From Runella rosea (GTDB lineage Bacteria; Bacteroidota; Bacteroidia; Cytophagales; Spirosomataceae): a stretch of DNA of 64,000 nt. The stretch's first letter is position 1, and each line of letters begins with the position of its first letter. A program made the translations under genes and the position numbers. The notes under the pieces were generated by a model. That model was not told where the DNA came from and ran no database searches. It worked only from the letters and a program-made list of their open reading frames with translations. Of this stretch, positions 1 to 64,000 are shown one piece after another. The stretch is taken from NCBI RefSeq assembly GCF_003325355.1, contig NZ_CP030850.1:6399001-6463000 (forward strand). Direction: 5' to 3'.

Positions 1-1101
1 CAAATTACGAAGCAGGGCTACATTTTTGTCTTTGACCGCGTGACGGGAAAACCGCTGTTTCCCATCGAAGATAGAAAATATTCCTATGATGCTGTACCTG
101 GGGAATTTCCCGCTGCGTCGCAGCCGATACCAGTCAAGCCTACGTATTTTGCAAGGCAGCGATTTGTGGAACAAGACCTAAATTCATTCGTGGCCGACCG
201 CGATTCGATTCTGGGATTGATTCGCAAATCACGCACTGGCGGCCCGTACATTCCCATTGGAAAAGAAACGACGATTTTCTTTCCGGGCACCGATGGCGGC
301 GGGCAATGGGGTGGGGCGGCGGCCGATCCGCAGGGGATTTTATACATTCCTTCCAAAGAAATTCCGGTGTATACCTCGCTGGTAATCAAAAGTCAAGAAA
401 CAAACGGGGGATTTGTCACGGGAGCCCAATTGTATAAGCAAAATTGTGCGGCTTGTCACGGAACAGACCGACGTGGCAATCATGATGGTTCGTATCCATC
501 ATTGGTGAATATCAACAAGCGACTTACGGCCGATGCCCTCAACAAGCTGATTCCTAAAGGGCGCGGCATGATGCCACCCTTTGCGCACCTTTCGGTGGCT
601 GAGCGCCAAGCCATTGTTGATTTTGTTTTTCAGAAAGAGTCAGATAAACAGGTAGTTAGTTCAAAAAGTGGCGCATTGCCGTATCAGCATACTGGCTATA
701 ATCGTTGGTACGACCGCAATGGTTATCCCATCAATCAGCCGCCGTGGGGAACCTTGACCGCCACCGATTTAAACACGGGCGAGCGATTGTGGCAAGTTCC
801 TTTGGGCGAATATCCTGAATTGACAGCCAAAGGAATCCCCATTACGGGCACCGACAACTACGGCGGGCCCCTAGTAACAGCCAGCGACTTGCTCTTCATT
901 GCGGCTACCCGTGATGAGCGATTACGGGTATTTGACAAAAAGACGGGAAAACAACTCTGGCAAACCCAACTTCCTGCGGCGGGTTATGCGTCGCCAAGTA
1001 CCTATTCGATTGCGGGCAAGCAGTACGTAGTCATTGCGTGCGGTGGTGGAAAACTAAAAACCAAATCAGGCGATAAATACGTAGCTTTTGCATTGCCATA
1101 A
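1..1101 (+). CDS. PQQ-dependent dehydrogenase with embedded cytochrome c domain (3' part only)
   Basis: The open frame runs off the left edge of the window, so the N-terminal part is missing; a GTG at 40 is internal, because the codons before it (QITKQGYIFVFDR) already belong to the family. Quinoproteins of this kind oxidise sugars or alcohols in the periplasm with pyrroloquinoline quinone bound to an eight-bladed propeller. The visible part shows late propeller blades, then a heme-c motif CAACH (445-459) in a cytochrome domain with an MMPPF-type Met ligand about 55 residues on, then closing blades (TATDLNTGERLW, VFDKKTGKQLW). The cytochrome lies between blades, as in the glucose-dehydrogenase-like group, so electrons probably pass from PQQ to heme and then to the respiratory chain. 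The substrate cannot be told. An aquaglyceroporin follows 92 bases downstream. Confidence 0.93.
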   Translation, partial: QITKQGYIFVFDRVTGKPLFPIEDRKYSYDAVPGEFPAASQPIPVKPTYFARQRFVEQDLNSFVADRDSILGLIRKSRTGGPYIPIGKETTIFFPGTDGGGQWGGAAADPQGILYIPSKEIPVYTSLVIKSQETNGGFVTGAQLYKQNCAACHGTDRRGNHDGSYPSLVNINKRLTADALNKLIPKGRGMMPPFAHLSVAERQAIVDFVFQKESDKQVVSSKSGALPYQHTGYNRWYDRNGYPINQPPWGTLTATDLNTGERLWQVPLGEYPELTAKGIPITGTDNYGGPLVTASDLLFIAATRDERLRVFDKKTGKQLWQTQLPAAGYASPSTYSIAGKQYVVIACGGGKLKTKSGDKYVAFALP

Positions 1102-1193
1102 GATGTTTTTGTATTTAATTGCGAACCTTTACTGTTTTGCATACTATTTAAACTCAAACCCTTTACACGCTAAACTTAACCCTCTACACTTAA

Positions 1194-1892
1194 ATGACAC
1201 CTTCTCCTTTTTTGGGCGAATTGCTCGGTACACTCGTTTTGATTTTATTAGGCAACGGTGTGGTTGCCAATGTCGTTTTGAAAAATACCAAAGGCCACAA
1301 CGGCGGTTGGATTGTCATTACTGCTGGTTGGGCGTTTGCGGTCACCATCGGTATTTTTGTGGCGAAAGCCTTTGGAGGTTATGATGCCCACCTCAACCCC
1401 GCCGTCACGATTGGTTTTGCTGTGGCGCAAAACGAATACGGAAAAGTAGTGGATTATGTGAGCGCTCAGATGATTGGGGCTTTTCTGGGGGGTACTTTAG
1501 TGTGGTTGTATCACTTGCCGCAATACGCCAAAACGGAAGATAAAGGAGCTAAGTTGGCCACTTTTGCCACCGACCCCGCCATTCGTGCTTCAGGTTCCAA
1601 TTTTTTTAGTGAAGTGATCGGCACCATCGTTTTATTGATGGGAATCAAAGGAATTGGTGCCGTTACGACGGGTTTGGGGCCATTTGCCGTTGGCATTTTG
1701 GTGTGGGCCATTGGGCTTTCTTTGGGCGGAACCACGGGGTATGCCATCAACCCTGCCCGCGATTTAGGGCCGCGCATTGCGCACGCTATTCTGCCCATCG
1801 TCGGCAAAGGTGATTCAGATTGGAAATACGCATGGGTGCCTGTGGCTGGGCCAGTTACGGGCGCTATTATCGCTGGACTTTTATTTTTGTAA
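1194..1892 (+). CDS. MIP-family channel, glycerol facilitator type
   Basis: A 232-residue major intrinsic protein with six predicted membrane helices and both half-helix signatures: NPA at residues 68-70 and NPARD at 186-190. The Asp directly after the second NPAR is typical of GlpF-like aquaglyceroporins rather than strict water channels, so passive uptake of glycerol or other small polyols is likely. It is shorter than E. coli GlpF (281 residues). No glycerol kinase or glycerol-3-phosphate dehydrogenase lies nearby. The close upstream neighbour is a periplasmic PQQ dehydrogenase, which may act on related polyols; that link is inference. An overlapping frame at 1088-1384 is a shadow. Confidence 0.92.
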   Translation: MTPSPFLGELLGTLVLILLGNGVVANVVLKNTKGHNGGWIVITAGWAFAVTIGIFVAKAFGGYDAHLNPAVTIGFAVAQNEYGKVVDYVSAQMIGAFLGGTLVWLYHLPQYAKTEDKGAKLATFATDPAIRASGSNFFSEVIGTIVLLMGIKGIGAVTTGLGPFAVGILVWAIGLSLGGTTGYAINPARDLGPRIAHAILPIVGKGDSDWKYAWVPVAGPVTGAIIAGLLFL

Positions 1893-1907
1893 AGCTATTT
1901 TTTCATA

Positions 1908-1953
1908 CAAAGGCGCTAAGAAGCAAAGAAATCACTGCGTCTTAGCGTCTTTG
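1908..1953. terminator. Inverted repeat between convergent genes
   Basis: Two 13-base arms, 1908-1920 (CAAAGGCGCTAAG) and 1941-1953 (CTTAGCGTCTTTG), pair with a single G-T wobble around a 20-base loop. It lies between the convergent ends of the aquaporin gene and the secreted-protein gene and probably serves as a bidirectional terminator. The CGCAAAGACGCTAAG wording resembles short dispersed repeats seen in many Bacteroidota genomes. Confidence 0.6.
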
Positions 1954-1965
1954 CGTGAATCTAAG

Positions 1966-2628
1966 TTACTTCTCAAATTTGAGCTTAAAAACGCCGCTCG
2001 ATAAGACAATTTCGTCTTTTGTATCCTGTTTCTTATAACCTCGTCCTTCGGGGTCGATGTCAGAGTCGTAACCTGTGGCGCTCGTAAATACTTTATCTTC
2101 GAGTTTACCTTTCAGGCGACCTAACCCACCCAAGGCGGTTGCCGACGTTTTTTCTTTGAAATGGGTGCCATCTAGCGTACCCGAAAATTTTCCTTCCAAA
2201 AATCCGTCGGCCGCTTTGGTTACTTCAATTTCACCGCCGTTTTCCCGGCGCGATTTCCCTACGTGGTATTCCATGCGCGGCGATTTGGTTTCTTCCACGT
2301 ACTTAACATAGGCTACCCCTTTGTATTTACCCTCGGCCATAATCGGCTGAACTGTATTTTTTCCGTTGAAATCTTCATCAACAATTTTGTAAAGTCCCAC
2401 TTCTGGCAAGTCGCTGTTGGACCAAGTGACAAACCAAAAACGCAGTGATTTGTCGGGGCTGGTGGCATTGGCCGTAATGTACCATACGTTACCCATTCGT
2501 ATCCGTCGCGGGGCGGTTTTGTATTCTTTGCCATCAACCTGAACGGAGAGACTGTTGTCGTTTGAGATTTGCGCCATGGCCACCTGACTCATGAGACCGA
2601 TAATAAGCGCCGCTAGCTTCTTATTCAT
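1966..2628 (-). CDS. Secreted protein of unknown function
   Basis: A 220-residue protein starting at the ATG at 2628, chosen because it gives a clean signal peptide (MNKKLAALIIGLMSQVAMAQ); the frame extends upstream but that part does not look coding. No known domain was recognised. The mature part is polar, Gly/Lys rich and probably all-beta, with short alternating strands (RIRMGNVWYITANA, LRFWFVTWSNSD) such as found in small periplasmic beta-sandwich proteins. It ends against the aquaporin gene on the other strand and is divergent from a TPR lipoprotein gene at 2815. Function not assigned. Confidence 0.75.
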   Translation of the reverse strand: MNKKLAALIIGLMSQVAMAQISNDNSLSVQVDGKEYKTAPRRIRMGNVWYITANATSPDKSLRFWFVTWSNSDLPEVGLYKIVDEDFNGKNTVQPIMAEGKYKGVAYVKYVEETKSPRMEYHVGKSRRENGGEIEVTKAADGFLEGKFSGTLDGTHFKEKTSATALGGLGRLKGKLEDKVFTSATGYDSDIDPEGRGYKKQDTKDEIVLSSGVFKLKFEK

Positions 2629-2759
2629 TTCATTTGTGCTGTTTGATGTGATGATTTTTGAAAGTCGAAATGTACAGGTTTTCCACTCGTTCTGGGTTAG
2701 GCATTGGGTTGAAATGTCATAAAAACTTACTGAACGGTTACTTATGACAAATTGATTTA

Positions 2760-2790
2760 TTGGCATCGCTATCTTTCGCTTGTATCTTTG
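2760..2790 (+). promoter_or_regulatory. Bacteroidota-type promoter for the TPR lipoprotein gene
   Basis: TATCTTTG at 2783-2790 fits the -7 consensus TAnnTTTG, and a TTG at 2760-2762 lies 20 bases before it, close to the usual -33/-7 spacing. The gene starts 25 bases downstream. Confidence 0.6.
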
Positions 2791-2814
2791 GGCGTTCAAT
2801 TCAACCACTAATCA

Positions 2815-3525
2815 ATGAAACACCTACTTCTAATTCTTTTAAGCAGCTTGATTTTCGGTCTTCAATCGTGCAGTTTTTCGTCAGAAGATAAATTTGAAAA
2901 AGGAAAAACCCTGATGAAAGAGGGGAAATTTCGCGAAGCGCTGACGTTTCTAAACGGAGCCATTGAAAGCGATAACGGTAACTATGAAGCCCTCAACGCC
3001 CGTGGCGTGGTGTATTATGAGTTAAAAGAATACCAAAATGCCTTGCTTGATTATGACCAAGCCCTCAAATTAAAACCCGATTATTACCGGCCGTATTACA
3101 ACAGGGCATTGTTGAAAGTAGCCCAAAATGACGGCGACGGTGCCTTGAAGGATTACGCCGAAGCAGTTCGGCTCGACCCAAAAAATGCCGAGATATTTGT
3201 AAACAGAGGCCAATTGTTAGCTGCTTTAGCGCAGCCAGACGCCGCGCTTCGGGACTTTGAGCAGGCCACCGTTCTTGATTCAACCAATGCTTTGGCGTGG
3301 TACAATCGTGGCAACGTTTTATTCCAACGGGAAGAGTTTAAGGGTGCTATTGAAAACTTTGAAAAAGCGGTCAGATCCGATGCCAAGTTCGGCAAAGCGT
3401 TTCACGCGTTGGGAGTTGCGCAAATTTTAGAGAATCAAAAAGAAGTTGGATGCCTCAATCTCAAGCAGGCCGAGCGGTTAAAATATCCAGCGGCGAAAGC
3501 CTCCATCGAACAATATTGCAAATAA
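2815..3525 (+). CDS. Tetratricopeptide repeat lipoprotein
   Basis: A 236-residue protein with a lipoprotein signal peptide; the lipobox LQSC puts the lipidated Cys at residue 19. The rest is a run of about five TPR units of 34 residues, with the usual pattern of small and aromatic positions (ALNARGVVYYELKEYQNAL, AWYNRGNVLFQREEFKGAI). TPR lipoproteins act as scaffolds at the periplasmic face of the membranes; the partner cannot be read from the sequence. It stands alone, with its own promoter just upstream, and is followed at once by the GC-rich repeat block beginning at 3528. Confidence 0.88.
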   Translation: MKHLLLILLSSLIFGLQSCSFSSEDKFEKGKTLMKEGKFREALTFLNGAIESDNGNYEALNARGVVYYELKEYQNALLDYDQALKLKPDYYRPYYNRALLKVAQNDGDGALKDYAEAVRLDPKNAEIFVNRGQLLAALAQPDAALRDFEQATVLDSTNALAWYNRGNVLFQREEFKGAIENFEKAVRSDAKFGKAFHALGVAQILENQKEVGCLNLKQAERLKYPAAKASIEQYCK

Positions 3526-3527
3526 CC

Positions 3528-3840
3528 GTAGGGGCAGGCCTCGCGTCTGCCCGAAAACGGCAATAACGGCAAAACGTGGGCAAGGCCCGCCCCTACAACA
3601 ATAAACCCCGTCAAGTAGGGGCAGGCCTCGCGTCTGCCCGAAAACGGCAATAACGGCAAAACGTGGGCAAGGCCCGCCCCTACAACAATAAACCCCGTCA
3701 AGTAGGGGCAGGCCTCGCGTCTGCCCGAAAACGGCAATAACGGCAATAACGTGGGCAAGGCCTGCCCAATAACGGCGAAAACGGCAAAAATGGCAAAACG
3801 TGGGCGTAGGGGCAGACGCAAGGCCTGCCCCTACAGCAAA
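3528..3840. repeat. GC-rich tandem and inverted repeat block (87-bp period)
   Basis: Units starting GTAGGGGCAGGCC begin at 3528, 3615 and 3702, an exact 87-base period. The first two are essentially identical; the third is rearranged, with extra AACGGC(A) runs, and ends near 3840. Each unit is itself a loose palindrome: it opens with GTAGGGGCAGGCC and closes with GGCCCGCCCCTAC. The same core appears again as an expanded minisatellite at 35744-35955. Open frames on the minus strand across this block are repeat artefacts, not genes. Confidence 0.9.
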
Positions 3841-3872
3841 ACACCCCGCCAAATAACTTGGCGGGGTGTTTT
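3838..3872. terminator. Strong bidirectional terminator hairpin
   Basis: A perfect 15-bp stem, AAAACACCCCGCCAA (3838-3852) against TTGGCGGGGTGTTTT (3858-3872), closes a 5-base loop. The A-run on one side and T-run on the other let it act in both directions, for the TPR gene and for the convergent MFS gene. Confidence 0.88.
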
Positions 3873-3894
3873 GTTTATAAAATGTTTGCTCGTA

Positions 3895-5121
3895 TTAGTG
3901 CGCGGCAGCGGTAGCAGATGTTTCTGCTTTGTAGTTGCGCGTCCAGAAATACAAAATGGCAAATGCAACAATCAAAACCGCTGGGAAAATAGCCATGGTG
4001 CTGAGCGTAGCCTGACCCGCGGCTAACTCCATTTCATCTCCAGTTAAGCCAAGCGCCGTTTTTTCGGCACGGGCGTCATCAATCCATTGTCCGATAATAG
4101 GCTGGAAGATAGAAGTTGAAAACATACCTACGCCACCAAGAATGGACATTCCAAGGGCACCACTTAGAGGTACTTTTTCGGCAATAAAACCAATCATGTT
4201 AGGCCAAAATAATGCCACACCCATGGCAAAAAACACGGCAGATACATAAGCCATTGTCCCTGTTTGAGTACTGAATAAATATACACCAATGGTTGCCAAA
4301 ACTGCTGAACCCAACAGTACACCTTGTTGGCCAAACTTGGCAACAATCGGCCCTGCAAAATACCTGATTACGGCCATGAGTCCTGTTACCAAAGCCAAGA
4401 TCAACATTGGGCTTGCCCCTGATTTACTCATAATTAAGCCAGTCCATTGTTGAGGTCCAAATTCTGAGATTGCGGTTAAGGCCATGCAGCAGAACATGAA
4501 GATATACAACGGAGTAGCCATTGCTTTTAGGTTTTCACCCAACGACGTAACACCTTCGGTTTTGGGTTTTGGAAACGCCTGACCCCAAAACAAATAAGCA
4601 TAAATCAAGGTTGGAACCATGATCAACCAAATTTGTGCCTGCCAGCCAGTGTTGGCATCGGTCATGAATTTTGATATTAAACTACCAACCACAATTCCAC
4701 CAGGGAACCACATGTGGAAACGGTTTAACATTTTACTCATTTCGGCACCAGAATAAGTGTCGGCAATCATTGGGTTACAAGCTGCTTCTGTACAGCCATT
4801 ACCTAATCCGATTAAGAATGTAGAAATCAAAAGGCCCGTGTAGCCTCCCGAATAAATGGTCAAAATGATGCCTAAAGCGTGAGAAACAAACGCAATCATC
4901 ATGATTTTCTTGGGACCCACGGTGTGATACACAAGTCCACCGATAATCATGGCCAAGGGAAAGCCCAAAAACCACATAGAGTTGATGAAACCGAGTTGCT
5001 CAGCAGTTAAATTAAACTCTGTTCCTAATTGTGCCAGAATTCCAGCCCGGATACTGAATGAAAAAGCTGTTGTTATTAGCGCAAAACAGCTTCCGTTAAA
5101 AAGTCTTGCTTTGTTGATCAT
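3895..5121 (-). CDS. Major facilitator superfamily transporter (probable sugar or polyol permease)
   Basis: A 408-residue inner-membrane protein with about twelve hydrophobic helices in two halves and a central cytoplasmic loop, as in MFS symporters. The inter-helix segment GGLVYHTVGPKKIMMI matches the conserved MFS loop between helices 2 and 3. It is divergent from the Gfo/Idh/MocA dehydrogenase gene at 5348 and shares its promoter region, which suggests uptake of the sugar or polyol that the dehydrogenase oxidises. The relationship to FucP-like transporters is a guess; the substrate is not visible. It ends against the terminator at 3838-3872. Confidence 0.88.
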   Translation of the reverse strand: MINKARLFNGSCFALITTAFSFSIRAGILAQLGTEFNLTAEQLGFINSMWFLGFPLAMIIGGLVYHTVGPKKIMMIAFVSHALGIILTIYSGGYTGLLISTFLIGLGNGCTEAACNPMIADTYSGAEMSKMLNRFHMWFPGGIVVGSLISKFMTDANTGWQAQIWLIMVPTLIYAYLFWGQAFPKPKTEGVTSLGENLKAMATPLYIFMFCCMALTAISEFGPQQWTGLIMSKSGASPMLILALVTGLMAVIRYFAGPIVAKFGQQGVLLGSAVLATIGVYLFSTQTGTMAYVSAVFFAMGVALFWPNMIGFIAEKVPLSGALGMSILGGVGMFSTSIFQPIIGQWIDDARAEKTALGLTGDEMELAAGQATLSTMAIFPAVLIVAFAILYFWTRNYKAETSATAAAH

Positions 5122-5166
5122 TTTTGGAAAGTTGGTTAAAGGTTAGATAAGACATCTTACACAAGC

Positions 5167-5234
5167 AGGCAAAGTATTAATTTTGATTTTTTTACCCAAA
5201 CTTCGTGAGAAAAAGGTTTTTTTTTACTTTGCCT
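5167..5234. promoter_or_regulatory. Mirror-image divergent promoter pair
   Basis: AGGCAAAGTA (5167-5176) and TACTTTGCCT (5225-5234) are exact reverse complements 48 bases apart, so each strand carries TACTTTGCCT pointing outward. On the minus strand a TTTG (5200-5197) lies 20 bases before the element, a good -33 candidate. The elements face the MFS gene on one side and the dehydrogenase gene on the other. They may be -7 boxes, or half-sites for a shared regulator. Confidence 0.5.
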
Positions 5235-5347
5235 ACTAAAATGAGACGCCGCAAGTGTTGATTTACATTCAATTATAAAAGGCGAAACGCTCAACAAACT
5301 GAATATTTATTGAAATAAAATACCAAATCACAAAAATTCAAAAGTAT

Positions 5348-6496
5348 ATGGCTCGTAAAATCAGAATGGGGATGGTAGGTGGAGGCCGTGGGGCTTTTAT
5401 CGGTGGTGTTCACCGCATTGCTGCTGCTATCGACGGTGAGATTGACCTCGTATGCGGGGCTTTTAGCTCAACGCCCGAAAAATCGAAAGCGTCGGGCGAA
5501 GACCTCATGCTCGACCCATCGCGTTGCTATGGCGATTATAAAGAAATGATTCAGAAAGAAAAACGGCGCAAAGACCGCATCGACGCGGTGTCGATTGTTA
5601 CGCCCAACCACATGCATTTTGCCCCCGCCAAAATGGCATTGGAAAACGGCTTTCACGTGATTTGCGACAAACCAGTTACGTTTTCGTTGCCCGAAGCCAA
5701 AAAACTCAAAGATATCATTGCCAACACCGGTTTAACCTTTGCCCTTACGCATAATTATACAGGCTATGCCATGGTGAAAGAAGCCCGCCAGCTCATTAAA
5801 AATGGTTTGTTAGGTAAAATCCGCAAAGTGATTGTGGAATACCCGCAAGGTTGGTTGTCGTTTCCGATTGAAAAAGAAGGCGCAAAACAAGCCGAATGGC
5901 GTACCGACCCCAAACGGTCGGGTATTGCGGGTGCCGTGGGGGATATTGGTACGCACGCCGAAAACTTGGCCGAATACATTACAGGCCTGAAAATTACCGA
6001 ACTATGCGCCGATGTGAACCGAGTGGTAGAAGGACGCGTACTGGACGATGATGCCAACGTATTGCTTCATTTTGACAATGGTGCCAACGGGATTTTGCAT
6101 TGTAGCCAAATCTCAAACGGAGATTGGAATGGGTTGAATATCAGAGTTTATGGCGAATTGGGAACGCTACAATGGCACCAAGAACGGCCCCAGTATCTAC
6201 ACCATAAAACGACCGAAGGCTATCAAATCTATCAGCCGTCGGTCGGAAAGTTATCCGACTCGGCCAATGCTCATACGCGCATTCCGTTTGGGCATCCCGA
6301 AGGATATTTGGAGGCATTTGCCAACGTTTACCGCAATTTTGCGCGTACCGTTCGTAAGCGCATGAACGGCGAAGAGCCCAACGAATTTGACTTAGATTTC
6401 CCAACCATCGACGATGGAATTCGCGGAATGCAGTTTGTCGAAACGGTCATCGCTTCTGGCAAAAGCAATAGCAAATGGGTGAAGTTTAAAAGTTAA
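5348..6496 (+). CDS. Gfo/Idh/MocA family NAD(P)-dependent oxidoreductase
   Basis: A 382-residue cytoplasmic enzyme. The N-terminal Rossmann fold has the dinucleotide motif GMVGGGRG (residues 8-15), followed by VSIVTPNHMH (81-90) and CDKPVT (106-111), the variant of the family's EKP motif whose Lys lines the active site. The C-terminal alpha/beta domain has GDIGTHAENL with a likely catalytic His near 203. Members oxidise sugars, inositols or sugar derivatives, often to keto forms. The divergent MFS gene and the TIM-barrel isomerase at 14227 are typical partners of this subgroup, so all three may serve one sugar pathway; this is inference. No signal peptide is present. Confidence 0.92.
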   Translation: MARKIRMGMVGGGRGAFIGGVHRIAAAIDGEIDLVCGAFSSTPEKSKASGEDLMLDPSRCYGDYKEMIQKEKRRKDRIDAVSIVTPNHMHFAPAKMALENGFHVICDKPVTFSLPEAKKLKDIIANTGLTFALTHNYTGYAMVKEARQLIKNGLLGKIRKVIVEYPQGWLSFPIEKEGAKQAEWRTDPKRSGIAGAVGDIGTHAENLAEYITGLKITELCADVNRVVEGRVLDDDANVLLHFDNGANGILHCSQISNGDWNGLNIRVYGELGTLQWHQERPQYLHHKTTEGYQIYQPSVGKLSDSANAHTRIPFGHPEGYLEAFANVYRNFARTVRKRMNGEEPNEFDLDFPTIDDGIRGMQFVETVIASGKSNSKWVKFKS

Positions 6497-6504
6497 TCAA
6501 TAGG

Positions 6505-6534
6505 TTGAGGAGTGGAAATAAAACCACTCCTCAA
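6505..6534 (+). terminator. Rho-independent terminator after the dehydrogenase gene
   Basis: An 11-bp perfect stem, TTGAGGAGTGG (6505-6515) with CCACTCCTCAA (6524-6534), and an 8-base AT-rich loop begin 8 bases after the stop codon. It separates the dehydrogenase from the sigma-factor gene. Confidence 0.75.
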
Positions 6535-6597
6535 TTCTTGCCCGAAAATGATTCGATTAATGATAAACCTACTTTGAACTATGCTTTTTGAACGTCC

Positions 6598-7191
6598 ATG
6601 ATTGCCAGCCAAATTCAACAGGAAGAAGCCCTGTTATGGGAGCGAATGAAAGCTGGCGATACGGCGGCTTTTGGGGAGATTTCCTTGCGGTATTATCGGC
6701 TGTTGTTTGATTATGGACGAAAATTCACCAAAGACCGGGAGCTTATTAAGGATGTTATTCAGGATGTTTTGTTGTTGATTTGGCAAAAAAAGGGGCAAAT
6801 TGACTCCAACGAAAACGTAAAGCTATACCTCCTCAAGATTGTTCGAAATCGGCTGTACAAAGAACTTCAAAAACAGCAATTACGAGCATCCGAAGATTAT
6901 TTCGAACATTTGGAAGTGGCTGATTCGGAAGAAGCACTGATTATTTCAACCGAATCCACCCAAAGTATCATTGCTAAGTTAAACCTTCACCTTAAAGCGC
7001 TTCCCAAACGGCAGCAGGAAGTCCTCTTTCTTAAATTTTACCAAGACCTTACCAATGACGAGATTGCGGAGGTGATGCACATCAACCGTCAATCCGTTGC
7101 CAATTTACTGCACAATGGCCTGCGTGTGCTCAAAGCCCGTTTTTTTCTGACCACTCTTGGTTTTCTGCTGATCGCCTGGAGTGGACAATAA
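6598..7191 (+). CDS. ECF-type RNA polymerase sigma factor (SusC/SusD-associated)
   Basis: A 197-residue sigma factor. Region 2 spans about residues 25-95 (YYRLLFDYGRKFTKD, then VIQDVLLLIWQKK), and region 4 with its helix-turn-helix spans about 130-185 (LPKRQQEVLFLKFY, LTNDEIAEVMHINRQSV). Length and order are normal for ECF factors of Bacteroidota polysaccharide utilisation loci. The FecR-type anti-sigma gene follows at 7373 and the SusC gene at 8668, so it most likely activates the SusC/SusD operon once the outer-membrane signal releases it. A short hydrophobic tail (about residues 183-193) is unusual but seen in some relatives. Confidence 0.94.
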   Translation: MIASQIQQEEALLWERMKAGDTAAFGEISLRYYRLLFDYGRKFTKDRELIKDVIQDVLLLIWQKKGQIDSNENVKLYLLKIVRNRLYKELQKQQLRASEDYFEHLEVADSEEALIISTESTQSIIAKLNLHLKALPKRQQEVLFLKFYQDLTNDEIAEVMHINRQSVANLLHNGLRVLKARFFLTTLGFLLIAWSGQ

Positions 7192-7372
7192 CTCTGACTC
7201 TCAGGTAGATGCTCCAGCCTGCTCTGAGTCTTGACAATTTGATAATGATTCAAATTCTCCTCAACGGGAAATAATTTCTTCTTTTGCGCAAAAATTTTTG
7301 GCTTTCAATGAGTATCGGGAGGTATTCTTTGGATATACCTTACAAGATGCTCGGATAAGTACTATTTTTTCT

Positions 7373-8470
7373 ATGATAGATTATAGCAAATTTAAAGTTG
7401 AAGACTTCGTAACGGATGAATCTTTTTGCCTTTGGGTAAAGGGAACCTCGCCCGAGCATACTGCTTTTTGGGAATTTTGGACGGAGGCACATCCCGAAAA
7501 ATCGGAAACGATTAGGCAAGCCCGTCTCTTGCTGCTGGGCCTGAAAAATCAGCCCACCGCCATCAACGAAGATGAGATTTCGTTGGAAGTAGAGAAAATC
7601 GTGCGGTTGGTAGAAAAACCTTCACCTTTTAAAGCTCGTTTTGGGTTGCCTTTTTGGTCGCGTATAGCGGCGGTAGTGGTCTTGGCAGCGGGATTGGGCT
7701 GGTGGTTGTGGTCGCGAAACCCTATCTCAATTTCTAAACAGAAACGCCCAGAAATAGCCGCGCAAACCACTGAAAATACGCGGGTGGAGGTTTCAAATAA
7801 TACCCATTCCGACTATACCGCAACGTTGCCAGACGGGAGCACCGTTCAACTAAAAAAAGGTAGTAAAGTGAGTTTCTCGGAGAAATTTTCGGGTGATAAG
7901 CGAGAGGTTTTCTTGACGGGAGAAGGTTTTTTTCAGGTAGTTCGTAATCCAAATAAACCCTTTTTTGTGTATGCTAATGATTTGGTAACAAGGGTTTTAG
8001 GGACGAGCTTTACGGTAAAGACCTATTCTCAGGAACAAAAAGTAGTGGTGGCCGTGAAGACGGGAAAAGTAATGGTTTTCTCATTATCTGAACTAAAGAA
8101 ATCTGAAAAAATCGCCAATTATCACCTGCAAAGTTTATACCTCTTGCCCAATCAACAGGCTACATTTGAACGACAAAACGAGAAATTTAATAAGGCATTA
8201 GTGGAGCAGCCAGCCATTGTGACAATGCCCGTAGAGACACCGAATTTCACCTTTGAAAATACACCCATTGCAGAAGTATTTGCCAAATTGAAAAAAGCCT
8301 ACGGTGTAAATATCATGTATGACGCCGACCTGATGAAAAACTGTTCGGTTACGGCACCATTGGGCAATGAATCCCTTTTTGTGAAGCTTGATATTATCTG
8401 TAAAACGATTGGGGCGCGCTACGAGATTGTCGAAACTGAAATCGTGATTTCGAGCCGAGGGTGTCCTTAA
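7373..8470 (+). CDS. FecR-type anti-sigma factor
   Basis: A 365-residue membrane protein. The ATG at 7373 is preferred to an in-frame TTG 75 bases upstream because MIDYSKFKVEDFVTDE is the usual N-terminus of the family. The order is a cytoplasmic sigma-binding domain (about 1-90), one transmembrane helix (IAAVVVLAAGLGWWLW, about 105-122), the periplasmic FecR domain (ATLPDGSTVQLKKGSKVSF onward) and a C-terminal DUF4974-like domain (TFENTPIAEVFAKLKKAYG) that resembles the STN signalling domain. It sits between the sigma and SusC genes and should hold the sigma inactive until SusC, through its own STN domain, signals that substrate is bound. Confidence 0.94.
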   Translation: MIDYSKFKVEDFVTDESFCLWVKGTSPEHTAFWEFWTEAHPEKSETIRQARLLLLGLKNQPTAINEDEISLEVEKIVRLVEKPSPFKARFGLPFWSRIAAVVVLAAGLGWWLWSRNPISISKQKRPEIAAQTTENTRVEVSNNTHSDYTATLPDGSTVQLKKGSKVSFSEKFSGDKREVFLTGEGFFQVVRNPNKPFFVYANDLVTRVLGTSFTVKTYSQEQKVVVAVKTGKVMVFSLSELKKSEKIANYHLQSLYLLPNQQATFERQNEKFNKALVEQPAIVTMPVETPNFTFENTPIAEVFAKLKKAYGVNIMYDADLMKNCSVTAPLGNESLFVKLDIICKTIGARYEIVETEIVISSRGCP

Positions 8471-8599
8471 TTGCTTAACCTATAACCTTTTAACCATTTC
8501 TTTATGTCCCCATAGCTACCCAACTGCAAAAAAGAAGTCGGCAATGTTGCGACCATTACCGACCCTCTGATTTAGCCCCTTCATTTGTTAGCTGCAAAT

Positions 8600-8635
8600 A
8601 CCCGACGAATCGGGTGCTGAGGGGTGTTTTTATTC
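8600..8635 (+). promoter_or_regulatory. Hairpin and T-run in the SusC leader
   Basis: The 197 bases between FecR and SusC contain a 6-bp hairpin ACCCGA-CGAA-TCGGGT (8600-8615) with a stable tetraloop, followed by GGGG and a T-run (GAGGGGTGTTTTTATT). It could end the regulatory transcript or act as an attenuator in the susC 5' leader. No promoter could be placed with confidence. Confidence 0.4.
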
Positions 8636-8667
8636 AAAAAAAACTGAACTAAAACCAATTCAAATGT

Positions 8668-11600
8668 ATGGAAAGTTTACCAAAAAAGCGCAAACTGTTG
8701 CTTATAGCTATGCGAATCACTTGTTTACAGTTGTTGATCAGCGTCGTGCTCAGTGGCTTGGCCGTCGCCAATGAAGGGCTGGCTCAGGAAGCCCTTACCC
8801 GAAACGTGAGTGTGCAGATTGAGAACAAACCGCTAAAAACAGCGTTGGGCATCTTGGAAAAATCGGCAAATGTGAAATTCACGTATCTGCCCCAATTGGT
8901 TTCCAAAAATGATAAAGTGTCTATCTCGGCCAATATGCAGCCGTTATCGGTCATTCTCGAAAAATTACTCAAACCCCTCAACTTAGCGTATGAGGCATCG
9001 GGCGAATACATTATTTTGACCAAAGCTGAAACGCAATTGCTCGAGAAAAGGGGTTTTACTCCCATCAAGGCCATTGACCAAAATGTAAAAGGTCGGGTCA
9101 ACGATGAAAAAGGGGAAGGTTTGCCGGGCGTAAGCGTACTCATTAAAGGCTCACAACGCGGTGCCACAACCGATGCCAACGGCGAGTTTTCGCTCACGGT
9201 CCCTGACGAAAAAGCAATCTTGATTTTTAGTTATGTAGGCTATTTACCACAGGAAATAGTGGTTGGAAACCAGAGTAACATCACGCTATCCCTCAAAGCC
9301 GACTTAAAAACCCTCAACGAAGTAGTTGTGGTAGGGTATGGCGTTCAAAAGAAGGCCAACTTAACGGGCGCGGTGGATATGATTACGAGTGAGGTGTTTG
9401 AAAATCGCCCTATGACCAACCTCAATCAAGGACTCCAGGGCGTTTTGCCAAACCTTAACATTAAAATGGGGGATGGAAAACCAAATCAAGCCCCTAGTTT
9501 CAACATAAGAGGTACCACATCCATTGGTCAAGGTGGAAGCGCGCTCGTACTGATTGACAACGTGGAAGGCGACCCAAGTTTGTTGAATCCCAATGATATA
9601 GCCAGTATTACACTCTTGAAAGATGCGGCTTCTGCGTCCATTTATGGCGCTAGGGGGGTGTTTGGGGTGGTGCTAATTACCACAAAAAACCCCACGGCGG
9701 GAAAAACCAACGTGACGTATTCAAGCAATTATTCAATCAAACAACCGATTGCAAGGCCCGATTTGGTCACTGATGGTTACACATGGGCTTCAATGTTTGC
9801 CGAATCATTTGTCAACTTCGGCGGTACTTTTCCCCAAAATGCCAACAAAACCCTTAAGTTTTCGCAGGCGTATTTAAACGAATTGAAAAGAAGGTCGGAA
9901 GTAGGAGGATTGCCAGAGGTGGAAATTGACCCCGCGACGGGTGAATACGTCTACTACGGCAGTACCGACTATTATGGACACTTATACAAGAAATACAACA
10001 GCTCGAATGAGCACAATCTGAGTATTTCAGGGAGCAGCGACAAGGCGAGCTACTTAATTACGGGCCGTTATTTTGGACAAGAAGGCTTGTTTCGCTACAA
10101 CTCAGACGATTACAGGGTGTTTAACTTTACGGGAAAAGGCTCAATCCAACTTTTTCCTTGGTTGAAAATCAATAATATGTCGCAATACTCCGACATGAAA
10201 TACCACAATCCGCTCAACGTGGGTGAGGGCGGCGGTATATGGAGAAACATTGCGGATGAAGGCCACCCGCTAGCTCCCATGTTAAACCCCGACGGAACCC
10301 TTACCTTTTCGTCGGCTTACAGTATTGGGGACTTCTATTACGGCAAAAACGGTATTGACAACAACAAAAAAGTGTTCAGAAATACGACAGGTTTTGCGGC
10401 CCAGTTTTTCAATGATAAATTCAGGGTGAAAGGTGATTTTACGATTCAAAACACCGATAACAACGACCGAACCAAAGCCGTACCTGTGCCTTACAGCATC
10501 AAACCCGGTACGATAGCTTACGTAGGAACCACCACGAATTATATCAATGATGTGTACCGCGAAACGGCCTACATGACGACGAACTTTTATACCGAGTACG
10601 AGGATACGTTTAAGGAAAACCATTATTTGAAAGTGTTGGCGGGATACAATTATGAACAGTCTAATTTCAAACGCCTCTCGGCGCAGCGAAACGGATTGAT
10701 TTTTGAAGATGCCAACGACATCAATTTGGCCCTCGGACAAGCCATCAATACCACGGGAGGCTGGGAGCGCTGGAAAATTCAAGGAGGTTTTGCCCGACTC
10801 AATTATTCTTACAAAGACCGGTATTTGTTGGAGTTAAATGGTCGCTATGATGGTTCATCAAAGTTCCCGAATAATCAGCGTTTTGCATTCTTTCCTTCCT
10901 ATTCGTTGGGTTGGAGAGTTTCAAAAGAACCGTTTTGGAAAGTGCCCGCGCACATTATCTCTGACTTGAAATTCAGGGCTTCGTATGGTTCTTTAGGAAA
11001 TGGTAACATTGGCTCTTATGCATACCTAGAGCAATTCTCGATTTCACAATCTTCGATGGTGTTAAATGGCCAAAGACCCCAGCAAACCCGAAACCCAACG
11101 GTGTTACCAGAAGGGTTAACGTGGGAAACCGCCACCACCAAAAACGTCGGAATAGATTTGTCGATGCTCTCCAATCGACTCACGTTTGTGGCCGATGCCT
11201 ACATCCGGACCACCACCGATATGTTTACGGTGGGTCTGACGCTGCCGGCTGTGTTTGGGGCGGCTGCGCCACGAGGCAACTACGCTGATTTGGAAACCAA
11301 AGGTTGGGAGGCAATGCTTTCGTACCGGGATAAATTTTCGGTCGCTTCAAAACCCTTTAACTTTGATGTTCGTCTGACCCTTGCTGATTATAAAGCGGTG
11401 ATTACCAAATACAATAACCCACAGAAACTCTTGAGTGATTATTACGAAGGGCAGGTATTGGGAGAAATTTGGGGGTATCAGACCGAAGGTTTCTTTCAAT
11501 CGGCCGACGACATAAAAAACAGCGCCAGCCAGAATTTATTCAGAACTGCTTCAAATGGGCTTTGGTTTCCCGGAGATATTAAATTCAGAGATACTAACGG

Positions 11601-12219
11601 TGACGGGGCCATTACCCCGGGTACGGATAGAATTGAAAACCCTGGCGACCGTTCAATCATTGGAAACTCCACTCCGCGATATACGTACGGGATGATGTTG
11701 GGTGCCGATTGGAATAACTTCTTCATCTCGGCCTTTTTTCAGGGTGTGGGAAAACAAAACTGGTACCCAAGCCGGGAAGCAAACCTATTTTGGGGACAGT
11801 ACAACCGTCCTTATGGCGACATTCCCAAAAGCCAACTTGGCAATATCTGGACGGAACAAAATCCCGATGCTTATTTCCCAAGATATGTTTCTCGTATTGC
11901 TAGCAATGCCAACGGAACCCTCAGCGCCGCCCAGACCAGATACCTCCAAAATGTAGCTTATCTAAGATTGAAAAATATCCAATTGGGCTACAATCTGCCG
12001 CGTACCATTGCCGGGAAAATCGGCGCATCGGCCGCCCGGGTGTTTCTTTCGGCCGAGAATATCTGGTCATTGTCGCCGTTGTACAAAATCACCCGCGATT
12101 TTGACGTAGAAAGCGCCGTGGCTTCCGATCAGGTATTTAACCCAGGCGGAAACTCTGGTGATGCTTATAATTATCCGATGATGAAAAGTGTCACCGTTGG
12201 CTTGTCTATCACGTTTTAA
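8668..12219 (+). CDS. SusC/RagA-family TonB-dependent outer-membrane transporter with STN signalling domain
   Basis: An 1183-residue receptor. After a signal peptide (cleaved near residue 40) come an STN domain (about 45-118), which signals to the FecR protein, a carboxypeptidase-like beta domain (about 138-212, VKGRVNDEKGEGLPGVSVLIKG), the SusC signature LNEVVVVGYGVQKK (216-229), a TonB plug domain (about 232-345) and a long 22-strand barrel ending in an aromatic strand (VTVGLSITF). With the SusD lipoprotein 19 bases downstream it forms the lid-and-barrel machine that imports oligosaccharides. No glycoside hydrolase lies in the locus, so the ligand may be a small glycoside; this is uncertain. 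Confidence 0.97.
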   Translation: MESLPKKRKLLLIAMRITCLQLLISVVLSGLAVANEGLAQEALTRNVSVQIENKPLKTALGILEKSANVKFTYLPQLVSKNDKVSISANMQPLSVILEKLLKPLNLAYEASGEYIILTKAETQLLEKRGFTPIKAIDQNVKGRVNDEKGEGLPGVSVLIKGSQRGATTDANGEFSLTVPDEKAILIFSYVGYLPQEIVVGNQSNITLSLKADLKTLNEVVVVGYGVQKKANLTGAVDMITSEVFENRPMTNLNQGLQGVLPNLNIKMGDGKPNQAPSFNIRGTTSIGQGGSALVLIDNVEGDPSLLNPNDIASITLLKDAASASIYGARGVFGVVLITTKNPTAGKTNVTYSSNYSIKQPIARPDLVTDGYTWASMFAESFVNFGGTFPQNANKTLKFSQAYLNELKRRSEVGGLPEVEIDPATGEYVYYGSTDYYGHLYKKYNSSNEHNLSISGSSDKASYLITGRYFGQEGLFRYNSDDYRVFNFTGKGSIQLFPWLKINNMSQYSDMKYHNPLNVGEGGGIWRNIADEGHPLAPMLNPDGTLTFSSAYSIGDFYYGKNGIDNNKKVFRNTTGFAAQFFNDKFRVKGDFTIQNTDNNDRTKAVPVPYSIKPGTIAYVGTTTNYINDVYRETAYMTTNFYTEYEDTFKENHYLKVLAGYNYEQSNFKRLSAQRNGLIFEDANDINLALGQAINTTGGWERWKIQGGFARLNYSYKDRYLLELNGRYDGSSKFPNNQRFAFFPSYSLGWRVSKEPFWKVPAHIISDLKFRASYGSLGNGNIGSYAYLEQFSISQSSMVLNGQRPQQTRNPTVLPEGLTWETATTKNVGIDLSMLSNRLTFVADAYIRTTTDMFTVGLTLPAVFGAAAPRGNYADLETKGWEAMLSYRDKFSVASKPFNFDVRLTLADYKAVITKYNNPQKLLSDYYEGQVLGEIWGYQTEGFFQSADDIKNSASQNLFRTASNGLWFPGDIKFRDTNGDGAITPGTDRIENPGDRSIIGNSTPRYTYGMMLGADWNNFFISAFFQGVGKQNWYPSREANLFWGQYNRPYGDIPKSQLGNIWTEQNPDAYFPRYVSRIASNANGTLSAAQTRYLQNVAYLRLKNIQLGYNLPRTIAGKIGASAARVFLSAENIWSLSPLYKITRDFDVESAVASDQVFNPGGNSGDAYNYPMMKSVTVGLSITF

Positions 12220-12238
12220 TCACTAAAAAAGCACGATC

Positions 12239-14005
12239 ATGAAGCTCAAATATATTTTTGTTTTACTGACATCTGCCCTTTTTATGGGCTGTAATTTGGA
12301 GGAACTTCCCGAAGCTACCACCTCAAAAGGCCCTATTTTTGGCAGCGAGAGCGGTTTGGTGCTTTATTCCAATTCGTTTTATACGATGTTTAACGGTAAA
12401 AATCTTCACCGGGCCGATGCCATGTCAGACTATTTGGCCCGTAGAGATTCGCCGCCGTTTATCACCGAAGGCAATTTCAGCGCCCAAATAAGCTCGGGCT
12501 GGACGTGGAATGATTTAAGAAATATCAATTATTTCATCCAGAACTGCAACGACCCCAGAGTGCCCGTCGCGGTCCGCAACAATTACCTTGGGATTGCCAA
12601 GTTTTTTAGAGCTTGGTTTTATTTCGATAAAGTAAAACGTTTTGGCGATGTTCCGTGGATTGGCAAACCCCTTGACGTGACCGATACCGAATTATTGTTT
12701 AAGGGCCGGGACCCCCGCACCATGGTGATGGATTCGGTGTTGGCTGATTTGGATTTTGCCTGTCAAAATATTATTACGGGAAGTGAGCCTTCTCGTAGTT
12801 TGGTGACCAAATACGTGGCCTATGCTTTCAAAGCAAGAGTTGCCCTCCACGAAGGGACATTCCGCAAATACCACACCAATCTGGGGTTGCAGGCTACGGC
12901 GAGTGGGTTGCTAAACCAGGCGGCAGTAGCGGCTAAGAAGGTAATGGATGAGTCGGGTTATAAATTGTACGACGGGGCAGGTATTGACAAATCGTACCGA
13001 CAGGTGTTTATCAATGGCGCGCCGATTGCGACCGAAGTAATGCTCTCGGCGGTGTGTGATTTGGCATTAAACAACTTAAACGATGCCAACTGGTACTGGA
13101 CAAGCGGTACGTATGGCGACAAAGCTAGTTTTATCCGAAGCTTTATCAATACTTACCTGAACATCGACGGGACGCCCTTTACCAACAATCCAGCCTACAA
13201 AACCATGTTGTTTAAAGACGAGGTAAAAGGGCGCGATAAACGGCTGACCCAAACCATCCGGGCAGGAGACTACAAGCGCGTAAACGCGGGGGTTTTGGTA
13301 CCTTCTCCGCCGCTTTTCTCGTATACGTTTACGGGCTATATGCCCATCAAATGGGCATTGGATGATATGTATTACGACACCCGTGACCTCAATATCAACT
13401 CAGTAAGCATTTTCCGCTATGCCGAAGTGTTGTTGGTGTATGCCGAAGCCAAAGCGGAGCTCGGAACACTTACGGATGCCGATTGGGCCTTGACCATCGG
13501 GGCGTTGCGTAAAAGAGCGGGGATTACGGGCGGGCTTACCACCAAACCAACCGTGGTTGATAAGTATCTGCAAACCACGTATTTTCCAGCCATTACTGAC
13601 CCCGTTTTGTTGGAAGTTAGGCGCGAAAGAGGCATTGAATTGTGCTTAGAAGGATTCCGTTTTGACGACATCGTACGCTGGAAAAGGGGCGAATTGATGC
13701 AAATGGAATGGAACGGAATGTACGTTCCTGAACTGAATAAACCTATGGATTTGAACGAAGATGGTATTTTGGATGTGGCTTTCTATAAAACGCTACCAAC
13801 CAAAGTTCCGGGTGTAACCTACGTAGAAGTTTCGCCGTCCATTGCGGGTAAGCCCAATTCTCAGCTTATTTCGGGAGATACTTCGGGCGAACTTACTTGG
13901 CTGAATAATATTCCCAGAAAATGGGCGGAGAGAAACTATTACTACCCCATTCCAACGGGAGATCTTATTACGAATCCAAAACTCACCCAAAACCCAGGTT
14001 GGTAA
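12239..14005 (+). CDS. SusD/RagB-family nutrient-binding outer-membrane lipoprotein
   Basis: A 588-residue surface lipoprotein; the lipobox LFMGC places the lipidated Cys at residue 18. The N-terminal half carries the SusD TPR-like helices (AKFFRAWFYFDKVKRFGDVPW is the family hallmark near residue 120), and the C-terminal RagB part contains the RRERGIELCLEGFRFDDIVRW segment near residue 465. SusD proteins cap the SusC barrel and bind the carbohydrate. The gene is co-transcribed with SusC and is followed by a clear terminator, so the operon ends here. Confidence 0.97.
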   Translation: MKLKYIFVLLTSALFMGCNLEELPEATTSKGPIFGSESGLVLYSNSFYTMFNGKNLHRADAMSDYLARRDSPPFITEGNFSAQISSGWTWNDLRNINYFIQNCNDPRVPVAVRNNYLGIAKFFRAWFYFDKVKRFGDVPWIGKPLDVTDTELLFKGRDPRTMVMDSVLADLDFACQNIITGSEPSRSLVTKYVAYAFKARVALHEGTFRKYHTNLGLQATASGLLNQAAVAAKKVMDESGYKLYDGAGIDKSYRQVFINGAPIATEVMLSAVCDLALNNLNDANWYWTSGTYGDKASFIRSFINTYLNIDGTPFTNNPAYKTMLFKDEVKGRDKRLTQTIRAGDYKRVNAGVLVPSPPLFSYTFTGYMPIKWALDDMYYDTRDLNINSVSIFRYAEVLLVYAEAKAELGTLTDADWALTIGALRKRAGITGGLTTKPTVVDKYLQTTYFPAITDPVLLEVRRERGIELCLEGFRFDDIVRWKRGELMQMEWNGMYVPELNKPMDLNEDGILDVAFYKTLPTKVPGVTYVEVSPSIAGKPNSQLISGDTSGELTWLNNIPRKWAERNYYYPIPTGDLITNPKLTQNPGW

Positions 14006-14055
14006 ATTGGTCCGAAGATGAAGGAAAGAAGTTAACTATTTATTTATCTATCAGT

Positions 14056-14086
14056 GCAGTAGCTCGGGTCATGACCGAGCTACTGC
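14056..14086 (+). terminator. Terminator of the SusC/SusD operon
   Basis: A 12-bp perfect stem, GCAGTAGCTCGG (14056-14067) with CCGAGCTACTGC (14075-14086), has a 7-base loop and is followed by TGTTTT, 50 bases after the SusD stop codon. Confidence 0.8.
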
Positions 14087-14226
14087 TGTTTTAAGGGGAG
14101 AATAACGATTCTAAAAACAGTAATAAAATTCTTTTTTTTACTTTATCTATTTATCAAAAAGCTTGCAGCGATTTGCTTAATTGCGGGCATAAATACCAAA
14201 TTTTAGTCTTTTACTTATTCAAATCA

Positions 14227-15279
14227 ATGAAAACCATCAAAGGACCTGCCATATTTTTGGCGCAATTCATGGGCGATGAAGCCCCGTTTAATTCGTTGGA
14301 TACCATCGCCGCTTACATGGCTGATTTGGGGTATAAAGGCATTCAGATTCCAACGTGGGATCCGCGTTGCATTGACCTTAAAACCGCCGCCGAGTCAAAA
14401 ACGTATTGCGACGAATACAAAGGGAAATTGGCCGATATCGGCGTTGAAATCACCGAACTTTCTTCGCACCTGCAAGGGCAATTGGTGGCCGTTCACCCCG
14501 CATACGACCCCATGTTTGACGGTTTTGCGTCGCCCGAAGTACGTAATAATCCTGCGGCCCGGACCGAATGGGCGGTGCAGCAGTTGATGTGGGCCGCAAA
14601 AGCCTCTCAAAACTTAGGGTTAACCTCACACGTTACCTTCTCCGGTGCGTTATTATGGCCGTTTTTGTATCCGTGGCCACAGCGCCCTGCTGGATTGGTA
14701 GAAACGGGCTTTAAAGAACTCGGAAAGCGTTGGACGCCGATTTTGAATGCCTTCGATGAAGCGGGCGTAAACGTTGGATATGAGCTTCACCCTGGCGAAG
14801 ACCTTCACGATGGAATTACGTTTGAAATGTTTCTGGAAGCCGTGGGCAATCACCCACGGGCAGGTATCAACTACGACCCAAGCCACTTTGTGTTGCAACA
14901 ATTGGATTACCTCCAATTCATTGATTTCTACCACGAGCGTATTTTTGCTTACCACGTGAAAGATGCAGAATTCAACCCAACGGGCAAACAGGGCGTGTAC
15001 AGTGGATTCCAAGGTTGGGCCGACCGGGCGGGGCGTTTCCGCTCTTTGGGCGACGGACAGGTGGATTTTAGCGGTATTTTCTCAAAACTTTCGCAGTACA
15101 ACTACGATGGTTGGGCCGTGTTGGAATGGGAGTGCTGCATCAAGTCGCCCGTACAGGGAGCCGCCGAAGGGGCGCCGTTCATTGCCGATCATATCATTCA
15201 GGTAACTGAAAAAGCCTTTGACGACTTTGCGGGTACTGGCACCGACGAAGCCTTCAACCGTAAAGTGCTTGGTTTGTAA
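14227..15279 (+). CDS. Xylose-isomerase-like TIM-barrel sugar isomerase/epimerase
   Basis: A 350-residue cytoplasmic protein; the ATG at 14227 is chosen over an upstream in-frame TTG because it starts the conserved first strand (KTIKGPAIFLAQFMG). Likely metal ligands lie at the strand ends of the barrel: the Glu in NVGYELHPGED, the Asp in INYDPSHFVL, the His in AYHVKDAEF and the Glu in WAVLEWEC. The family includes sugar-phosphate isomerases, tagatose epimerases and, in newer work, 3-keto-glycoside lyases or hydratases. The Gfo/Idh/MocA enzyme at 5348 would supply a keto-sugar, so a role downstream of it is plausible. A paired terminator follows. Confidence 0.9.
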   Translation: MKTIKGPAIFLAQFMGDEAPFNSLDTIAAYMADLGYKGIQIPTWDPRCIDLKTAAESKTYCDEYKGKLADIGVEITELSSHLQGQLVAVHPAYDPMFDGFASPEVRNNPAARTEWAVQQLMWAAKASQNLGLTSHVTFSGALLWPFLYPWPQRPAGLVETGFKELGKRWTPILNAFDEAGVNVGYELHPGEDLHDGITFEMFLEAVGNHPRAGINYDPSHFVLQQLDYLQFIDFYHERIFAYHVKDAEFNPTGKQGVYSGFQGWADRAGRFRSLGDGQVDFSGIFSKLSQYNYDGWAVLEWECCIKSPVQGAAEGAPFIADHIIQVTEKAFDDFAGTGTDEAFNRKVLGL

Positions 15280-15292
15280 ATTGCCAAATAAA

Positions 15293-15325
15293 AACCTTCC
15301 GAAAGTTTAAAACTTTCGGAAGGTT
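15293..15325. terminator. Terminator after the sugar isomerase gene
   Basis: AACCTTCCGAAAGTTT (15293-15308) and AAACTTTCGGAAGGTT (15310-15325) form a near-perfect palindrome, effectively a 13-bp stem with a small AT loop, 14 bases after the stop codon. Confidence 0.75.
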
Positions 15326-15364
15326 CCCCCCCAAAACTTATGTCAGGGTTTGATAACCTAACAC

Positions 15365-15410
15365 ACAAAAAAAGCGTCAGATGGTTTCAACCGTCCGACG
15401 CTTTTTTTGT
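15365..15410. terminator. Bidirectional terminator between convergent genes
   Basis: ACAAAAAAAGCGTC (15365-15378) pairs with GACGCTTTTTTTGT (15397-15410) around an 18-base centre that can pair further (GGTTTCAACC). The A7/T7 flanks make it work both ways, for the isomerase and for the cytochrome gene on the minus strand. Confidence 0.85.
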
Positions 15411-15424
15411 GACTGTATCAAAGA

Positions 15425-15946
15425 TTAGTTTCTTGGAGGGGCACCTGGACCACCTGCGCGGGCTGTGTTTGGCCGGCCAGGGTGTGACTCACCACGGTGG
15501 CAAGTGCTACATCCGATACGTGGCTTGCGCTCTTTAGTGGCGTAAGCAGGGATGGTAGCCAGCAAATCATCGTTGATTTTACCAACCATCGCTACCATGT
15601 CGCGGGCAATGGCGTGGTCATGTTTTTCTTCTGACGCCCAATCATTTACGTTGTGGCAGTGGCTGCAGCTTACGCCAAGCGTTTTGCTCCAGCGGTTTTC
15701 CATAATACCCAATATCGCCTCTGCTGGTTGCCCCTTGAAAAGTTTGATGTTTTTGAAAACTTGTTCAGCGGGTAATTTTTCTTTGCCTGCAATGGCTTCT
15801 TTAACCATTTTGGTGTATTTGGCGCGGTCGGCGGCAAGGCTATCCTCGCGAGGGTCGGCCGACTTGGTCGAAACGGGCGAAGGAGTAAGTGCAACCAACG
15901 ACACAATTGCCGTAAGTGCAAAAAGAGCAGTAATCCATTTTTTCAT
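15425..15946 (-). CDS. Exported di-heme c-type cytochrome, photosynthetic-reaction-centre cytochrome subunit family
   Basis: A 173-residue periplasmic protein with a signal peptide (about residues 1-25) and two heme-c motifs, CSHCH at 94-98 and CSTCH at 146-150. The surrounding pattern (ILGIMENRWSKTLGVSCSHCH, then a helix with DMV..V, then CSTCHRG) matches the half-size relatives of the reaction-centre cytochrome subunit found in many non-photosynthetic Bacteroidota and Acidobacteria. The Met in MVAMVGKIN could be an axial ligand. It should carry electrons in the periplasm; its partner is unknown. The Gly/Pro-rich tail (GRPNTARAGGPGAPPRN) is probably disordered. It is a single-gene unit. Confidence 0.9.
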   Translation of the reverse strand: MKKWITALFALTAIVSLVALTPSPVSTKSADPREDSLAADRAKYTKMVKEAIAGKEKLPAEQVFKNIKLFKGQPAEAILGIMENRWSKTLGVSCSHCHNVNDWASEEKHDHAIARDMVAMVGKINDDLLATIPAYATKERKPRIGCSTCHRGESHPGRPNTARAGGPGAPPRN

Positions 15947-16073
15947 GCTAAAAAGGGAGGTTAAAAAGTTACAAAAGCAAACTTATGAAAAAAGTAAAAA
16001 GGTGCAAGTTATTAGCCAATAAATAGCAATAAAATGCACCTTTTAGCGATACTTTTACAAACGGCAACGTTTG

Positions 16074-18650
16074 TTATAACTCCACTCGTCCCATGACGGG
16101 GTCGCTGAAAGAGGTTTTGCCCGTTTCTACCCTACCCGCAAAGCGTTGCTCAAAACTATCAAACCCTTCTACCTTTACGCTGAAATCGTACCATCCAAAA
16201 CTGGTTTTGAGGTCCAGAATTACCGACAGCATACTTCCTTTGTTGGCTACTACGTCGAGTGTTTTGGTTTGAGTTGGGGTTTTGTAGGCATTATCAATAA
16301 TCTTCACTTTGAGTTTTTGCTCCGAAGCTAAGTTGCGTAGTTTCAACTCTACATTACCAGTAAGTTGTTTGCCCTGCGGAGAAGAACGTTGGTATTCGCA
16401 TTGCGCCGAGATTTGCGGGTCGTTGGCATTTCCGTTGTATTCGCGGAAAAAACCATTGGGACCGTACACGCGAAGTTGATAGGTATCGTTCTCGAAATTT
16501 TGCAGCGGCCAAGTATCCGTCAGGGTGTCGCCTGCGGTCACGGCATACGACCATGCTTTCAGGTCTTCAAAGGCGCCGCCGGCTTGGGTGCGATACTTAT
16601 GCGGTGCATATACCTGAAAAGGTGCACCAACCGCCTTATTGCCAAATACATCATTTTTGGCGCTGAGATGAATCTGAAACGATTTTTTGTCGGCACTCAA
16701 TTTGCCTTCGGAATATAGTTCGTAGGGCAAGGCAGAGGCGGGTCGAATCCCTTTTTCTTGCTGAGGCAGCAGCGGCGAGGCGACGGGATTCTGGTTTATT
16801 TGCTCAATTTCAGCCGCGCTGAGTTGTTTAAAGTTAGACGGCGCTTTTTTGAATTTGGCTTTGTGAACACTTTGGATAAAAGCGTCTTTGACCACGGACG
16901 TCGGCAGTTTGATTTCTTCGCCGTTGTAAGGTCGGAAAGCCGATGTTAAATCACCGCAGACCGTACGACGCCAAGCGCTGATGTTGGTTTCTTCGATTTT
17001 TTTCTTGGTTTTATGGCTCAAAAAATGTTCCATAAACTGCAACACCGACGTATGATCAAATACCTGAGAGTTTACGTAACCACCTCGACTCCAAGGTGAT
17101 GCAATCAGCATCGGAACCCGATACCCCAGTCCAATAGAACCCGCCCGCCCTTTGTTTTGCGGACTTGCTTCTTTGCGTTTGTTTTCCTGTTCCATGCTCA
17201 CGTGTTCCACACTCGGGTCAATGCCTTTGGAAACCTTACCGTCAGAGAGGTCGGGCTTGGGAGCAACAAACGGCGGCACGTGGTCAAAATACCCGTCGTT
17301 TTCGTCGTAAGTCACGATGAAAATCGTCTTCTTCCAAACGTCGGGGTTTTTGGTTAAAATATCCATCACCTCCGAAATATACCAAGCACCGTACCAAGGT
17401 GCGCCGGGGTGGTCGGAGAAGTTTTCAGGGGCGACTACCCACGATACCGTTGGTAATTTGCCCGTTTTTACATCTTCTCTAAACTGGTGCAACGTATCAC
17501 CTTTGGGAATCGATACCTGACGTTCCGTATCGCCATCTTTGTACGTATGCGTGGTCAGTTCGTGGTAATGCGGATCGTTAATGTTGGTTGTAAATGCTTT
17601 TTGGTGCAGGTTTTTTTCGCGTTGCGAAAGTTTCTCAAAATTCTCGCGACTCCATTTTTCGCGGTCTTGCTTGGCAAGTACGAGCATGTCCTGCTTCCGT
17701 TTCAGGGCTTTTTGGGCCACTTCGGTTTCTTTACCAGTTTGTGGAAGTGTTTTGAGTTTTTGTTCCAACGCGGCGATATCGTCGGGTAGCGTTTTGAGTT
17801 GAGTGGCCAAAAATTTCTGATAACCACTCGAAAACCGAACGTGGTATTGGGTAAACCATTCGATGGGATTGTCGGTAAAATTGGCAAGCCAAGCCTCTTC
17901 ATCACCCGTAAAGCCCATCGGTAAGCTTAATTCATTTTGATAAATTCGCCACGAAATATTATTGTCTTCCAAGCGCTCAGGGAATGTAGTCCAGCTTGCT
18001 TCATCCTCATAATCAACGTCAGAATTTCGAACGTTGGCCTTTGAGTTGATGTCAGGTTTTTCGCGGACGGTTCCCGACCAGAGGTACAGGCGGTTAGGTG
18101 TTGTGCCCGTGAGGGAGGAGCAAAAATGTTGGTCGCAAACGGTAAAGGCATCGGCCAATGCGTAATAGAACGGAATGTCTTCGCGGTTATAGTAACCCAT
18201 GGTGAGGGGCATATTGGCGTATTCCTTGTTTCCAGAGCGTTTTACATCGAGCCAGCGGTCGTATTTTCCGTCGTTACGGGCGTCCACTTGGTTTTCCCAC
18301 GAGTGCGGAAGGGCGCTCATCCACGTGGCTTTGGTATCTTTGATGTCGAGCCGGAAAGGGGCGTATGTTTCACCCGCGGCATTTTTTTGGAGCCAGACAA
18401 GGTTTTTATTGGGTAGAGTAATGGCGCGGGGGTCGTTGTAGCCTCTCACGCCCCGGAGTGTGCCAAAGCAATGGTCAAATGAGCGGTTTTCCTGCATCAA
18501 CACCACGATGTGTTCGGCATCTAAATAGGTGCTCCCTTGAATTGGGTTGATTTCCAGTGCTTTTTGGATTGATTCGGGCAACAGGGTCCACATACTGGCT
18601 CCACCAGAAAGGAGCGCCGCTTTTTTTAGAAAATCTCTACGGGTATCCAT
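16074..18650 (-). CDS. Phosphocholine-specific phospholipase C, Tat-exported
   Basis: An 858-residue secreted phosphoesterase. The N-terminus has a twin-arginine signal (TRRDFLKK, residues 3-10), implying export in the folded state with bound metal. The phosphoesterase domain begins with the metal-binding motif QENRSFDHCFG (53-63) and continues to about residue 560 with TYDENDGYFDHVPPF and the HTSVLQFMEHF metal motif. Two C-terminal DUF756-type beta domains follow (about 655-740 and 760-845). Length and order match PlcN/PlcH-type enzymes, which hydrolyse phosphatidylcholine or sphingomyelin; here it may serve phosphate or lipid scavenging. A long insertion around residues 280-360 (Lys/Gln-rich helix) looks lineage specific. 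It is monocistronic. Confidence 0.95.
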   Translation of the reverse strand: MDTRRDFLKKAALLSGGASMWTLLPESIQKALEINPIQGSTYLDAEHIVVLMQENRSFDHCFGTLRGVRGYNDPRAITLPNKNLVWLQKNAAGETYAPFRLDIKDTKATWMSALPHSWENQVDARNDGKYDRWLDVKRSGNKEYANMPLTMGYYNREDIPFYYALADAFTVCDQHFCSSLTGTTPNRLYLWSGTVREKPDINSKANVRNSDVDYEDEASWTTFPERLEDNNISWRIYQNELSLPMGFTGDEEAWLANFTDNPIEWFTQYHVRFSSGYQKFLATQLKTLPDDIAALEQKLKTLPQTGKETEVAQKALKRKQDMLVLAKQDREKWSRENFEKLSQREKNLHQKAFTTNINDPHYHELTTHTYKDGDTERQVSIPKGDTLHQFREDVKTGKLPTVSWVVAPENFSDHPGAPWYGAWYISEVMDILTKNPDVWKKTIFIVTYDENDGYFDHVPPFVAPKPDLSDGKVSKGIDPSVEHVSMEQENKRKEASPQNKGRAGSIGLGYRVPMLIASPWSRGGYVNSQVFDHTSVLQFMEHFLSHKTKKKIEETNISAWRRTVCGDLTSAFRPYNGEEIKLPTSVVKDAFIQSVHKAKFKKAPSNFKQLSAAEIEQINQNPVASPLLPQQEKGIRPASALPYELYSEGKLSADKKSFQIHLSAKNDVFGNKAVGAPFQVYAPHKYRTQAGGAFEDLKAWSYAVTAGDTLTDTWPLQNFENDTYQLRVYGPNGFFREYNGNANDPQISAQCEYQRSSPQGKQLTGNVELKLRNLASEQKLKVKIIDNAYKTPTQTKTLDVVANKGSMLSVILDLKTSFGWYDFSVKVEGFDSFEQRFAGRVETGKTSFSDPVMGRVEL

Positions 18651-18699
18651 GATTGTTGAGAAAAAGGCAAATTGAGAAAGGTTTCGTAAATGTACTGTA

Positions 18700-18707
18700 C
18701 AAAAGTA
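18700..18707 (-). promoter_or_regulatory. -7 promoter element for the phospholipase C gene
   Basis: Read on the minus strand, TACTTTTG at 18707-18700 fits TAnnTTTG and lies 50 bases before the start codon. No clear -33 TTTG is seen, so the call is moderate. Confidence 0.5.
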
Positions 18708-18832
18708 TAAATAGACTACACGTTAGCCATTGAAAAAGGCTACCAAAGATTAGCAAATCAGAAGGGAAAAGATAATTTATTTAAAGACAGCTATTTACCA
18801 AAATGATGAAATTGTTAACGTCAAGTGCTGCG

Positions 18833-19024
18833 CTATTCTTCCTCTTTTAGTAAACTTTGGTACTGGAAATAATACAACACCGAGCTGGCCGTGAAGCAAA
18901 CTGCCATGATTATACGAGGTAAGTTCCAGCTTTGGGCAAAACCTGCTATTAGGGTAATCAAAGCGGCCAATCCCATGCCGATTGTGGCTATTTTGGCCCA
19001 ACGCCGACGCTTTTCAATATCCAT
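18833..19024 (-). CDS. Small membrane protein, two helices
   Basis: A 63-residue protein with a basic N-terminus (MDIEKRRRWAK), two hydrophobic helices (about residues 12-27 and 35-52) and an acidic end (LLKEEE). The charge pattern predicts both ends in the cytoplasm. No family was recognised. It is likely real because the amphipathic layout is ordered, it fills an otherwise empty space and it lies 38 bases downstream of the hydrolase gene on the same strand, so it may be co-transcribed. Function unknown. Confidence 0.6.
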   Translation of the reverse strand: MDIEKRRRWAKIATIGMGLAALITLIAGFAQSWNLPRIIMAVCFTASSVLYYFQYQSLLKEEE

Positions 19025-19062
19025 TTGTGTGTAGAATGAAATGAGGAAGAAAGGGTGAGAAA

Positions 19063-19941
19063 TTACTTAATGGTCATTGGACTTGTACTTAAAAAGTTGA
19101 TAACCAGTTTGTTAAATGTTCTGGGTTTATCCATATTTGATAAATGACCTGCTCCCTTAATAACTGCTTTCCGAACGTTAGGGATTTTCTGGGCCATGAT
19201 ATCAGCCACTCGGTGGAAACTTTCTTCGTCTTTTTCGCCTACCAATAGGAGCGTAGGGACGCGGATGGAAGAAACCAAATCGAGGGTAGTAGGAGTGCCA
19301 AAAGAAGGGTCGATTCGGGGATTGATGAAGTGATCGCCGTGGTAATCGGCAATCATTTCGCTTAAGTTAATAATGGTTTTGTCGTCGGCAGCATACAGGC
19401 GCATGAGTGGGGAGCGCAGCCACACATCCTGCTGTTCGTCGTGCCATCCTTGGTGAGAAGCAAGGTCAACGATTTTGTTGACTACGGCTTTGAGTTGTGG
19501 GGTTCCGTCGCTAAATCCGTCGGGATTGGCATCGGCGGCCACGATTTTGAGGACGCGCTCGGGGTGAGTGGCGGCAAAATTAAGCGCCACATTTCCCCCT
19601 AGTGCTACGCCGACAATATGCGCTTTTTCAATTTTCAGGAAGTCAAGCAATGCTTTTAAGTCATCACTTGGATTGTGAGGATCGCGGGCGCGGGCGGATT
19701 GCCCAAAACCGCGAATATCGTACCGAATCACTTTAAAATGACGGGCAAAGGCGTTCCATTGGGCGTTCCACTGACGAGAGTCCAAGGCCGTTTCGTGGAT
19801 CAACACCACGGGTTCGCCTTTGCCTTCTATTTCATAATATAGCTTTGTATCGGCCACGGGAGCCAAACCGGTCAGTGTTTTTTGTGCCGATACTCCTCCC
19901 GTAAACATTCCCCACAAACTCAAAAAAACAAAAATCCGCAT
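19063..19941 (-). CDS. Exported alpha/beta-hydrolase-fold protein lacking the nucleophile serine
   Basis: A 292-residue protein with a signal peptide (MRIFVFLSLWGMFTGGVSAQ) and a complete alpha/beta-hydrolase fold most like the 3-oxoadipate enol-lactonase group. The nucleophile elbow, normally GxSxG, reads GVALGG (111-116): Ala113 (codon 19605-19603, GCA) stands where Ser is expected. The oxyanion motif is also unusual, HETAL instead of HG. The acid (LLVGEKDEE) and the His (GAGHLSN) are present. It is therefore either catalytically dead, a binding or signalling protein, or a form with a different mechanism. The rest of the frame is intact and shows no decay. A second, normal exported hydrolase lies at 35998-36855. 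Confidence 0.87.
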   Translation of the reverse strand: MRIFVFLSLWGMFTGGVSAQKTLTGLAPVADTKLYYEIEGKGEPVVLIHETALDSRQWNAQWNAFARHFKVIRYDIRGFGQSARARDPHNPSDDLKALLDFLKIEKAHIVGVALGGNVALNFAATHPERVLKIVAADANPDGFSDGTPQLKAVVNKIVDLASHQGWHDEQQDVWLRSPLMRLYAADDKTIINLSEMIADYHGDHFINPRIDPSFGTPTTLDLVSSIRVPTLLLVGEKDEESFHRVADIMAQKIPNVRKAVIKGAGHLSNMDKPRTFNKLVINFLSTSPMTIK

Positions 19942-19980
19942 GAGACGAAAGAAATAGTTTAGGAATAATGGTTGACACTA

Positions 19981-20541
19981 TCAGTAATCATCAAAATCGT
20001 CGCTGCCTGCGTTACCGTAGTAGTCATCATCATCGGTGCGGCTTTTTTTACCAAGCCCTTTGTAAAGCAATGATTTTTTTAGGATAGAAATTTGTCCTGC
20101 GTGGTATAAATCGTGTTGTAGGATGCCATGTAGCATGGTGTAGAAATCATATTCACGACCTGGTACAATTTCTTCCAAAAACTCGTCGTCTTCGCGTTTT
20201 TCAAGTTCAGCAATCAATTCTTCCTGACTGAGACTCAACTCCATTTGAAGAGCTTCCCACTCAAATTCATCAAAAACAAGGAAGGATTTCCAATCGCGGG
20301 CTTTGGTCACTTCGTATTCACCATCGCCTTGTAAGCGTTTTACCACAAAAATCCGCCAGGTGGTCATGTGATACACCAATTCCGCAATGCTGTGGGTATT
20401 GGGCATTATTTTTTGGGAGGCCATTTCCCACGAAACGTCACTGAGTACCTCTACTACCGAAGGACCATGCCATGCTTCTTCGCTTTCGTATATAAGATTA
20501 AATTGATCAATAATTCGGAGTAATTCTTCTTTCTTGTCCAT
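19981..20541 (-). CDS. DinB-like four-helix metal-binding protein
   Basis: A 186-residue cytoplasmic protein of the DinB/YfiT superfamily. The likely metal ligands are His of ELVYHMTTW (near residue 58) and the two His of QHDLYHAGQI (near 142-146), arranged as in the three-His site of the fold. Related proteins act as thiol transferases (bacillithiol, mycothiol) or damage-inducible proteins; the substrate here is unknown. The last 20 residues are very acidic (TDDDDYYGN, then SDDFDDY) and probably disordered, an addition not typical for the family. It is 39 bases upstream of the hydrolase gene on the same strand. Confidence 0.85.
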   Translation of the reverse strand: MDKKEELLRIIDQFNLIYESEEAWHGPSVVEVLSDVSWEMASQKIMPNTHSIAELVYHMTTWRIFVVKRLQGDGEYEVTKARDWKSFLVFDEFEWEALQMELSLSQEELIAELEKREDDEFLEEIVPGREYDFYTMLHGILQHDLYHAGQISILKKSLLYKGLGKKSRTDDDDYYGNAGSDDFDDY

Positions 20542-20922
20542 TGGGATAGTTCAGCGAAGTTTTTGGTTAATCGGTAGCTTTTTAGTGAAATTATAAGAAA
20601 TGCAAAGTTATTGAATACTCACTACTAACAACTCATTGTGATTCCGAAATCTTGCATAATTATGCAAATTTTGAGCGTTCAATTCCCTAAAACGGCAAAA
20701 TAAGGAAGATGAGAGAGGCTTTTACGAGGTTAATCAACTTGGTTTTTAACCCTTTCTTTGTCCTAATTAAAGCAATAAACAAGGGGAAACTTCCAATACC
20801 TGCACTGAAAACCAAACCTAACGTGTACTTTTGTACGGATTTTGGGTAGCCCACAACCAGCCCGTAGCAAGGTGCTGCTTGAAGTCCAATTCCAAAAATT
20901 AAATGTCAAACATCATTATTTC
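20542..20922 (+). promoter_or_regulatory. Divergent intergenic region with mltG promoter
   Basis: This 381-base gap separates the DinB-like gene from mltG. It holds a -7 element TACTTTTG at 20826-20833 (TAnnTTTG), about 90 bases before the mltG start, which would leave a long leader. An in-frame extension of mltG back to 20842 has no family similarity. A small palindrome TTGCATAATTATGCAA lies near 20652-20667. No RNA gene was seen. Confidence 0.45.
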
Positions 20923-21966
20923 ATGTCGCGTAATTTAAAGATAGGGATATTTATTACGGTAGCAGTAGTGTTTACTACGTTTACTTTTTACTTCTGGCAA
21001 ATGGCTCAAACGCCCAATTTTCAGGTGAGTAAAGACAAGGATTTTGCGCTGTTGATTCCGACGGGTGCTACTTACCAATCGGTGCTGGATACCCTCAAAA
21101 AGAATGAGGTGGTCAACGATGAAATTTCGTTTCGGTTTATGGCCAAGTTGCTCAAATTACCCGAGCGCATCAAGCCTGGGCGGTACGTGCTGCGGCGGGA
21201 TATGGGAAATTTGGAAGCCATCAAAAAGCTAAGAAACGGGTCGCAAGATGCCGTCAGGTTGACCTTCAATAATATTCGTCTCAAAGAAGATTTGATTCAG
21301 CGCATTGGAAGCAAGTTTGAATTTGGTCCCGATGCCCTCGGCAAACTGTTGAACGACCCCGAAGTATGCCGCAAATTCGGCTTTGATACCACCAACGTAG
21401 GGAGTATGTTTTTGCCAAATACTTACGAAATTTTTTGGACCACTCCCGTAGATAAGTTTTTGGGAAGAATGCACGACGAATACCAAAAGTTTTGGACGCC
21501 CGCCCGCCTCGAAAAAGCCAAGGCTTTGGGGTATACCAAGGCAGAGGTGTCGGTTTTGGCGTCGATTGTGGATGCCGAAACCAATCGAAATGATGAGATG
21601 CCGCGCATTGCGGGCGTGTACCTAAATCGCATCCGCCAAAGTATGCCGCTGCAAGCCGACCCAACGGTGATTTTTGCGTGGAGGGATTTTTCCATCAAAC
21701 GCGTGACGGGCCGCTTTTCGGCGTTAAATTCCCCTTATAATACTTACCGGGTGTTAGGATTACCTCCTGGGCCTATCAACGTGCCAAGTACGGTGGCGAT
21801 TGATGCCGTACTGAACGCGGAAGAGCACAACTACCTCTATTTCTGCGTGAAAATTGACCCCGAAGGAAAACTGTTGGGCTACCACGATTTTGCGGTCACC
21901 TACGATGACCACCTCCTCAACGCCCGCAAGTACCAAGAAGCGCTTAATAAAATGAATATAAAGTAG
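20923..21966 (+). CDS. mltG: Endolytic murein transglycosylase MltG
   Basis: A 347-residue inner-membrane protein; the ATG at 20923 gives a short cytoplasmic tail, one membrane helix (about 8-26) and a periplasmic YceG domain. The first periplasmic part is LysM-like (FALLIPTGATYQSVLDTLKK). The catalytic region reads VLASIVDAETNRNDEM, with Glu219 the probable catalytic acid by family comparison, followed by IAGVYLNRI and LQADPTVIFA, both strongly conserved. MltG cuts nascent glycan strands and sets their length. A thioesterase gene follows 78 bases later. The usual partner yqgF/ruvX is not adjacent. Confidence 0.95.
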   Translation: MSRNLKIGIFITVAVVFTTFTFYFWQMAQTPNFQVSKDKDFALLIPTGATYQSVLDTLKKNEVVNDEISFRFMAKLLKLPERIKPGRYVLRRDMGNLEAIKKLRNGSQDAVRLTFNNIRLKEDLIQRIGSKFEFGPDALGKLLNDPEVCRKFGFDTTNVGSMFLPNTYEIFWTTPVDKFLGRMHDEYQKFWTPARLEKAKALGYTKAEVSVLASIVDAETNRNDEMPRIAGVYLNRIRQSMPLQADPTVIFAWRDFSIKRVTGRFSALNSPYNTYRVLGLPPGPINVPSTVAIDAVLNAEEHNYLYFCVKIDPEGKLLGYHDFAVTYDDHLLNARKYQEALNKMNIK

Positions 21967-21971
21967 GAGCG

Positions 21972-22039
21972 AGGAGTGAGAATAAAAAAACACTCATCGC
22001 TTCTCACTTCTGCCTCCTCACTTCTGACTTCTCACTCCT
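21972..22039. repeat. Low-complexity inverted repeat of CTCACTTCTG units
   Basis: AGGAGTGAGAA (21972-21982) and TTCTCACTCCT (22029-22039) are exact reverse complements. Between them lie imperfect direct copies of CTCACTTCTG(A/C)CT. It may terminate mltG or be a mobile-looking simple repeat; similar GCGAGGAGG wording follows the glycosyltransferase gene near 33545. Confidence 0.55.
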
Positions 22040-22044
22040 GATTT

Positions 22045-22455
22045 ATGTTTACTTACGAATACAAAGGAATAAGAGTACGATACGCTGATACTGACCAAAT
22101 GGGGTATGTGTATTACGGAAATTACGGGCGGTTTTATGAAATCGGGCGGGTAGAAGCCCTGCGCAGCATTGGATTTTCATACCGCGACATGGAGGAAGCA
22201 GGAACGATGATGCCCGTGTACGAAAACTATTCCCGCTATTTGCAGCCTGCCCGCTACGACGATGAATTAACGATCAAAGTGACCATTCCAGAATTGCCCG
22301 CCGCGCGGGTGGTTTTTCGGTACGAAATTCGAAATCAGATGGGAGCGGTACTCAATACGGGCGAAACTACGCTGGTTTTTCTGAATCGGGAGACCAACCG
22401 GCCTACGCGTGCCCCAGGGTTTTTGTTGGAGAAATTGAAGCCCTATTTTACGTAG
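22045..22455 (+). CDS. Acyl-CoA thioesterase, 4HBT hot-dog family (YbgC-like)
   Basis: A 136-residue cytoplasmic hot-dog enzyme. The active-site loop RVRYADTDQMGYVYYGNY (about residues 10-27) has the catalytic Asp of the DxxGxVYxxNY signature, followed by FYEIGRVEALRSIG as in YbgC and FadM. It hydrolyses acyl-CoA thioesters, probably short-chain or hydroxyphenacyl types; the exact substrate is not visible. In many Bacteroidota it neighbours mltG, as here. A strong terminator follows. Confidence 0.93.
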   Translation: MFTYEYKGIRVRYADTDQMGYVYYGNYGRFYEIGRVEALRSIGFSYRDMEEAGTMMPVYENYSRYLQPARYDDELTIKVTIPELPAARVVFRYEIRNQMGAVLNTGETTLVFLNRETNRPTRAPGFLLEKLKPYFT

Positions 22456-22492
22456 AATAGATGATGTGAGTACATATAATTGCGTTTTACTG

Positions 22493-22524
22493 AACCCCGA
22501 ATGAGTCATGGCTCATTCGGGGTT
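22493..22524 (+). terminator. Rho-independent terminator after the thioesterase gene
   Basis: A perfect 13-bp stem, AACCCCGAATGAG (22493-22505) and CTCATTCGGGGTT (22512-22524), has a 6-base loop and is followed by TTATTTTTTAT. Confidence 0.9.
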
Positions 22525-22932
22525 TTATTTTTTATGCCTTTTTTTTATCCCAAATTGATTTTTTTTTAGGTTCTCCGTATTAATTAATCTTTACCCACAA
22601 TCTATTTCCGCTTTAGGTTCGTATGTATGAATAAATGATAGCAAATTATTGGATTTGTACAAATAAAATGGAAACGTATGAAGGAAAAGAGTACCCCAAT
22701 TGCCCTGCGTATCCGGGTTTCGTCTTCGGGTTGAGCCACTAACCAAGGTTTAACCTTTTGTCTTTGGCAGGAATGCTGCAGTTACCCTGTTTAAAGCCTC
22801 TCCACTTTCTTAAAGTTTAGTAACGTAACCGTTTTGAGATGCCATTGCTTCTCAGCAACGAGAGACTCTTTATTGCCCTTTCCAAAGGTTTTTCTAATAC
22901 CCATTTTTCTCACAATTAAACACATTAACATC
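22525..22932 (+). promoter_or_regulatory. Long leader region before the DUF4331 cluster
   Basis: About 400 bases without a gene. From about 22690 the DNA changes from AT-rich to mixed and looks structured: imperfect copies of CCGGGTTTCGTCTTCGGGTT near 22711-22732 and the palindrome AAGGTTTAACCTT at 22745-22757. TGTCTTTGG near 22760 resembles a weak -7 box. A regulatory leader RNA is possible, but no known riboswitch motif was recognised. Confidence 0.35.
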
Positions 22933-24693
22933 ATGCGAATGTTTCCTTTGCTTCGTGTCCAACGCGGGTTTGGATTACTTTGTTGCGCACTGCTGTTGTC
23001 TGTCGGCAGTTATGCTTCCAGTCACCGGGAGGCTCCGCTCATTTCCCAAGACCCTCTGGCCGACAACACCGACGTCTACGCTTTTAAGAGCCCCGATGAC
23101 CCCAATTCCATTACCATCATTGCCAATTACATCCCGTTTGAATCACCCGAAGGTGGGCCAAATTACTATAATTTTGGCACGAATGTTCGTTATGAGATTC
23201 ACATAAAGAACAAAGCCACTACCGCGGGCGATGACATTACCTACCGCTTTACATTTTCAAGTGTGAATGAAGACCCAACGACTTTTTTTAACATTCGTTT
23301 GGGAAAACAAAATCTCAAAACCACTTACAAATGTGAAAAAAGCACCGACGGTGGCCGAACATTCGTTACCATTATTTCCAACGGAATCGTACCGCCAAAT
23401 AACATCGGGCCGCGCTCTATCGAAAACGCAACGGTTGGACTGGGGACTTCATACGATGCCCTCGTGCAGCAATCAATTGCCACGGCCAATTCGGGTGAAA
23501 AGGTCTTCTGCGGTCCCGTAGATGATCCTTTCTTTGTGGATCTGGCGGGTGCTTTTGACGTCGGGAATTTCCGCCCCGAAGGAAACACCACCAACCCAAC
23601 GGTGGATGGCCTAAATCGCTTTAATGTTCACACGATTGCCCTCAAAATTCCCGTTAATTTGCTACAAAAAGACGGTAAAAGTGTGATGCAAGCGGCCAAT
23701 ATCCTTGATCCAGATTACGTGATTGGGGTGTGGGCATCGGCGAGTCGTCAAATGATACAAACCCTGTACAATGGCTCAGATGTGGGCTATGATGGAAAAT
23801 ACGTGCAAGTCTCACGCCTTGGGATGCCGCTGACCAACGAAGCCGTGATTCCGGTGGGCATGAAAGATCGTTGGAATGCCGCTACTCCTTACAACGGCGA
23901 AGATTTGCAATTCGCCAAGTATTTTACCAATCCTGAGTTGGCACTCTATATGGATGATTCTCAGTTTGGCAAAGCAGTACCTTCGCTGAATGCCCTCCGT
24001 ATTCAGGAAAAATCATTGGGTTCCTTCGATTTTCGGAATGGGAAACCAGGTTTGTTTGTGCTGAAGGGCAATCAGGCATTGAACGGAACAGCGCTTTCGG
24101 AAGCGGCTTTCGGCGGGTTGTTATTGCCCGACAACAAAAGCCCCCGTGCCGTTGATTTACTCCCAATATTCTACACTGGCGTTCCCAACTTAGCGCCTTA
24201 TCAATTGGCAACGGGCAAGAGCGGAAATCCTTTGGCTGCAGGAAAGCCTTTCATCCATAACTTCTTGCCTACTTTGGGAGATATGTTGCGACTCAACATG
24301 GCAGTGCCTGCCACTCCGCGCAACCACCCTAAATTCAGCTCTTTGGGTTTGGTACAAGCGGCCGTTTTGGGTTTAACCGACCCTGAATACAATGCTTCAA
24401 CGGCGTTACAATTCATTCCAAACATGGATGGTTTCCCCAACGGACGCCGCTTGGAAGATGATGTGACCACGATTGAATTGCAGGCCGTAAGCGGAGTAGT
24501 ACTGGCCGCCGTAGGCTTGTGGTACGACGATTTTCAACCCGGTGTAACCACCAGCCCAGTGACCCCTAAACTTGTTAACGTGCTGGGTTTCAACGCGGGG
24601 CCAACCAAAAATGACATTGAGCTAAAGCCGATGTTTCCCTTTGTTCAGAACCCTTGGCGAGGATTTGATTATCCCGAAAAAGCAAGATTCTAA
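22933..24693 (+). CDS. Secreted DUF4331-family protein, copy 1
   Basis: A 586-residue exported protein; the ATG at 22933 is preferred because it gives a proper signal peptide ending near VGSYA. The mature protein opens with the family hallmark SSHREAPLISQDPLADNTD and keeps DUF4331 similarity throughout, including IPNMDGFPNGRRLEDDV near its C-terminus. The family has no known function. The acidic and His residues of the N-terminal motif would suit metal binding, which is inference. It lacks the C-terminal sorting domain present on copy 2, so it probably stays in the periplasm. It is the first gene of a tandem pair, 27 bases before copy 2. Confidence 0.92.
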   Translation: MRMFPLLRVQRGFGLLCCALLLSVGSYASSHREAPLISQDPLADNTDVYAFKSPDDPNSITIIANYIPFESPEGGPNYYNFGTNVRYEIHIKNKATTAGDDITYRFTFSSVNEDPTTFFNIRLGKQNLKTTYKCEKSTDGGRTFVTIISNGIVPPNNIGPRSIENATVGLGTSYDALVQQSIATANSGEKVFCGPVDDPFFVDLAGAFDVGNFRPEGNTTNPTVDGLNRFNVHTIALKIPVNLLQKDGKSVMQAANILDPDYVIGVWASASRQMIQTLYNGSDVGYDGKYVQVSRLGMPLTNEAVIPVGMKDRWNAATPYNGEDLQFAKYFTNPELALYMDDSQFGKAVPSLNALRIQEKSLGSFDFRNGKPGLFVLKGNQALNGTALSEAAFGGLLLPDNKSPRAVDLLPIFYTGVPNLAPYQLATGKSGNPLAAGKPFIHNFLPTLGDMLRLNMAVPATPRNHPKFSSLGLVQAAVLGLTDPEYNASTALQFIPNMDGFPNGRRLEDDVTTIELQAVSGVVLAAVGLWYDDFQPGVTTSPVTPKLVNVLGFNAGPTKNDIELKPMFPFVQNPWRGFDYPEKARF

Positions 24694-24720
24694 CCTTCAC
24701 CATTCATAATACTGAAAAAG

Positions 24721-26757
24721 ATGAAAAACATAAAAAACCTTATAGCTGTGGTGGGGGTACTGGCCGTGATTTGCCTGCAAACCTCCCAATCATTTGGTTC
24801 TTCTCACCGCGAAGCGCCGCTGATTTCGAATGACCCACTGGCGGATAATACGGATTTGTACGCCTTTAAAAGTCCGAATAATGCCGAAAATGTCGTGCTT
24901 ATTGCCAATTATATCCCTTTTCAGCATCCTGCTGGTGGGCCTAACTGGTATTCTTTTGGCGAGCGTATCCGCTACGAAGTTCACGTAGATAATAATGCTG
25001 CTACGCCAGGATCCGACATTATTTATCGCTTTACGTTTGAGCGTGTCAACGAAGACCCGACTACTTTTTTCCTGATTCGGTTGGGAAAAGAAAACCTGAA
25101 AACCACCTACAAGTGTGAGCGCAGCATGGACGGCGGTAGGTCTTTCAGTACCATTGTGATGAAAGGTACGGTGCCACCACCGAACATCGGACCCCGTTCG
25201 ATTGAGAACAAAACGGTAGGTTTGGGCGCTGAGTCTTACGATGATTTGGTCAATAAAGCCGTAGCTACGGCTACTACTGGCGAAAAGATTTTCTGCGGTC
25301 CTGTAGATGATCCATTCTTTGTGGACTTGGGCGGGATTTTTGACCTTGGAAACATGCGTCCAAGCAGCGGAAAAGACGGTGTGGCTAAGTTCAACTGCCA
25401 TTCTATCGTGATTGAAGTACCCGTGGCAACCTTGCAGAAAAGCAAAAAAACGGTGGCGCAGGCATCCAATATTCTTGACCCTGATTACGTCATTGGGGTG
25501 TATGCTTCGGCGAGTCGTCAAATGATAAAAACGCTTTATTCGGGGGGAGATGTAGGCTTTGACGGCAACTACGTTCAGGTGTCACGCTTGGGAATGCCGT
25601 TGACCAATGAAGCCGTGATTCCGTTGGGAATGAAAGATAAATGGAACTCCGTTAAGCCAAGTGAAGATTTGCAGTTTGCCAAATACTTTACCAATCCTGA
25701 GCTTGCGCTTTACATGGATGATTCTCAGTTTGGGGGCGCGGTTCCGGGATTGTCTCCTTTGCGGATTCAGTCAAAATCGTTGGGTGCATTTGATTTTCGG
25801 AATGGTAAGCCTGGGCTTTTTGGCTTGAAAGGCAACCCCGCTCTCAACGGTACGGCATTGTCAGAAGCGGCTTTTGGAAGTGTGTTATTGCCTGATAATA
25901 AAAGCCCACGGGCGGTTGATATTCTGCCTATTTTTTACACGGGGGTGCCAAACTTGCCGCCATACCAGTTGGCTACGGGCAAAGCTGGAAATCCTTTGGC
26001 CGCAGGTAAACCGTTTATTCACAACTTCTTGCCTACTTTCGGCGATTGGCTGCGCCTCAACATGGCCGTTCCCGCCACGCCCCGTACCGATCCTAAATTC
26101 AGCTCGTTGGGCTTGGTGCAGGCCGCTGTTTTGGGTTTGACGGACCCCATGTACAACGGTTCAACGGCGTTGCAGTTTATCCCCAACATGGATGGTTTTC
26201 CTAACGGTCGCCGTTTAGAGGATGACGTCACCACCATCGAGCTTCAGGCCGTGGGTGGCGTAGTACTAGCGGCTATCGGTTTGTGGTACGACGATTTCAA
26301 ACCCGGTGAAACCGCCAGCCCCGTAACGCCAAATCTGGTGGGTGTGCTGTCGTTCAACGCCGGTGTTACTAAAAATGATACCATCTTTAAACCTTGGTTT
26401 CCGTACGAGCAAAATCCTTGGAGAGGTTTCCGAGGCAACAGCTACTCGGGTCCATCGACTTCATCGGCGCGTATTGCTACCACTCCGTTGGAAGATAAAG
26501 TACAAGGATTATCGGTCAAGGTTTTGGGAAATCCCGTGTTGACGGATGATGTTTCGGTCGAAATCTCAGGCGTTGACGGACAGGCGCTACGCATGGGCTT
26601 GACCAACAGTCAAGGTCAGGTCATGGGACAACAATCGGTTGGAAAAGCGGGTCGGATTGAGCGTCAAACGTTCCGTATTGGTCGTCAGCCGGGGATTTAT
26701 TTCCTACAGGTATCTACCGCGAGCGAGCACCAAACGGTGAAAATTATCCGTAACTAA
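24721..26757 (+). CDS. Secreted DUF4331-family protein, copy 2, with type IX secretion sorting domain
   Basis: A 678-residue protein that matches copy 1 over nearly its whole length (SSHREAPLISNDPLADNTD at the mature N-terminus, IPNMDGFPNGRRLEDDV later), so the two arose by tandem duplication. It adds about 95 C-terminal residues: a Ser/Thr-rich linker, then a type A T9SS sorting domain (LSVKVLGNPV, then GIYFLQVSTASEHQTVKIIRN-like end), which directs the protein across the outer membrane and usually anchors it on the cell surface. The pair may therefore act on both sides of the outer membrane. A strong terminator follows, then the TPR lipoprotein gene. Confidence 0.93.
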   Translation: MKNIKNLIAVVGVLAVICLQTSQSFGSSHREAPLISNDPLADNTDLYAFKSPNNAENVVLIANYIPFQHPAGGPNWYSFGERIRYEVHVDNNAATPGSDIIYRFTFERVNEDPTTFFLIRLGKENLKTTYKCERSMDGGRSFSTIVMKGTVPPPNIGPRSIENKTVGLGAESYDDLVNKAVATATTGEKIFCGPVDDPFFVDLGGIFDLGNMRPSSGKDGVAKFNCHSIVIEVPVATLQKSKKTVAQASNILDPDYVIGVYASASRQMIKTLYSGGDVGFDGNYVQVSRLGMPLTNEAVIPLGMKDKWNSVKPSEDLQFAKYFTNPELALYMDDSQFGGAVPGLSPLRIQSKSLGAFDFRNGKPGLFGLKGNPALNGTALSEAAFGSVLLPDNKSPRAVDILPIFYTGVPNLPPYQLATGKAGNPLAAGKPFIHNFLPTFGDWLRLNMAVPATPRTDPKFSSLGLVQAAVLGLTDPMYNGSTALQFIPNMDGFPNGRRLEDDVTTIELQAVGGVVLAAIGLWYDDFKPGETASPVTPNLVGVLSFNAGVTKNDTIFKPWFPYEQNPWRGFRGNSYSGPSTSSARIATTPLEDKVQGLSVKVLGNPVLTDDVSVEISGVDGQALRMGLTNSQGQVMGQQSVGKAGRIERQTFRIGRQPGIYFLQVSTASEHQTVKIIRN

Positions 26758-26770
26758 TGATGTGAAGTAC

Positions 26771-26809
26771 TTGGGAGGTCTGTAATGGTTTGAAAATCAG
26801 ACCTCCCAA
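26771..26809 (+). terminator. Terminator after the DUF4331 pair
   Basis: A perfect 12-bp stem, TTGGGAGGTCTG (26771-26782) with CAGACCTCCCAA (26798-26809), is followed by TTTTT. Downstream genes in the cluster then need read-through or their own promoter. Confidence 0.88.
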
Positions 26810-26846
26810 TTTTTAAAATAACAACCGCTATCTCCCCTCTAAAAAA

Positions 26847-28169
26847 ATGAAAAAAGTATTATTTATCCCAAAACGAGCATTGTTGTTCTCTATCCCCGTT
26901 TTGATGGTTGGTTTGCTACCGATGAGTTGCACCGACAAAGGAAAAACGGGTTCAGAAACCACCGCTTCAAGCACTCCAACGATGGAAATACCCGCCCTCT
27001 ATGAACGTCGGGGAGAGTTGGCCAAAGCCGAAGAATGGGTACGGACCAAAGAAAAAGTTGAAGAACTGAAGAAACAAATCAAAAAAGACCCGAGCGATGT
27101 AAAACCCCGTCTCCAGATTGCCATGATTTACCTTTCGGAGGCACGGATTACGGGCGAACATCCCTATTATTATCCCGCGATTTTAACCATCTTGGATGGG
27201 GTGTTGGCGATGGATTACAAAAACTTTGAGGCAACGACTTTCAAGGCTTCCGTAAAAATGTCGCAGCACCAATTTGCCGAAGCCCGCGATTTGGCCGAAA
27301 AAGCCCGCCAACTCAATCCCAACAACGCCTACGTGTATGGTGTGTTGGTGGATGCCAACGTCGAACTCGGTAACTATGAAGAAGCCGTGGCGATGTCGGA
27401 TAAAATGCAGCAGATGAAGCCTTCGCTGGAATCATACTCGCGGGCGTCTTATTTGCGGGAGATTTATGGCCAGTATCCAAGCGCCATCGAAGCCATGAAA
27501 TTGGCCGTTGATGCGGGACTACCCGGCTCTGAGCCGTATTGCTGGAGTAAAAACACCTTGGCGCAATTGTATGAAACAACGGGCAAATTGAAAGAAGCCG
27601 AACAGCAATACAACGAAATTTTGGCATTGCGTCCGAGTTATGCTTTTGCGTTGAAAGGAGTTGCCCGCATTCATAAAGCCAGAAAAGAATATGATAAAGC
27701 TTTGACGACCTTAGACAAAGCCGCGGCAATAATGCCCGAATTCTCGTTTCACGAAGAAATGGCCGAAATCTATGCGCTTCAAGGAGACAAAGAAAAAGCT
27801 AATGCCAAATACGCTGAGGTGGTCAAGATGTTGGATGAAGATGCGCAGTCAGGTCATGCCGTTGATTTGGAACTTTGCAAACTTTACACGCAAATGGGAC
27901 AGTTTGATTCGGCATTGGAATATGGCATGAAAGAATACAAAAAACGCCCCAAAAACATTGATGTGAATCACGCGTTGGCGTGGGTGTATTTCAAACAAAA
28001 TGATATTCAAAAAGCGCAGCAGCACGTACAGGTAGCTTTGCGTACGGGTAGTAAAGACCCCGAATTATTGCAAAAAGCGGGTGCGATTGAGATTGCCCTC
28101 GGCAATGCTGGCCCTGGAAATAAATTGATTGCCGAAGCCAAAAAAACCAATCCGAAGTTTACGCTTTAA
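26847..28169 (+). CDS. TPR-repeat lipoprotein of the DUF4331 cluster
   Basis: A 440-residue lipoprotein with lipobox LPMSC (Cys28). From about residue 75 to the end it consists of TPR units (KPRLQIAMIYLSEARITGE, ALKGVARIHKARKEYDKAL, VNHALAWVYFKQNDIQKAQ), about nine in all, giving a long superhelix on the periplasmic face of a membrane. No catalytic domain was seen. It lies between the DUF4331 pair and a small exported protein plus a TonB receptor on the same strand, and probably scaffolds or recruits one of them. Confidence 0.9.
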   Translation: MKKVLFIPKRALLFSIPVLMVGLLPMSCTDKGKTGSETTASSTPTMEIPALYERRGELAKAEEWVRTKEKVEELKKQIKKDPSDVKPRLQIAMIYLSEARITGEHPYYYPAILTILDGVLAMDYKNFEATTFKASVKMSQHQFAEARDLAEKARQLNPNNAYVYGVLVDANVELGNYEEAVAMSDKMQQMKPSLESYSRASYLREIYGQYPSAIEAMKLAVDAGLPGSEPYCWSKNTLAQLYETTGKLKEAEQQYNEILALRPSYAFALKGVARIHKARKEYDKALTTLDKAAAIMPEFSFHEEMAEIYALQGDKEKANAKYAEVVKMLDEDAQSGHAVDLELCKLYTQMGQFDSALEYGMKEYKKRPKNIDVNHALAWVYFKQNDIQKAQQHVQVALRTGSKDPELLQKAGAIEIALGNAGPGNKLIAEAKKTNPKFTL

Positions 28170-28210
28170 ACCCATCAGATTCACAGTTAAGGGTCAATCT
28201 TTAACCATTA

Positions 28211-28627
28211 ATGTTTCTCCAATCCATGTCTGTCCGTTCTATCGTTGCATTTTTATTGTTGGCTAATTACCTGCTCATTGCGGGAATGGGCGGCATTGTG
28301 CAGCCTTATGAGCAGCCTTCTTTGGTGTTGGTGCAAACAAATTACGACGGACAATTCTACCAAGAATGTCGGTACGTGCGCATGGATGGCTTGGAGGATT
28401 TTTTGATTGAATCGCTTCGGTTGCGTGAGCAAAAGGAACCACGACCACTCGGTCATTCTATTCTTGTTGAAGTAAACGGCGTGGATTTGCATTGTTTATT
28501 CTACTCAATTGTGCAGGAATCAGCCCCTTTCTCTTATTTATTTGCTTCTTTTACATCATATTATTGTTCTTCGTCTCTCTCGGATGGGGTGTACGGAATG
28601 GTCAGTCCGCCGCCTTGGATGGCTTAA
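28211..28627 (+). CDS. Small exported protein upstream of a TonB receptor
   Basis: A 138-residue protein of unknown function (an alternative start at 28226 would remove five residues). It has an N-terminal hydrophobic segment (IVAFLLLANYLLIAGMGGIV), then a polar middle and a Pro-rich end (VSPPPWMA). The layout, an uncleaved or cleaved signal followed by about 100 residues ending in PPP, is seen in small orphan proteins encoded just before TonB receptors in Bacteroidota; that comparison is from memory. Base composition and orientation match the cluster. Two Cys (in QECRYV and DLHCLF) could form a disulfide or bind metal. Confidence 0.6.
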   Translation: MFLQSMSVRSIVAFLLLANYLLIAGMGGIVQPYEQPSLVLVQTNYDGQFYQECRYVRMDGLEDFLIESLRLREQKEPRPLGHSILVEVNGVDLHCLFYSIVQESAPFSYLFASFTSYYCSSSLSDGVYGMVSPPPWMA

Positions 28628-28696
28628 ATATCGGTATTTTTTTGCACAGAATTTTAGTACGATTCCTGCTTTAGAACGTATTCTAATGGGCAATTG

Positions 28697-28716
28697 AACT
28701 CACTTACTAGTGAGTT
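28697..28716 (+). terminator. Short hairpin with T-run before the TonB receptor gene
   Basis: An 8-bp stem AACTCACT/AGTGAGTT with loop TACT is followed by GGTTTTTATTT. It could end the small-protein transcript or partly attenuate the receptor gene. Confidence 0.6.
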
Positions 28717-28768
28717 GGTTTTTATTTCTTTGCGTATTTTTTGCCATTTTTAGCTGTCTCTTTCGGTT

Positions 28769-31051
28769 ATGAAACGAATCATTTATTACACACTATTCAG
28801 TATCAGCTGTTTACTTAGTTTTTCGGCGTTTGCACACCTTGGAAGTATTTCGGGCGTGGTGTATGAACAAACCACCAACCTTCCTCTGAGGGGGGTAAAT
28901 GTTCAGTTGACGGGTTTAGGAAAAACCACCACTACCAACGAGTTGGGGCAATACCGTTTTGATGAATTGGTAGCGGCTCCCTATAAAATCGAATTGTCGT
29001 ATGTAGGTTTGAAAACCGTGGTGGTGGAAGCGATTGTGCTGGATGACCAAACCACTTCCTTAAAAACGCTCATGGTCAACTCCACCCTCGAATTGAAAGA
29101 AGTGGTGGTGTCGGCGCAGCGGGCGCATGACCAGCAGCTCATCAGTAATCTCGACATTAAAATTCGCCCTATTGTCAATTCACAGGAGGTTTTAAGGATG
29201 GTGCCAGGCTTATTTATTGGCCAACATGCGGGCGGTGGAAAAGCCGAACAGATTTTTTTGCGCGGGTTTGACATCGACCACGGCACGGATATTCAACTCA
29301 CCGTCGATGGAATGCCGGTCAATATGGTTTCTCACGCTCACGGACAGGGATACGCTGACTTGCATTTTGTGATTCCGGAATTGATTCAGGGCGTTGATTT
29401 CAAAAAAGGGCCTTATCATGCCGAAAAAGGCAACTTTACGACCGCAGGCTGGGTAAACTTTCGAACGCGCAACGCGCTTGAGCGCTCGTTTGTGAAACTG
29501 GAAGCGGGGCAATTCGGCACGTACCGGGCGGTAGCTGGGCTGGATTTGTTGGGAAATCGTTTAAAAGCTGGGAGAAATCGCGACAAAAACCAATCGGCGT
29601 ATTTGGCGTCTGAGTATTCTTATTCTAACTCGTATTTTGATAATCCGCAGGACTTTAAGCGGTTGAATATCATGGGGAAATACCACGGGCATCTTTCTTC
29701 AACGACTTACCTCACACTCACAGGCTCGACGTTTTGGAGTAAATGGAACCACTCAGGGCAGATTCCCGACCGGGCCATTGAATCGGGGCTGACGGGCTTT
29801 TTTGGTTCTGTTGACCCCACCGAAGGCGGTGAAACGAGCCGAACCAATGTGAACGTTCAACTGGTGACCGTAACACCGCGCAACCATACCATTAAGAATC
29901 AGCTTTTTTACGGAAATTATAATTTTGAGTTGTATTCCAACTTCACTTTTTTCCTAGAAGATTCAATCAATGGCGACCAAATTCGCCAGAAAGAGAAGCG
30001 CAATTTGCTAGGATATAATGGCAGTTTTTCTACCCAAAATGACGTAGGTAGTACGCAATGGACAACGACATTGGGCGTGCAGTACCGACAGGATTTTACA
30101 AAAAATACGGAACTTTCGCACACCAAAAATCGAACAGAAACCCTCAATCGGATTCAGTTTGGTAACATCAACGAACTCAACGCTTCGGTTTATGCCGACG
30201 AGTTGGTTCAGGTTTCCAATCAGTTGACCATCAACGCGGGCCTGCGGCTGGATTTTTTTCGTAACCAATACGAAGACTTACTGGCCGCGCCCCTAACGAC
30301 CAAACAGGCTTCGGCGGCGATTCTTTCGCCCAAGCTGAATGTTTATTACACCTTCAATAATCGTTTCCAACTTTATCTCAACACGGGGCGCGGTTTTCAC
30401 TCCAACGACACTCGGGTGGTGGTTCCGCAGGGAGGACGGCAGATTTTGCCCCCCGCTTACGGCTCCGATTTAGGTGCTATTTTTAAACCTTTTCCTAAGT
30501 TAATTATCAATGCTGCCGCGTGGTATCTGTGGCTGCAACAGGAATTTGTGTACGTAGGTGATGCGGGCGTGGTTGAGCCGGGTGGTCGTACGCGTCGGCA
30601 GGGAATTGATTTGTCGGTGCGGTATCAAATCACCGACCACTTGTACGCTGACGTTGACGTAAATACCACTAAACCCAGGGCAATCGGCGAATTGGAAGGT
30701 CAAAATTACTTGCCTTTGGCTCCTATTTTTACGACGATGGGTGGCCTGTCTGTACAAAATAATGCTGGTTTCAGCGGGTCGTTGCGGTATCGTTACATTG
30801 GCAACCGTCCCGCCAACGAAGACAATTCCATCGTGGCCAAGGGCTATTTTGTAACGGACATGCAGGCCAATTATAGTCGAAAAAATTATACGCTTGGTCT
30901 GTCGGTTCAAAACCTATTTAATACACGTTGGAAAGAAACGCAGTTTGCGACCGAGAGCCGATTGCAGGGGGAAGCGGCGCCCGTCGAAGAAATTCACTTT
31001 ACGCCCGGAACGCCCTTTTTTGCTCGTTTGAGCTTGACGGTTTTCTTTTAA
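28769..31051 (+). CDS. TonB-dependent outer-membrane receptor
   Basis: A 760-residue receptor with a signal peptide (cleaved near FSAFA), a carboxypeptidase-like N-terminal domain (about 25-112), a plug (about 120-235) and a barrel ending in an aromatic Phe (FFARLSLTVFF). It is not SusC-like: no SusD gene is present, and the length fits siderophore or metal receptors. The plug is rich in His and acidic residues (FIGQHAGGGKAEQI, FDIDHGTDI, VSHAHGQGYADLH, GPYHAEKG), which suggests a metal or metal-complex ligand, though this is inference. It is the last gene of the DUF4331 cluster. Confidence 0.93.
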   Translation: MKRIIYYTLFSISCLLSFSAFAHLGSISGVVYEQTTNLPLRGVNVQLTGLGKTTTTNELGQYRFDELVAAPYKIELSYVGLKTVVVEAIVLDDQTTSLKTLMVNSTLELKEVVVSAQRAHDQQLISNLDIKIRPIVNSQEVLRMVPGLFIGQHAGGGKAEQIFLRGFDIDHGTDIQLTVDGMPVNMVSHAHGQGYADLHFVIPELIQGVDFKKGPYHAEKGNFTTAGWVNFRTRNALERSFVKLEAGQFGTYRAVAGLDLLGNRLKAGRNRDKNQSAYLASEYSYSNSYFDNPQDFKRLNIMGKYHGHLSSTTYLTLTGSTFWSKWNHSGQIPDRAIESGLTGFFGSVDPTEGGETSRTNVNVQLVTVTPRNHTIKNQLFYGNYNFELYSNFTFFLEDSINGDQIRQKEKRNLLGYNGSFSTQNDVGSTQWTTTLGVQYRQDFTKNTELSHTKNRTETLNRIQFGNINELNASVYADELVQVSNQLTINAGLRLDFFRNQYEDLLAAPLTTKQASAAILSPKLNVYYTFNNRFQLYLNTGRGFHSNDTRVVVPQGGRQILPPAYGSDLGAIFKPFPKLIINAAAWYLWLQQEFVYVGDAGVVEPGGRTRRQGIDLSVRYQITDHLYADVDVNTTKPRAIGELEGQNYLPLAPIFTTMGGLSVQNNAGFSGSLRYRYIGNRPANEDNSIVAKGYFVTDMQANYSRKNYTLGLSVQNLFNTRWKETQFATESRLQGEAAPVEEIHFTPGTPFFARLSLTVFF

Positions 31052-31055
31052 GTTT

Positions 31056-31130
31056 AACCATAGAAGGCTGATTGGTATGTATGTGTCTGATAAACAGATA
31101 GTTGGTGGAGATAGAAAGCCTTCTATGGTT
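31056..31130 (+). terminator. Long-loop inverted repeat after the TonB receptor gene
   Basis: AACCATAGAAGGCT (31056-31069) and AGCCTTCTATGGTT (31117-31130) are exact reverse complements separated by 47 bases. It could terminate the cluster or be a pair of short inverted elements. Confidence 0.55.
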
Positions 31131-31183
31131 GAATTAAATTTTTAGTATCATTAGGTTACGGAAATAAATAGGGTCAATTTTAG

Positions 31184-31191
31184 TATTTTTG
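31184..31191 (+). promoter_or_regulatory. -7 promoter element for the YihY-type gene
   Basis: TATTTTTG fits TAnnTTTG and lies 26 bases before the start codon. No -33 TTTG was seen at the right distance. Confidence 0.45.
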
Positions 31192-31217
31192 GGTTCTGAA
31201 ATCATCAAAACGCTTTA

Positions 31218-32153
31218 ATGCTCCAACACTGGTCTGACTCCAAATACCGACAGTTGCGTAAAACTTATGCTTTCTTACACCGAAAGCGGTTCTTTAGCAA
31301 GGGCGTTTCGTTGGCGGATATTGGTTCATTGTTGATTGAAAAAATTCTTTTGTACGACATCGATCAACGGGCAACCGCCGTGGCTTACAACTTTACGCTC
31401 GCCGTTTTTCCCGCCATTTTGTTTTTGTTTACGCTGATTCCTTACTTCCCGATTGCCAACATGGAGTCTCAAATCATGAACTTCATGTACGATGCCATGC
31501 CCAAATCGCTGTACGAGTTTGCGGCGGCCACCATTTATGACATCATCAGTCGGAAGCAGGGCGGCATTCTATCGTTTGGTTTTGTGTTTGCGTTGCTCAC
31601 CGCTACCAACGGAATGGGAGCGCTCATGACCGCTTTCAACATGGTAGACCATACCTCGGAAAATCGAGGTTTTTTTAAGGCCAAAGGGATTGCTTTATTG
31701 CTCACCGTGCTGTTGTCGACGGTGCTTTTTTTGGCAGTTTTGGTGATTATTGTGGGCGGGTTTTTGGTCGATTGGTTGCACCAAACCATTTTGTTTGGGG
31801 ATAATTTAACCGTTTTTTTATTGGACGCTCTGCGCTATTTGGTGATGTTTTTTGCCTTTACGGTTGCGGTAGCCATCATTTACCGGTTTGCGCCCAAAGT
31901 ACGGCACGGGTGGCGCTTCTTTAATTTAGGGGCAATCATTGCCTCAATGTTGATTATTTTGGTAACCTACGGATTCTCTTTTTATCTCTCTCGTTTTGGT
32001 AGTTACAACAAACTCTACGGCTCTATCGGAACCATCATCGCGATGATGATTTGGTTTTACCTCGTGGCGTTGCTGTTGATTTTTGGATTTGAGCTGAATA
32101 CCAGTATTTGGCGGGCCAAGCATGACAGAAAAGGCCCTGAGACAAAAAAATAA
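31218..32153 (+). CDS. YihY/BrkB-family inner-membrane protein
   Basis: A 311-residue membrane protein with a basic cytoplasmic N-terminus and about six helices. Family hallmarks are DIDQRATAVAYNFTLAVFPAILF (helix 1), GGILSFGFVFALLTATNGMGAL and the closing YGSIGTIIAMMIWFYLVALLLIFGFELN. The family was once called RNase BN by mistake; it is now thought to be a membrane transporter or structural protein without nuclease activity. The role is unknown. It is a single gene with a small terminator overlapping its end. Confidence 0.92.
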   Translation: MLQHWSDSKYRQLRKTYAFLHRKRFFSKGVSLADIGSLLIEKILLYDIDQRATAVAYNFTLAVFPAILFLFTLIPYFPIANMESQIMNFMYDAMPKSLYEFAAATIYDIISRKQGGILSFGFVFALLTATNGMGALMTAFNMVDHTSENRGFFKAKGIALLLTVLLSTVLFLAVLVIIVGGFLVDWLHQTILFGDNLTVFLLDALRYLVMFFAFTVAVAIIYRFAPKVRHGWRFFNLGAIIASMLIILVTYGFSFYLSRFGSYNKLYGSIGTIIAMMIWFYLVALLLIFGFELNTSIWRAKHDRKGPETKK

Positions 32154-32183
32154 ATGCCATCCGCAAATTTGGAATGGCATTTA
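32151..32183 (+). terminator. Terminator overlapping the YihY stop codon
   Basis: TAAATGCCAT (32151-32160) and ATGGCATTTA (32174-32183) form a 10-bp stem; the first arm begins with the TAA stop codon. Confidence 0.65.
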
Positions 32184-32523
32184 TGTACTACCCTAACCCA
32201 TAAATAATGAAAGATATACTTCTATATCGTATCACAATAAAATTGCAGAGAAAACCGTGCCAAAATGCTGGACGATTTTAATTTGTGTTGATGTTTTTAT
32301 GGTATATTTTATAATTCGTTGATTTATAAATTGTTGATTATATTTTTTGGGTTTTTATGTACCAAAAAATATAATATATACTACCCAAAAACCTATCCCT
32401 GATTGCTTTTTAGTTTACCGTTTACTAAAAAGTTAGGGTATTTTGGTTACAGATAGAGGCTAATATTTTACATTTACTATACAAAAACGCGCCGTTTATA
32501 AATTTTCAAGCGTACTGTAACCA
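32184..32523. other. AT-rich intergenic region, no gene seen
   Basis: About 340 bases of very AT-rich DNA with runs such as ATATAATATATA and two CTACCC(A/T)AA words. No RNA gene or coding frame was recognised. It presumably holds the promoter of the glycosyltransferase gene. Confidence 0.6.
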
Positions 32524-33534
32524 TTGAATATGAATCCAATCGTCACCGTTATTTGCACCTGTTACAATCATGAACTCTTTGTTCGGGAAAGTCTTTTATC
32601 GGTCATTCAACAAACGTATTCTGCCATTCAGTTGATTGTGATTGATAACGCGAGCACTGATGAATCAAGGAGGGTGATTCAACGCTTAGTAGATGAGTAT
32701 CCCGAAATTGTTTTTATCAGAAATACCCATAATATAGGACTATGTCGGGCTTTTAACCAAGGCCTTGGCGAAGCAACGGGTAAGTATGTCATTGATTTGG
32801 CCGCTGATGATGTGATGCCCCCCAATCGTATCGAAATGCAGGTACAAGCCTTTGAAAACCTCCCCAAAGAGTATGCGGTGGTGTTCTCAAATGCCGCTTA
32901 CATTGATTCGTCGGGCGTCAAATTGGGCTATCATTATGCATTGCGCGCCAATGGACACGCCAAAGGCCAAGTGCCCACGGGCGATATCTACAAAGAAATT
33001 TTGCGACGCTACTTTATTTGTACACCTTCCATCATGATGCGTAAATCGGTGCTGATGAAACTGGGCGGGTACGATGAAAACCTCAGTTACGAAGATTTTG
33101 ATTTTTTTATCCGTTCGGCCCACGATTATAAGTATCATTATATCGACGAAGTACTGATGTACAAACGCGTGTTGGATGATTCGTTGGCGACGCAATTTTA
33201 CCGCATCGGCAATCCGATGCTGCGGTCGAGTTGGGAAGTGTGCAACAAGGCTTACGATTTGAGCCGTTCGCAAGAAGAATACGATATTCTAGCCAATAGA
33301 ATCCGGGAGTTTATCAAGAAATGTTTCGTAGCCGAAGACCCCGAACAAGCCCTGGCATTCAGAAAGTTGCTCAATTACATCGAAGACCCTGGTTGGAAAA
33401 CCGACCTTTTGGTGTTTCTCTGTCGCCTGCATTTGCCCGTCAACTGGCTTTATCAGCGCTACGCTAAGTGGCGCAACCACCGCAACCTCGCCCTGATGCA
33501 GCAGGGAGTCCCTTTTGTTCAACTGGAACGATAG
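32524..33534 (+). CDS. Family 2 (GT-A) glycosyltransferase
   Basis: A 336-residue cytoplasmic enzyme. The nucleotide-sugar binding fold begins at once (VTVICTCYNHELFVRESL, then LIVIDNASTDES), and AADD near residue 98 is the DxD-like metal site. The later segment SYEDFDFFIRSA holds the acidic ED residues typical of the GT2 acceptor region. Near the C-terminus is a hydrophobic patch but no clear membrane helix. It probably adds one sugar to a surface polysaccharide or glycoprotein; no other glycan genes are near, so the acceptor is unknown. Confidence 0.92.
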   Translation: MNMNPIVTVICTCYNHELFVRESLLSVIQQTYSAIQLIVIDNASTDESRRVIQRLVDEYPEIVFIRNTHNIGLCRAFNQGLGEATGKYVIDLAADDVMPPNRIEMQVQAFENLPKEYAVVFSNAAYIDSSGVKLGYHYALRANGHAKGQVPTGDIYKEILRRYFICTPSIMMRKSVLMKLGGYDENLSYEDFDFFIRSAHDYKYHYIDEVLMYKRVLDDSLATQFYRIGNPMLRSSWEVCNKAYDLSRSQEEYDILANRIREFIKKCFVAEDPEQALAFRKLLNYIEDPGWKTDLLVFLCRLHLPVNWLYQRYAKWRNHRNLALMQQGVPFVQLER

Positions 33535-33666
33535 TAAGTTAAAAGCGAGGAGGGAGGAAAATAGGTCCAAACGTGTAAAATAGTTGAAGGAAGTTTCCAA
33601 TTAATGAAAAATTCCGCGTAATTAGTCCTACTGATTTTGCACTCAAACACTTAACCCACTTCCTAC

Positions 33667-34287
33667 GTGCCTGCGGAATTTCTTCATATTCATCCCCAAA
33701 CGCCCGAACCGCGTAAGATTCAGCAGGTAGTCAACAGCCTGCGTAATGGCGGCATTGTTATTTATCCCACCGACACCGTCTACGCCCTCGGCTGCGATAT
33801 TCACAACGCCCGTGCCGTGGAGCGCATTGCGCGGATCAAAGGAATCAAACCCCAAAAGAATGATTTCTCGTTTATTTGCCACGATTTGAGCCATATTTCA
33901 GACTACGCTAGGGTAAGCAACGCCGCTTTTAAAGTAATGAAACGACTCCTGCCCGGACCGTTTACGTTTATTTTGGAAGCCAACAATAAGGTCCCGAAAG
34001 TCTTGGCCAACCGAAAAACCGTGGGAATCAGGGTGCCCGACCATCCCATTACGCGGATGATTGTATTTGAATTGGACCATCCCATCATTACTACTTCTAT
34101 CAAAGATGACGAAGACGAAATCATGGAATACCCCACCGATCCCGAGATTATCTTTGAACGTTTTCAGCATCAGGTAGATATCGTCATCGACGGAGGTTTT
34201 GGTGGGTTGATTCCTTCTACGGTGATTGATGCCACCGACGATAATTTTGACATTATTCGGGAAGGTGCAGGGGAATTTATGCGTTAA
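33667..34287 (+). CDS. YciO/Sua5/YrdC-family protein (probable threonylcarbamoyl-AMP synthase-like)
   Basis: A 206-residue protein starting with GTG at 33667; the next in-frame codon upstream region contains a stop at 33652 and no ATG exists nearby. The YrdC fold is seen from [17 protein letters not shown] (about 28-44) through [15 protein letters not shown] and [11 protein letters not shown] to [15 protein letters not shown]. TsaC/Sua5 members make threonylcarbamoyl-AMP for tRNA t6A; YciO-type members are close relatives with weaker or different activity. The length without a C-terminal Sua5 domain favours the YciO/TsaC type. Confidence 0.9.
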
Positions 34288-34361
34288 TAAAGCGCTGATT
34301 CACACTAAAATACATTCAATGCGTTCCTGATTTTGTAGGAAAAATATTAAAAATTGTTGTC

Positions 34362-35693
34362 TTGAAATACCTTCGCCAACTTTATATCTCCACCCTTTTT
34401 TGGGAGGCTTTTATTGGATTAACGGCCACATTTTTGTTGGCGTTTGCTTTTCCATTTCTCTTCGGAATTGCCAAAATCGGAAGTGCCATCGCCGCATTGC
34501 TGGCGGTGGCCGATTTGGTTTTGCTTTTTAGAAATAATGAGGGCGTTTTTGCGCGTCGTGATGTAACCGACCGCCTTTCTAACGGTGACCCTAATCCAAT
34601 TACCATTTACTTAGAAAACCGCTACGGATTTAAGGCCCGCTTGGAAGTGATTGACGAGATTCCGTTTCAATTTCAAAAACGCGACGTGCTGTTTGAAGCC
34701 GAGTTGGTGCCCAACGAAACCCAACTTTTACGCTACGAACTGCGCCCCACCAAGCGCGGTGAATATAGCTTTGGGGCCGTTAATGTATTGGTAAAAAGCC
34801 CGTTGGGGTTGATGAAACGTCGGTTTCAGTTTTCGCAAAATAAGATGGTGGCGGTGTATCCGTCGTACCTCCAAATGCGGCAATACGAATTGATGGCTAT
34901 CTCCAACCGCCTGACCGAGCTGGGCATCAAGCGCATTCGTCGGTTGGGGCATAGCATGGAATTTGAACAAATTCGGCCTTATGTGCAGGGAGACGATATC
35001 CGCACCGTAAACTGGAAAGCAACCGCCCGACGTAACGGACTCATGGTGAATGCATTTCAGGACGAACGCTCACAGGCCGTGTATTGTTTGATTGACAAGG
35101 GCCGCGTCATGAAATCGCCGTTTGAAGGGCTGACGCTCTTGGATTATGCCATCAATGCCACGCTGGTATTGAGCAATATCGCTTTGTTGAAACAAGACAA
35201 GGCGGGCGTGATCACGTTTTCGGAAGTCATTGGTCAAATTCTGCCCGCTGAGCGTAAAGCGGGTCAAATGCAGAAGATTCTGGAAACGCTCTACAAGCAG
35301 AAAACGCGTTACCTAGAAAGTGATTACGAAACCCTGTATTCATACGTAAAAACGCACGTGCGGCAGCGGAGTTTGTTGTTGTTGTTTACTAATTTTGAAA
35401 CCGTCAACGCCATGCGCCGGCAGTTGCCTTTCCTGAGGCGATTGGCCAAAACCCATTTGCTGATCGTGGTGTTCTTCGAGAATACAGAGACTTCTTTATT
35501 GCTCAAGACCCCCGCCGAAAACACCGAAGACATCTACCTCAAAACCATTGCCGAGCGGTTTTTCTACGAAAAGCGCCGCATCGTGAAAGAACTCGAACAA
35601 TACGGCATCCAATCCATCCTCACCGCCCCCAAAGACCTGAATGCCAATACGGTGAATAAGTATTTGGAATTGAAGGCGAGAGGGATGATGTAG
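34362..35693 (+). CDS. DUF58-domain protein
   Basis: A 443-residue membrane-associated protein that starts with TTG at 34362; its first residues (MKYLRQLYISTLFW) fit relatives, and no ATG is available in frame. Two N-terminal helices (about 13-58) anchor it; a beta domain follows, and the DUF58 core reads RRLGHSMEFEQIRPYV, then GDDIRTVNWKATAR (about 205-230), continuing into a VWA-like fold. DUF58 proteins usually work with MoxR AAA+ ATPases, which are not in this window. The stop codon TAG lies inside the first copy of a GTAGGGGCAGG repeat at 35690. Confidence 0.9.
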   Translation: MKYLRQLYISTLFWEAFIGLTATFLLAFAFPFLFGIAKIGSAIAALLAVADLVLLFRNNEGVFARRDVTDRLSNGDPNPITIYLENRYGFKARLEVIDEIPFQFQKRDVLFEAELVPNETQLLRYELRPTKRGEYSFGAVNVLVKSPLGLMKRRFQFSQNKMVAVYPSYLQMRQYELMAISNRLTELGIKRIRRLGHSMEFEQIRPYVQGDDIRTVNWKATARRNGLMVNAFQDERSQAVYCLIDKGRVMKSPFEGLTLLDYAINATLVLSNIALLKQDKAGVITFSEVIGQILPAERKAGQMQKILETLYKQKTRYLESDYETLYSYVKTHVRQRSLLLLFTNFETVNAMRRQLPFLRRLAKTHLLIVVFFENTETSLLLKTPAENTEDIYLKTIAERFFYEKRRIVKELEQYGIQSILTAPKDLNANTVNKYLELKARGMM

Positions 35694-35743
35694 GGGCAGG
35701 CTGCCTTGTAAAACCGCAAAACTGAAAAATAACAAATGTAAAC

Positions 35744-35955
35744 GTAGGGGCAGGCCTTGCGTCTGCCCATGCCTTGTATCTGCCCATGCCTTGCGTCTGC
35801 CCATGCCTTGCATCTGCCCATGCCTTGCATCTGCCCATGCCTTGCATCTGCCCATGCCTTGTGTCTGCCCATGCCTTGCGTCTGCCCATGCCTTGCGTCT
35901 GCCCATGCCTTGCGTCTGCCCATGCCTTGCGTCTGCCCTTGTCTAACGTCAGCCC
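35744..35955. repeat. 17-bp minisatellite derived from the GTAGGGGCAGGCC repeat
   Basis: After GTAGGGGC at 35744, eleven perfect-length 17-base units run from 35752 to 35938, consensus ATGCCTTGCGTCTGCCC; the first begins AGGCC and one more degenerate unit follows to 35955. Variation is confined to positions 9 and 10 (GCG, GCA, GTA, GTG). Because 17 is not a multiple of three, every frame on both strands stays open and gives spurious proteins with a 17-residue period. The unit is the inner half of the dispersed repeat at 3528-3840; a bare copy of its head is at 35690. Confidence 0.95.
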
Positions 35956-35997
35956 GAAATGGGAGGAAAGATTGCGGTGCAGATGCAAATATCCACC

Positions 35998-36855
35998 TCA
36001 TGGCTCCCAATCGATCCAATTCGGCTTTTTGTAGGGATGCGTGAAAAAATGCTGCACTTTGGCATTGAATTCATTTCGATACCGATGCACCGCTCCGTGT
36101 CCTGATTCGGGGAATATCCACAGGTACGCCTGCGGAATGTTTTCAAATATCTCTAAGGTATGCCGTGGCTTGATGACATCAAAATCGCCCCCCATCACTA
36201 AGACGGGGCATTTGATTTTACGCAGAGCAGACAACGGAATATTGGGCTCTATTTCCATCATGTGCAGAAGTTTGAGGGTGTTTTTAGTGGCGTCATTCTG
36301 TACGCCCGCCCGAAGTTTCGCCCCTTCTTCGGCAATCATTTTATAGCCCTCGGCCGTGACCGCCGTGGTATCGGGTCGTAGGTTAGCGCCCGTAATCGCC
36401 AATTTTTTCACTTTCTCCGGATGACGCATCGCCAACAGCAACCCGTTGATACCGCCGTCGCTCCAGCCAATCACAAAAACAGAATCCAGTTTTAGATGCG
36501 TCAGCAAGGCGTCAAAATCGTCGGCCATTATCTCGTAGTTCAATACACTGCCCGTATCTGTTGATTTGCCTTGCGCCCGACTGTCTACCGCGATCACTTG
36601 GTAGTGTTTGGAAAAGTAGGGAATTTGGTATCGGTAATCTTTGATGGAGCCGCCGTTGCCGTGAATCAGCAGCAGCGGTTTTCCTTGTCCGTAGGTTTCG
36701 TAGTAGAGATTGATGCCGCTGGTAGCAAAGTAATGCCCGTTTTTGGCATTATTCCCATAGTTGACCACGGTTGCTGTTTTCTTTGGCGTTTGGGCATGAC
36801 CGAGCAAGGTAAGGAGCAGCAGTGCTAAAATCAGGAGATTAGGGGTGTTTTTCAT
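35998..36855 (-). CDS. Exported alpha/beta hydrolase
   Basis: A 285-residue protein with a signal peptide (cleaved near LLGHA). The alpha/beta-hydrolase fold is complete: oxyanion loop LLLIHGNGGS, nucleophile elbow GWSDGG, acid in VMGGDFDVI and catalytic His in ESGHGAVH. It is probably an esterase or lactonase of the periplasm; the substrate is unknown. Unlike the paralogue at 19063-19941 it keeps the nucleophile Ser. It is convergent with the DUF58 gene across the minisatellite. Confidence 0.9.
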   Translation of the reverse strand: MKNTPNLLILALLLLTLLGHAQTPKKTATVVNYGNNAKNGHYFATSGINLYYETYGQGKPLLLIHGNGGSIKDYRYQIPYFSKHYQVIAVDSRAQGKSTDTGSVLNYEIMADDFDALLTHLKLDSVFVIGWSDGGINGLLLAMRHPEKVKKLAITGANLRPDTTAVTAEGYKMIAEEGAKLRAGVQNDATKNTLKLLHMMEIEPNIPLSALRKIKCPVLVMGGDFDVIKPRHTLEIFENIPQAYLWIFPESGHGAVHRYRNEFNAKVQHFFTHPYKKPNWIDWEP

Positions 36856-36963
36856 GGGTAGTAGGAAGTGGCGTATGTTGATGCAGTATTTAGGATGTTA
36901 GCGCGGTAAACGCAAATCAGCGAATAACTCTTACAGTACTTAGTTTGTCTTTATAATAAAATC

Positions 36964-37464
36964 TCAATTATTACTTCTTTCTAAGGTTTTAAAAAACTCA
37001 ATGGCTTCAGAAACCAAATGTGCGATTTCTTGCCAATCCTGATGAGGCTCTTCCCACCAACTTAACCTAATACTGGTTTGTAAGTCGTATAGGCAGAGTT
37101 CATAACCAGTGCCGTCTATTCCAAGCATCTTTCTGTTTGGAAGCTCAAGACTCACCCTTATGTGTTTAAAGCTTTTGTAAATTCTTTCTAAATGAGAAGA
37201 GTCGCATATAAGTTGGAAGTATCCCGGTTCAATGATTTCCCCCGAAAAAATACTTTCAAATAGAACATACTTGTCATCTTGAATTCGAATATCCCAAACT
37301 TTGTTAATCTCAAATGAGGGCTTAAATATGATTTGCAACACTTTTAAACCTACACCCCGCCAATGAATATCTTTATATATGGGACGAGGTTGTGAAAGAG
37401 CAATTTTTTTCTCTTCCATTTCCCTTAATTTACGCAAAAGATTCTTTCCTTCAGACTTATTCAT
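36964..37464 (-). CDS. Hypothetical protein in AT-rich accessory DNA
   Basis: A 166-residue soluble protein with no recognised family. It opens with a charged helix (KNLLRKLREMEEKKIALSQ), continues as mixed alpha/beta with several Trp (WRGVGLK, VWDIRIQDDKY, LSWWEEPHQDWQE) and ends with an acidic helix. Its size and acidic, Trp-rich make-up resemble immunity proteins of contact-dependent systems, but no toxin gene is beside it. Base composition is more AT-rich than the neighbouring metabolic genes, as in the adjacent toxin-antitoxin pair, suggesting recent transfer. Confidence 0.65.
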   Translation of the reverse strand: MNKSEGKNLLRKLREMEEKKIALSQPRPIYKDIHWRGVGLKVLQIIFKPSFEINKVWDIRIQDDKYVLFESIFSGEIIEPGYFQLICDSSHLERIYKSFKHIRVSLELPNRKMLGIDGTGYELCLYDLQTSIRLSWWEEPHQDWQEIAHLVSEAIEFFKTLERSNN

Positions 37465-37548
37465 TTTTATAACAGTATTAGGAAATAAGTAATTTAGAAT
37501 AAGAATTTATACAAAAACACTTCTAGTAAATTGAGTAAGCCAGACCTT

Positions 37549-37596
37549 CCCGGTATGCCCAGTGGTGGGCTAATGACCATATTGGCGGAGTACGGT
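37549..37596 (+). pseudogene. Relic of a gamma-glutamyltransferase gene
   Basis: Sixteen codons in the gap between the hypothetical gene and the PIN toxin gene read PGMPSGGLMTILAEYG. The intact gamma-glutamyltransferase at 38480-40351 has PGTPGGLMTMLAEYG at the matching place (about 38891-38935), one residue shorter. Most base differences are at third positions, so the fragment evolved as a coding paralogue before it was cut. It stops at a TGA 3 codons later. Confidence 0.65.
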
Positions 37597-37618
37597 AGAC
37601 TATATTGATATTGTTAGA

Positions 37619-38047
37619 TTAACTCCATTCGTTTGCATAAACTTCAAATTGAGTATAGCTTACAATTTCAGTGTCTTCAAATTTTTTGATAATCAATAAA
37701 TCTTCATCACCGGTTATCAGATAATTAGCTCGACTGTCTTTTGCTAAGGCAAGCAGGAAGTTGTCTTTTTCATCTCTGCATATATCGACGGTAGAAATAA
37801 CAGTGACCAATTCACCATACGTATCAAAAAGCGTAAGTAATCGTTCCAGATCCGTTATGGAAAAGTATTTTTTAAACTTTGGTCTTTGGGCTACTTCTAT
37901 AAATTCATCCAAAAGTTCTTGGCTAAAAATTAATGTAATGGCTTCTCTGTTGAATAGATTATTTATGACCTTCAACCGTTTAGAAATCAAAAAACTGATC
38001 CAAAGGTTGGTATCAAGGATAACCCTAATTTTTATTTTTTTGGGCAT
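37619..38047 (-). CDS. PIN-domain toxin (COG1569-type)
   Basis: A 142-residue nuclease-fold protein. The acidic PIN residues are visible in VILDTNLWISFL (first Asp, near residue 11), the central DEFIEVAQRPKF, CRDEKDNFLLALA and YLITGDEDLL. This is the group of solo PIN proteins annotated as putative toxin components; such toxins cut RNA. It overlaps the upstream antitoxin gene by 23 bases, so the two are translationally coupled. No sign of decay was seen. Confidence 0.9.
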   Translation of the reverse strand: MPKKIKIRVILDTNLWISFLISKRLKVINNLFNREAITLIFSQELLDEFIEVAQRPKFKKYFSITDLERLLTLFDTYGELVTVISTVDICRDEKDNFLLALAKDSRANYLITGDEDLLIIKKFEDTEIVSYTQFEVYANEWS

Positions 38048-38255
38048 AGCGCTTTCCTCTTACTAATTCTACTTCTTTGGTAATTTCCTCCAACGTAGGT
38101 TCCTTATCCGCTTTTTTACGAAATTTTGATAAAAGCGTTGTTAATTCCTGTTTAGGACTTGGCATTTCCTGAACTTTGATAAGTTTTAAATTTGCCAACT
38201 CATCTAAAAGTTTTTTTGCTTTGGGATTAAGCAATTCAATTTGATAGGTTCTCAT
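38025..38255 (-). CDS. Antitoxin of the PIN pair
   Basis: A 76-residue protein; the ATG at 38255 (MRTYQIELLNPKAKKLL) is chosen over an upstream in-frame start because the extension is hydrophobic and unlike antitoxins. The N-terminal part could be a small DNA-binding fold, and the charged C-terminal half (KFRKKADKEPTLEEITKEV) should wrap the toxin. Gene order, antitoxin first and overlapping, is normal. Autoregulation is expected but no operator was picked out. Confidence 0.82.
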   Translation of the reverse strand: MRTYQIELLNPKAKKLLDELANLKLIKVQEMPSPKQELTTLLSKFRKKADKEPTLEEITKEVELVRGKRYAQKNKN

Positions 38256-38479
38256 GGTTTGTTTTTTATAGTATAGAGTAACTAACTGAAAAAGTAACAC
38301 TTTCAAGGTAAATAAGCAAATAAGGGTGTTAATGTACAAAAAACAACGTTATTTCTGCAAGGAGCTGCTTTCCTAATCTCCAAAATCCCCCTTCTCGTCG
38401 TAAAATCCCCCCCTTCATTTGACATCCTGCGGCAGGTTGCTTATTTTTAGGTAAAAATCAACAACCTAACTGAAACCTT

Positions 38480-40351
38480 ATGAAACTACTTCGCCTTTTG
38501 CCATTGGTTTTTGCCTTTCTTTTGATAAACAGAGAGGGTAATGCACAGGCATTCAATAACTTACCCGTTACGACCCAAAAGCCGCCCCTGCACGGAAAGC
38601 ACTGGATGGCCATTACGGGCAAACCCTTGGCCGCTACGGCCGGGGCCATGACCTTTACCAAAGGCGGCAATGCCATTGATGCAGCCTGCGCCATGTTGGC
38701 CGCTACCTGTACCATGTGGGATGTGTTGAGTTGGGGAGGGGAGACGCAGGCGCTCATTTACAATCCCAAAACCAAAAAGGTCATCGCCATCAATGCCCAC
38801 GGTGTCGCGCCTACGGGAGCCACGCCTGAGTTTTACAAAGGCAAAGGCATGAAATACCCGCCGCAATACGGCCCGTTGGCGGCCGTCACGCCCGGTACGC
38901 CCGGCGGACTGATGACGATGTTGGCCGAATACGGCACCATGTCGCTGAAAGAGGTGCTGGCACCCGCCATGGAAATGGCCGCCGGCTATCCTATCGAAGC
39001 CCAAACCGCCAATTCGATTGAAAAAGGCAAAGACCTCATCAAGCAGTGGCCGTATTCTAAAAAAGTATTTTTGCCGCATTTGGGCGCGAGTCGCGAAGCG
39101 CCCGATGCGGGTGAGGTGTTTGTCCAAAAAGATTTGTTGGAAACCCTGAAAAAATTGGTGAATGCCGAGCAACAGGCGTTGGCCAAGGGAAAATCCCGCA
39201 AAGACGCGATTTATGCCGCCTATGATGTGTTTTACAAAGGCGAGATTGCCAAAGAATTTTCGAGAGGTTGCCGCGAACAGGGCGGGTTGATTACCGAGCA
39301 GGATTTGGCCAACTGGAAAGTGAAAATCGAAGAGCCGATGGTGACCAACTACAAAGGCATCGACGTTTATAAATTGCAACAGTGGACCCAAGGCCCGGCC
39401 ATGCTGCAAGCCCTGAATATTTTGGAGAATTTTGACCTTAAAAGCATGGGGTATAACTCCACGCGCTACATTCACACGTTGTATCAGGCCATGAATTTGG
39501 CGTTTGCCGACCGTGATTTTTACTATGGCGACCCCGCATTCGGTCCCGAGGAGCCCATGAAAGGTCTGCTTTCCAAGGAGTACGCCAAAGAGCGCAGCAA
39601 ATTGATCAATCCCGAAATGAATGACCCCAAAGCAGGGCCTGGCGACCCGTATCCGTTTGAAGGAAAGGTCAATCCGTTTCAGGATATGCTGAAAAAATGG
39701 GGCAGCGCGAGCCTGTTTGACCCTAAAAATAATGCGACGTTAGACGAGAAATTTCAAGACAATTTTACCGCCGGTACTACTTCTATCGAAACCACGGACG
39801 AAGAAGGATGGGTGGTTTCCGTTACGCCCAGCGGCGGTTGGGTGCCTGCCTGCATTGCCGGCAACACGGGCATTGGCATGAGTCAGCGGATGCAGGCGTT
39901 TGTGTTGGACCCCAAAGAAAATCCGTTCAACGTTGTGGAGCCCGGCAAGCGCCCGCGCGTGACGTTGACGCCGAGTTTGGCTCTGAAAGATGGTAAGCCG
40001 TTTTTGTCTTTTGCCAAGCAGGCCGGCGATGAGCAGGACCAGTTGTTACTTCAATTTTTCCTCAACGTCGTGGAGTTCAACATGACTGTGCAGGAAGCCT
40101 GCGAAGCCCCGAGCTTCAAAACCTTCCAGATGTATTCCAGCTTCGGTGACCACGAACGAATCAACGGCGGATTGACCTTAAACGAAGCCATGCCGGACTG
40201 GACCAGAAAGGATTTGGGCCGAATGGGCTACAAAATCAACTACCAAGACCGCACCAGCGGACCCATCAACGCCATTTATTTTGACTGGGTGCATAATACT
40301 TTTTGGGGTGGCTCCAGCAACCACGGGGAGGATTATGGGATTGGCTGGTAG
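38480..40351 (+). CDS. Gamma-glutamyltransferase-family Ntn hydrolase
   Basis: A 623-residue exported enzyme with a signal peptide (cleaved near GNAQA). The large-subunit part has MTFTKGGNAIDAACAM and PGTPGGLMTMLAEYG; the self-cleavage site lies at NFTAGTTS, with Thr433 the expected nucleophile and new N-terminus of the small subunit. Small-subunit motifs (PSGGWVPA, GIGMSQRMQAF, PGKRPRVTLTPSLAL) follow. Members hydrolyse or transfer gamma-glutamyl groups, or act as cephalosporin acylases. Length is near normal. A relic of a second copy lies 0.9 kb upstream beyond the toxin-antitoxin pair. Confidence 0.94.
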   Translation: MKLLRLLPLVFAFLLINREGNAQAFNNLPVTTQKPPLHGKHWMAITGKPLAATAGAMTFTKGGNAIDAACAMLAATCTMWDVLSWGGETQALIYNPKTKKVIAINAHGVAPTGATPEFYKGKGMKYPPQYGPLAAVTPGTPGGLMTMLAEYGTMSLKEVLAPAMEMAAGYPIEAQTANSIEKGKDLIKQWPYSKKVFLPHLGASREAPDAGEVFVQKDLLETLKKLVNAEQQALAKGKSRKDAIYAAYDVFYKGEIAKEFSRGCREQGGLITEQDLANWKVKIEEPMVTNYKGIDVYKLQQWTQGPAMLQALNILENFDLKSMGYNSTRYIHTLYQAMNLAFADRDFYYGDPAFGPEEPMKGLLSKEYAKERSKLINPEMNDPKAGPGDPYPFEGKVNPFQDMLKKWGSASLFDPKNNATLDEKFQDNFTAGTTSIETTDEEGWVVSVTPSGGWVPACIAGNTGIGMSQRMQAFVLDPKENPFNVVEPGKRPRVTLTPSLALKDGKPFLSFAKQAGDEQDQLLLQFFLNVVEFNMTVQEACEAPSFKTFQMYSSFGDHERINGGLTLNEAMPDWTRKDLGRMGYKINYQDRTSGPINAIYFDWVHNTFWGGSSNHGEDYGIGW

Positions 40352-40381
40352 TCAATTTGTCACCCTGAAAGGGTCTACTAT

Positions 40382-40422
40382 AAAACAAAAGCGTCCATTG
40401 TTCAATGGGCGCTTTTGTTTTT
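40382..40422. terminator. Bidirectional terminator between convergent genes
   Basis: AAAACAAAAGCGTCCATTG (40382-40400) pairs with CAATGGGCGCTTTTGTTTTT (40403-40422) with one G-T wobble. A-run and T-run flank the stem, serving the gamma-glutamyltransferase and antiporter genes. Confidence 0.88.
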
Positions 40423-40427
40423 ATTAC

Positions 40428-42005
40428 CTAATTGTACTTGAGCTTCTCTTCTTCTAAATCTATCCCGTACAAAAACTTTCGGATGATTTCTTCATCGATC
40501 TTGTCGTCAATTTTGTTTTTGTTTCGGAGCCACGACCTTTGTTGTTCTAAAATGTCCAGATAGATCTTTTTGGTTTCTTCCGAAATAGCCTCTTCAAGTT
40601 CTGGATTGCTTTTTTGTTCCCAAAAGGCCACTTTTTGTCGCAAGATGCCATTGCTGATAAGGTGTCGGCTGTAGTTGGTTTTGAAGTAGTGCAAGGTATG
40701 CTCATGCATTCCTTTTTTGAGCAATCGTTCGGTTTCTTCTTCGGGAAGATAATCGTTGTAGTCGGGCAGAGTTACTTTTCTGATTAACCAGGGAAGGGTA
40801 AGTCCCTGTAACAATAAGGTGACTAAAATGACAACAAAGGTGATAAACAAAATAAGGTTTCGGTGCGGAAACGGAACTCCGTTGCTCATTTCTATGGGTA
40901 TGGACAGGGCCGCTGCCAAGGATACTACGCCGCGCATACCCGACCAACTTAATAGGAGGGGAGCTTTCCAGCCCGGATTTCTGTCGGCTACCTCAATAAA
41001 TCGGCCGGCTATTTGGGTGACAACCACGGCTCCGTAGGAGGCCAAAGTCCGTACAATGATCAATACGAATGTGATCAATAAACCGTAGCCGATAGCTACG
41101 GAGAGCGCCGTCCCTTCTTTTTTTAATCCTTCGTTGATTTCGGGCAAATCCAGTCCAATCAATAAAAAGACCCATCCATTCAGCAGAAACACAAGGCTTT
41201 GCCAAACATTGACGCCCCTTAAGCGAGACGAACTGCTCAGAAAATGATGCCTTTGGCTTGACAAAAGCAGTCCACCGCTGACCACAGCCAACACCCCGGA
41301 ACTGTGGACTTCTTCCGCTGCAATATACATCACGTACGGCGTGACCAAAGTCAAAGCAATGTCCATATTGGCATCAGTGGGCAGGTATTTGTGGGCTTTC
41401 ATAAACAGCCAACCGACCAATACGCCGATGGCAGCGCCCCCGATCACCATCCACCCAAAACTAAGGGCTGCTTCCTGCCACACAAAGCGACCGGTGGTGG
41501 CGGCAATCAGGGCAAAGCGAAAAATAATCAGTGAAGAAGCATCGTTCAGCAAGCTTTCTCCCTCCAAAATGGACGACATTCGACGCGGTACTTTGACAAA
41601 TTTCAGAATCGCACTCGCACTTATGGCATCAGGGGGTGACACAATACCGCCCAGCAAAAACCCCAACGCCAATGAAAACCCGGGAATGAACCAATCTGCC
41701 ACAAACGCCACCGACAAAGCCGTAAAGAAAACGACGATAAACGCAAAACTGGTAACAATCCGCCGCCACCGCCACAGTTCTTTCCACGACATGGCAAAGG
41801 CCGCATCGTATAACAGCGGAGGCAGAAAAATGATAAATATTAACTCCGGTTCAATGTGTATTTTAGGCAGTCCGGGCAGTAAGCTTATCCCCAATCCGGT
41901 CACGACCAACAGCACCGGATAGGCCACTTTCAGTTTGTCTGCCAGCATGATGAGCAGCACGATGACGACAATCAACGAAAGGTAAAAGGGGAAATTTTCG
42001 ATCAT
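40428..42005 (-). CDS. CPA1-family Na+/H+ antiporter
   Basis: A 525-residue inner-membrane protein with about twelve helices and a soluble C-terminal tail of about 110 residues. The ion-binding region reads GGIVSPPDAISASAIL (about 122-137), where the Asp is the conserved transport residue of CPA1 exchangers, and SGMRGVVSLAAALSIP follows further on as another signature. The charged tail (LLKKGMHEHTLHYFK, EEAISEETKKIYLDIL) is probably regulatory. It exchanges Na+ or K+ for protons for pH and salt control. Confidence 0.94.
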   Translation of the reverse strand: MIENFPFYLSLIVVIVLLIMLADKLKVAYPVLLVVTGLGISLLPGLPKIHIEPELIFIIFLPPLLYDAAFAMSWKELWRWRRIVTSFAFIVVFFTALSVAFVADWFIPGFSLALGFLLGGIVSPPDAISASAILKFVKVPRRMSSILEGESLLNDASSLIIFRFALIAATTGRFVWQEAALSFGWMVIGGAAIGVLVGWLFMKAHKYLPTDANMDIALTLVTPYVMYIAAEEVHSSGVLAVVSGGLLLSSQRHHFLSSSSRLRGVNVWQSLVFLLNGWVFLLIGLDLPEINEGLKKEGTALSVAIGYGLLITFVLIIVRTLASYGAVVVTQIAGRFIEVADRNPGWKAPLLLSWSGMRGVVSLAAALSIPIEMSNGVPFPHRNLILFITFVVILVTLLLQGLTLPWLIRKVTLPDYNDYLPEEETERLLKKGMHEHTLHYFKTNYSRHLISNGILRQKVAFWEQKSNPELEEAISEETKKIYLDILEQQRSWLRNKNKIDDKIDEEIIRKFLYGIDLEEEKLKYN

Positions 42006-42118
42006 GAGGGGTTACGAGGGTGTGATAGGCTTGGTCAACTGTTAATTAATATAACTACTACATTTATTATACCAAAAATATAGTAATTATAAGGAGTATG
42101 TACGGTTCTATTGATTTG

Positions 42119-42772
42119 TTAAATTATCTTTTCATAAATCATTTCTATTTTATCTTGAGGCACTTCTTTCCAATTAAGCGATTTTCCATATTCTTTTTCA
42201 GCATCTTCAATCGCTTTATTTACTGATTCGAAATAATCAAAATTTATTCCTTTGTTATCTTTTCTGTGGTGACTTGAACAGCCTAGATTATTGTCATATT
42301 CAATAATAAATACTTTGTCAGCAGGGCCAATTCTTTTTTCTTCTCCGTTCTTTATTAATCGTCTTTTCCCTTCATTTGAGTAAAAGAAATTGATTGCTTT
42401 ATCGCTTATTTGGGAAGCTATCAGCCTCTTCGGTTGAAATTGTCGAAACTCATCAAATCTTTCAAAAAAGGTTTCTATGGCTTTTACTTCATCATTTTCG
42501 CAATTCTGAAGAATTATTCCATCCCATGAATAATAAGACCCTGAGTGATTATAATATTTGCATATCCAGTAAAAAAATATCCAAAAAGGAGGTTTAGTCT
42601 CTTTTGTCTTTATTCCATTAAATAGTTCACATGTTTGATATCCATCCATGAATATCCGAAGAGCAGAAATTGATTTTTTTCCAATATACATTGCCGTTCT
42701 TTTTCGAAAACTTTCTGAATCTATTAATTCAAAAATTGATTTTGGAAGAAGGTCTTTCATTTTTTCTTGCAT
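42119..42772 (-). CDS. Hypothetical protein with RxxMYIG-type N-terminus
   Basis: A 217-residue protein with no firm family. RKRTAMYIGKKSISALRIFMDGY near residues 23-45 resembles the start of small orphan proteins (RPxMYIGxxSI) that turn up near polymorphic-toxin immunity genes; this comparison is from memory. The rest is aromatic-rich (FWIFFYWICKYYNHSGSYY) and acidic at the end. DNA is AT-rich compared with flanking genes, a sign of transfer. No partner toxin is adjacent; the Fic gene is the next gene on the same strand. Confidence 0.6.
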   Translation of the reverse strand: MQEKMKDLLPKSIFELIDSESFRKRTAMYIGKKSISALRIFMDGYQTCELFNGIKTKETKPPFWIFFYWICKYYNHSGSYYSWDGIILQNCENDEVKAIETFFERFDEFRQFQPKRLIASQISDKAINFFYSNEGKRRLIKNGEEKRIGPADKVFIIEYDNNLGCSSHHRKDNKGINFDYFESVNKAIEDAEKEYGKSLNWKEVPQDKIEMIYEKII

Positions 42773-42846
42773 TTAATCTCTGCATTATTGTAACTAAACC
42801 AACTCAACCTATTTATTATACAAACGTGAATCTACAAAATTGGGCT

Positions 42847-42902
42847 GAATCGCCGCAATGCATTTTCCATTTATTTATCAGGCGGTTTTGGCATTCCCTG
42901 AG
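42847..42902. repeat. Dispersed repeat with hairpin, copy 1
   Basis: This stretch matches 45634-45685: both contain ATCGCCG, then CATTTATTTATCAGG, then a short variable loop and CCCTGAG. It lies just downstream of the Fic gene, so it may serve as its terminator (CTCAGGG and CCTGA can pair on the minus strand). Confidence 0.6.
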
Positions 42903-42915
42903 CCGCTGGTGATTT

Positions 42916-44016
42916 TCAATTAAAGTTTACTAATTCGTAGTTCACATTTCGTCCTCCTTCTTCCGTTGGTTGCAGAATGCCTTTTTCTACCATATCCTTT
43001 ATATCCCGTAAGGCGGTGTCGGTGGAGGTTTTGGTCATTTTAGCCCATTTTGAGGTTTGCAGTTTTCCTTCAAAATCGTCAAAGAGTTTATTGAGGATGA
43101 GTCGTTGGCGTTCGTTGATGGGGGTATGCTCGTGCCGTTTCCAAAATTCAGCTTTGCGAACTATTTTTTGGGTAGTGTTTTCGGTGGCAAGCATCGCATT
43201 TTTGAGGCAATGCAAAAACCAATCGAGCCATTCAGTTATGTCGCCGGAGCTGTGTTGTACTTTTTGCAATACTTCATAGTAGCGTTTGCGTTCGGTCAAT
43301 ATTTGATTCGACATACTGTAAAAGCGCTCCCCACTGCCCTCGGAACGGGCAAGCAATAGATCATTGATAGCTCTTGCAATTCTGCCGTTTCCGTCGTCAA
43401 ATGGGTGAATGATAATAAACCAAAAGTGGGCTATAGCGGCTTTTAAAACAGGATCAAGGCGGTTTTCGGTGTTGAACCAATCCAAAAATTGGTCCATTTC
43501 CGGTTTAACCCTTTCGGGCATTACGGCTACGTAATGCACTTTTTCTTTGCCCATGGCACCCGAAACCACCTGCATTTCGCCTGATCGGTATCGTCCCGTT
43601 TCTATTTGATACGGCCCGCTGTACCCTGTGGGAAAGAGTGCGGCATGCCAACCAAACAAACGCTTTTCGGTTAAAGGCATCGTGTGCCGTTGAGTAGCGT
43701 CAAGCATCATTTCTACCACGCCTTCTATGTGGCGACTGCTTGCCACAAGTCCGGCAGTGTTGATGCCCAAACGTCTGGCAATAGACGAACGCACTTGGTC
43801 ATAATTGAGTAATTCCCCTTCTATTTCGGATGATTTTACGACATCTAAGGTGAGGGTGGTAAGTGTTGCTTCTTCTTTGGCAGAAAAGCCTAAAGCACTC
43901 ATTTGTCCTATCAATTTGCCTTGCATCAGCCGCACCTCACCAAAGACGACGTTTATGGCGGTATCGTCCCACGAAAAATCAGGCCAATGGGGATACTCGT
44001 AAATGTAAGTTGGCAT
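42916..44016 (-). CDS. Fic-family AMPylase with N-terminal inhibitory helix
   Basis: A 366-residue protein. The N-terminal DUF4172-like part contains SSEIEG (62-67), fitting the (S/T)xxxE(G/N) inhibitory motif of class II Fic proteins, whose Glu blocks ATP. The Fic core has the catalytic HPFDDGNGR (204-212) and a beta-hairpin flap region (MQVVSGAMGKEKVHYV). The C-terminal part (about 300-360, TSKWAKMTKTSTDTALRDIKDMVEKGIL) is a winged helix, suggesting DNA binding or autoregulation. All catalytic residues are intact, so it should transfer AMP to a protein target. A nested palindrome lies directly upstream at 44032-44093. Confidence 0.94.
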   Translation of the reverse strand: MPTYIYEYPHWPDFSWDDTAINVVFGEVRLMQGKLIGQMSALGFSAKEEATLTTLTLDVVKSSEIEGELLNYDQVRSSIARRLGINTAGLVASSRHIEGVVEMMLDATQRHTMPLTEKRLFGWHAALFPTGYSGPYQIETGRYRSGEMQVVSGAMGKEKVHYVAVMPERVKPEMDQFLDWFNTENRLDPVLKAAIAHFWFIIIHPFDDGNGRIARAINDLLLARSEGSGERFYSMSNQILTERKRYYEVLQKVQHSSGDITEWLDWFLHCLKNAMLATENTTQKIVRKAEFWKRHEHTPINERQRLILNKLFDDFEGKLQTSKWAKMTKTSTDTALRDIKDMVEKGILQPTEEGGRNVNYELVNFN

Positions 44017-44031
44017 CGAATGATTCTATTT

Positions 44032-44093
44032 TGCGGTGAATATAGACATTATTCGCCGCAAATATGCGGCGAATAGACTGTTTTTTCACCGCA
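44032..44093. promoter_or_regulatory. Nested palindrome of four TTCRCCGCA sites upstream of fic
   Basis: Copies at 44032-44040 (reverse), 44052-44060 (forward), 44065-44073 (reverse) and 44085-44093 (forward) are arranged symmetrically about a single centre, 44062.5. The inner pair extends to an 11-bp perfect palindrome TATTCGCCGCA/TGCGGCGAATA with loop AATA. The outer pair reads TTCACCGCA. The array lies 15-77 bases before the fic start, a place suited to an operator; as RNA it could fold into a long hairpin. Confidence 0.75.
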
Positions 44094-44215
44094 CCGGGAT
44101 AAACTGCCAAAATCGACGTCCAACTTTTGAGTCATTGGTTTTTGGGTTGCCCGGCATTAGTGTACGTACCTTGCCTTAGCTGCTTCCACCGGCCTCCCAT
44201 TTTGGCATCACCTTA

Positions 44216-45253
44216 TTAGCGGCCGGTAATCTTCATTTTCCAAATGGCTCCGTTTTTGGTAGTCAATTTTTCCAATGCTTCGTTTGCCGTCAATTCGTTT
44301 AAAAAGTGCTCGCCTTCGCTTCTTGCCATTCCTGTCAGTTCCGAAAATTCTTTTGCAGTCAACGTGTTATATTTTGAAAATACAGCTTCGTAACTTTTGT
44401 CATAATCATTTTTTTCCACTGTTGGATATAGGCTTAAAACAACATTTTCAAAAGCTGAATAAGGTTTAGACCCATAAACCATTTCTGTCTTACCTGTATT
44501 GTCGATAAAAAACATGGTAGGAAATCCCCGTACGCCTAATTCTCTTCCCAGTTTTAAATCGTTGTTGAAGTCTTCTTTTGCTTTGCCTTCGTAATCCTGT
44601 TGGAATTGCACAATGTCCAAGCCAACATGTTGGGCTGCGGCTTCCAGATGCTTCCATTGGGTGATATTCTTTTTTTGCAGGAAAACCATTTCTCTGATTT
44701 CACGAAGAAATAAAATGGCTCTCACATTGTCTTGCCGTTGTGCCGCTTTAAAAGCAATGGAAGGTGGATAGGAAGAAGGCAATGGGTCTTCTAACCAAAC
44801 ATCACCGTCAATGGGCATATCGTACTTAAGACTCACTTCGTCCCAATGGTGAGCTACGTCCGAAGGTTTACTTATGCCACCACTGTTATAACTCCAATCA
44901 GGCAACAAGCCACCCATTCGGTATTCTATTTCAATACTGTTGCCGTATTCTGCTTTTAATTTTCTCAACTGTGGCTCAATACCCCAACAGGAAGAACAAA
45001 TGGGGTCGGTATAATAGATAACCTTTATGGGTTTTTTAATTGATTTGATCGTATTACGGTCAGTTGTATTGGTTTTACCGAAGGGTATTTCACAGATACC
45101 CTCTTCAGAATTACACAACAAAGGATTATTGTTTTCCATTTTCTTTTTTGTTTGAGCCCGGCAACCCATGTTGCCAAAAGTGATACCTGTTGTTATTAGC
45201 AGAAAAGTCCCTTTTATTTTACGTACGTTCGCGGACTTTTTATCTTTGCACAA
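44216..45253 (-). CDS. DsbA-family thioredoxin-fold protein (exported, FrnE-like)
   Basis: A 345-residue protein. The longest frame starts with TTG at 45253; the next ATGs (45169, 45139) would remove the hydrophobic stretch KGTFLLITTGITFGNMGC, which looks like a lipoprotein signal, so the TTG start is favoured but not certain. The active site is CSSC (86-89) in YYTDPICSSCWGIEP, and the cis-Pro loop reads RGFPTMFF, both typical of DsbA/FrnE oxidoreductases. A Cys pair before the fold (LLCNSEEGICEIP) may be extra redox Cys. It is divergent from an HxlR regulator gene, which probably controls it. Confidence 0.88.
   Translation of the reverse strand: MCKDKKSANVRKIKGTFLLITTGITFGNMGCRAQTKKKMENNNPLLCNSEEGICEIPFGKTNTTDRNTIKSIKKPIKVIYYTDPICSSCWGIEPQLRKLKAEYGNSIEIEYRMGGLLPDWSYNSGGISKPSDVAHHWDEVSLKYDMPIDGDVWLEDPLPSSYPPSIAFKAAQRQDNVRAILFLREIREMVFLQKKNITQWKHLEAAAQHVGLDIVQFQQDYEGKAKEDFNNDLKLGRELGVRGFPTMFFIDNTGKTEMVYGSKPYSAFENVVLSLYPTVEKNDYDKSYEAVFSKYNTLTAKEFSELTGMARSEGEHFLNELTANEALEKLTTKNGAIWKMKITGR
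45241..45249 (+). promoter_or_regulatory. Promoter element for the hxlR gene
   Basis: TATCTTTGC is a full match to the TAnnTTTGC -7 consensus, 47 bases before the HxlR start. It overlaps the 5' end of the divergent DsbA-like gene, so binding of a regulator here would affect both. Confidence 0.6.
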
Positions 45254-45295
45254 ATGTCAGAGTAAATAAGGTTTGGGACAATAAGTCAGTTTTTT

Positions 45296-45607
45296 ATGAC
45301 TACTGAAAACAAAACAGAAGATAATAAAACGTGCCCTGCACAAGTATTGTTGAAGCAACTGTCGGGCAAATGGAAGCCGGAAATTTTTCGCCTGGCTGTT
45401 GACAGCCCTTTGCGTTTCAGCCGTTTGCTTCGTCAAATAGAAGGGTCAAATAAGCAAACGTTGTCTGTTGCATTGCGCGAATTAGAGGAAGCCGGGTTAG
45501 TGCAAAAAGTTATCATCAGGGAAAAACCTTTACATATAGAATACTATCTCACTGAAAATGGTAGGTTCCTGATTCCTATCTTTAAACAGTTAGAAAGTTT
45601 AGGGTAG
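45296..45607 (+). CDS. HxlR-family winged-helix regulator with N-terminal Cys
   Basis: A 103-residue DNA-binding protein. The winged-helix core is seen in LSGKWKPEIFRLAV, RFSRLLRQIEGSNKQTLS and LRELEEAGLVQKVI, followed by YYLTENGRFLIPIF, all HxlR hallmarks. A single Cys at residue 13 precedes the first helix, near the place where thiol-sensing HxlR members (YodB, HypR) carry their redox Cys. It is divergent from the DsbA-like gene, so it may sense thiol-reactive compounds and control that gene. The regulator role is firm; the signal is inference. Confidence 0.92.
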   Translation: MTTENKTEDNKTCPAQVLLKQLSGKWKPEIFRLAVDSPLRFSRLLRQIEGSNKQTLSVALRELEEAGLVQKVIIREKPLHIEYYLTENGRFLIPIFKQLESLG

Positions 45608-45633
45608 TGTCTGCTATACTTGCCGCTGCTACC

Positions 45634-45685
45634 GGCATCGCCGTAACTCATTTCTCATTTATTTATCAGGGGTTTATTGCCCTGA
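45634..45685. repeat. Dispersed repeat with hairpin, copy 2
   Basis: Same element as at 42847-42902, same orientation: ATCGCCG, CATTTATTTATCAGG, then CCCTGAG. The end can form CAGGGG/CCCTG with a short loop. It lies between the convergent HxlR gene and the AraC remnant. The two copies flank the fic, dsbA-like and hxlR genes. Confidence 0.6.
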
Positions 45686-45692
45686 GTAATCC

Positions 45693-46031
45693 TTACTTGA
45701 GATGTATATAGTTGTATTGAGCTACTTCTGTGGGGGCGTATCCGAATTGTTTTTTGAAGGCAAACGAAAAATGGAAAAGGTTTTCAAAGTCCGTTTCGTA
45801 GCAGGCTTCAATCGGTTTTACTTTCCGTTCGGCAATCTGATAGTGGGCCAGTTCCAATCGTTTTTGAGTAAGCCATTTTTGAGGCGTGGTGTTAAAGGCT
45901 CTTTTGAAGTCACGTTTAAAGGTGATTAAACTTCGCCCCGTGAGGTAGCCGAATTTTTCGATGTGCATATTGAACATGTAGTTTTTCCTCCATGTAAGCA
46001 CCTTAGTACGTATTTTCTGCATTTCAGCCAT
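45693..46031 (-). pseudogene. Truncated AraC-family regulator (DNA-binding part only)
   Basis: The 112-codon frame encodes the AraC helix-turn-helix pair: FGYLTGRSLITFKRDFKRAF, LTQKRLELAHYQIAE, and FHFSFAFKKQFGYAP. Full-length members of about 270-300 residues have an N-terminal sensing domain, which is absent here: coding similarity stops at about residue 20, and the next gene begins 90 bases beyond on the other strand. It is either a remnant or a rare stand-alone DNA-binding protein; no frameshift is seen in the part that remains. Confidence 0.75.
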
Positions 46032-46121
46032 TAATAAAGACCATTAAAACACCGTTTGGTTTGTTAGGAGCATGATTACAAATACATTTGTCAGAAACTG
46101 TCATCCAACTCACTACAGCCC

Positions 46122-48566
46122 ATGATTCAACGCTATACTTCTGCTTTTGCAGGTTTTTTGCTTTTTATTTTATCCCAACCTCTTTGGGCACAAACGTATA
46201 GACTTTCTGGTGAAATTCAGGGCGTTAGCCAAAAACCGCTCGAAGGAGCCGTGGTTTCTTTGTTGAGGGCCAAAGATTCTTCGTTTGTAAAAGCGGCGGT
46301 GACCGAAGCCAATGGTCAGTTTGAACTGCTGAATATCAAATCGGCGGCTTATCTGCTGATGGTAAGCAACTTGGGCTATCAAAAATATATCGGTAAGCCA
46401 TTTTCAGTGGCGCAAACGGATGCGACGCTCCCTGCCGTGGTTTTGGTGGAAGAAAACAAAAGTTTGGCGGAAGTGAAAGTGACGGGCAAAAAGCCCTTTG
46501 TCGAAACTAAAATTGACCGCACCGTGGTGAATGTGGATGCGCTGATTGGCAATGCTGGCACAAATGCGTTGGAGGTGCTCGAAAAATCGCCAGGGATTGC
46601 CGTAGACCAAAACGGTGGAATTCGGCTGAAAGGCAAATCAGGCGTGGTGGTATTTGTGGACGATAAACCTACCTATCTGTCGGCCGATGACTTGGCCAAT
46701 TACCTCAAATCGCTCCCCGCGGGCTCGGTCGAAACCATCGAAATCATGCCCAACCCGCCCGCCAAATACGACGCGGCAGGGAATGCGGGCGTAATAAATA
46801 TTAGACTGAAAAAAAATGTGTTGAAAGGATTTAACGGTGGGGTCAATTTGAGCTATGGTCAGGGAGTGTACAGACGTACCAACAACAGCCTCAATTTTAA
46901 TTATCGCATCAATAAACTTAATTTTTTCAGCAACGCGAGCGTCAATCATAACAGTACTTATCAAGACCTTACCATTTGGCGACGCTATTATAAACCCACG
47001 GGTGAATACACCTCGGCATTTACCCAAAACTCTTACATTCAGCGCAATCTCGGAGGAAATAACCTGAAAGTGGGCGTGGATTTTTACGCTTCCAAAAAAA
47101 CGACTTTAGGGGTGGTTTTGAATGGATTTTACAACCCTTCGTTGGTCAATGTAACCAACAAAGCCAAGGTACTCGACGCCGCAAATGAGGTGACAAGCTT
47201 GGTGGAGGCCGTCAGCCCTACCGACAGAGTGTGGAAAAACGGCAGTGCCAATTTCAATTTTACCTATAAATTTGACAGCACCGGTAAAGAACTTTCGACC
47301 AATGCAGATTACATTCACTACCAATCGACCAGCAACCAAACGTTGACCAATACCCTTTTTGACCCTCAAAATAAATTTGTCAGTCAGTCGATTTTGTTCT
47401 CATCGCTGCCCACTACCATCGACATCAGTACGGCCAAAATTGATTACACCAGTCCGTTGAAAAGCGGCGGTAAAATTGAAACGGGCCTGAAAACGAGCTT
47501 TATCAAAACGGGAAACGTCGCCGATTTTTTTGATGTTTTGGACGGAAAACGTTTTCCAAATTATGAGTTTACCAATAACTTTAATTACAAAGAAAACATC
47601 AACGCCTCGTACGTAAATTACGCCCGGGAGTTCAAGCGGCTGTCGGTACAGGCGGGGCTTCGTTTTGAAAATACCACCATCAAAGGGCATCAATTGGGCA
47701 ATAAACAAACGAAAGACTCTACTTTCACTCGAAAATACAACAGCTTTTTTCCGACATTTTACGCGCGTTATCGGTTAGATTCGGCCGATGTTCATCAAAT
47801 GGGATTCTCGTTTGGGCGTCGGATTGACCGACCCAATTATCAGGACATGAATCCGTTTTCGTACCCGCTCGACCGCTTTACGTATTATGGTGGAAATCCC
47901 TTTTTGCAACCGACATTTTCGTACAATTTCGAGCTATCTCACACCTTCAAAAACAAGATTACCACGACGTTACAGTACAGCCTTGCTAAAAACGTGATTT
48001 CGGAAACCAACGAGCAGCGCGGCACGATTTATTACAGTCGCCCGGGCAATTTTGGGCAGCGGATTTCATACGGAATTTCGGTTAATGGCAGCTTGCAGCC
48101 TACCAAATGGTGGACACTCAATCTCTATACCGAGTACATCAGCAACGGTTTTAAGGCAACGCTGTACGGTCAAAAGTTGGATGATTCGCGGTTTTATTGG
48201 GCGGTTATTCCCACCAATCAATTCCAGCTCAGTAGCACTTGGTCGGCCGAGTTGGCGGGGTCGTACCAAAGTACGTTTCTATTGGGCCAACTGTTGATTT
48301 ATCCAATTGGCTCGGTGCGGGCGGGATTGTCCAAAAAAGTGTGGAAAAATCAGGGGACGATTAGACTCAACGTCAGCGATATATTTTATACCAACCAAAT
48401 TAAGGGAGATATTCGCAACATCGCTAACGCCTCGGCCAACTGGTTCAGCTATTTGGACTCGCGCGTCGCGACTCTTTCACTTACCTATCGTTTCAATAAA
48501 GGTAAAACCCTGAATGTACGTCAAACGGGCGGCTCAGAAAGCGAGAAAAATCGGGTGAGAAGTTAA
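46122..48566 (+). CDS. Outer-membrane beta-barrel receptor-like protein (OMP_b-brl_3 type)
   Basis: An 814-residue protein with a signal peptide (cleaved near PLWAQ), a carboxypeptidase-like domain (about 25-110), a plug-like domain (NALEVLEKSPGIAVDQNGGI, GVVVFVDDKPTYLSADDLA, IEIMPNPPAKYDAAGNAGV) and a C-terminal barrel. The phrase NPPAKYDAAGNAGVINI is characteristic of the TonB-receptor subgroup often called outer membrane beta-barrel family proteins in Bacteroidota. No SusD gene follows. Ligand unknown. It is divergent from the truncated AraC gene. Confidence 0.93.
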   Translation: MIQRYTSAFAGFLLFILSQPLWAQTYRLSGEIQGVSQKPLEGAVVSLLRAKDSSFVKAAVTEANGQFELLNIKSAAYLLMVSNLGYQKYIGKPFSVAQTDATLPAVVLVEENKSLAEVKVTGKKPFVETKIDRTVVNVDALIGNAGTNALEVLEKSPGIAVDQNGGIRLKGKSGVVVFVDDKPTYLSADDLANYLKSLPAGSVETIEIMPNPPAKYDAAGNAGVINIRLKKNVLKGFNGGVNLSYGQGVYRRTNNSLNFNYRINKLNFFSNASVNHNSTYQDLTIWRRYYKPTGEYTSAFTQNSYIQRNLGGNNLKVGVDFYASKKTTLGVVLNGFYNPSLVNVTNKAKVLDAANEVTSLVEAVSPTDRVWKNGSANFNFTYKFDSTGKELSTNADYIHYQSTSNQTLTNTLFDPQNKFVSQSILFSSLPTTIDISTAKIDYTSPLKSGGKIETGLKTSFIKTGNVADFFDVLDGKRFPNYEFTNNFNYKENINASYVNYAREFKRLSVQAGLRFENTTIKGHQLGNKQTKDSTFTRKYNSFFPTFYARYRLDSADVHQMGFSFGRRIDRPNYQDMNPFSYPLDRFTYYGGNPFLQPTFSYNFELSHTFKNKITTTLQYSLAKNVISETNEQRGTIYYSRPGNFGQRISYGISVNGSLQPTKWWTLNLYTEYISNGFKATLYGQKLDDSRFYWAVIPTNQFQLSSTWSAELAGSYQSTFLLGQLLIYPIGSVRAGLSKKVWKNQGTIRLNVSDIFYTNQIKGDIRNIANASANWFSYLDSRVATLSLTYRFNKGKTLNVRQTGGSESEKNRVRS

Positions 48567-48662
48567 TAAATACGGTTATTGTTATTAGTTTGCATTGTTG
48601 AATTTGTCCCGCCTTTCTATTGGGGGCAAACCGCCCGAACTTACTTTTAACCCCCGTGTAAA

Positions 48663-49247
48663 ATGTTTGACTTTTCTGAATTTTACTGGCTAAACCCACC
48701 GCAGAAATGGGAGCTAGCCAACGAGCGTCTCAGCATCAGAACTGAGCCGAAAACCGATTTTTGGCAACGCACCTACTATGGCTTTCAAAATGACAATGCC
48801 CCGGCTTTCCTGCGGAGTATTACTGGGGATTTTACATTTACGGTCAAAACAACCTTTGATTCCAACATCCAATTTGACCAATGCGGTGTCATCATTTATC
48901 AAAACAGCGACAACTGGTTTAAGGCATCCATTGAATATGAAAATAAACAAATAGCCCGCTTGGGCAGCGTCGTAACCAATTTAGGATATTCAGACTGGGC
49001 CACAACCGATATTTCTGCCGAAGTGCGTACCATGTGGTATCGACTGTCGCGGCGCGGTTCGGATTTTTTGATTGAAAATTCAGAAGATGGTGAAGAATTC
49101 AGTCAAATGCGCATTTTTCATTTGCACCAACCGTTGCCCGAAGTACATTTTGGAGTGTATGCGTGCAGTCCGTTGGAGTCAAGTTTTGAGGCGGGTTTTA
49201 CCAATTTTTATTTAACAGAATCGACATGGCAGGCGCATCCGTTGTGA
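48663..49247 (+). CDS. DUF1349-family beta-sandwich protein
   Basis: A 194-residue protein that covers the DUF1349 concanavalin-like fold from end to end: WLNPPQKWELANERLSIRT, DFWQRTYYGF, FDQCGVIIYQNSDNWFKAS, then EYENKQIARLGSVVTNLGYSDW. It has no signal peptide, so it is cytoplasmic. The family binds or modifies carbohydrates or small molecules in ways not yet known. It is a single gene with no related neighbour. Confidence 0.88.
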   Translation: MFDFSEFYWLNPPQKWELANERLSIRTEPKTDFWQRTYYGFQNDNAPAFLRSITGDFTFTVKTTFDSNIQFDQCGVIIYQNSDNWFKASIEYENKQIARLGSVVTNLGYSDWATTDISAEVRTMWYRLSRRGSDFLIENSEDGEEFSQMRIFHLHQPLPEVHFGVYACSPLESSFEAGFTNFYLTESTWQAHPL

Positions 49248-49352
49248 TTTTTGCACTGAAATGGGTACAGAATATGAGACAAAATTGTTTAGGTAACACC
49301 GCGAAAATTCCAACCCTTTGAAATCTTTTGGGGTCTTTGGTGCAAACAATAA

Positions 49353-49610
49353 ATGATGAAAATGCGCTCATTCTATTCTTCGTTGTTATGTACTGCCACT
49401 ATTGTATGCCTGTTAAGTTGCGAAGGCTCCTGCCCGGTATCGCCTAATTGCTCATTAGAACCCGAGAGTGGAGCATGTTTTGCGGCCTTTAAAAGATACT
49501 ATTACGATAAAAAAGAAAAGAAATGTAAAGAATTTACATGGGGCGGATGTGGAGGCGTCGTACCGTTTGAGACCTTGGAAGCCTGCCGAGACTGTGAGTG
49601 CAGAAAGTGA
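49353..49610 (+). CDS. Kunitz/BPTI-type protease inhibitor lipoprotein
   Basis: An 85-residue protein with a lipoprotein signal (lipobox LLSC, Cys23). The mature part matches the Kunitz cysteine frame: C33-x8-C42-x15-C58-x7-C66-x11-C78 and C83 (or C81) as the last, against BPTI spacing 8-15-7-12-3. Typical Kunitz words are present: RYYYDKKEKKC, FTWGGCGG and FETLEAC. The predicted P1 residue after the second Cys is Phe43 (GACFAA), which would favour chymotrypsin-like proteases. Two extra Cys (27 and 81) may form another disulfide. As an outer-membrane lipoprotein it could protect the cell from proteases. The match is by eye, but strong. Confidence 0.82.
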   Translation: MMKMRSFYSSLLCTATIVCLLSCEGSCPVSPNCSLEPESGACFAAFKRYYYDKKEKKCKEFTWGGCGGVVPFETLEACRDCECRK

Positions 49611-49705
49611 TGATCAAATACTTGACTAAAAAAGTTGAGACCTTTTGAGAAAATAAAGAAAACGTCCAGTAAAACCCTTGGAGCAGGGTTTTGGTTATGT
49701 GGAAT

Positions 49706-49867
49706 ATGCATCCATTCAGACAGTTTATCAACAGGTACGTTGCGATTTCGGACGAGGAATGGCAGGCAATTGAGCCGTGTCTTTCGAGGAGAGAAATAAA
49801 AAAGGAAACCGTATTGCTCGAAGAAGGTAAAGTCTGCCGGCATCTTCTGAGGCCATTCGCCTGGTAG
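49706..49867 (+). pseudogene. 5' fragment of a Crp/Fnr-family regulator gene
   Basis: Fifty-three codons read as the start of a cyclic-nucleotide-binding-domain protein: HPFRQFINRYVAISDEEW, then RREIKKETVLLEEGKVCRHL, after which the family should continue with the rest of the beta-roll. Instead the frame runs into foreign sequence (LRPFAW) and stops. The remaining domain and the helix-turn-helix are missing. It is joined directly to the 3' fragment of a membrane-protein gene. Confidence 0.7.
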
Positions 49868-50097
49868 GTGCATTGTGGGGCGCTATCTTTCTGCTTTCGG
49901 TTTTGGGGCTGTTTTTCCCGCAAAAAATGCAGGCAGTGTTGGTGTTTCAACTCATCTATAAATCTACATGGCTGCTTTTTGCCGCCTTGCCCGCGCTACT
50001 TTTGCATCAGCCCTTTCCTAAAGGGATGGCCCTGTTTTTTGTTGTGTGGGTGATTGGTTTACCCTTTGTGATTGATTGGAAATGGCTATTTGATTAA
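49849..50097 (+). pseudogene. 3' fragment of a small integral membrane protein gene
   Basis: From about 49849 a different frame reads AIRLVGALWGAIFLLSVL and continues as three hydrophobic helices to WVIGLPFVIDWKWLF and a stop at 50097. It looks like the C-terminal two thirds of a four-helix membrane protein of the DoxX/DUF-type kind; the first helix and a start codon are missing (only a TTG at 49873 could start it). The join with the Crp/Fnr fragment marks a deletion. Confidence 0.62.
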
Positions 50098-50179
50098 CCC
50101 AACGTAAAAGAGTGGAGCCTTTATGGGTCAACGGAATGGCTTTTATTCGTTAAATTTGTCACAAAATAGCCTTCCATTT

Positions 50180-51049
50180 ATGATAACAATCCAAAACGCC
50201 GATCTCCAAGTTACCATCAATCCCAAAGGTGCTGAGCTCAATAGCTTGGTTTTGCTCGCTTCCCAGCTTGAATTTATGTGGCAGGGAAATCCTGATTTTT
50301 GGGGCAAACATTCGCCCGTTTTGTTTCCGATTGTGGGAGGACTAAAAGACAATACTTACTACTTTAAAGGGAATGCCTACACCCTTCCCCGCCACGGGTT
50401 TGCCCGTGAAAAAACCTTTGTGGTGGAGCAGCAACAAAGCGATTCAGTTACGTTTTTGTTGACCCACGACGAAACTACATTGGCCGTGTACCCGTTTGAA
50501 TTTGCGTTTCGGGTTCGGTATTCGTTGTTAAACAATCAATTGAAGGTTAGCTATTTGGTAGAAAATACAAACAATGATGCACTGTGGTTTTCGGTAGGAG
50601 CGCACCCCGCGTTTAAAGTGCCGTTGGTAGAAGGAACGCAGTATAATGACTATCTTCTGAGTTTCAATCAATCCGAAGACTGGGCGCGTTGGCCGTTGAC
50701 GCCCGAAGGGTTGGTTGAAAAAACGCCCGTTTTGCTGGCGAAGCAAACAACGGATTTGCCGCTGACCAAAGAACTATTCTACGAAGACGCGCTGGTCTTT
50801 AAAAACTATCGTTCCGACAGTGTGGTGCTGCACACGCCCAAATCCTCGCATTCGCTACAATTTGATTTTCCCCATTTTCCTTATCTCGGCATTTGGGCCG
50901 CCAAAAACGCCGACTTCGTTTGCATCGAACCCTGGTGCGGCATCGCCGATTCGGCGGACCACAACCAAGATATTACTAAAAAAGAAGGCATTATTCAGTT
51001 GGCGGCCAAAGAACATTTTGAGCGGAGTTGGACGGTGACGTTGGGATGA
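50180..51049 (+). CDS. Aldose 1-epimerase-family protein (LacX-like)
   Basis: A 289-residue protein; the ATG at 50180 starts the conserved first strand (ITIQNADLQVTINPKGAEL), so an in-frame start 57 bases upstream is rejected. The galactose-mutarotase fold is seen in WGKHSPVLFPIVGGLKDN, LPRHGFAREK (with the conserved His) and VGAHPAFKVPL (second His), with a late Glu in CIEPWCGIAD as the base. It interconverts alpha and beta sugar anomers. No sugar-kinase or transporter gene is adjacent. Confidence 0.92.
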   Translation: MITIQNADLQVTINPKGAELNSLVLLASQLEFMWQGNPDFWGKHSPVLFPIVGGLKDNTYYFKGNAYTLPRHGFAREKTFVVEQQQSDSVTFLLTHDETTLAVYPFEFAFRVRYSLLNNQLKVSYLVENTNNDALWFSVGAHPAFKVPLVEGTQYNDYLLSFNQSEDWARWPLTPEGLVEKTPVLLAKQTTDLPLTKELFYEDALVFKNYRSDSVVLHTPKSSHSLQFDFPHFPYLGIWAAKNADFVCIEPWCGIADSADHNQDITKKEGIIQLAAKEHFERSWTVTLG

Positions 51050-51076
51050 CAATTTACTAAGTTGAGTGCTATGCGA

Positions 51077-51622
51077 TTACCTTTGAAGATAATTGTCGTA
51101 TTCTGCTATTTTTAAGCGCAGTCGGTTTTCCAAAAAAATATTGCCCCCGTTTAGTGCTTCTAAAATGATGATTGCTTCTTTTTGGTAGTCTATTTTTTTT
51201 GCATTGCTCCAATGACTCGGTGGCATTTGCATATTTGTAATTCTATCGGCTAATTTTACAGCCCAAGTTTCTTTTTGCAGTTTCTTTATTCGGTTCAGGC
51301 TATCGGTCATTTTCTCCGATTTTGGCAACTCATTATTTTTTGTTAAAGCTAAAACAGCTTCGGCAATCCTAGCGCCAAATTCAGCACTAAGCTCCTCCAA
51401 AGTGGTGGTTGTATCCTCTAAAGTATCGTGTAAAAGCGCTACCTGAATGGCAAAATCTACATCAAAATTTGGGGAGTTTTGCGCTGCAATCAAAATCTCC
51501 ATCGCCACGTTACTCAAGTGTACAACATACGGAAGGGGGGTGCCTGGTACCGTCTGATTTTGCTCCAAATGTTTTAAAGTGGCAAACTTTATAGCTTTTT
51601 GATAATAGGATTGTGTTTGCAT
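51077..51622 (-). CDS. HD-domain (p)ppGpp hydrolase-like protein (MESH1/SAH type)
   Basis: A 181-residue protein covering only the HD hydrolase domain. The metal ligands are His35 (YVVHLSNV), His65-Asp66 (ALLHDTLEDT) and Asp126 (VKLADRITNM), in the same spacing as the hydrolase half of Rel/SpoT. Small alarmone hydrolases of this type break down (p)ppGpp; other small HD proteins act on different nucleotides. No synthetase domain is present. Its start codon abuts the stop of the GNAT gene (TAAATG), so the two are co-translated. Confidence 0.88.
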   Translation of the reverse strand: MQTQSYYQKAIKFATLKHLEQNQTVPGTPLPYVVHLSNVAMEILIAAQNSPNFDVDFAIQVALLHDTLEDTTTTLEELSAEFGARIAEAVLALTKNNELPKSEKMTDSLNRIKKLQKETWAVKLADRITNMQMPPSHWSNAKKIDYQKEAIIILEALNGGNIFLENRLRLKIAEYDNYLQR

Positions 51623-52099
51623 TTAGAACGATTTTTTAGCTTCTATATGATTCTCCAAAACATAGTTAAAATATACGGTTTGGCTTTCATGTGTAGGCTT
51701 AGTGGTGCGATAAAATTCAATAGCCTCTTCATCCACTTGGTCAGCAAATACAAAGACTTCTTCAAATCCTTGTTGTTGACAATAGGACTTGAAGAAATCA
51801 ATTATTCTTTTCCCAATACCTTGCCTTTGATAGTCTCTCAACACTGCCAAGTCGTAAATAAACGCCAATGGTTTCGTAGAATAATAGGGGTCAAGGATAT
51901 AAACGGTCATACCTGCAACGATTGTACTAGCTTGCTTAGCTGTTACTGCGAGAAAATTGGGACTTTTCAGTAGTTTATTTAAGTGATTTTCGTTTGGGTA
52001 AATAAATTCGTCCATTTCAAATACCTTCTGAAAAACCGAAATTAATTCAGTCATTTCGCCTATCTGTTGCTCTGTTAGTATTTGAATATCTATTTTCAT
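51623..52099 (-). CDS. GNAT-family N-acetyltransferase, AAC(3)-I-like
   Basis: A 158-residue acetyltransferase. The acetyl-CoA loop reads DLAVLRDYQRQGIGKRII (about 84-101, motif RQGIG), preceded by the substrate strand IVAGMTVYIL. The tail EEVFVFADQVDEEAIEFYRTTK, then VYFNYVLE, resembles the aminoglycoside 3-N-acetyltransferase type I group. Whether it modifies aminoglycosides is not clear; many chromosomal relatives have other substrates. It is immediately followed by the HD hydrolase gene. Confidence 0.88.
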   Translation of the reverse strand: MKIDIQILTEQQIGEMTELISVFQKVFEMDEFIYPNENHLNKLLKSPNFLAVTAKQASTIVAGMTVYILDPYYSTKPLAFIYDLAVLRDYQRQGIGKRIIDFFKSYCQQQGFEEVFVFADQVDEEAIEFYRTTKPTHESQTVYFNYVLENHIEAKKSF

Positions 52100-52141
52100 T
52101 ATGGTATATTTTCTTAAATATCAGCGCAAAATATTGATCAT

Positions 52142-52834
52142 TTAAGTACCCTTCTCCAGCATTCCTTCTAGCACCTGCCACACATTTTCGGCCACGATTT
52201 TTGCCCCGATGGCGTTGGGGTGGATGCCGTCTTTTTGGTTCAACTTTACTTCACCACCTACGTTTTCGAGGAGGAAAGGAATGAGTGCTACCTTGTTTTT
52301 CTGGGCCAACTCGGGGTAAATTACTTTGAATTCGTCGGCGTATTTTTTGCCCATGCTGGGTGGCACCTGCATACCCGCTAAAACAATCTTGGCTTCGGGG
52401 TATTTGGCTTTCACCTTGTCAATCATGGATTGGAGGTTTTTGCGGGTTTCAGTGGCGGGAATCCCGCGCAGACCGTCGTTGCCGCCCAATTCAAGAATGA
52501 AAATATCAACGGGGTTTTTCAGCACCCAATCCAAACGGCTGTTGCCGCCCGAAGTAGTCTCGCCGCTGACGCCCGCATTCACGATTTTATAAGGTAATTT
52601 GAGCGAATCCAACCGATTTTGGAGCTGTGCAGGGTACGATTCTGAAGGCTCCAGACCGTAGCCGGCGGTGAGGCTATTGCCAAAAATGAGGATGTTCTTA
52701 ACGGTTTTTACGGGTGTAGCGGGGCTGCTTTTGGCCGCGGATGTTTGCGCATCCGAGGGTTTTTCGTTGTTGGTACAGGCCACAAAGGCAAACATCAAAA
52801 AATAAAGCAGGCAGATTGAAACTATTTTAGGCAT
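52142..52834 (-). CDS. SGNH-hydrolase lipoprotein, TesA-type esterase
   Basis: A 230-residue lipoprotein (lipobox FVAC, Cys20) with a Ser/Thr/Pro linker and an SGNH fold. Block I is FGNSLTAGYG with nucleophile Ser54 (Asn replaces the usual Asp of GDSL, common in this phylum), block III is GGND (117-120), and block V is DGIHPN with Asp202 and His205. It probably hydrolyses lysophospholipids or acyl esters in the envelope. It is divergent from the YbbA/YbbP-type ABC transporter genes, the same arrangement as tesA-ybbA-ybbP in E. coli. Confidence 0.93.
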   Translation of the reverse strand: MPKIVSICLLYFLMFAFVACTNNEKPSDAQTSAAKSSPATPVKTVKNILIFGNSLTAGYGLEPSESYPAQLQNRLDSLKLPYKIVNAGVSGETTSGGNSRLDWVLKNPVDIFILELGGNDGLRGIPATETRKNLQSMIDKVKAKYPEAKIVLAGMQVPPSMGKKYADEFKVIYPELAQKNKVALIPFLLENVGGEVKLNQKDGIHPNAIGAKIVAENVWQVLEGMLEKGT

Positions 52835-52951
52835 AATGTATTTTGATTAGAATACTGATATAAAATAAACTCATGCAAAGTCGTATAAGTTTCTGAAACA
52901 CTGTCGTTTCTTTGCTCCTTTGCAGCTTGGCGTGAATTCTAAACATAGACT

Positions 52952-53635
52952 ATGGCAAATATACTTCATCTTCATCAGGTTGGGAAAGTTTATCGGAGTG
53001 GTAATCGAGATTTAAAAGTACTGGATGACGTCAATTTTTCGGTCGAAGCAGGCTCTACGCTTTCGATTGTAGGGCCGTCGGGCAGTGGAAAAACAACTTT
53101 ACTTGGTCTTTGTGCGGGATTGGACCGCGCTTCGAGCGGACAGGTTGAATTGAACGGCATCGGTCTAAATCAACTCAACGAAGATGAATTGGCGTCGGTC
53201 AGGAATCGTTACATTGGGTTTATTTTTCAAAATTTTCAACTCATGCCCACCCTCACGGCGCTCGAAAACGTGATGGTGCCGCTAGAATTGCGCGGTGAAA
53301 AAAATGTTCGCAGTCGCGCCTTGGACTTGCTAGATAAGGTGGGTTTGGCCGATAGAGGGCACCATTATCCCACTCAGTTGAGCGGTGGTGAACAGCAGCG
53401 CGTATCGTTGGCGCGGGCGTTTTCCAACCAACCCCAAATTCTTTTTGCCGATGAACCCACGGGAAACCTTGACGCCGAAACGGGCGTGAAAGTGGAGAAA
53501 TTGCTGTTTGATTTGAACAAAGAATCAGGAACTACGCTCATTCTCGTAACCCACAACCTTGAATTGGCCGCCAAGACCCAGCGAATCATTCGCATCAAAG
53601 GCGGGAAAATTCTTTCAGATACGCTTACTGCCTAA
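52952..53635 (+). CDS. ABC transporter ATP-binding protein (YbbA/LolD type)
   Basis: A 227-residue ATPase of the MacB/LolD family. Walker A is GPSGSGKT (41-48), the Q-loop lies in IFQNFQLMPTLTALENV, the signature is LSGGEQQR (143-150) and Walker B is ILFADEP (163-169), with His of LVTHN as the switch. It energises the FtsX-like permease encoded 42 bases downstream. Such transporters work on lipids or lipoproteins at the membrane rather than moving solutes across. The neighbour esterase suggests a lipid link. Confidence 0.95.
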   Translation: MANILHLHQVGKVYRSGNRDLKVLDDVNFSVEAGSTLSIVGPSGSGKTTLLGLCAGLDRASSGQVELNGIGLNQLNEDELASVRNRYIGFIFQNFQLMPTLTALENVMVPLELRGEKNVRSRALDLLDKVGLADRGHHYPTQLSGGEQQRVSLARAFSNQPQILFADEPTGNLDAETGVKVEKLLFDLNKESGTTLILVTHNLELAAKTQRIIRIKGGKILSDTLTA

Positions 53636-53677
53636 TATTGTCAATCTCCCGACGATTTAAGTATTCAACCACATAGT

Positions 53678-56218
53678 ATGAATTCAAAGATAAATTTTGC
53701 GTGGCTAGTCACGATGGCTTGGCGCGACAGTCGGCGCAATTATTCGCGTTTGTTGCTTTTTGTTTCTTCCATTGTTTTGGGCATTGCGGCGTTGGTGGCT
53801 ATCTATTCTTTGGGTTATAACCTGCAGCAAAATATTGATACACAGGCAGCTTCGCTGTTGGGGGCCGACTTGGAGCTTTCCGACAATACGCCGCCGAGTC
53901 CCAAAATGACCCATTTGGTTGATTCATTGAAAGGTCAGCAATCAAAAGAGCTGAGCTTTGCGTCCATGATTTATTTCCCCAAAAACAGCGGTACGCGTTT
54001 GGCGCAGATTCGGGCGTTGGAGGGCGATTTTCCGTATTATGGTGAATTGGAGACTGAGCCAGCCTCGGCTGGAAAAACCTTCCGAAATAAAAAAGAAGTA
54101 TTGGTGGACCAAACACTTATGCTACAATACCAAGCCAAGGTGGGCGATTCGCTCAAAGTAGGCGAGGTGACGTTTTTGATTGCAGGGATTTTGAAAAAAG
54201 CGCCTGGTCAAACGGGCATTGCGGCCACGGTGGCGCCGTCGGTTTACATTCCGTTGTCGTATTTGAAGCAAACGAATTTGGCGCAGAAAGGCAGCCGTAT
54301 CACGTATCGTTATTATTTCAAGTTTGCGCCCAAGGTCAATATGCCGCTGCTGGTCAAGAAGATTGAACCCACGGTAGAGGCCGAAGATTATAACTACCGA
54401 ACCGTCGAAAGTCAAAAGGAAGATACAGGGCGCTCATTTCGCGATTTGACACGTTTTTTGAGTTTAGTTGGCTTTATTGCATTGCTTCTGGGGTGTGTAG
54501 GGGTAGCGAGTGCTATTCATATTTACATCAAAGAAAAGCTCAATTCCATCGCTATTTTGCGGTGTTTAGGTGTAAAAGCATCACAAGCATTTTTGATTTA
54601 TTTGATTCAGATTTCAGGAATTGGGTTGATTGGCTCGTTGCTTGGAGCAGGACTGGGAGCCGTGATTCAGCAATTTTTACCCGCCGTATTAAAAGATTTT
54701 TTGCCGTTTGAATTGGCCACCGAGCTGTCGTTTTCGGCCATTGGGCAGGGCGTTGTGTTGGGGGTTATTATTTCCAATCTGTTTGCGTTATTGTCGTTGA
54801 TTTCCATTCGTAAAGTATCGCCGCTTAATGTTCTTCGGGCGTCGTACGAACAGACAACAATCACCAAAGACCCGTTGAAATGGCTCGTTTATGCCCTGAT
54901 TTTGCTGTTTGTGTTCGGATTTACATGGTTGCAAATGAAAAAATGGACCGATGCCGTAGCCTTTACGGGTGGGGTAACAATGGCGTTTTTGTTGCTCTTG
55001 GGTATGGCTTCGTTGTTGATGTGGTTGGTGCGCCGTTTCTTCCCTTCTTCGTGGGGGTATTTGGGGCGGCAGGGATTGGCGAATTTGTACCGTCCTAACA
55101 ACCAAACGGCCATTTTGATGGTCTCTATTGGCTTAGGAACTATGTTTATCTGTACGTTGCTTTTTGTACAAAATCTTTTGTTGGCCCGCATCAAACTTTC
55201 GACCGACGGCGACCAACCCAACATGGTATTGTTTGATATTCAAACACCGCAAAAAGCGCCCGTGATTGCTTTGTTGAAACAACAAAACCTGCCTGTTTTA
55301 CAGTCGGTACCAATTGTGACGATGCGCTTGGAAGAACTAAACGGACAAACCTCGGTGGAAGCACTCAAAGATACCACCAATAAACGTTGGCGGGGGCTGT
55401 TTAGTCGTGAATACCGCGTTACCTTCCGCGATTCGCTGATTTCGACCGAGAAAATAGTGAAAGGTAAATGGATTGGCGAAACAAAAGACCCCGCTGCACC
55501 CGTGCCGATTTCGTTGGAAGATGGCTACGCTGAGCGCAATACCATCAAAGTTGGTGATACGCTAACCTTCAACGTACAGGGAACCATGCTGACGACCGTG
55601 GTGGCGAGCCTGCGCGATGTGGATTGGGCGGGCGTACAAACCAATTTTTTGGTGCTGTTTCCCAAAGGGGTGTTGGAAGATGCGCCGCAATTTCACGTAT
55701 TTCTGACACACGTACCCAACAACCAAGTATCGGCGAAGTTTCAGCAGTCGGTAGTGCAGCAATTTCCTAACATTTCAATGATTGATTTGGGCCTGATTCT
55801 CACCGTTTTGGATGATATTTCTACCAAAATCGGCTTTGTGATTCGCTTCATGGCGGGCTTCAGCATCCTGACGGGCCTGATCGTGCTCATTGCGTCGGTT
55901 CTGATTTCTAAGTACCAACGCATTCAGGAAAGTGTATTGTTGCGCACCTTGGGCGCAAGCCGTCGGCAGATTTTGGTGATTACGGCCTTAGAATACTTCT
56001 TTTTGGGAACATTGGCCGCCGCAACGGGCGTTTTATTGGCCGTAGGCGGTGGTTGGGCGCTGGCGCGTTTCAGCTTTGAAACGGATTTCAACCCTCAATT
56101 CCTGCCGGTGCTGGTGGTGTTTTTGGTAGTGCCTGCCATTACGGTATTTATTGGTTTGGTCAACAGTTGGGGGATTCTATCTCGCTCGCCGCTGGAGGTG
56201 CTGCGGCAGGATGTGTAG
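53678..56218 (+). CDS. FtsX-like ABC transporter permease (YbbP type)
   Basis: An 846-residue membrane protein with two FtsX-like halves: a first helix near residues 22-44, a long periplasmic domain, three helices around 255-380, further central helices, a second periplasmic domain, and three helices at the end. Conserved segments are LRCLGVKASQAFLIYLIQ and its later copy LLRTLGASRRQILVITALEYF, both coupling helices that contact the ATPase. Length matches E. coli YbbP (804). It forms a transporter with the protein at 52952. Its end is convergent with the TlpA-like gene over a terminator at 56226. Confidence 0.94.
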   Translation: MNSKINFAWLVTMAWRDSRRNYSRLLLFVSSIVLGIAALVAIYSLGYNLQQNIDTQAASLLGADLELSDNTPPSPKMTHLVDSLKGQQSKELSFASMIYFPKNSGTRLAQIRALEGDFPYYGELETEPASAGKTFRNKKEVLVDQTLMLQYQAKVGDSLKVGEVTFLIAGILKKAPGQTGIAATVAPSVYIPLSYLKQTNLAQKGSRITYRYYFKFAPKVNMPLLVKKIEPTVEAEDYNYRTVESQKEDTGRSFRDLTRFLSLVGFIALLLGCVGVASAIHIYIKEKLNSIAILRCLGVKASQAFLIYLIQISGIGLIGSLLGAGLGAVIQQFLPAVLKDFLPFELATELSFSAIGQGVVLGVIISNLFALLSLISIRKVSPLNVLRASYEQTTITKDPLKWLVYALILLFVFGFTWLQMKKWTDAVAFTGGVTMAFLLLLGMASLLMWLVRRFFPSSWGYLGRQGLANLYRPNNQTAILMVSIGLGTMFICTLLFVQNLLLARIKLSTDGDQPNMVLFDIQTPQKAPVIALLKQQNLPVLQSVPIVTMRLEELNGQTSVEALKDTTNKRWRGLFSREYRVTFRDSLISTEKIVKGKWIGETKDPAAPVPISLEDGYAERNTIKVGDTLTFNVQGTMLTTVVASLRDVDWAGVQTNFLVLFPKGVLEDAPQFHVFLTHVPNNQVSAKFQQSVVQQFPNISMIDLGLILTVLDDISTKIGFVIRFMAGFSILTGLIVLIASVLISKYQRIQESVLLRTLGASRRQILVITALEYFFLGTLAAATGVLLAVGGGWALARFSFETDFNPQFLPVLVVFLVVPAITVFIGLVNSWGILSRSPLEVLRQDV

Positions 56219-56225
56219 CAAGTGT

Positions 56226-56258
56226 AACAATGACAACGTTTCAAACGTTATCATTGTT
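56226..56258. terminator. Bidirectional terminator between convergent genes
   Basis: AACAATGACAACGTT (56226-56240) and AACGTTATCATTGTT (56244-56258) pair with one mismatch around a 3-base loop, followed by GATATTTT. Confidence 0.75.
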
Positions 56259-56264
56259 GATATT

Positions 56265-57725
56265 TTACTTCAACAGCGCTCGGATGGCTTCTTCTGCTTT
56301 GCCAGATGAGGGTCTTGGGGCAAGGGTGCTCACGATTTTCCCCTGTTGGTCAATGAGAAAATACTTAGGAACGCCGCCCCCGCATTGATAACCTTCGTCG
56401 ATTTTACGTTGTTCGATGGGCGAGAGTCTGATGTGGATACCTTCTGGGCTGTTGGCGGTTTTTAGGAATTTACCCCAGGCGTTTGGGTCACCATCGACGG
56501 AAGCATATAGAAACACAACTTCGTTAATTCCTTCAAACTGTTTTTTCAATTCTTTTGCCCACGGAAATTCGGCCCGGCAGGGTCCACACCAAGTCGCCCA
56601 CATATCGACGTAAACCACTTTTCCTTTTAGACTGCTTAACGATAATTGTTTACCGTCGGGCGTTTCTCCCGTAAAATCATGCGCGGTTGTGCCAGATGCT
56701 ACGCTGAGCCATTTTGCATAACTTTTTTGCAAAACGGGCAGATACGGCGAGGTACCGTAATGGGTTTTGAAATCCGTAAGCAGGCTATCAGTAGCGGGAA
56801 TTATTCCCAGTGTTTCCAGCGCTTCATCAATGTTTCTAGCCAAAAAGAACGCTTTAAAAGGAGGCGCAAACGTACTTTTTTGAATGTTTGCGTGGGCGGC
56901 CTGAGGAAGGATATGGCGAATCGAATCTATTTTTTGCGGTGTGTCGGTCGGTTTAAAAAAAGGATTGTAGAATTTTTGCCGATAATAATAATCCAGCATT
57001 CCTGTGTAATTTATCAATCCTGAATAAAGGAGGGTGGTATCAAAAAAGAGGGTATTCGTCAATTCTTTCAGACGTATTGGCATTTTGTCTTTGGTGGCAA
57101 AAGATCCAAAATAAGCATCCGCATAATTTTGAGCAAATGCCAGTACCAACAGCTCATTGTTGGCCTTGAGTAAAGTACTTACGTTTTTCGGCAAGGGGTG
57201 CTTTGAAGTATAACGGGCATAAAAAGTGTTCATCGCTTTTGCCATTGTATCCAATCCAATGATAAAATCGTTTGCTTCTAACTCGATTATATCTTGGTTT
57301 TTAAAACGAGAAGATTTCTTCTGAATGACGGCTGATTGCCACAGGTAATTATTGGCTTCGGCCCCTTTTCCAGAAAAAGTAAAATTGGTATTTAGTAAGT
57401 CAACTTCAAGGCGTAAGTTGTCGCCTGGGCTAAGATACAGGTCTGTTTTTTTAGTGCCAATGCGTATTTCGGCGAAGGTAGGTTTGGTCAATGAGAGCAG
57501 TAATACAGCATTTCCTGAAGAATTAATTTGACTGCCAGCTAAAGTGTCTCTTCGGTAGTTGATCGAATTGAATTTCGTGATAAAAACGCTCAATCCCTGC
57601 GTTCTTCCAGTTATTTTTAGAGAAATCTGAACCGTGGAGGAGGCAGGTAAATTGTTTTCATTTTGGGCAAAACAGCCAATGCCAAAGCAAAATGTTAGGA
57701 AGAAGAAGAGGAGCGAAGTTTTCAT
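56265..57725 (-). CDS. TlpA-like thioredoxin-fold protein with N-terminal DUF4369-type domain
   Basis: A 486-residue exported protein with a signal peptide (cleaved near GCFAQ). The first 120 residues look like the beta domain common in Bacteroidota TlpA proteins (ISLKITGRTQGLSVFIT, FAEIRIGTKKTDLYLSPG); a helical middle follows; the C-terminal thioredoxin domain (about 348-480) has WATWCGPCRAE with Cys380 and Cys383. It reduces disulfides in the periplasm, for example on apocytochromes. The heme-c protein and haloperoxidase encoded just upstream on the same strand could be clients; a 68-base gap leaves co-transcription open. Confidence 0.92.
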   Translation of the reverse strand: MKTSLLFFFLTFCFGIGCFAQNENNLPASSTVQISLKITGRTQGLSVFITKFNSINYRRDTLAGSQINSSGNAVLLLSLTKPTFAEIRIGTKKTDLYLSPGDNLRLEVDLLNTNFTFSGKGAEANNYLWQSAVIQKKSSRFKNQDIIELEANDFIIGLDTMAKAMNTFYARYTSKHPLPKNVSTLLKANNELLVLAFAQNYADAYFGSFATKDKMPIRLKELTNTLFFDTTLLYSGLINYTGMLDYYYRQKFYNPFFKPTDTPQKIDSIRHILPQAAHANIQKSTFAPPFKAFFLARNIDEALETLGIIPATDSLLTDFKTHYGTSPYLPVLQKSYAKWLSVASGTTAHDFTGETPDGKQLSLSSLKGKVVYVDMWATWCGPCRAEFPWAKELKKQFEGINEVVFLYASVDGDPNAWGKFLKTANSPEGIHIRLSPIEQRKIDEGYQCGGGVPKYFLIDQQGKIVSTLAPRPSSGKAEEAIRALLK

Positions 57726-57793
57726 AAAGCAGGCGTTAAAGGCTCTATATTATAGCTTTAATGAAAAGATGGTAGATGGTAGTTGGCTTGCTT

Positions 57794-59140
57794 TTACTTA
57801 CGTATTTTTATTTTTTGAAGCACCCATTCTCCAATTTGCTGACCCTGCTTTTGACCATTTTCGATGGCGGGGCGGTAATGAATCCCGCCGTACAAACGGC
57901 TGATTGAGGCTTCCTCGGCGGCTTGTTTAAAAGAACTGAACTGTCGGGTAGGTAAGCCGTAGGGTACTTCTGTCGCATCCAAAAACGCAATATTGTCGCC
58001 AAACCAATGGGTAAGCACCACGGCCACCGCCGAAGAAATAACGCTGTGGCCACTGGTGTATTCAGGGAAAGGCGGTGTTTGGAGCAACGGCCGCCATTTT
58101 TCGTCGATATGCGCGTTGATATAGGTTTCGGGACGAATTACATTTGAACGGTACTTCTCGTCCCAACAACTGATAAACCCATCAAACAATGCAATGGCTG
58201 TGAGCGTATAAGCGGCGCTACTTTTCATAATATCAGCGTTGGTTTGAGCCGCTACCTGACCCGCAATAGAAAGCCAGTGACCTCCCGGTGAAAGCTTTTT
58301 TGTGCCAAAGTTGAGGTGCCCCTTGGTGTTGAGAAAGAAAGGGTTGCAATCCCAAAAATTGGCAATTAGGGTTTGTTCAGGCGTTAAGGTTTGTCCTACC
58401 TGATGTACGTCTTTTGCCAGTTGAAAAAAAGGGCTATCGGGAGCGGTACTAAAAGGCGCATTGGGGGCGGGCCTGCACTGGGAAGCAGAGTCCAGCACCA
58501 GAGGTCGAATTCGATTCCAGTAGGGTTCTACCGCCGCCATGTATCCCGGCGGAGTGGGCAACCACATCCCGGGGCGCTTGATAGGTGCATAACGCCGCAT
58601 AGCCCGGGTGGCTTTGTAGTTATCTTTGGTAGTCCAGCTCAATATGTGTTGGGCCACCTGTCGCCCATACGCCCGCGAAAGTGCCAGTGTATCTGGCGAA
58701 TACCCCTTTTGTACAAAACTTTGCCAGATTTTTGCGCTGCTTTCATCAAACATTTGTTCCGAAAAAATCATGGTACGTCCAGTCGTGAGGAGTGCTTCAA
58801 TGGCCGCAATGCTAGGGTTGATACGGTGGGTAGGAACAGGGGGCGGGGTGAGCTGGGAAAGTTGTCCGGCCAACGACTGATGCGAAAATGGTCGGGCTGC
58901 CACCAATGTTTCGTAGGCCGCCACGTGGGCGTATGCGTACACGCGGGAAGCCACGGGCGGGGTGAGAATATCGGTAACGATGACATCGGTCAGGAGTTGG
59001 TGCGCTTGGTGGAAGGCCGTTTCCTCAAACCGGGTACTTTGACTCATGGCTTGGGGACTGCAAATAACCCCCAAAAGCAGTAATACTCCGCTGATGGGGC
59101 TTTGTTGTAGACAAAAAAATATATTTTTTGGGAAAGCCAT
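57794..59140 (-). CDS. Vanadium-dependent haloperoxidase (PAP2 superfamily)
   Basis: A 448-residue exported protein with a signal peptide (cleaved near QAMSQ). All expected vanadate ligands are present: Lys329 and Arg336 in EKYRSNVIRPETY, Ser363-Gly364-His365 in EYTSGHSV (phosphatase/haloperoxidase motif), Arg415 and the axial His421 in SRLYGGIHY. The spacing K-x6-RP, SGH and R-x5-H is that of fungal and algal vanadium haloperoxidases; related phosphatases share it, so halide oxidation is likely but not proven. It lies 9 bases after the FG-GAP protein gene and is the last gene of a probable three-gene operon. Confidence 0.93.
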   Translation of the reverse strand: MAFPKNIFFCLQQSPISGVLLLLGVICSPQAMSQSTRFEETAFHQAHQLLTDVIVTDILTPPVASRVYAYAHVAAYETLVAARPFSHQSLAGQLSQLTPPPVPTHRINPSIAAIEALLTTGRTMIFSEQMFDESSAKIWQSFVQKGYSPDTLALSRAYGRQVAQHILSWTTKDNYKATRAMRRYAPIKRPGMWLPTPPGYMAAVEPYWNRIRPLVLDSASQCRPAPNAPFSTAPDSPFFQLAKDVHQVGQTLTPEQTLIANFWDCNPFFLNTKGHLNFGTKKLSPGGHWLSIAGQVAAQTNADIMKSSAAYTLTAIALFDGFISCWDEKYRSNVIRPETYINAHIDEKWRPLLQTPPFPEYTSGHSVISSAVAVVLTHWFGDNIAFLDATEVPYGLPTRQFSSFKQAAEEASISRLYGGIHYRPAIENGQKQGQQIGEWVLQKIKIRK

Positions 59141-59149
59141 GCCGTGTGT

Positions 59150-62100
59150 TTACTTAAATTCAAAAATCTTTAATTGGTCATTGTTTAAGCCCAATAATAA
59201 CTTTCTAGGGCCTGATTTGGTCTGAATAATAGTGGCAGTGCGCACGTCCCCTTGCGCCCATAAGCCTGTTTGAGCGGGAGAAAGTGGTGTAAATAGCCCT
59301 TTGCCGTTGCCTTTCATCAGTTGCCCGAAGCTGCCGTCACAGGGCCCCATTTGTACCCGATACGGGTGAAAATTACCCAATAACAGTAGGTCTTTATGGC
59401 CGTCTTGGTCTACGTCTTCGTACAAAATACTGCTGATGCGCGAAAACTGTGCTTCAACCGAAAATGCCTCGAAATCAAATTTACCGTTGTTATTGCGAAA
59501 AATGCCCGAAGCCAATTGGCGGCAGTAGACCGTGTGGGCTTGGGCGAGTTGTTTGTTTGTATAAATGTCGTTGATGGTGGCGTTGGCGTAGAGATGATAG
59601 CGATTAAATTTTTTACGAAGTGGTACCACTTGGTCGAGCAGTTCATCGCGGGAGGCGACGGGATAGCTTTTTCCCTCTATGAAATAACACCAAATGGGAT
59701 CAATGACGCCATCATCGTTGATGTCGGCGGCCACGATACTCATGGGTTCTTTGACTGACGCCCTAAATTGGTTGTTGAGGCCTGCATTGCCCGCAATGAT
59801 GTCTAGGTCTCCGTCGTTGTCAACATCGGCGGGCAGCAGCGTCGCCCACAATCCTTCGGTGTTGGTAAGCCCGCTTTCTTCTGATATATCGGTGAGACGG
59901 CCGCCCTTGTTTCGGAAAATTTTGAGCGGCATCCAATCGCCCGCCAAAATCAGTTCGGGGTATTTATCCTTGTCTAAATCAGCCCAAACGGCCGTTTGAA
60001 CCATGCCGATGGTGCGTAAAGCGGGGGCTGTTTGATCTGTAATGTCGGTGAAAATACCTTTATCATTTCGGAGAAGATAACTTACAGAAGGCATTGGAAA
60101 AAAGCCTGCTTTGCCGCGCCCTCCAACAAAAAGGTCGAGGTCGCCATCTTGGTCAAAATCTGCTGCTGTTACGGCCATTTTACTGTCGTTCATGGTGGGA
60201 AGGGTCGAAATAGCGCGCTGAAAAAGACCTTTTCCGTCGTTGATATACAGCCGGTCTTGGTATTCGGGAGAGCCAGATTCATACTCATTTCCCCCGCTGA
60301 CTACGTACAAATCAGCGTCTTTGTCACCATCGGCATCGAAGAAAAGGGCGTTGACATCCTCACTGACGGCTTCCTTTTGCCAAGGTTGTTGGGCAGCCCG
60401 CTGAAAATTGCCATCGGTACGTTGCATCCACAATTCTCCACTTTGTTCTACGGCCCCGCCCGCAAAAATATCCTCCAGCCCGTCGCTATTTACATCCGCT
60501 TTCGCCAGGGCAGGGCCTAGTCGGGAGAGCTGGTAAGGAATCAATACTTCGACTTTAAAATCAATAAAATCGTTTTCTCGGTGATGAAAATATAAAGTGT
60601 TTTTTGCTGCTGTTTCGGTAAAAATCGGAGAGCGATTAGGCATGGCAAAGGCCGCTGTTTCGGTGGCATCCTGCTGCGATAATTCAATCAGCCGGTCGGT
60701 GGGAGGGCTGGGTAAAATGCTACGTTTTCCGTTGGGCCAATACACCGTGAGGGATTTTACAGACGGCTGTGTGCCCAGTCCAAAACTGAGCAGTGGTTCG
60801 ACCGACGCCTGATAGCCACGCACGGGATACAGCTCCCGGTATTGAACCCCAGCGGTGGTTTCAACGATAACTTTTGCTCCCAAAGCTTGGGCGTTGCCAT
60901 CTTGCCCCTTGAGCTTTACCTTTAAAAAATGGGGCTTGTCACTATTAAGGTTGACTTGGTTTTGGTAAAGATGTACGGGTTCATTTTGGTTGCAAACCAC
61001 CATGTCCATGTCACCATCATCGTCAAAATCGGCGTAGGCGGCGGCCGTTGAAACCGAAGGCGAAGTAATGCCCCATTCTTGGTTTTTCTTTGAAAACGTT
61101 AAATCATGGTTGTTCCGAAAAACGTAATTAAGCAGTCGGTTTGAGGGCATTTTTTTGACCAACTCAAAGGTCTGAAAATCAAGTATTCCGCGCGCTGCGT
61201 AGTCTAGTTTGGCCTCAGCAACGGTATATTTCATAAAATCTAAGTCGGTAAAATCGCGCAAATAACCGTTGGAAACAAACAAATCCTGCCAGCCATCGTT
61301 GTCAAAATCGGCAAATAATCCCGCCCAACTCCAGTCGGTGGCAGAAACACCCGCCAACTGACCAATTTCTGAAAACGCTGGGGTTGCATTATTTTGCTTC
61401 ACCCCTTGGTTTAATTGTAGCATATTACGCATATTTTGATGGTAATATCCGCTGTCTATCAAGAGTTTATATTGGTCGTATTCATCGGGCCCTTTCAGCA
61501 TTTTTTGACGATGGTTATCTTCAGGCAGCATGTCGAGGGTAAACACATCGGGCCGGGTATCGTTGTTGTAATCGGCAATGTCTACCCCCATCGAAAACTT
61601 AGAAGTATGGGCCATACTCTGGCGCAATGATTCTTTGAAAGTGCCGTCCTGTTGGTTGAGGTAAAGGCAGTCTTGTTCGGTATAATCACTGGTGGAATAA
61701 ATATCGGGCCAACCATCGTGGTTGAGGTCAGCAATGGCAACACCTAACCCAAAATTGAGGGGGTTGTTAATAATCCCCGCCTGTAAAGTAACGTCCTCAA
61801 AGAGGCCTTTTTCATTTTTTAACAATCGATTGCCAAAACGCATATCGGGGGTTGCGCGAATGGAACGGGTATTCAAGAACGGATTGTAGGTATGGTTGGA
61901 ATGGTTGAGGACAAACACGTCCAAATCACCATCGCGGTCATAATCAAAGAACGCGGCTTGGGTGCTTTGCGTGCCTGGCAAATCCAGCCCGTACTCACGC
62001 GCACTTTCTTTAAAGACGGGAATCCCTTTTTGGACGCCTTGGTTAATAAAAAGCTCATTGACGAGGCGTTCAGAGGGGAATTTTCCCGAATGGCAAACGT

Positions 62101-62554
62101 AAATATCCAATAAACCGTCGCCATTGATATCTACTACACTCACTCCCGTGCCCCAGGTACCGTTGCCAGTTATGCCGGCAGGAGCAGTAACATCCTCAAA
62201 TTTCCAGTTTTTGCGATTGAGGTATAATTTATGAGGAACGGTATTGCCCGAAAAGAACAAATCGGGTAATCCGTCGTTGTCAAAATCTCCCACGCCTACG
62301 CCGTTACCGTTGTAGAGGTATTCGTATTTGAAAATGTGCAAAGAATCGTCTTCCTTGATTTGATTGATGAACCTAACACCCGTTTGGTCTGGACTCAACA
62401 GTTTGAAGAGAGGCTGGGCAGCGGCTGATATACTGGGGTGTTGTTTGTCCTTTTTACCGATGGTTACAAACTTTTCTTTGGGTGCCGTTGGCAGTAAAAT
62501 CTGAAACAGCAATAAAGCGGAGAAACCCAAGGCGCTGTATAAAAGTCGATTCAT
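59150..62554 (-). CDS. Giant secreted FG-GAP/VCBS repeat protein with UnbV domain (CRTAC1-like)
   Basis: An 1134-residue exported protein with a signal anchor at the N-terminus. It contains two beta-propeller halves built of FG-GAP repeats with calcium-binding DxDxDGxxD loops (GVGDFDNDGLPDLF, VSVVDINGDGLLDIYV, AAYADFDDDGDMDMVV, VTAADFDQDGDLDLFVG). Between them lies an ASPIC/UnbV domain (GAKVIVETTAGVQYRELYP, TVYWPNGKRSILPS). Such proteins are cell-surface or periplasmic scaffolds. It is encoded between the heme-copper oxygenase and the haloperoxidase, with gaps of 33 and 9 bases, so it may hold them together; that is inference. Confidence 0.94.
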   Translation of the reverse strand: MNRLLYSALGFSALLLFQILLPTAPKEKFVTIGKKDKQHPSISAAAQPLFKLLSPDQTGVRFINQIKEDDSLHIFKYEYLYNGNGVGVGDFDNDGLPDLFFSGNTVPHKLYLNRKNWKFEDVTAPAGITGNGTWGTGVSVVDINGDGLLDIYVCHSGKFPSERLVNELFINQGVQKGIPVFKESAREYGLDLPGTQSTQAAFFDYDRDGDLDVFVLNHSNHTYNPFLNTRSIRATPDMRFGNRLLKNEKGLFEDVTLQAGIINNPLNFGLGVAIADLNHDGWPDIYSTSDYTEQDCLYLNQQDGTFKESLRQSMAHTSKFSMGVDIADYNNDTRPDVFTLDMLPEDNHRQKMLKGPDEYDQYKLLIDSGYYHQNMRNMLQLNQGVKQNNATPAFSEIGQLAGVSATDWSWAGLFADFDNDGWQDLFVSNGYLRDFTDLDFMKYTVAEAKLDYAARGILDFQTFELVKKMPSNRLLNYVFRNNHDLTFSKKNQEWGITSPSVSTAAAYADFDDDGDMDMVVCNQNEPVHLYQNQVNLNSDKPHFLKVKLKGQDGNAQALGAKVIVETTAGVQYRELYPVRGYQASVEPLLSFGLGTQPSVKSLTVYWPNGKRSILPSPPTDRLIELSQQDATETAAFAMPNRSPIFTETAAKNTLYFHHRENDFIDFKVEVLIPYQLSRLGPALAKADVNSDGLEDIFAGGAVEQSGELWMQRTDGNFQRAAQQPWQKEAVSEDVNALFFDADGDKDADLYVVSGGNEYESGSPEYQDRLYINDGKGLFQRAISTLPTMNDSKMAVTAADFDQDGDLDLFVGGRGKAGFFPMPSVSYLLRNDKGIFTDITDQTAPALRTIGMVQTAVWADLDKDKYPELILAGDWMPLKIFRNKGGRLTDISEESGLTNTEGLWATLLPADVDNDGDLDIIAGNAGLNNQFRASVKEPMSIVAADINDDGVIDPIWCYFIEGKSYPVASRDELLDQVVPLRKKFNRYHLYANATINDIYTNKQLAQAHTVYCRQLASGIFRNNNGKFDFEAFSVEAQFSRISSILYEDVDQDGHKDLLLLGNFHPYRVQMGPCDGSFGQLMKGNGKGLFTPLSPAQTGLWAQGDVRTATIIQTKSGPRKLLLGLNNDQLKIFEFK

Positions 62555-62587
62555 ATCGGTCGTGTTTAATGAAAGAATCCAGCCAGT

Positions 62588-63907
62588 TTATTCCCAAGTT
62601 TTTTTTTCGTCGTCGTCCAGATAAGGCACGTATACCAACAACAGCGTAAGCATTTCCTGATCGCTGCGCATATCGCCCGTCGATAAAATAAGTTTCGGGG
62701 GGTTAAACGGATTGGCGGGGTTTTCGGCGGTATTGTCGTAAGTGCCGTCGATGTTGATGACTGAGCCGCGTCGCAGTACTACTGGCCGGCGATAACGATA
62801 GAGTTCTTGCCACCTGAAATCCCACTTGGGGATGTGTACCAACGGGATGGTATCGCTGGGGGTGGTGGCGTAGGCTTTGAATTCAGCGCCGATTTGGTGC
62901 ATGTGCGGCCATACATACAGCAATGAAATATCCTCGTTTCGGTTGGTCACTTGGAGATGGTGCGTTGATTTGTCATTGGCAAAAATCATCAGCGGAGGGT
63001 CGATGTCCTTCTGACCGATGCCGCCTGAACCCAAGCTGATTACTTTTACGGTGCGTTGGATGGGTTCAGATTTAAAAAAGAAGTTGACTCCGTCGATGCT
63101 TTCGGCGTCTTTGCCCGCAGGGCCAAAGTGAATCGTAAGCAAAATCACGCCTCGCTTGGGCATTCGCCAGCCAACGCCAGCTGGGTATGATTCGTACGAT
63201 GAGCCTGGTATCCAGCCGCCATAATATACCATTTGCTTTTTATACGGAAGCCATTGGTCGTAGTTATATTTCTCGTCGGTACCCAGATTGATTTGTGACA
63301 CCGTAGTATGAATGTCAATGCGTGGGTCTTCAACGGGGTGAACCGCGTAGTTGGCGTGATGAATGATTTTTTTATTGTTGGAAGTAAACTCTACCGCTTC
63401 CACGTTGGCTTCGGCAGGCAGTTCAAAAGGAATCTTGAATACCATAAAGCGCTCTTCGCCATCCCCTTTTTGGAGGTAAGATTGCGCCATCTTGAGTGTC
63501 AAATCAGGCTTGCGGTGGTAAGCGGTACCAGCATCGGTGCGCTCTAAGAGTTTAGTTTCTGCTTCAAGGTTGACTTTTCCTTTGGGCATACCGTCGTCAA
63601 TCCACGACCCAATGGTTTGGATTTGGGACTCGGTAAGTTGGCGTTTGTTGGTAAAATCGGTGTAGTGGTCGTTGGCGTACCAAGGCGGCATGTAGCCGTT
63701 GGTAGTCACTTTTTTGATGAAGTCGGAGCGTTTACTAATGTCATTGTAGGTAATGAGATTAAACGGAGCCGCTTCGCCAGGGCGGTGGCATCCAGCACAG
63801 TGTGCGTGGATAATAGGTTGTACGTCTTGGTAGAAGGTAAATTTTTGGGCAAAAGAAGTAATGCTGATAAGGCAGAAAAAAAATGCCTTACGATAGGATA
63901 CGTTCAT
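62588..63907 (-). CDS. Cytochrome c fused to a type 2 copper monooxygenase (PHM/DBM-like)
   Basis: A 439-residue exported protein; the ATG at 63907 gives the clean signal MNVSYRKAFFFCLISITSFAQ-like peptide, though 63928 is possible. The N-terminal heme-c domain has CAGCH (37-41) and a likely Met ligand in GYMPPW. The C-terminal part has the ligand set of peptidylglycine monooxygenase: HH at 183-184 (IIHHANY) and His260 (LLTIHFG, compare LQVHYG) for one copper, His335 and His337 (WPHMHQIG) plus Met419 (SDQEM) for the other. It should hydroxylate a carbon with O2, taking electrons through its own heme. It is the first gene of the operon with the FG-GAP protein and haloperoxidase. Confidence 0.9.
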   Translation of the reverse strand: MNVSYRKAFFFCLISITSFAQKFTFYQDVQPIIHAHCAGCHRPGEAAPFNLITYNDISKRSDFIKKVTTNGYMPPWYANDHYTDFTNKRQLTESQIQTIGSWIDDGMPKGKVNLEAETKLLERTDAGTAYHRKPDLTLKMAQSYLQKGDGEERFMVFKIPFELPAEANVEAVEFTSNNKKIIHHANYAVHPVEDPRIDIHTTVSQINLGTDEKYNYDQWLPYKKQMVYYGGWIPGSSYESYPAGVGWRMPKRGVILLTIHFGPAGKDAESIDGVNFFFKSEPIQRTVKVISLGSGGIGQKDIDPPLMIFANDKSTHHLQVTNRNEDISLLYVWPHMHQIGAEFKAYATTPSDTIPLVHIPKWDFRWQELYRYRRPVVLRRGSVINIDGTYDNTAENPANPFNPPKLILSTGDMRSDQEMLTLLLVYVPYLDDDEKKTWE

Positions 63908-63960
63908 TTTCGGTTTCCCCAATCGCATGGTAAAAGTGGTATTTGGTAGTATGAGATACA

Positions 63961-63968
63961 CAAAAGTA
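63961..63968 (-). promoter_or_regulatory. -7 promoter element for the copper monooxygenase operon
   Basis: On the minus strand TACTTTTG (63968-63961) fits TAnnTTTG and lies 53 bases before the chosen start codon. Confidence 0.5.
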
Positions 63969-64000
63969 CGATAAATGAAAGAAAAAAATTCCGAGATAAA

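Follow-up and report, generated by a model that had tools for sequence, protein, structure and literature searches.

The window, that is, the whole stretch of 64,000 nt which we have analyzed, comes from the 7.16 Mb genome of Runella rosea. Close to its end it contains four genes on the reverse strand. In order of transcription, they code for P1, a putative exported haem-c/type II dicopper monooxygenase (62588-63907, 439 aa); P2, an FG-GAP/UnbV-ASPIC protein (59150-62554, 1134 aa); P3, a predicted vanadium haloperoxidase (57794-59140, 448 aa), and P4, a TlpA/ResA-like thioredoxin-fold protein (56265-57725, 486 aa). The intergenic gaps are 33, 9 and 68 bases, respectively, and P1 has an alternative start, an open GTG at 63961. 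The gene coordinates, lengths and gaps of 33 and 9 bases given in the initial annotation are all correct. The operon of three genes (P1, P2 and P3) which it described is confirmed, but the locus is larger, since the end of the window falls inside it. Upstream of P1, beyond base 64000, we find genes for SusD (G000:C1:6463056-6464753), SusC (G000:C1:6464808-6468146) and a divergent ROK/NagC-type regulator (G000:C1:6468378-6469604), which also belong to it. The SusC/SusD pair, also present in relatives, is over the cut-off for Plug, CarbopepD_reg_2 and SusD-like_2. A terminator-like hairpin with a T-run lies at the susD/P1 junction (63986-64015, reverse strand; its 3' part, 63986-64000, is in the window).

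P1 has a CxxCH motif at positions 37-41. C37, C40 and H41 are invariant in an alignment of 80 sequences (A1), which goes down to about 30% identity; so is M73, probably the axial haem ligand. The six copper ligands are also invariant in this alignment. They form a His3 site (H183, H184 and H260, an HH pair plus an H) and a His2Met site (H335, H337 and M419, an HxH plus an M). E418 is invariant as well. Residues ~124-433 have the predicted fold of dopamine beta-monooxygenase (DBM) and peptidylglycine alpha-hydroxylating monooxygenase (PHM), with two jelly-roll domains. In a fold search with P1, DBM and PHM are far above any other match, with 13-16% identity in the fold matches of the family; the structural check suggested in the initial annotation is answered favorably as far as this fold match goes. 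In a profile match with human DBH, the HH, H and HxH coincide, and the match stops before the Met. The Pfam scores of P1 are 15.1 bits for Cu2_monoox_C (cut-off 23) and 20.4 bits for Cytochrome_CBB3 (cut-off 27). Cu2_monoox_C is found at E <= 0.01 in 67 of the 80 aligned members; P1 from the window is outside these 67. Because these scores are below the cut-offs, we base the assignment of P1 as a DBM/PHM-type copper monooxygenase with its own haem-c domain on the match to the profile, on the fold search and on the conservation of the ligands.

The genome contains a further Cu2_monoox_C match (G000:C1:2683924-2684238, L001), with one TAA within the reading. It also contains a P1 paralogue (35% identity) at about 3.63 Mb of G000:C1 (L058:9411-16614), in the order SusC, SusD, a lipoprotein-like protein of ~240 aa, P1. 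The same order is found in L071, L072, L073 and L074, in L073 with one extra frame between. Two of the ~240 aa proteins, from L058 and L074, were scanned, and they have no Pfam match. In L072, the neighbors include a sugar kinase (PfkB) and a GH32.

P2 contains 11 FG-GAP_3 stretches and one UnbV_ASPIC domain (557-622). Its first half is CRTAC1-like, with a predicted CRTAC1 fold, and a second predicted propeller covers residues ~641-1134. The P2 family is large: It has eight matches in this genome, and 69 of 79 genomes, this one included, are positive (up to nine candidates were scored per genome). SusC is present within four genes upstream in 16 of 20 fetched loci of P2 paralogues; three unlabelled genes between SusC and the paralogues were tested, and all of them code for SusD. 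P1 is found in none of these 20 loci and P3 in one, looking at four genes on either side. Therefore, P2 is more likely an accessory of SusCD than a scaffold for P1 and P3, which was the role originally proposed for it.

P3 is above the Pfam cut-off for PAP2. Residues K329, R336, S363, H365, R415 and H421 are present at these positions; we take them to be vanadate ligands, as the initial annotation did. The ligand set (K, R, S, G, H, R, H) is invariant in 42 haloperoxidases from the operon and in 43 others. The copper and vanadate residues had thus been correctly numbered, and the three protein families correctly named, as borne out for P1 by profile, fold and ligands, for P2 by FG-GAP_3 and UnbV_ASPIC, and for P3 by PAP2 and by its nearest solved enzyme, 4cit/4usz (phmmer E 3.9e-138 against 4cit, 401 residues aligned). 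Phe268 of P3 replaces a Tyr of 4cit. PMC5064120 gives 4usz as the Zobellia vanadium iodoperoxidase. From its similarity to 4cit, P3 is predicted to oxidize halides with H2O2. P3-like haloperoxidases are widespread (57 of 79 genomes). In L048:9541-14353 (genome G018), P3 is followed on its 3' side by a GDSL-type lipase/esterase and then by a 1154 aa protein which matches DUF7133, HEAT repeats and, weakly, cytochrome c.

P1 is found at E <= 1e-90 in 47 of the 222 genomes of family f1, including this one; the near-identical P1 loci (97-99%) come from Runella (Spirosomataceae). Identity is at least 58% in 43 of these 47 genomes, which belong to 11 genera. The initial annotation had made its proposal depend on conservation of the gene order in relatives, and this is what we find: 41 of the 43 have P1, P2 and P3 complete, in order and on one contig, together with relatives of SusC and SusD. 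In the remaining two (G002 and G627) the locus is broken by contig ends; in G002 a separate contig carries P3, P4 and what remains of P2. P3 is split in two frames in two of the 41 complete loci (L095 and L107). The spacing goes from -53 to 223 bases between P1 and P2 and from -109 to 75 between P2 and P3, mostly short gaps or overlaps. Two arrangements are found: SusCD followed by the triad, mostly with a divergent ROK gene, and the triad followed by SusCD, with no adjoining ROK gene. The P1-P2-P3 arrangement is not due to chance. The TlpA-like gene which had been noted after the triad, P4, is indeed present here, but only four of the 43 operon genomes have it, all closely related and from the same genus: It is an accessory.

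More distant relatives show partial loci. Four f1 genomes, with P1 at 54-55% identity, have SusC-SusD-redoxin-P1 with neither P2 nor P3. In a sample of the class, 9 of 395 genomes are P1-positive, and seven further genomes come from it. In two of the seven (L117 and L118) the set is complete, and a redoxin gene separates SusD from P1; the triad is missing in the other five, one of which (L119) has a relative of P2, coded on the opposite strand. In family f61, P1 is found at E <= 1e-120 in 25 of 301 genomes (26 places). The triad is kept in two f61 genomes; in the other six of the eight f61 loci read, all of them SusC-SusD-redoxin-P1, P2 and P3 were not found in the 13 kb fetched. A ~190 aa AhpC/TSA-like redoxin is directly 5' of P1 in 17 of 30 P1 genes with no adjoining P2. 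Examples of a redoxin before P1 are L117:8852-9430, L113:8713-9282 and L183, and also L118. The triad needs two changes in the P1 tree (55 rows) and one in the P3 tree (71 rows). We read the operon as the union of two units, SusCD-redoxin-P1 and P2-P3, each of which is also found alone. We speculate that thiols may have to be reduced here, for example during the insertion of copper or haem, as hinted by the redoxins beside many P1 genes and by TlpA in four genomes of the genus.

The hairpin at the susD-P1 junction is present in all 18 loci tested; its sequence varies, four being near-identical. Elsewhere, a hairpin is found after none of 48 P1 genes, one of 44 P2 genes and none of 46 SusC genes of the operon group. 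It is found after three of four SusD genes of this group which are not followed by P1, and after 16 of 33 other SusD genes. Since a general terminator scan of the locus gives 18 sites, against 18.4 in shuffled sequences, with no excess, a single hairpin means little and only its recurrence counts. The enzyme genes may be expressed below the level of susCD, or may have their own promoter. The hairpin could fix how much transporter is made relative to enzyme.

No carbohydrate-active enzyme or glycosidase is found in the operon of the window itself. The P1 loci of relatives contain GH20 (L049, L087 and L117), GH125 (L117), GH29 together with GH3 (L118 and L184) and more GH29 (L090, L117, L183, L186 and L187). 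A ~840 aa esterase family is found in 8 of 75 P1 neighborhoods and in none of 64 control neighborhoods. GH29 is found in 7 of 75 and in 3 of 64, respectively, and two of these three controls are SusCD-P2-VHPO loci. This esterase/peptidase-S9-like protein is seen at P1 loci from two families of genomes (L049, L087, L090, L116, L183, L186, L187 and L188). We have also searched 61 P1 genomes with two proteins from L183, a GH29 and an esterase, counting matches within 15 kb of P1. Compared with the numbers expected if the genes were spread evenly over 7.0 and 5.6 Mb genomes, related genomes being non-independent, GH29 is this close in 19 of 26 places in f61 (gene present in 24; 0.13 expected) and 3 of 36 in f1 (present in 34; 0.15 expected), the esterase in 7 of 26 in f61 (present in 19; 0.10 expected) and 4 of 36 in f1 (present in 30; 0.13 expected). 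In the Runella rosea genome, the GH29 of this type closest to the locus is 1.67 Mb away, and the esterase is at 22 kb, with other genes in between. As a clue to the substrate, these genes are strong for the sister family f61 and weak for the window locus. The neighbors in relatives suggest a glycan-linked substrate, perhaps alpha-L-fucosylated and esterified, instead of the aromatic or amidated compound first suggested. On the other hand, SusCD systems also import non-sugars, which counts against a glycan.

With moderate confidence, we interpret the locus as an uptake operon of the SusCD type with an oxidative enzyme set: a divergent ROK gene, SusC, SusD, P1, P2 and P3. SusC and SusD would carry the substrate over the outer membrane, and the CRTAC1-like P2 would probably be an extra ligand-binding protein. 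In the periplasm, P1 would use O2 to hydroxylate the substrate at a dicopper site of the DBM/PHM type, with electrons coming from its own haem c and not from ascorbate. If hydroxylation took place beside O or N, a side group would come off by oxidative dealkylation. In PHM, hydroxylation next to such an atom splits a group off, as happens with glycine-extended peptides. P3 would oxidize a halide with H2O2 and then modify or detoxify a product; the peroxide could come from uncoupled turnover of P1. The hairpin 3' of susD would keep expression of the enzyme genes lower than that of the transporter genes. The role of P3 is the least certain part of this mechanism. P1, P2 and P3 may act in one pathway; against their coupling, P1 occurs with neither P2 nor P3 in the four f1 loci with 54-55% identity and in six of eight f61 loci, therefore P1 does not depend on P3.

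The partial loci also allow a different explanation, two modules in one operon with no common pathway: SusCD and P1 would handle one compound, while P2 and P3 would be a separate halide-oxidizing pair, involved in defence, iodide handling or peroxide removal. SusCD-redoxin-P1 recurs by itself, and so do P2-P3 pairs: of the 43 non-operon haloperoxidases of the P3 tree, 18 have P2 no more than two genes upstream (2 of these 18 loci had been fetched for other reasons), and L145, L150 and L152 have the order SusC-SusD-P2-VHPO. However, the triad is kept across 11 f1 genera and in two f61 genomes, its genes usually lying close together or overlapping, it survives a change of order relative to SusCD, and GH29 of the same type occurs at both partial locus types. 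We consider this explanation possible, but rather doubtful. An operon for halides or iodine is quite improbable. In such an operon, P3 would make hypohalous acid from peroxide, SusCD would import halogenated products, and P1 would help to remove them or supply peroxide. The closest solved enzyme to P3, an iodoperoxidase according to PMC5064120, would fit; however, P3 is missing beside P1 in six of the eight f61 loci read, and we have noticed no dehalogenase or halide transporter in the neighborhoods, a weak argument from the minority of neighboring genes scanned. It is equally improbable that P1 is an electron-transfer or copper-handling protein which retains the fold and is no hydroxylase: P1 is very distant from characterized members (13-16% identity in the fold matches) and below the Pfam cut-offs, but its six copper ligands, its haem ligands and E418 do not vary among the 80 aligned sequences, down to ~30% identity.

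Returning to uptake followed by oxidation, the conserved set suggests an undescribed oxidation route for an imported, possibly sugar-linked, compound. If this is true, a DBM/PHM-type enzyme which draws electrons from a haem of its own, and which belongs to a bacterial import operon, would extend the family past hormone chemistry, and would be a natural model for electron delivery to a copper pair. A redox step could also be added to loci of the SusCD type, which are known mostly for hydrolases. To our knowledge, the roles of bacterial vanadium haloperoxidases are mostly unclear; they now gain a fixed genetic context, which can be tested by gene deletion. A bolder proposal, which we regard as tentative and somewhat unlikely, is that P1 founds a glycan-acting branch of the DBH family. 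It would be a haem-c/dicopper oxygenase which is wired to its own electron source and belongs to the sugar loci of Bacteroidota, a counterpart of LPMOs or of the porphyran P450 demethylase; in the operon, it would be coupled to a vanadium haloperoxidase, and the two would oxidize step by step a glycan carrying fucose and ether or ester groups.

The individual proteins of the operon all come from known families, and loci of the SusCD type are familiar; we found no description of the combination in the open-licence PMC papers searched. P1 shares its fold and the full CuH/CuM ligand set with DBM and PHM. It differs from them in being bacterial, exported and part of a SusCD operon, with 13-16% identity and a haem-c domain in front; DBM has a DOMON domain and PHM has no extra domain. 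P3 has 401 aligned residues and all vanadate ligands in common with the Zobellia galactanivorans iodoperoxidase (4cit/4usz), but has Phe268 instead of Tyr and a different operon context. Compared with murine CRTAC1 (cartilage acidic protein 1, 9etn), P2 adds the second propeller (~641-1134), and its family usually follows SusC-SusD in the fetched loci. Finally, according to PMC10033563, a P450 carries out the oxidative demethylation of 6-O-methyl-galactose from porphyran, also a case of an oxygen-inserting enzyme in bacterial sugar use. The locus described here has instead a copper/haem-c enzyme and a haloperoxidase, in an operon with no glycosidase of its own.
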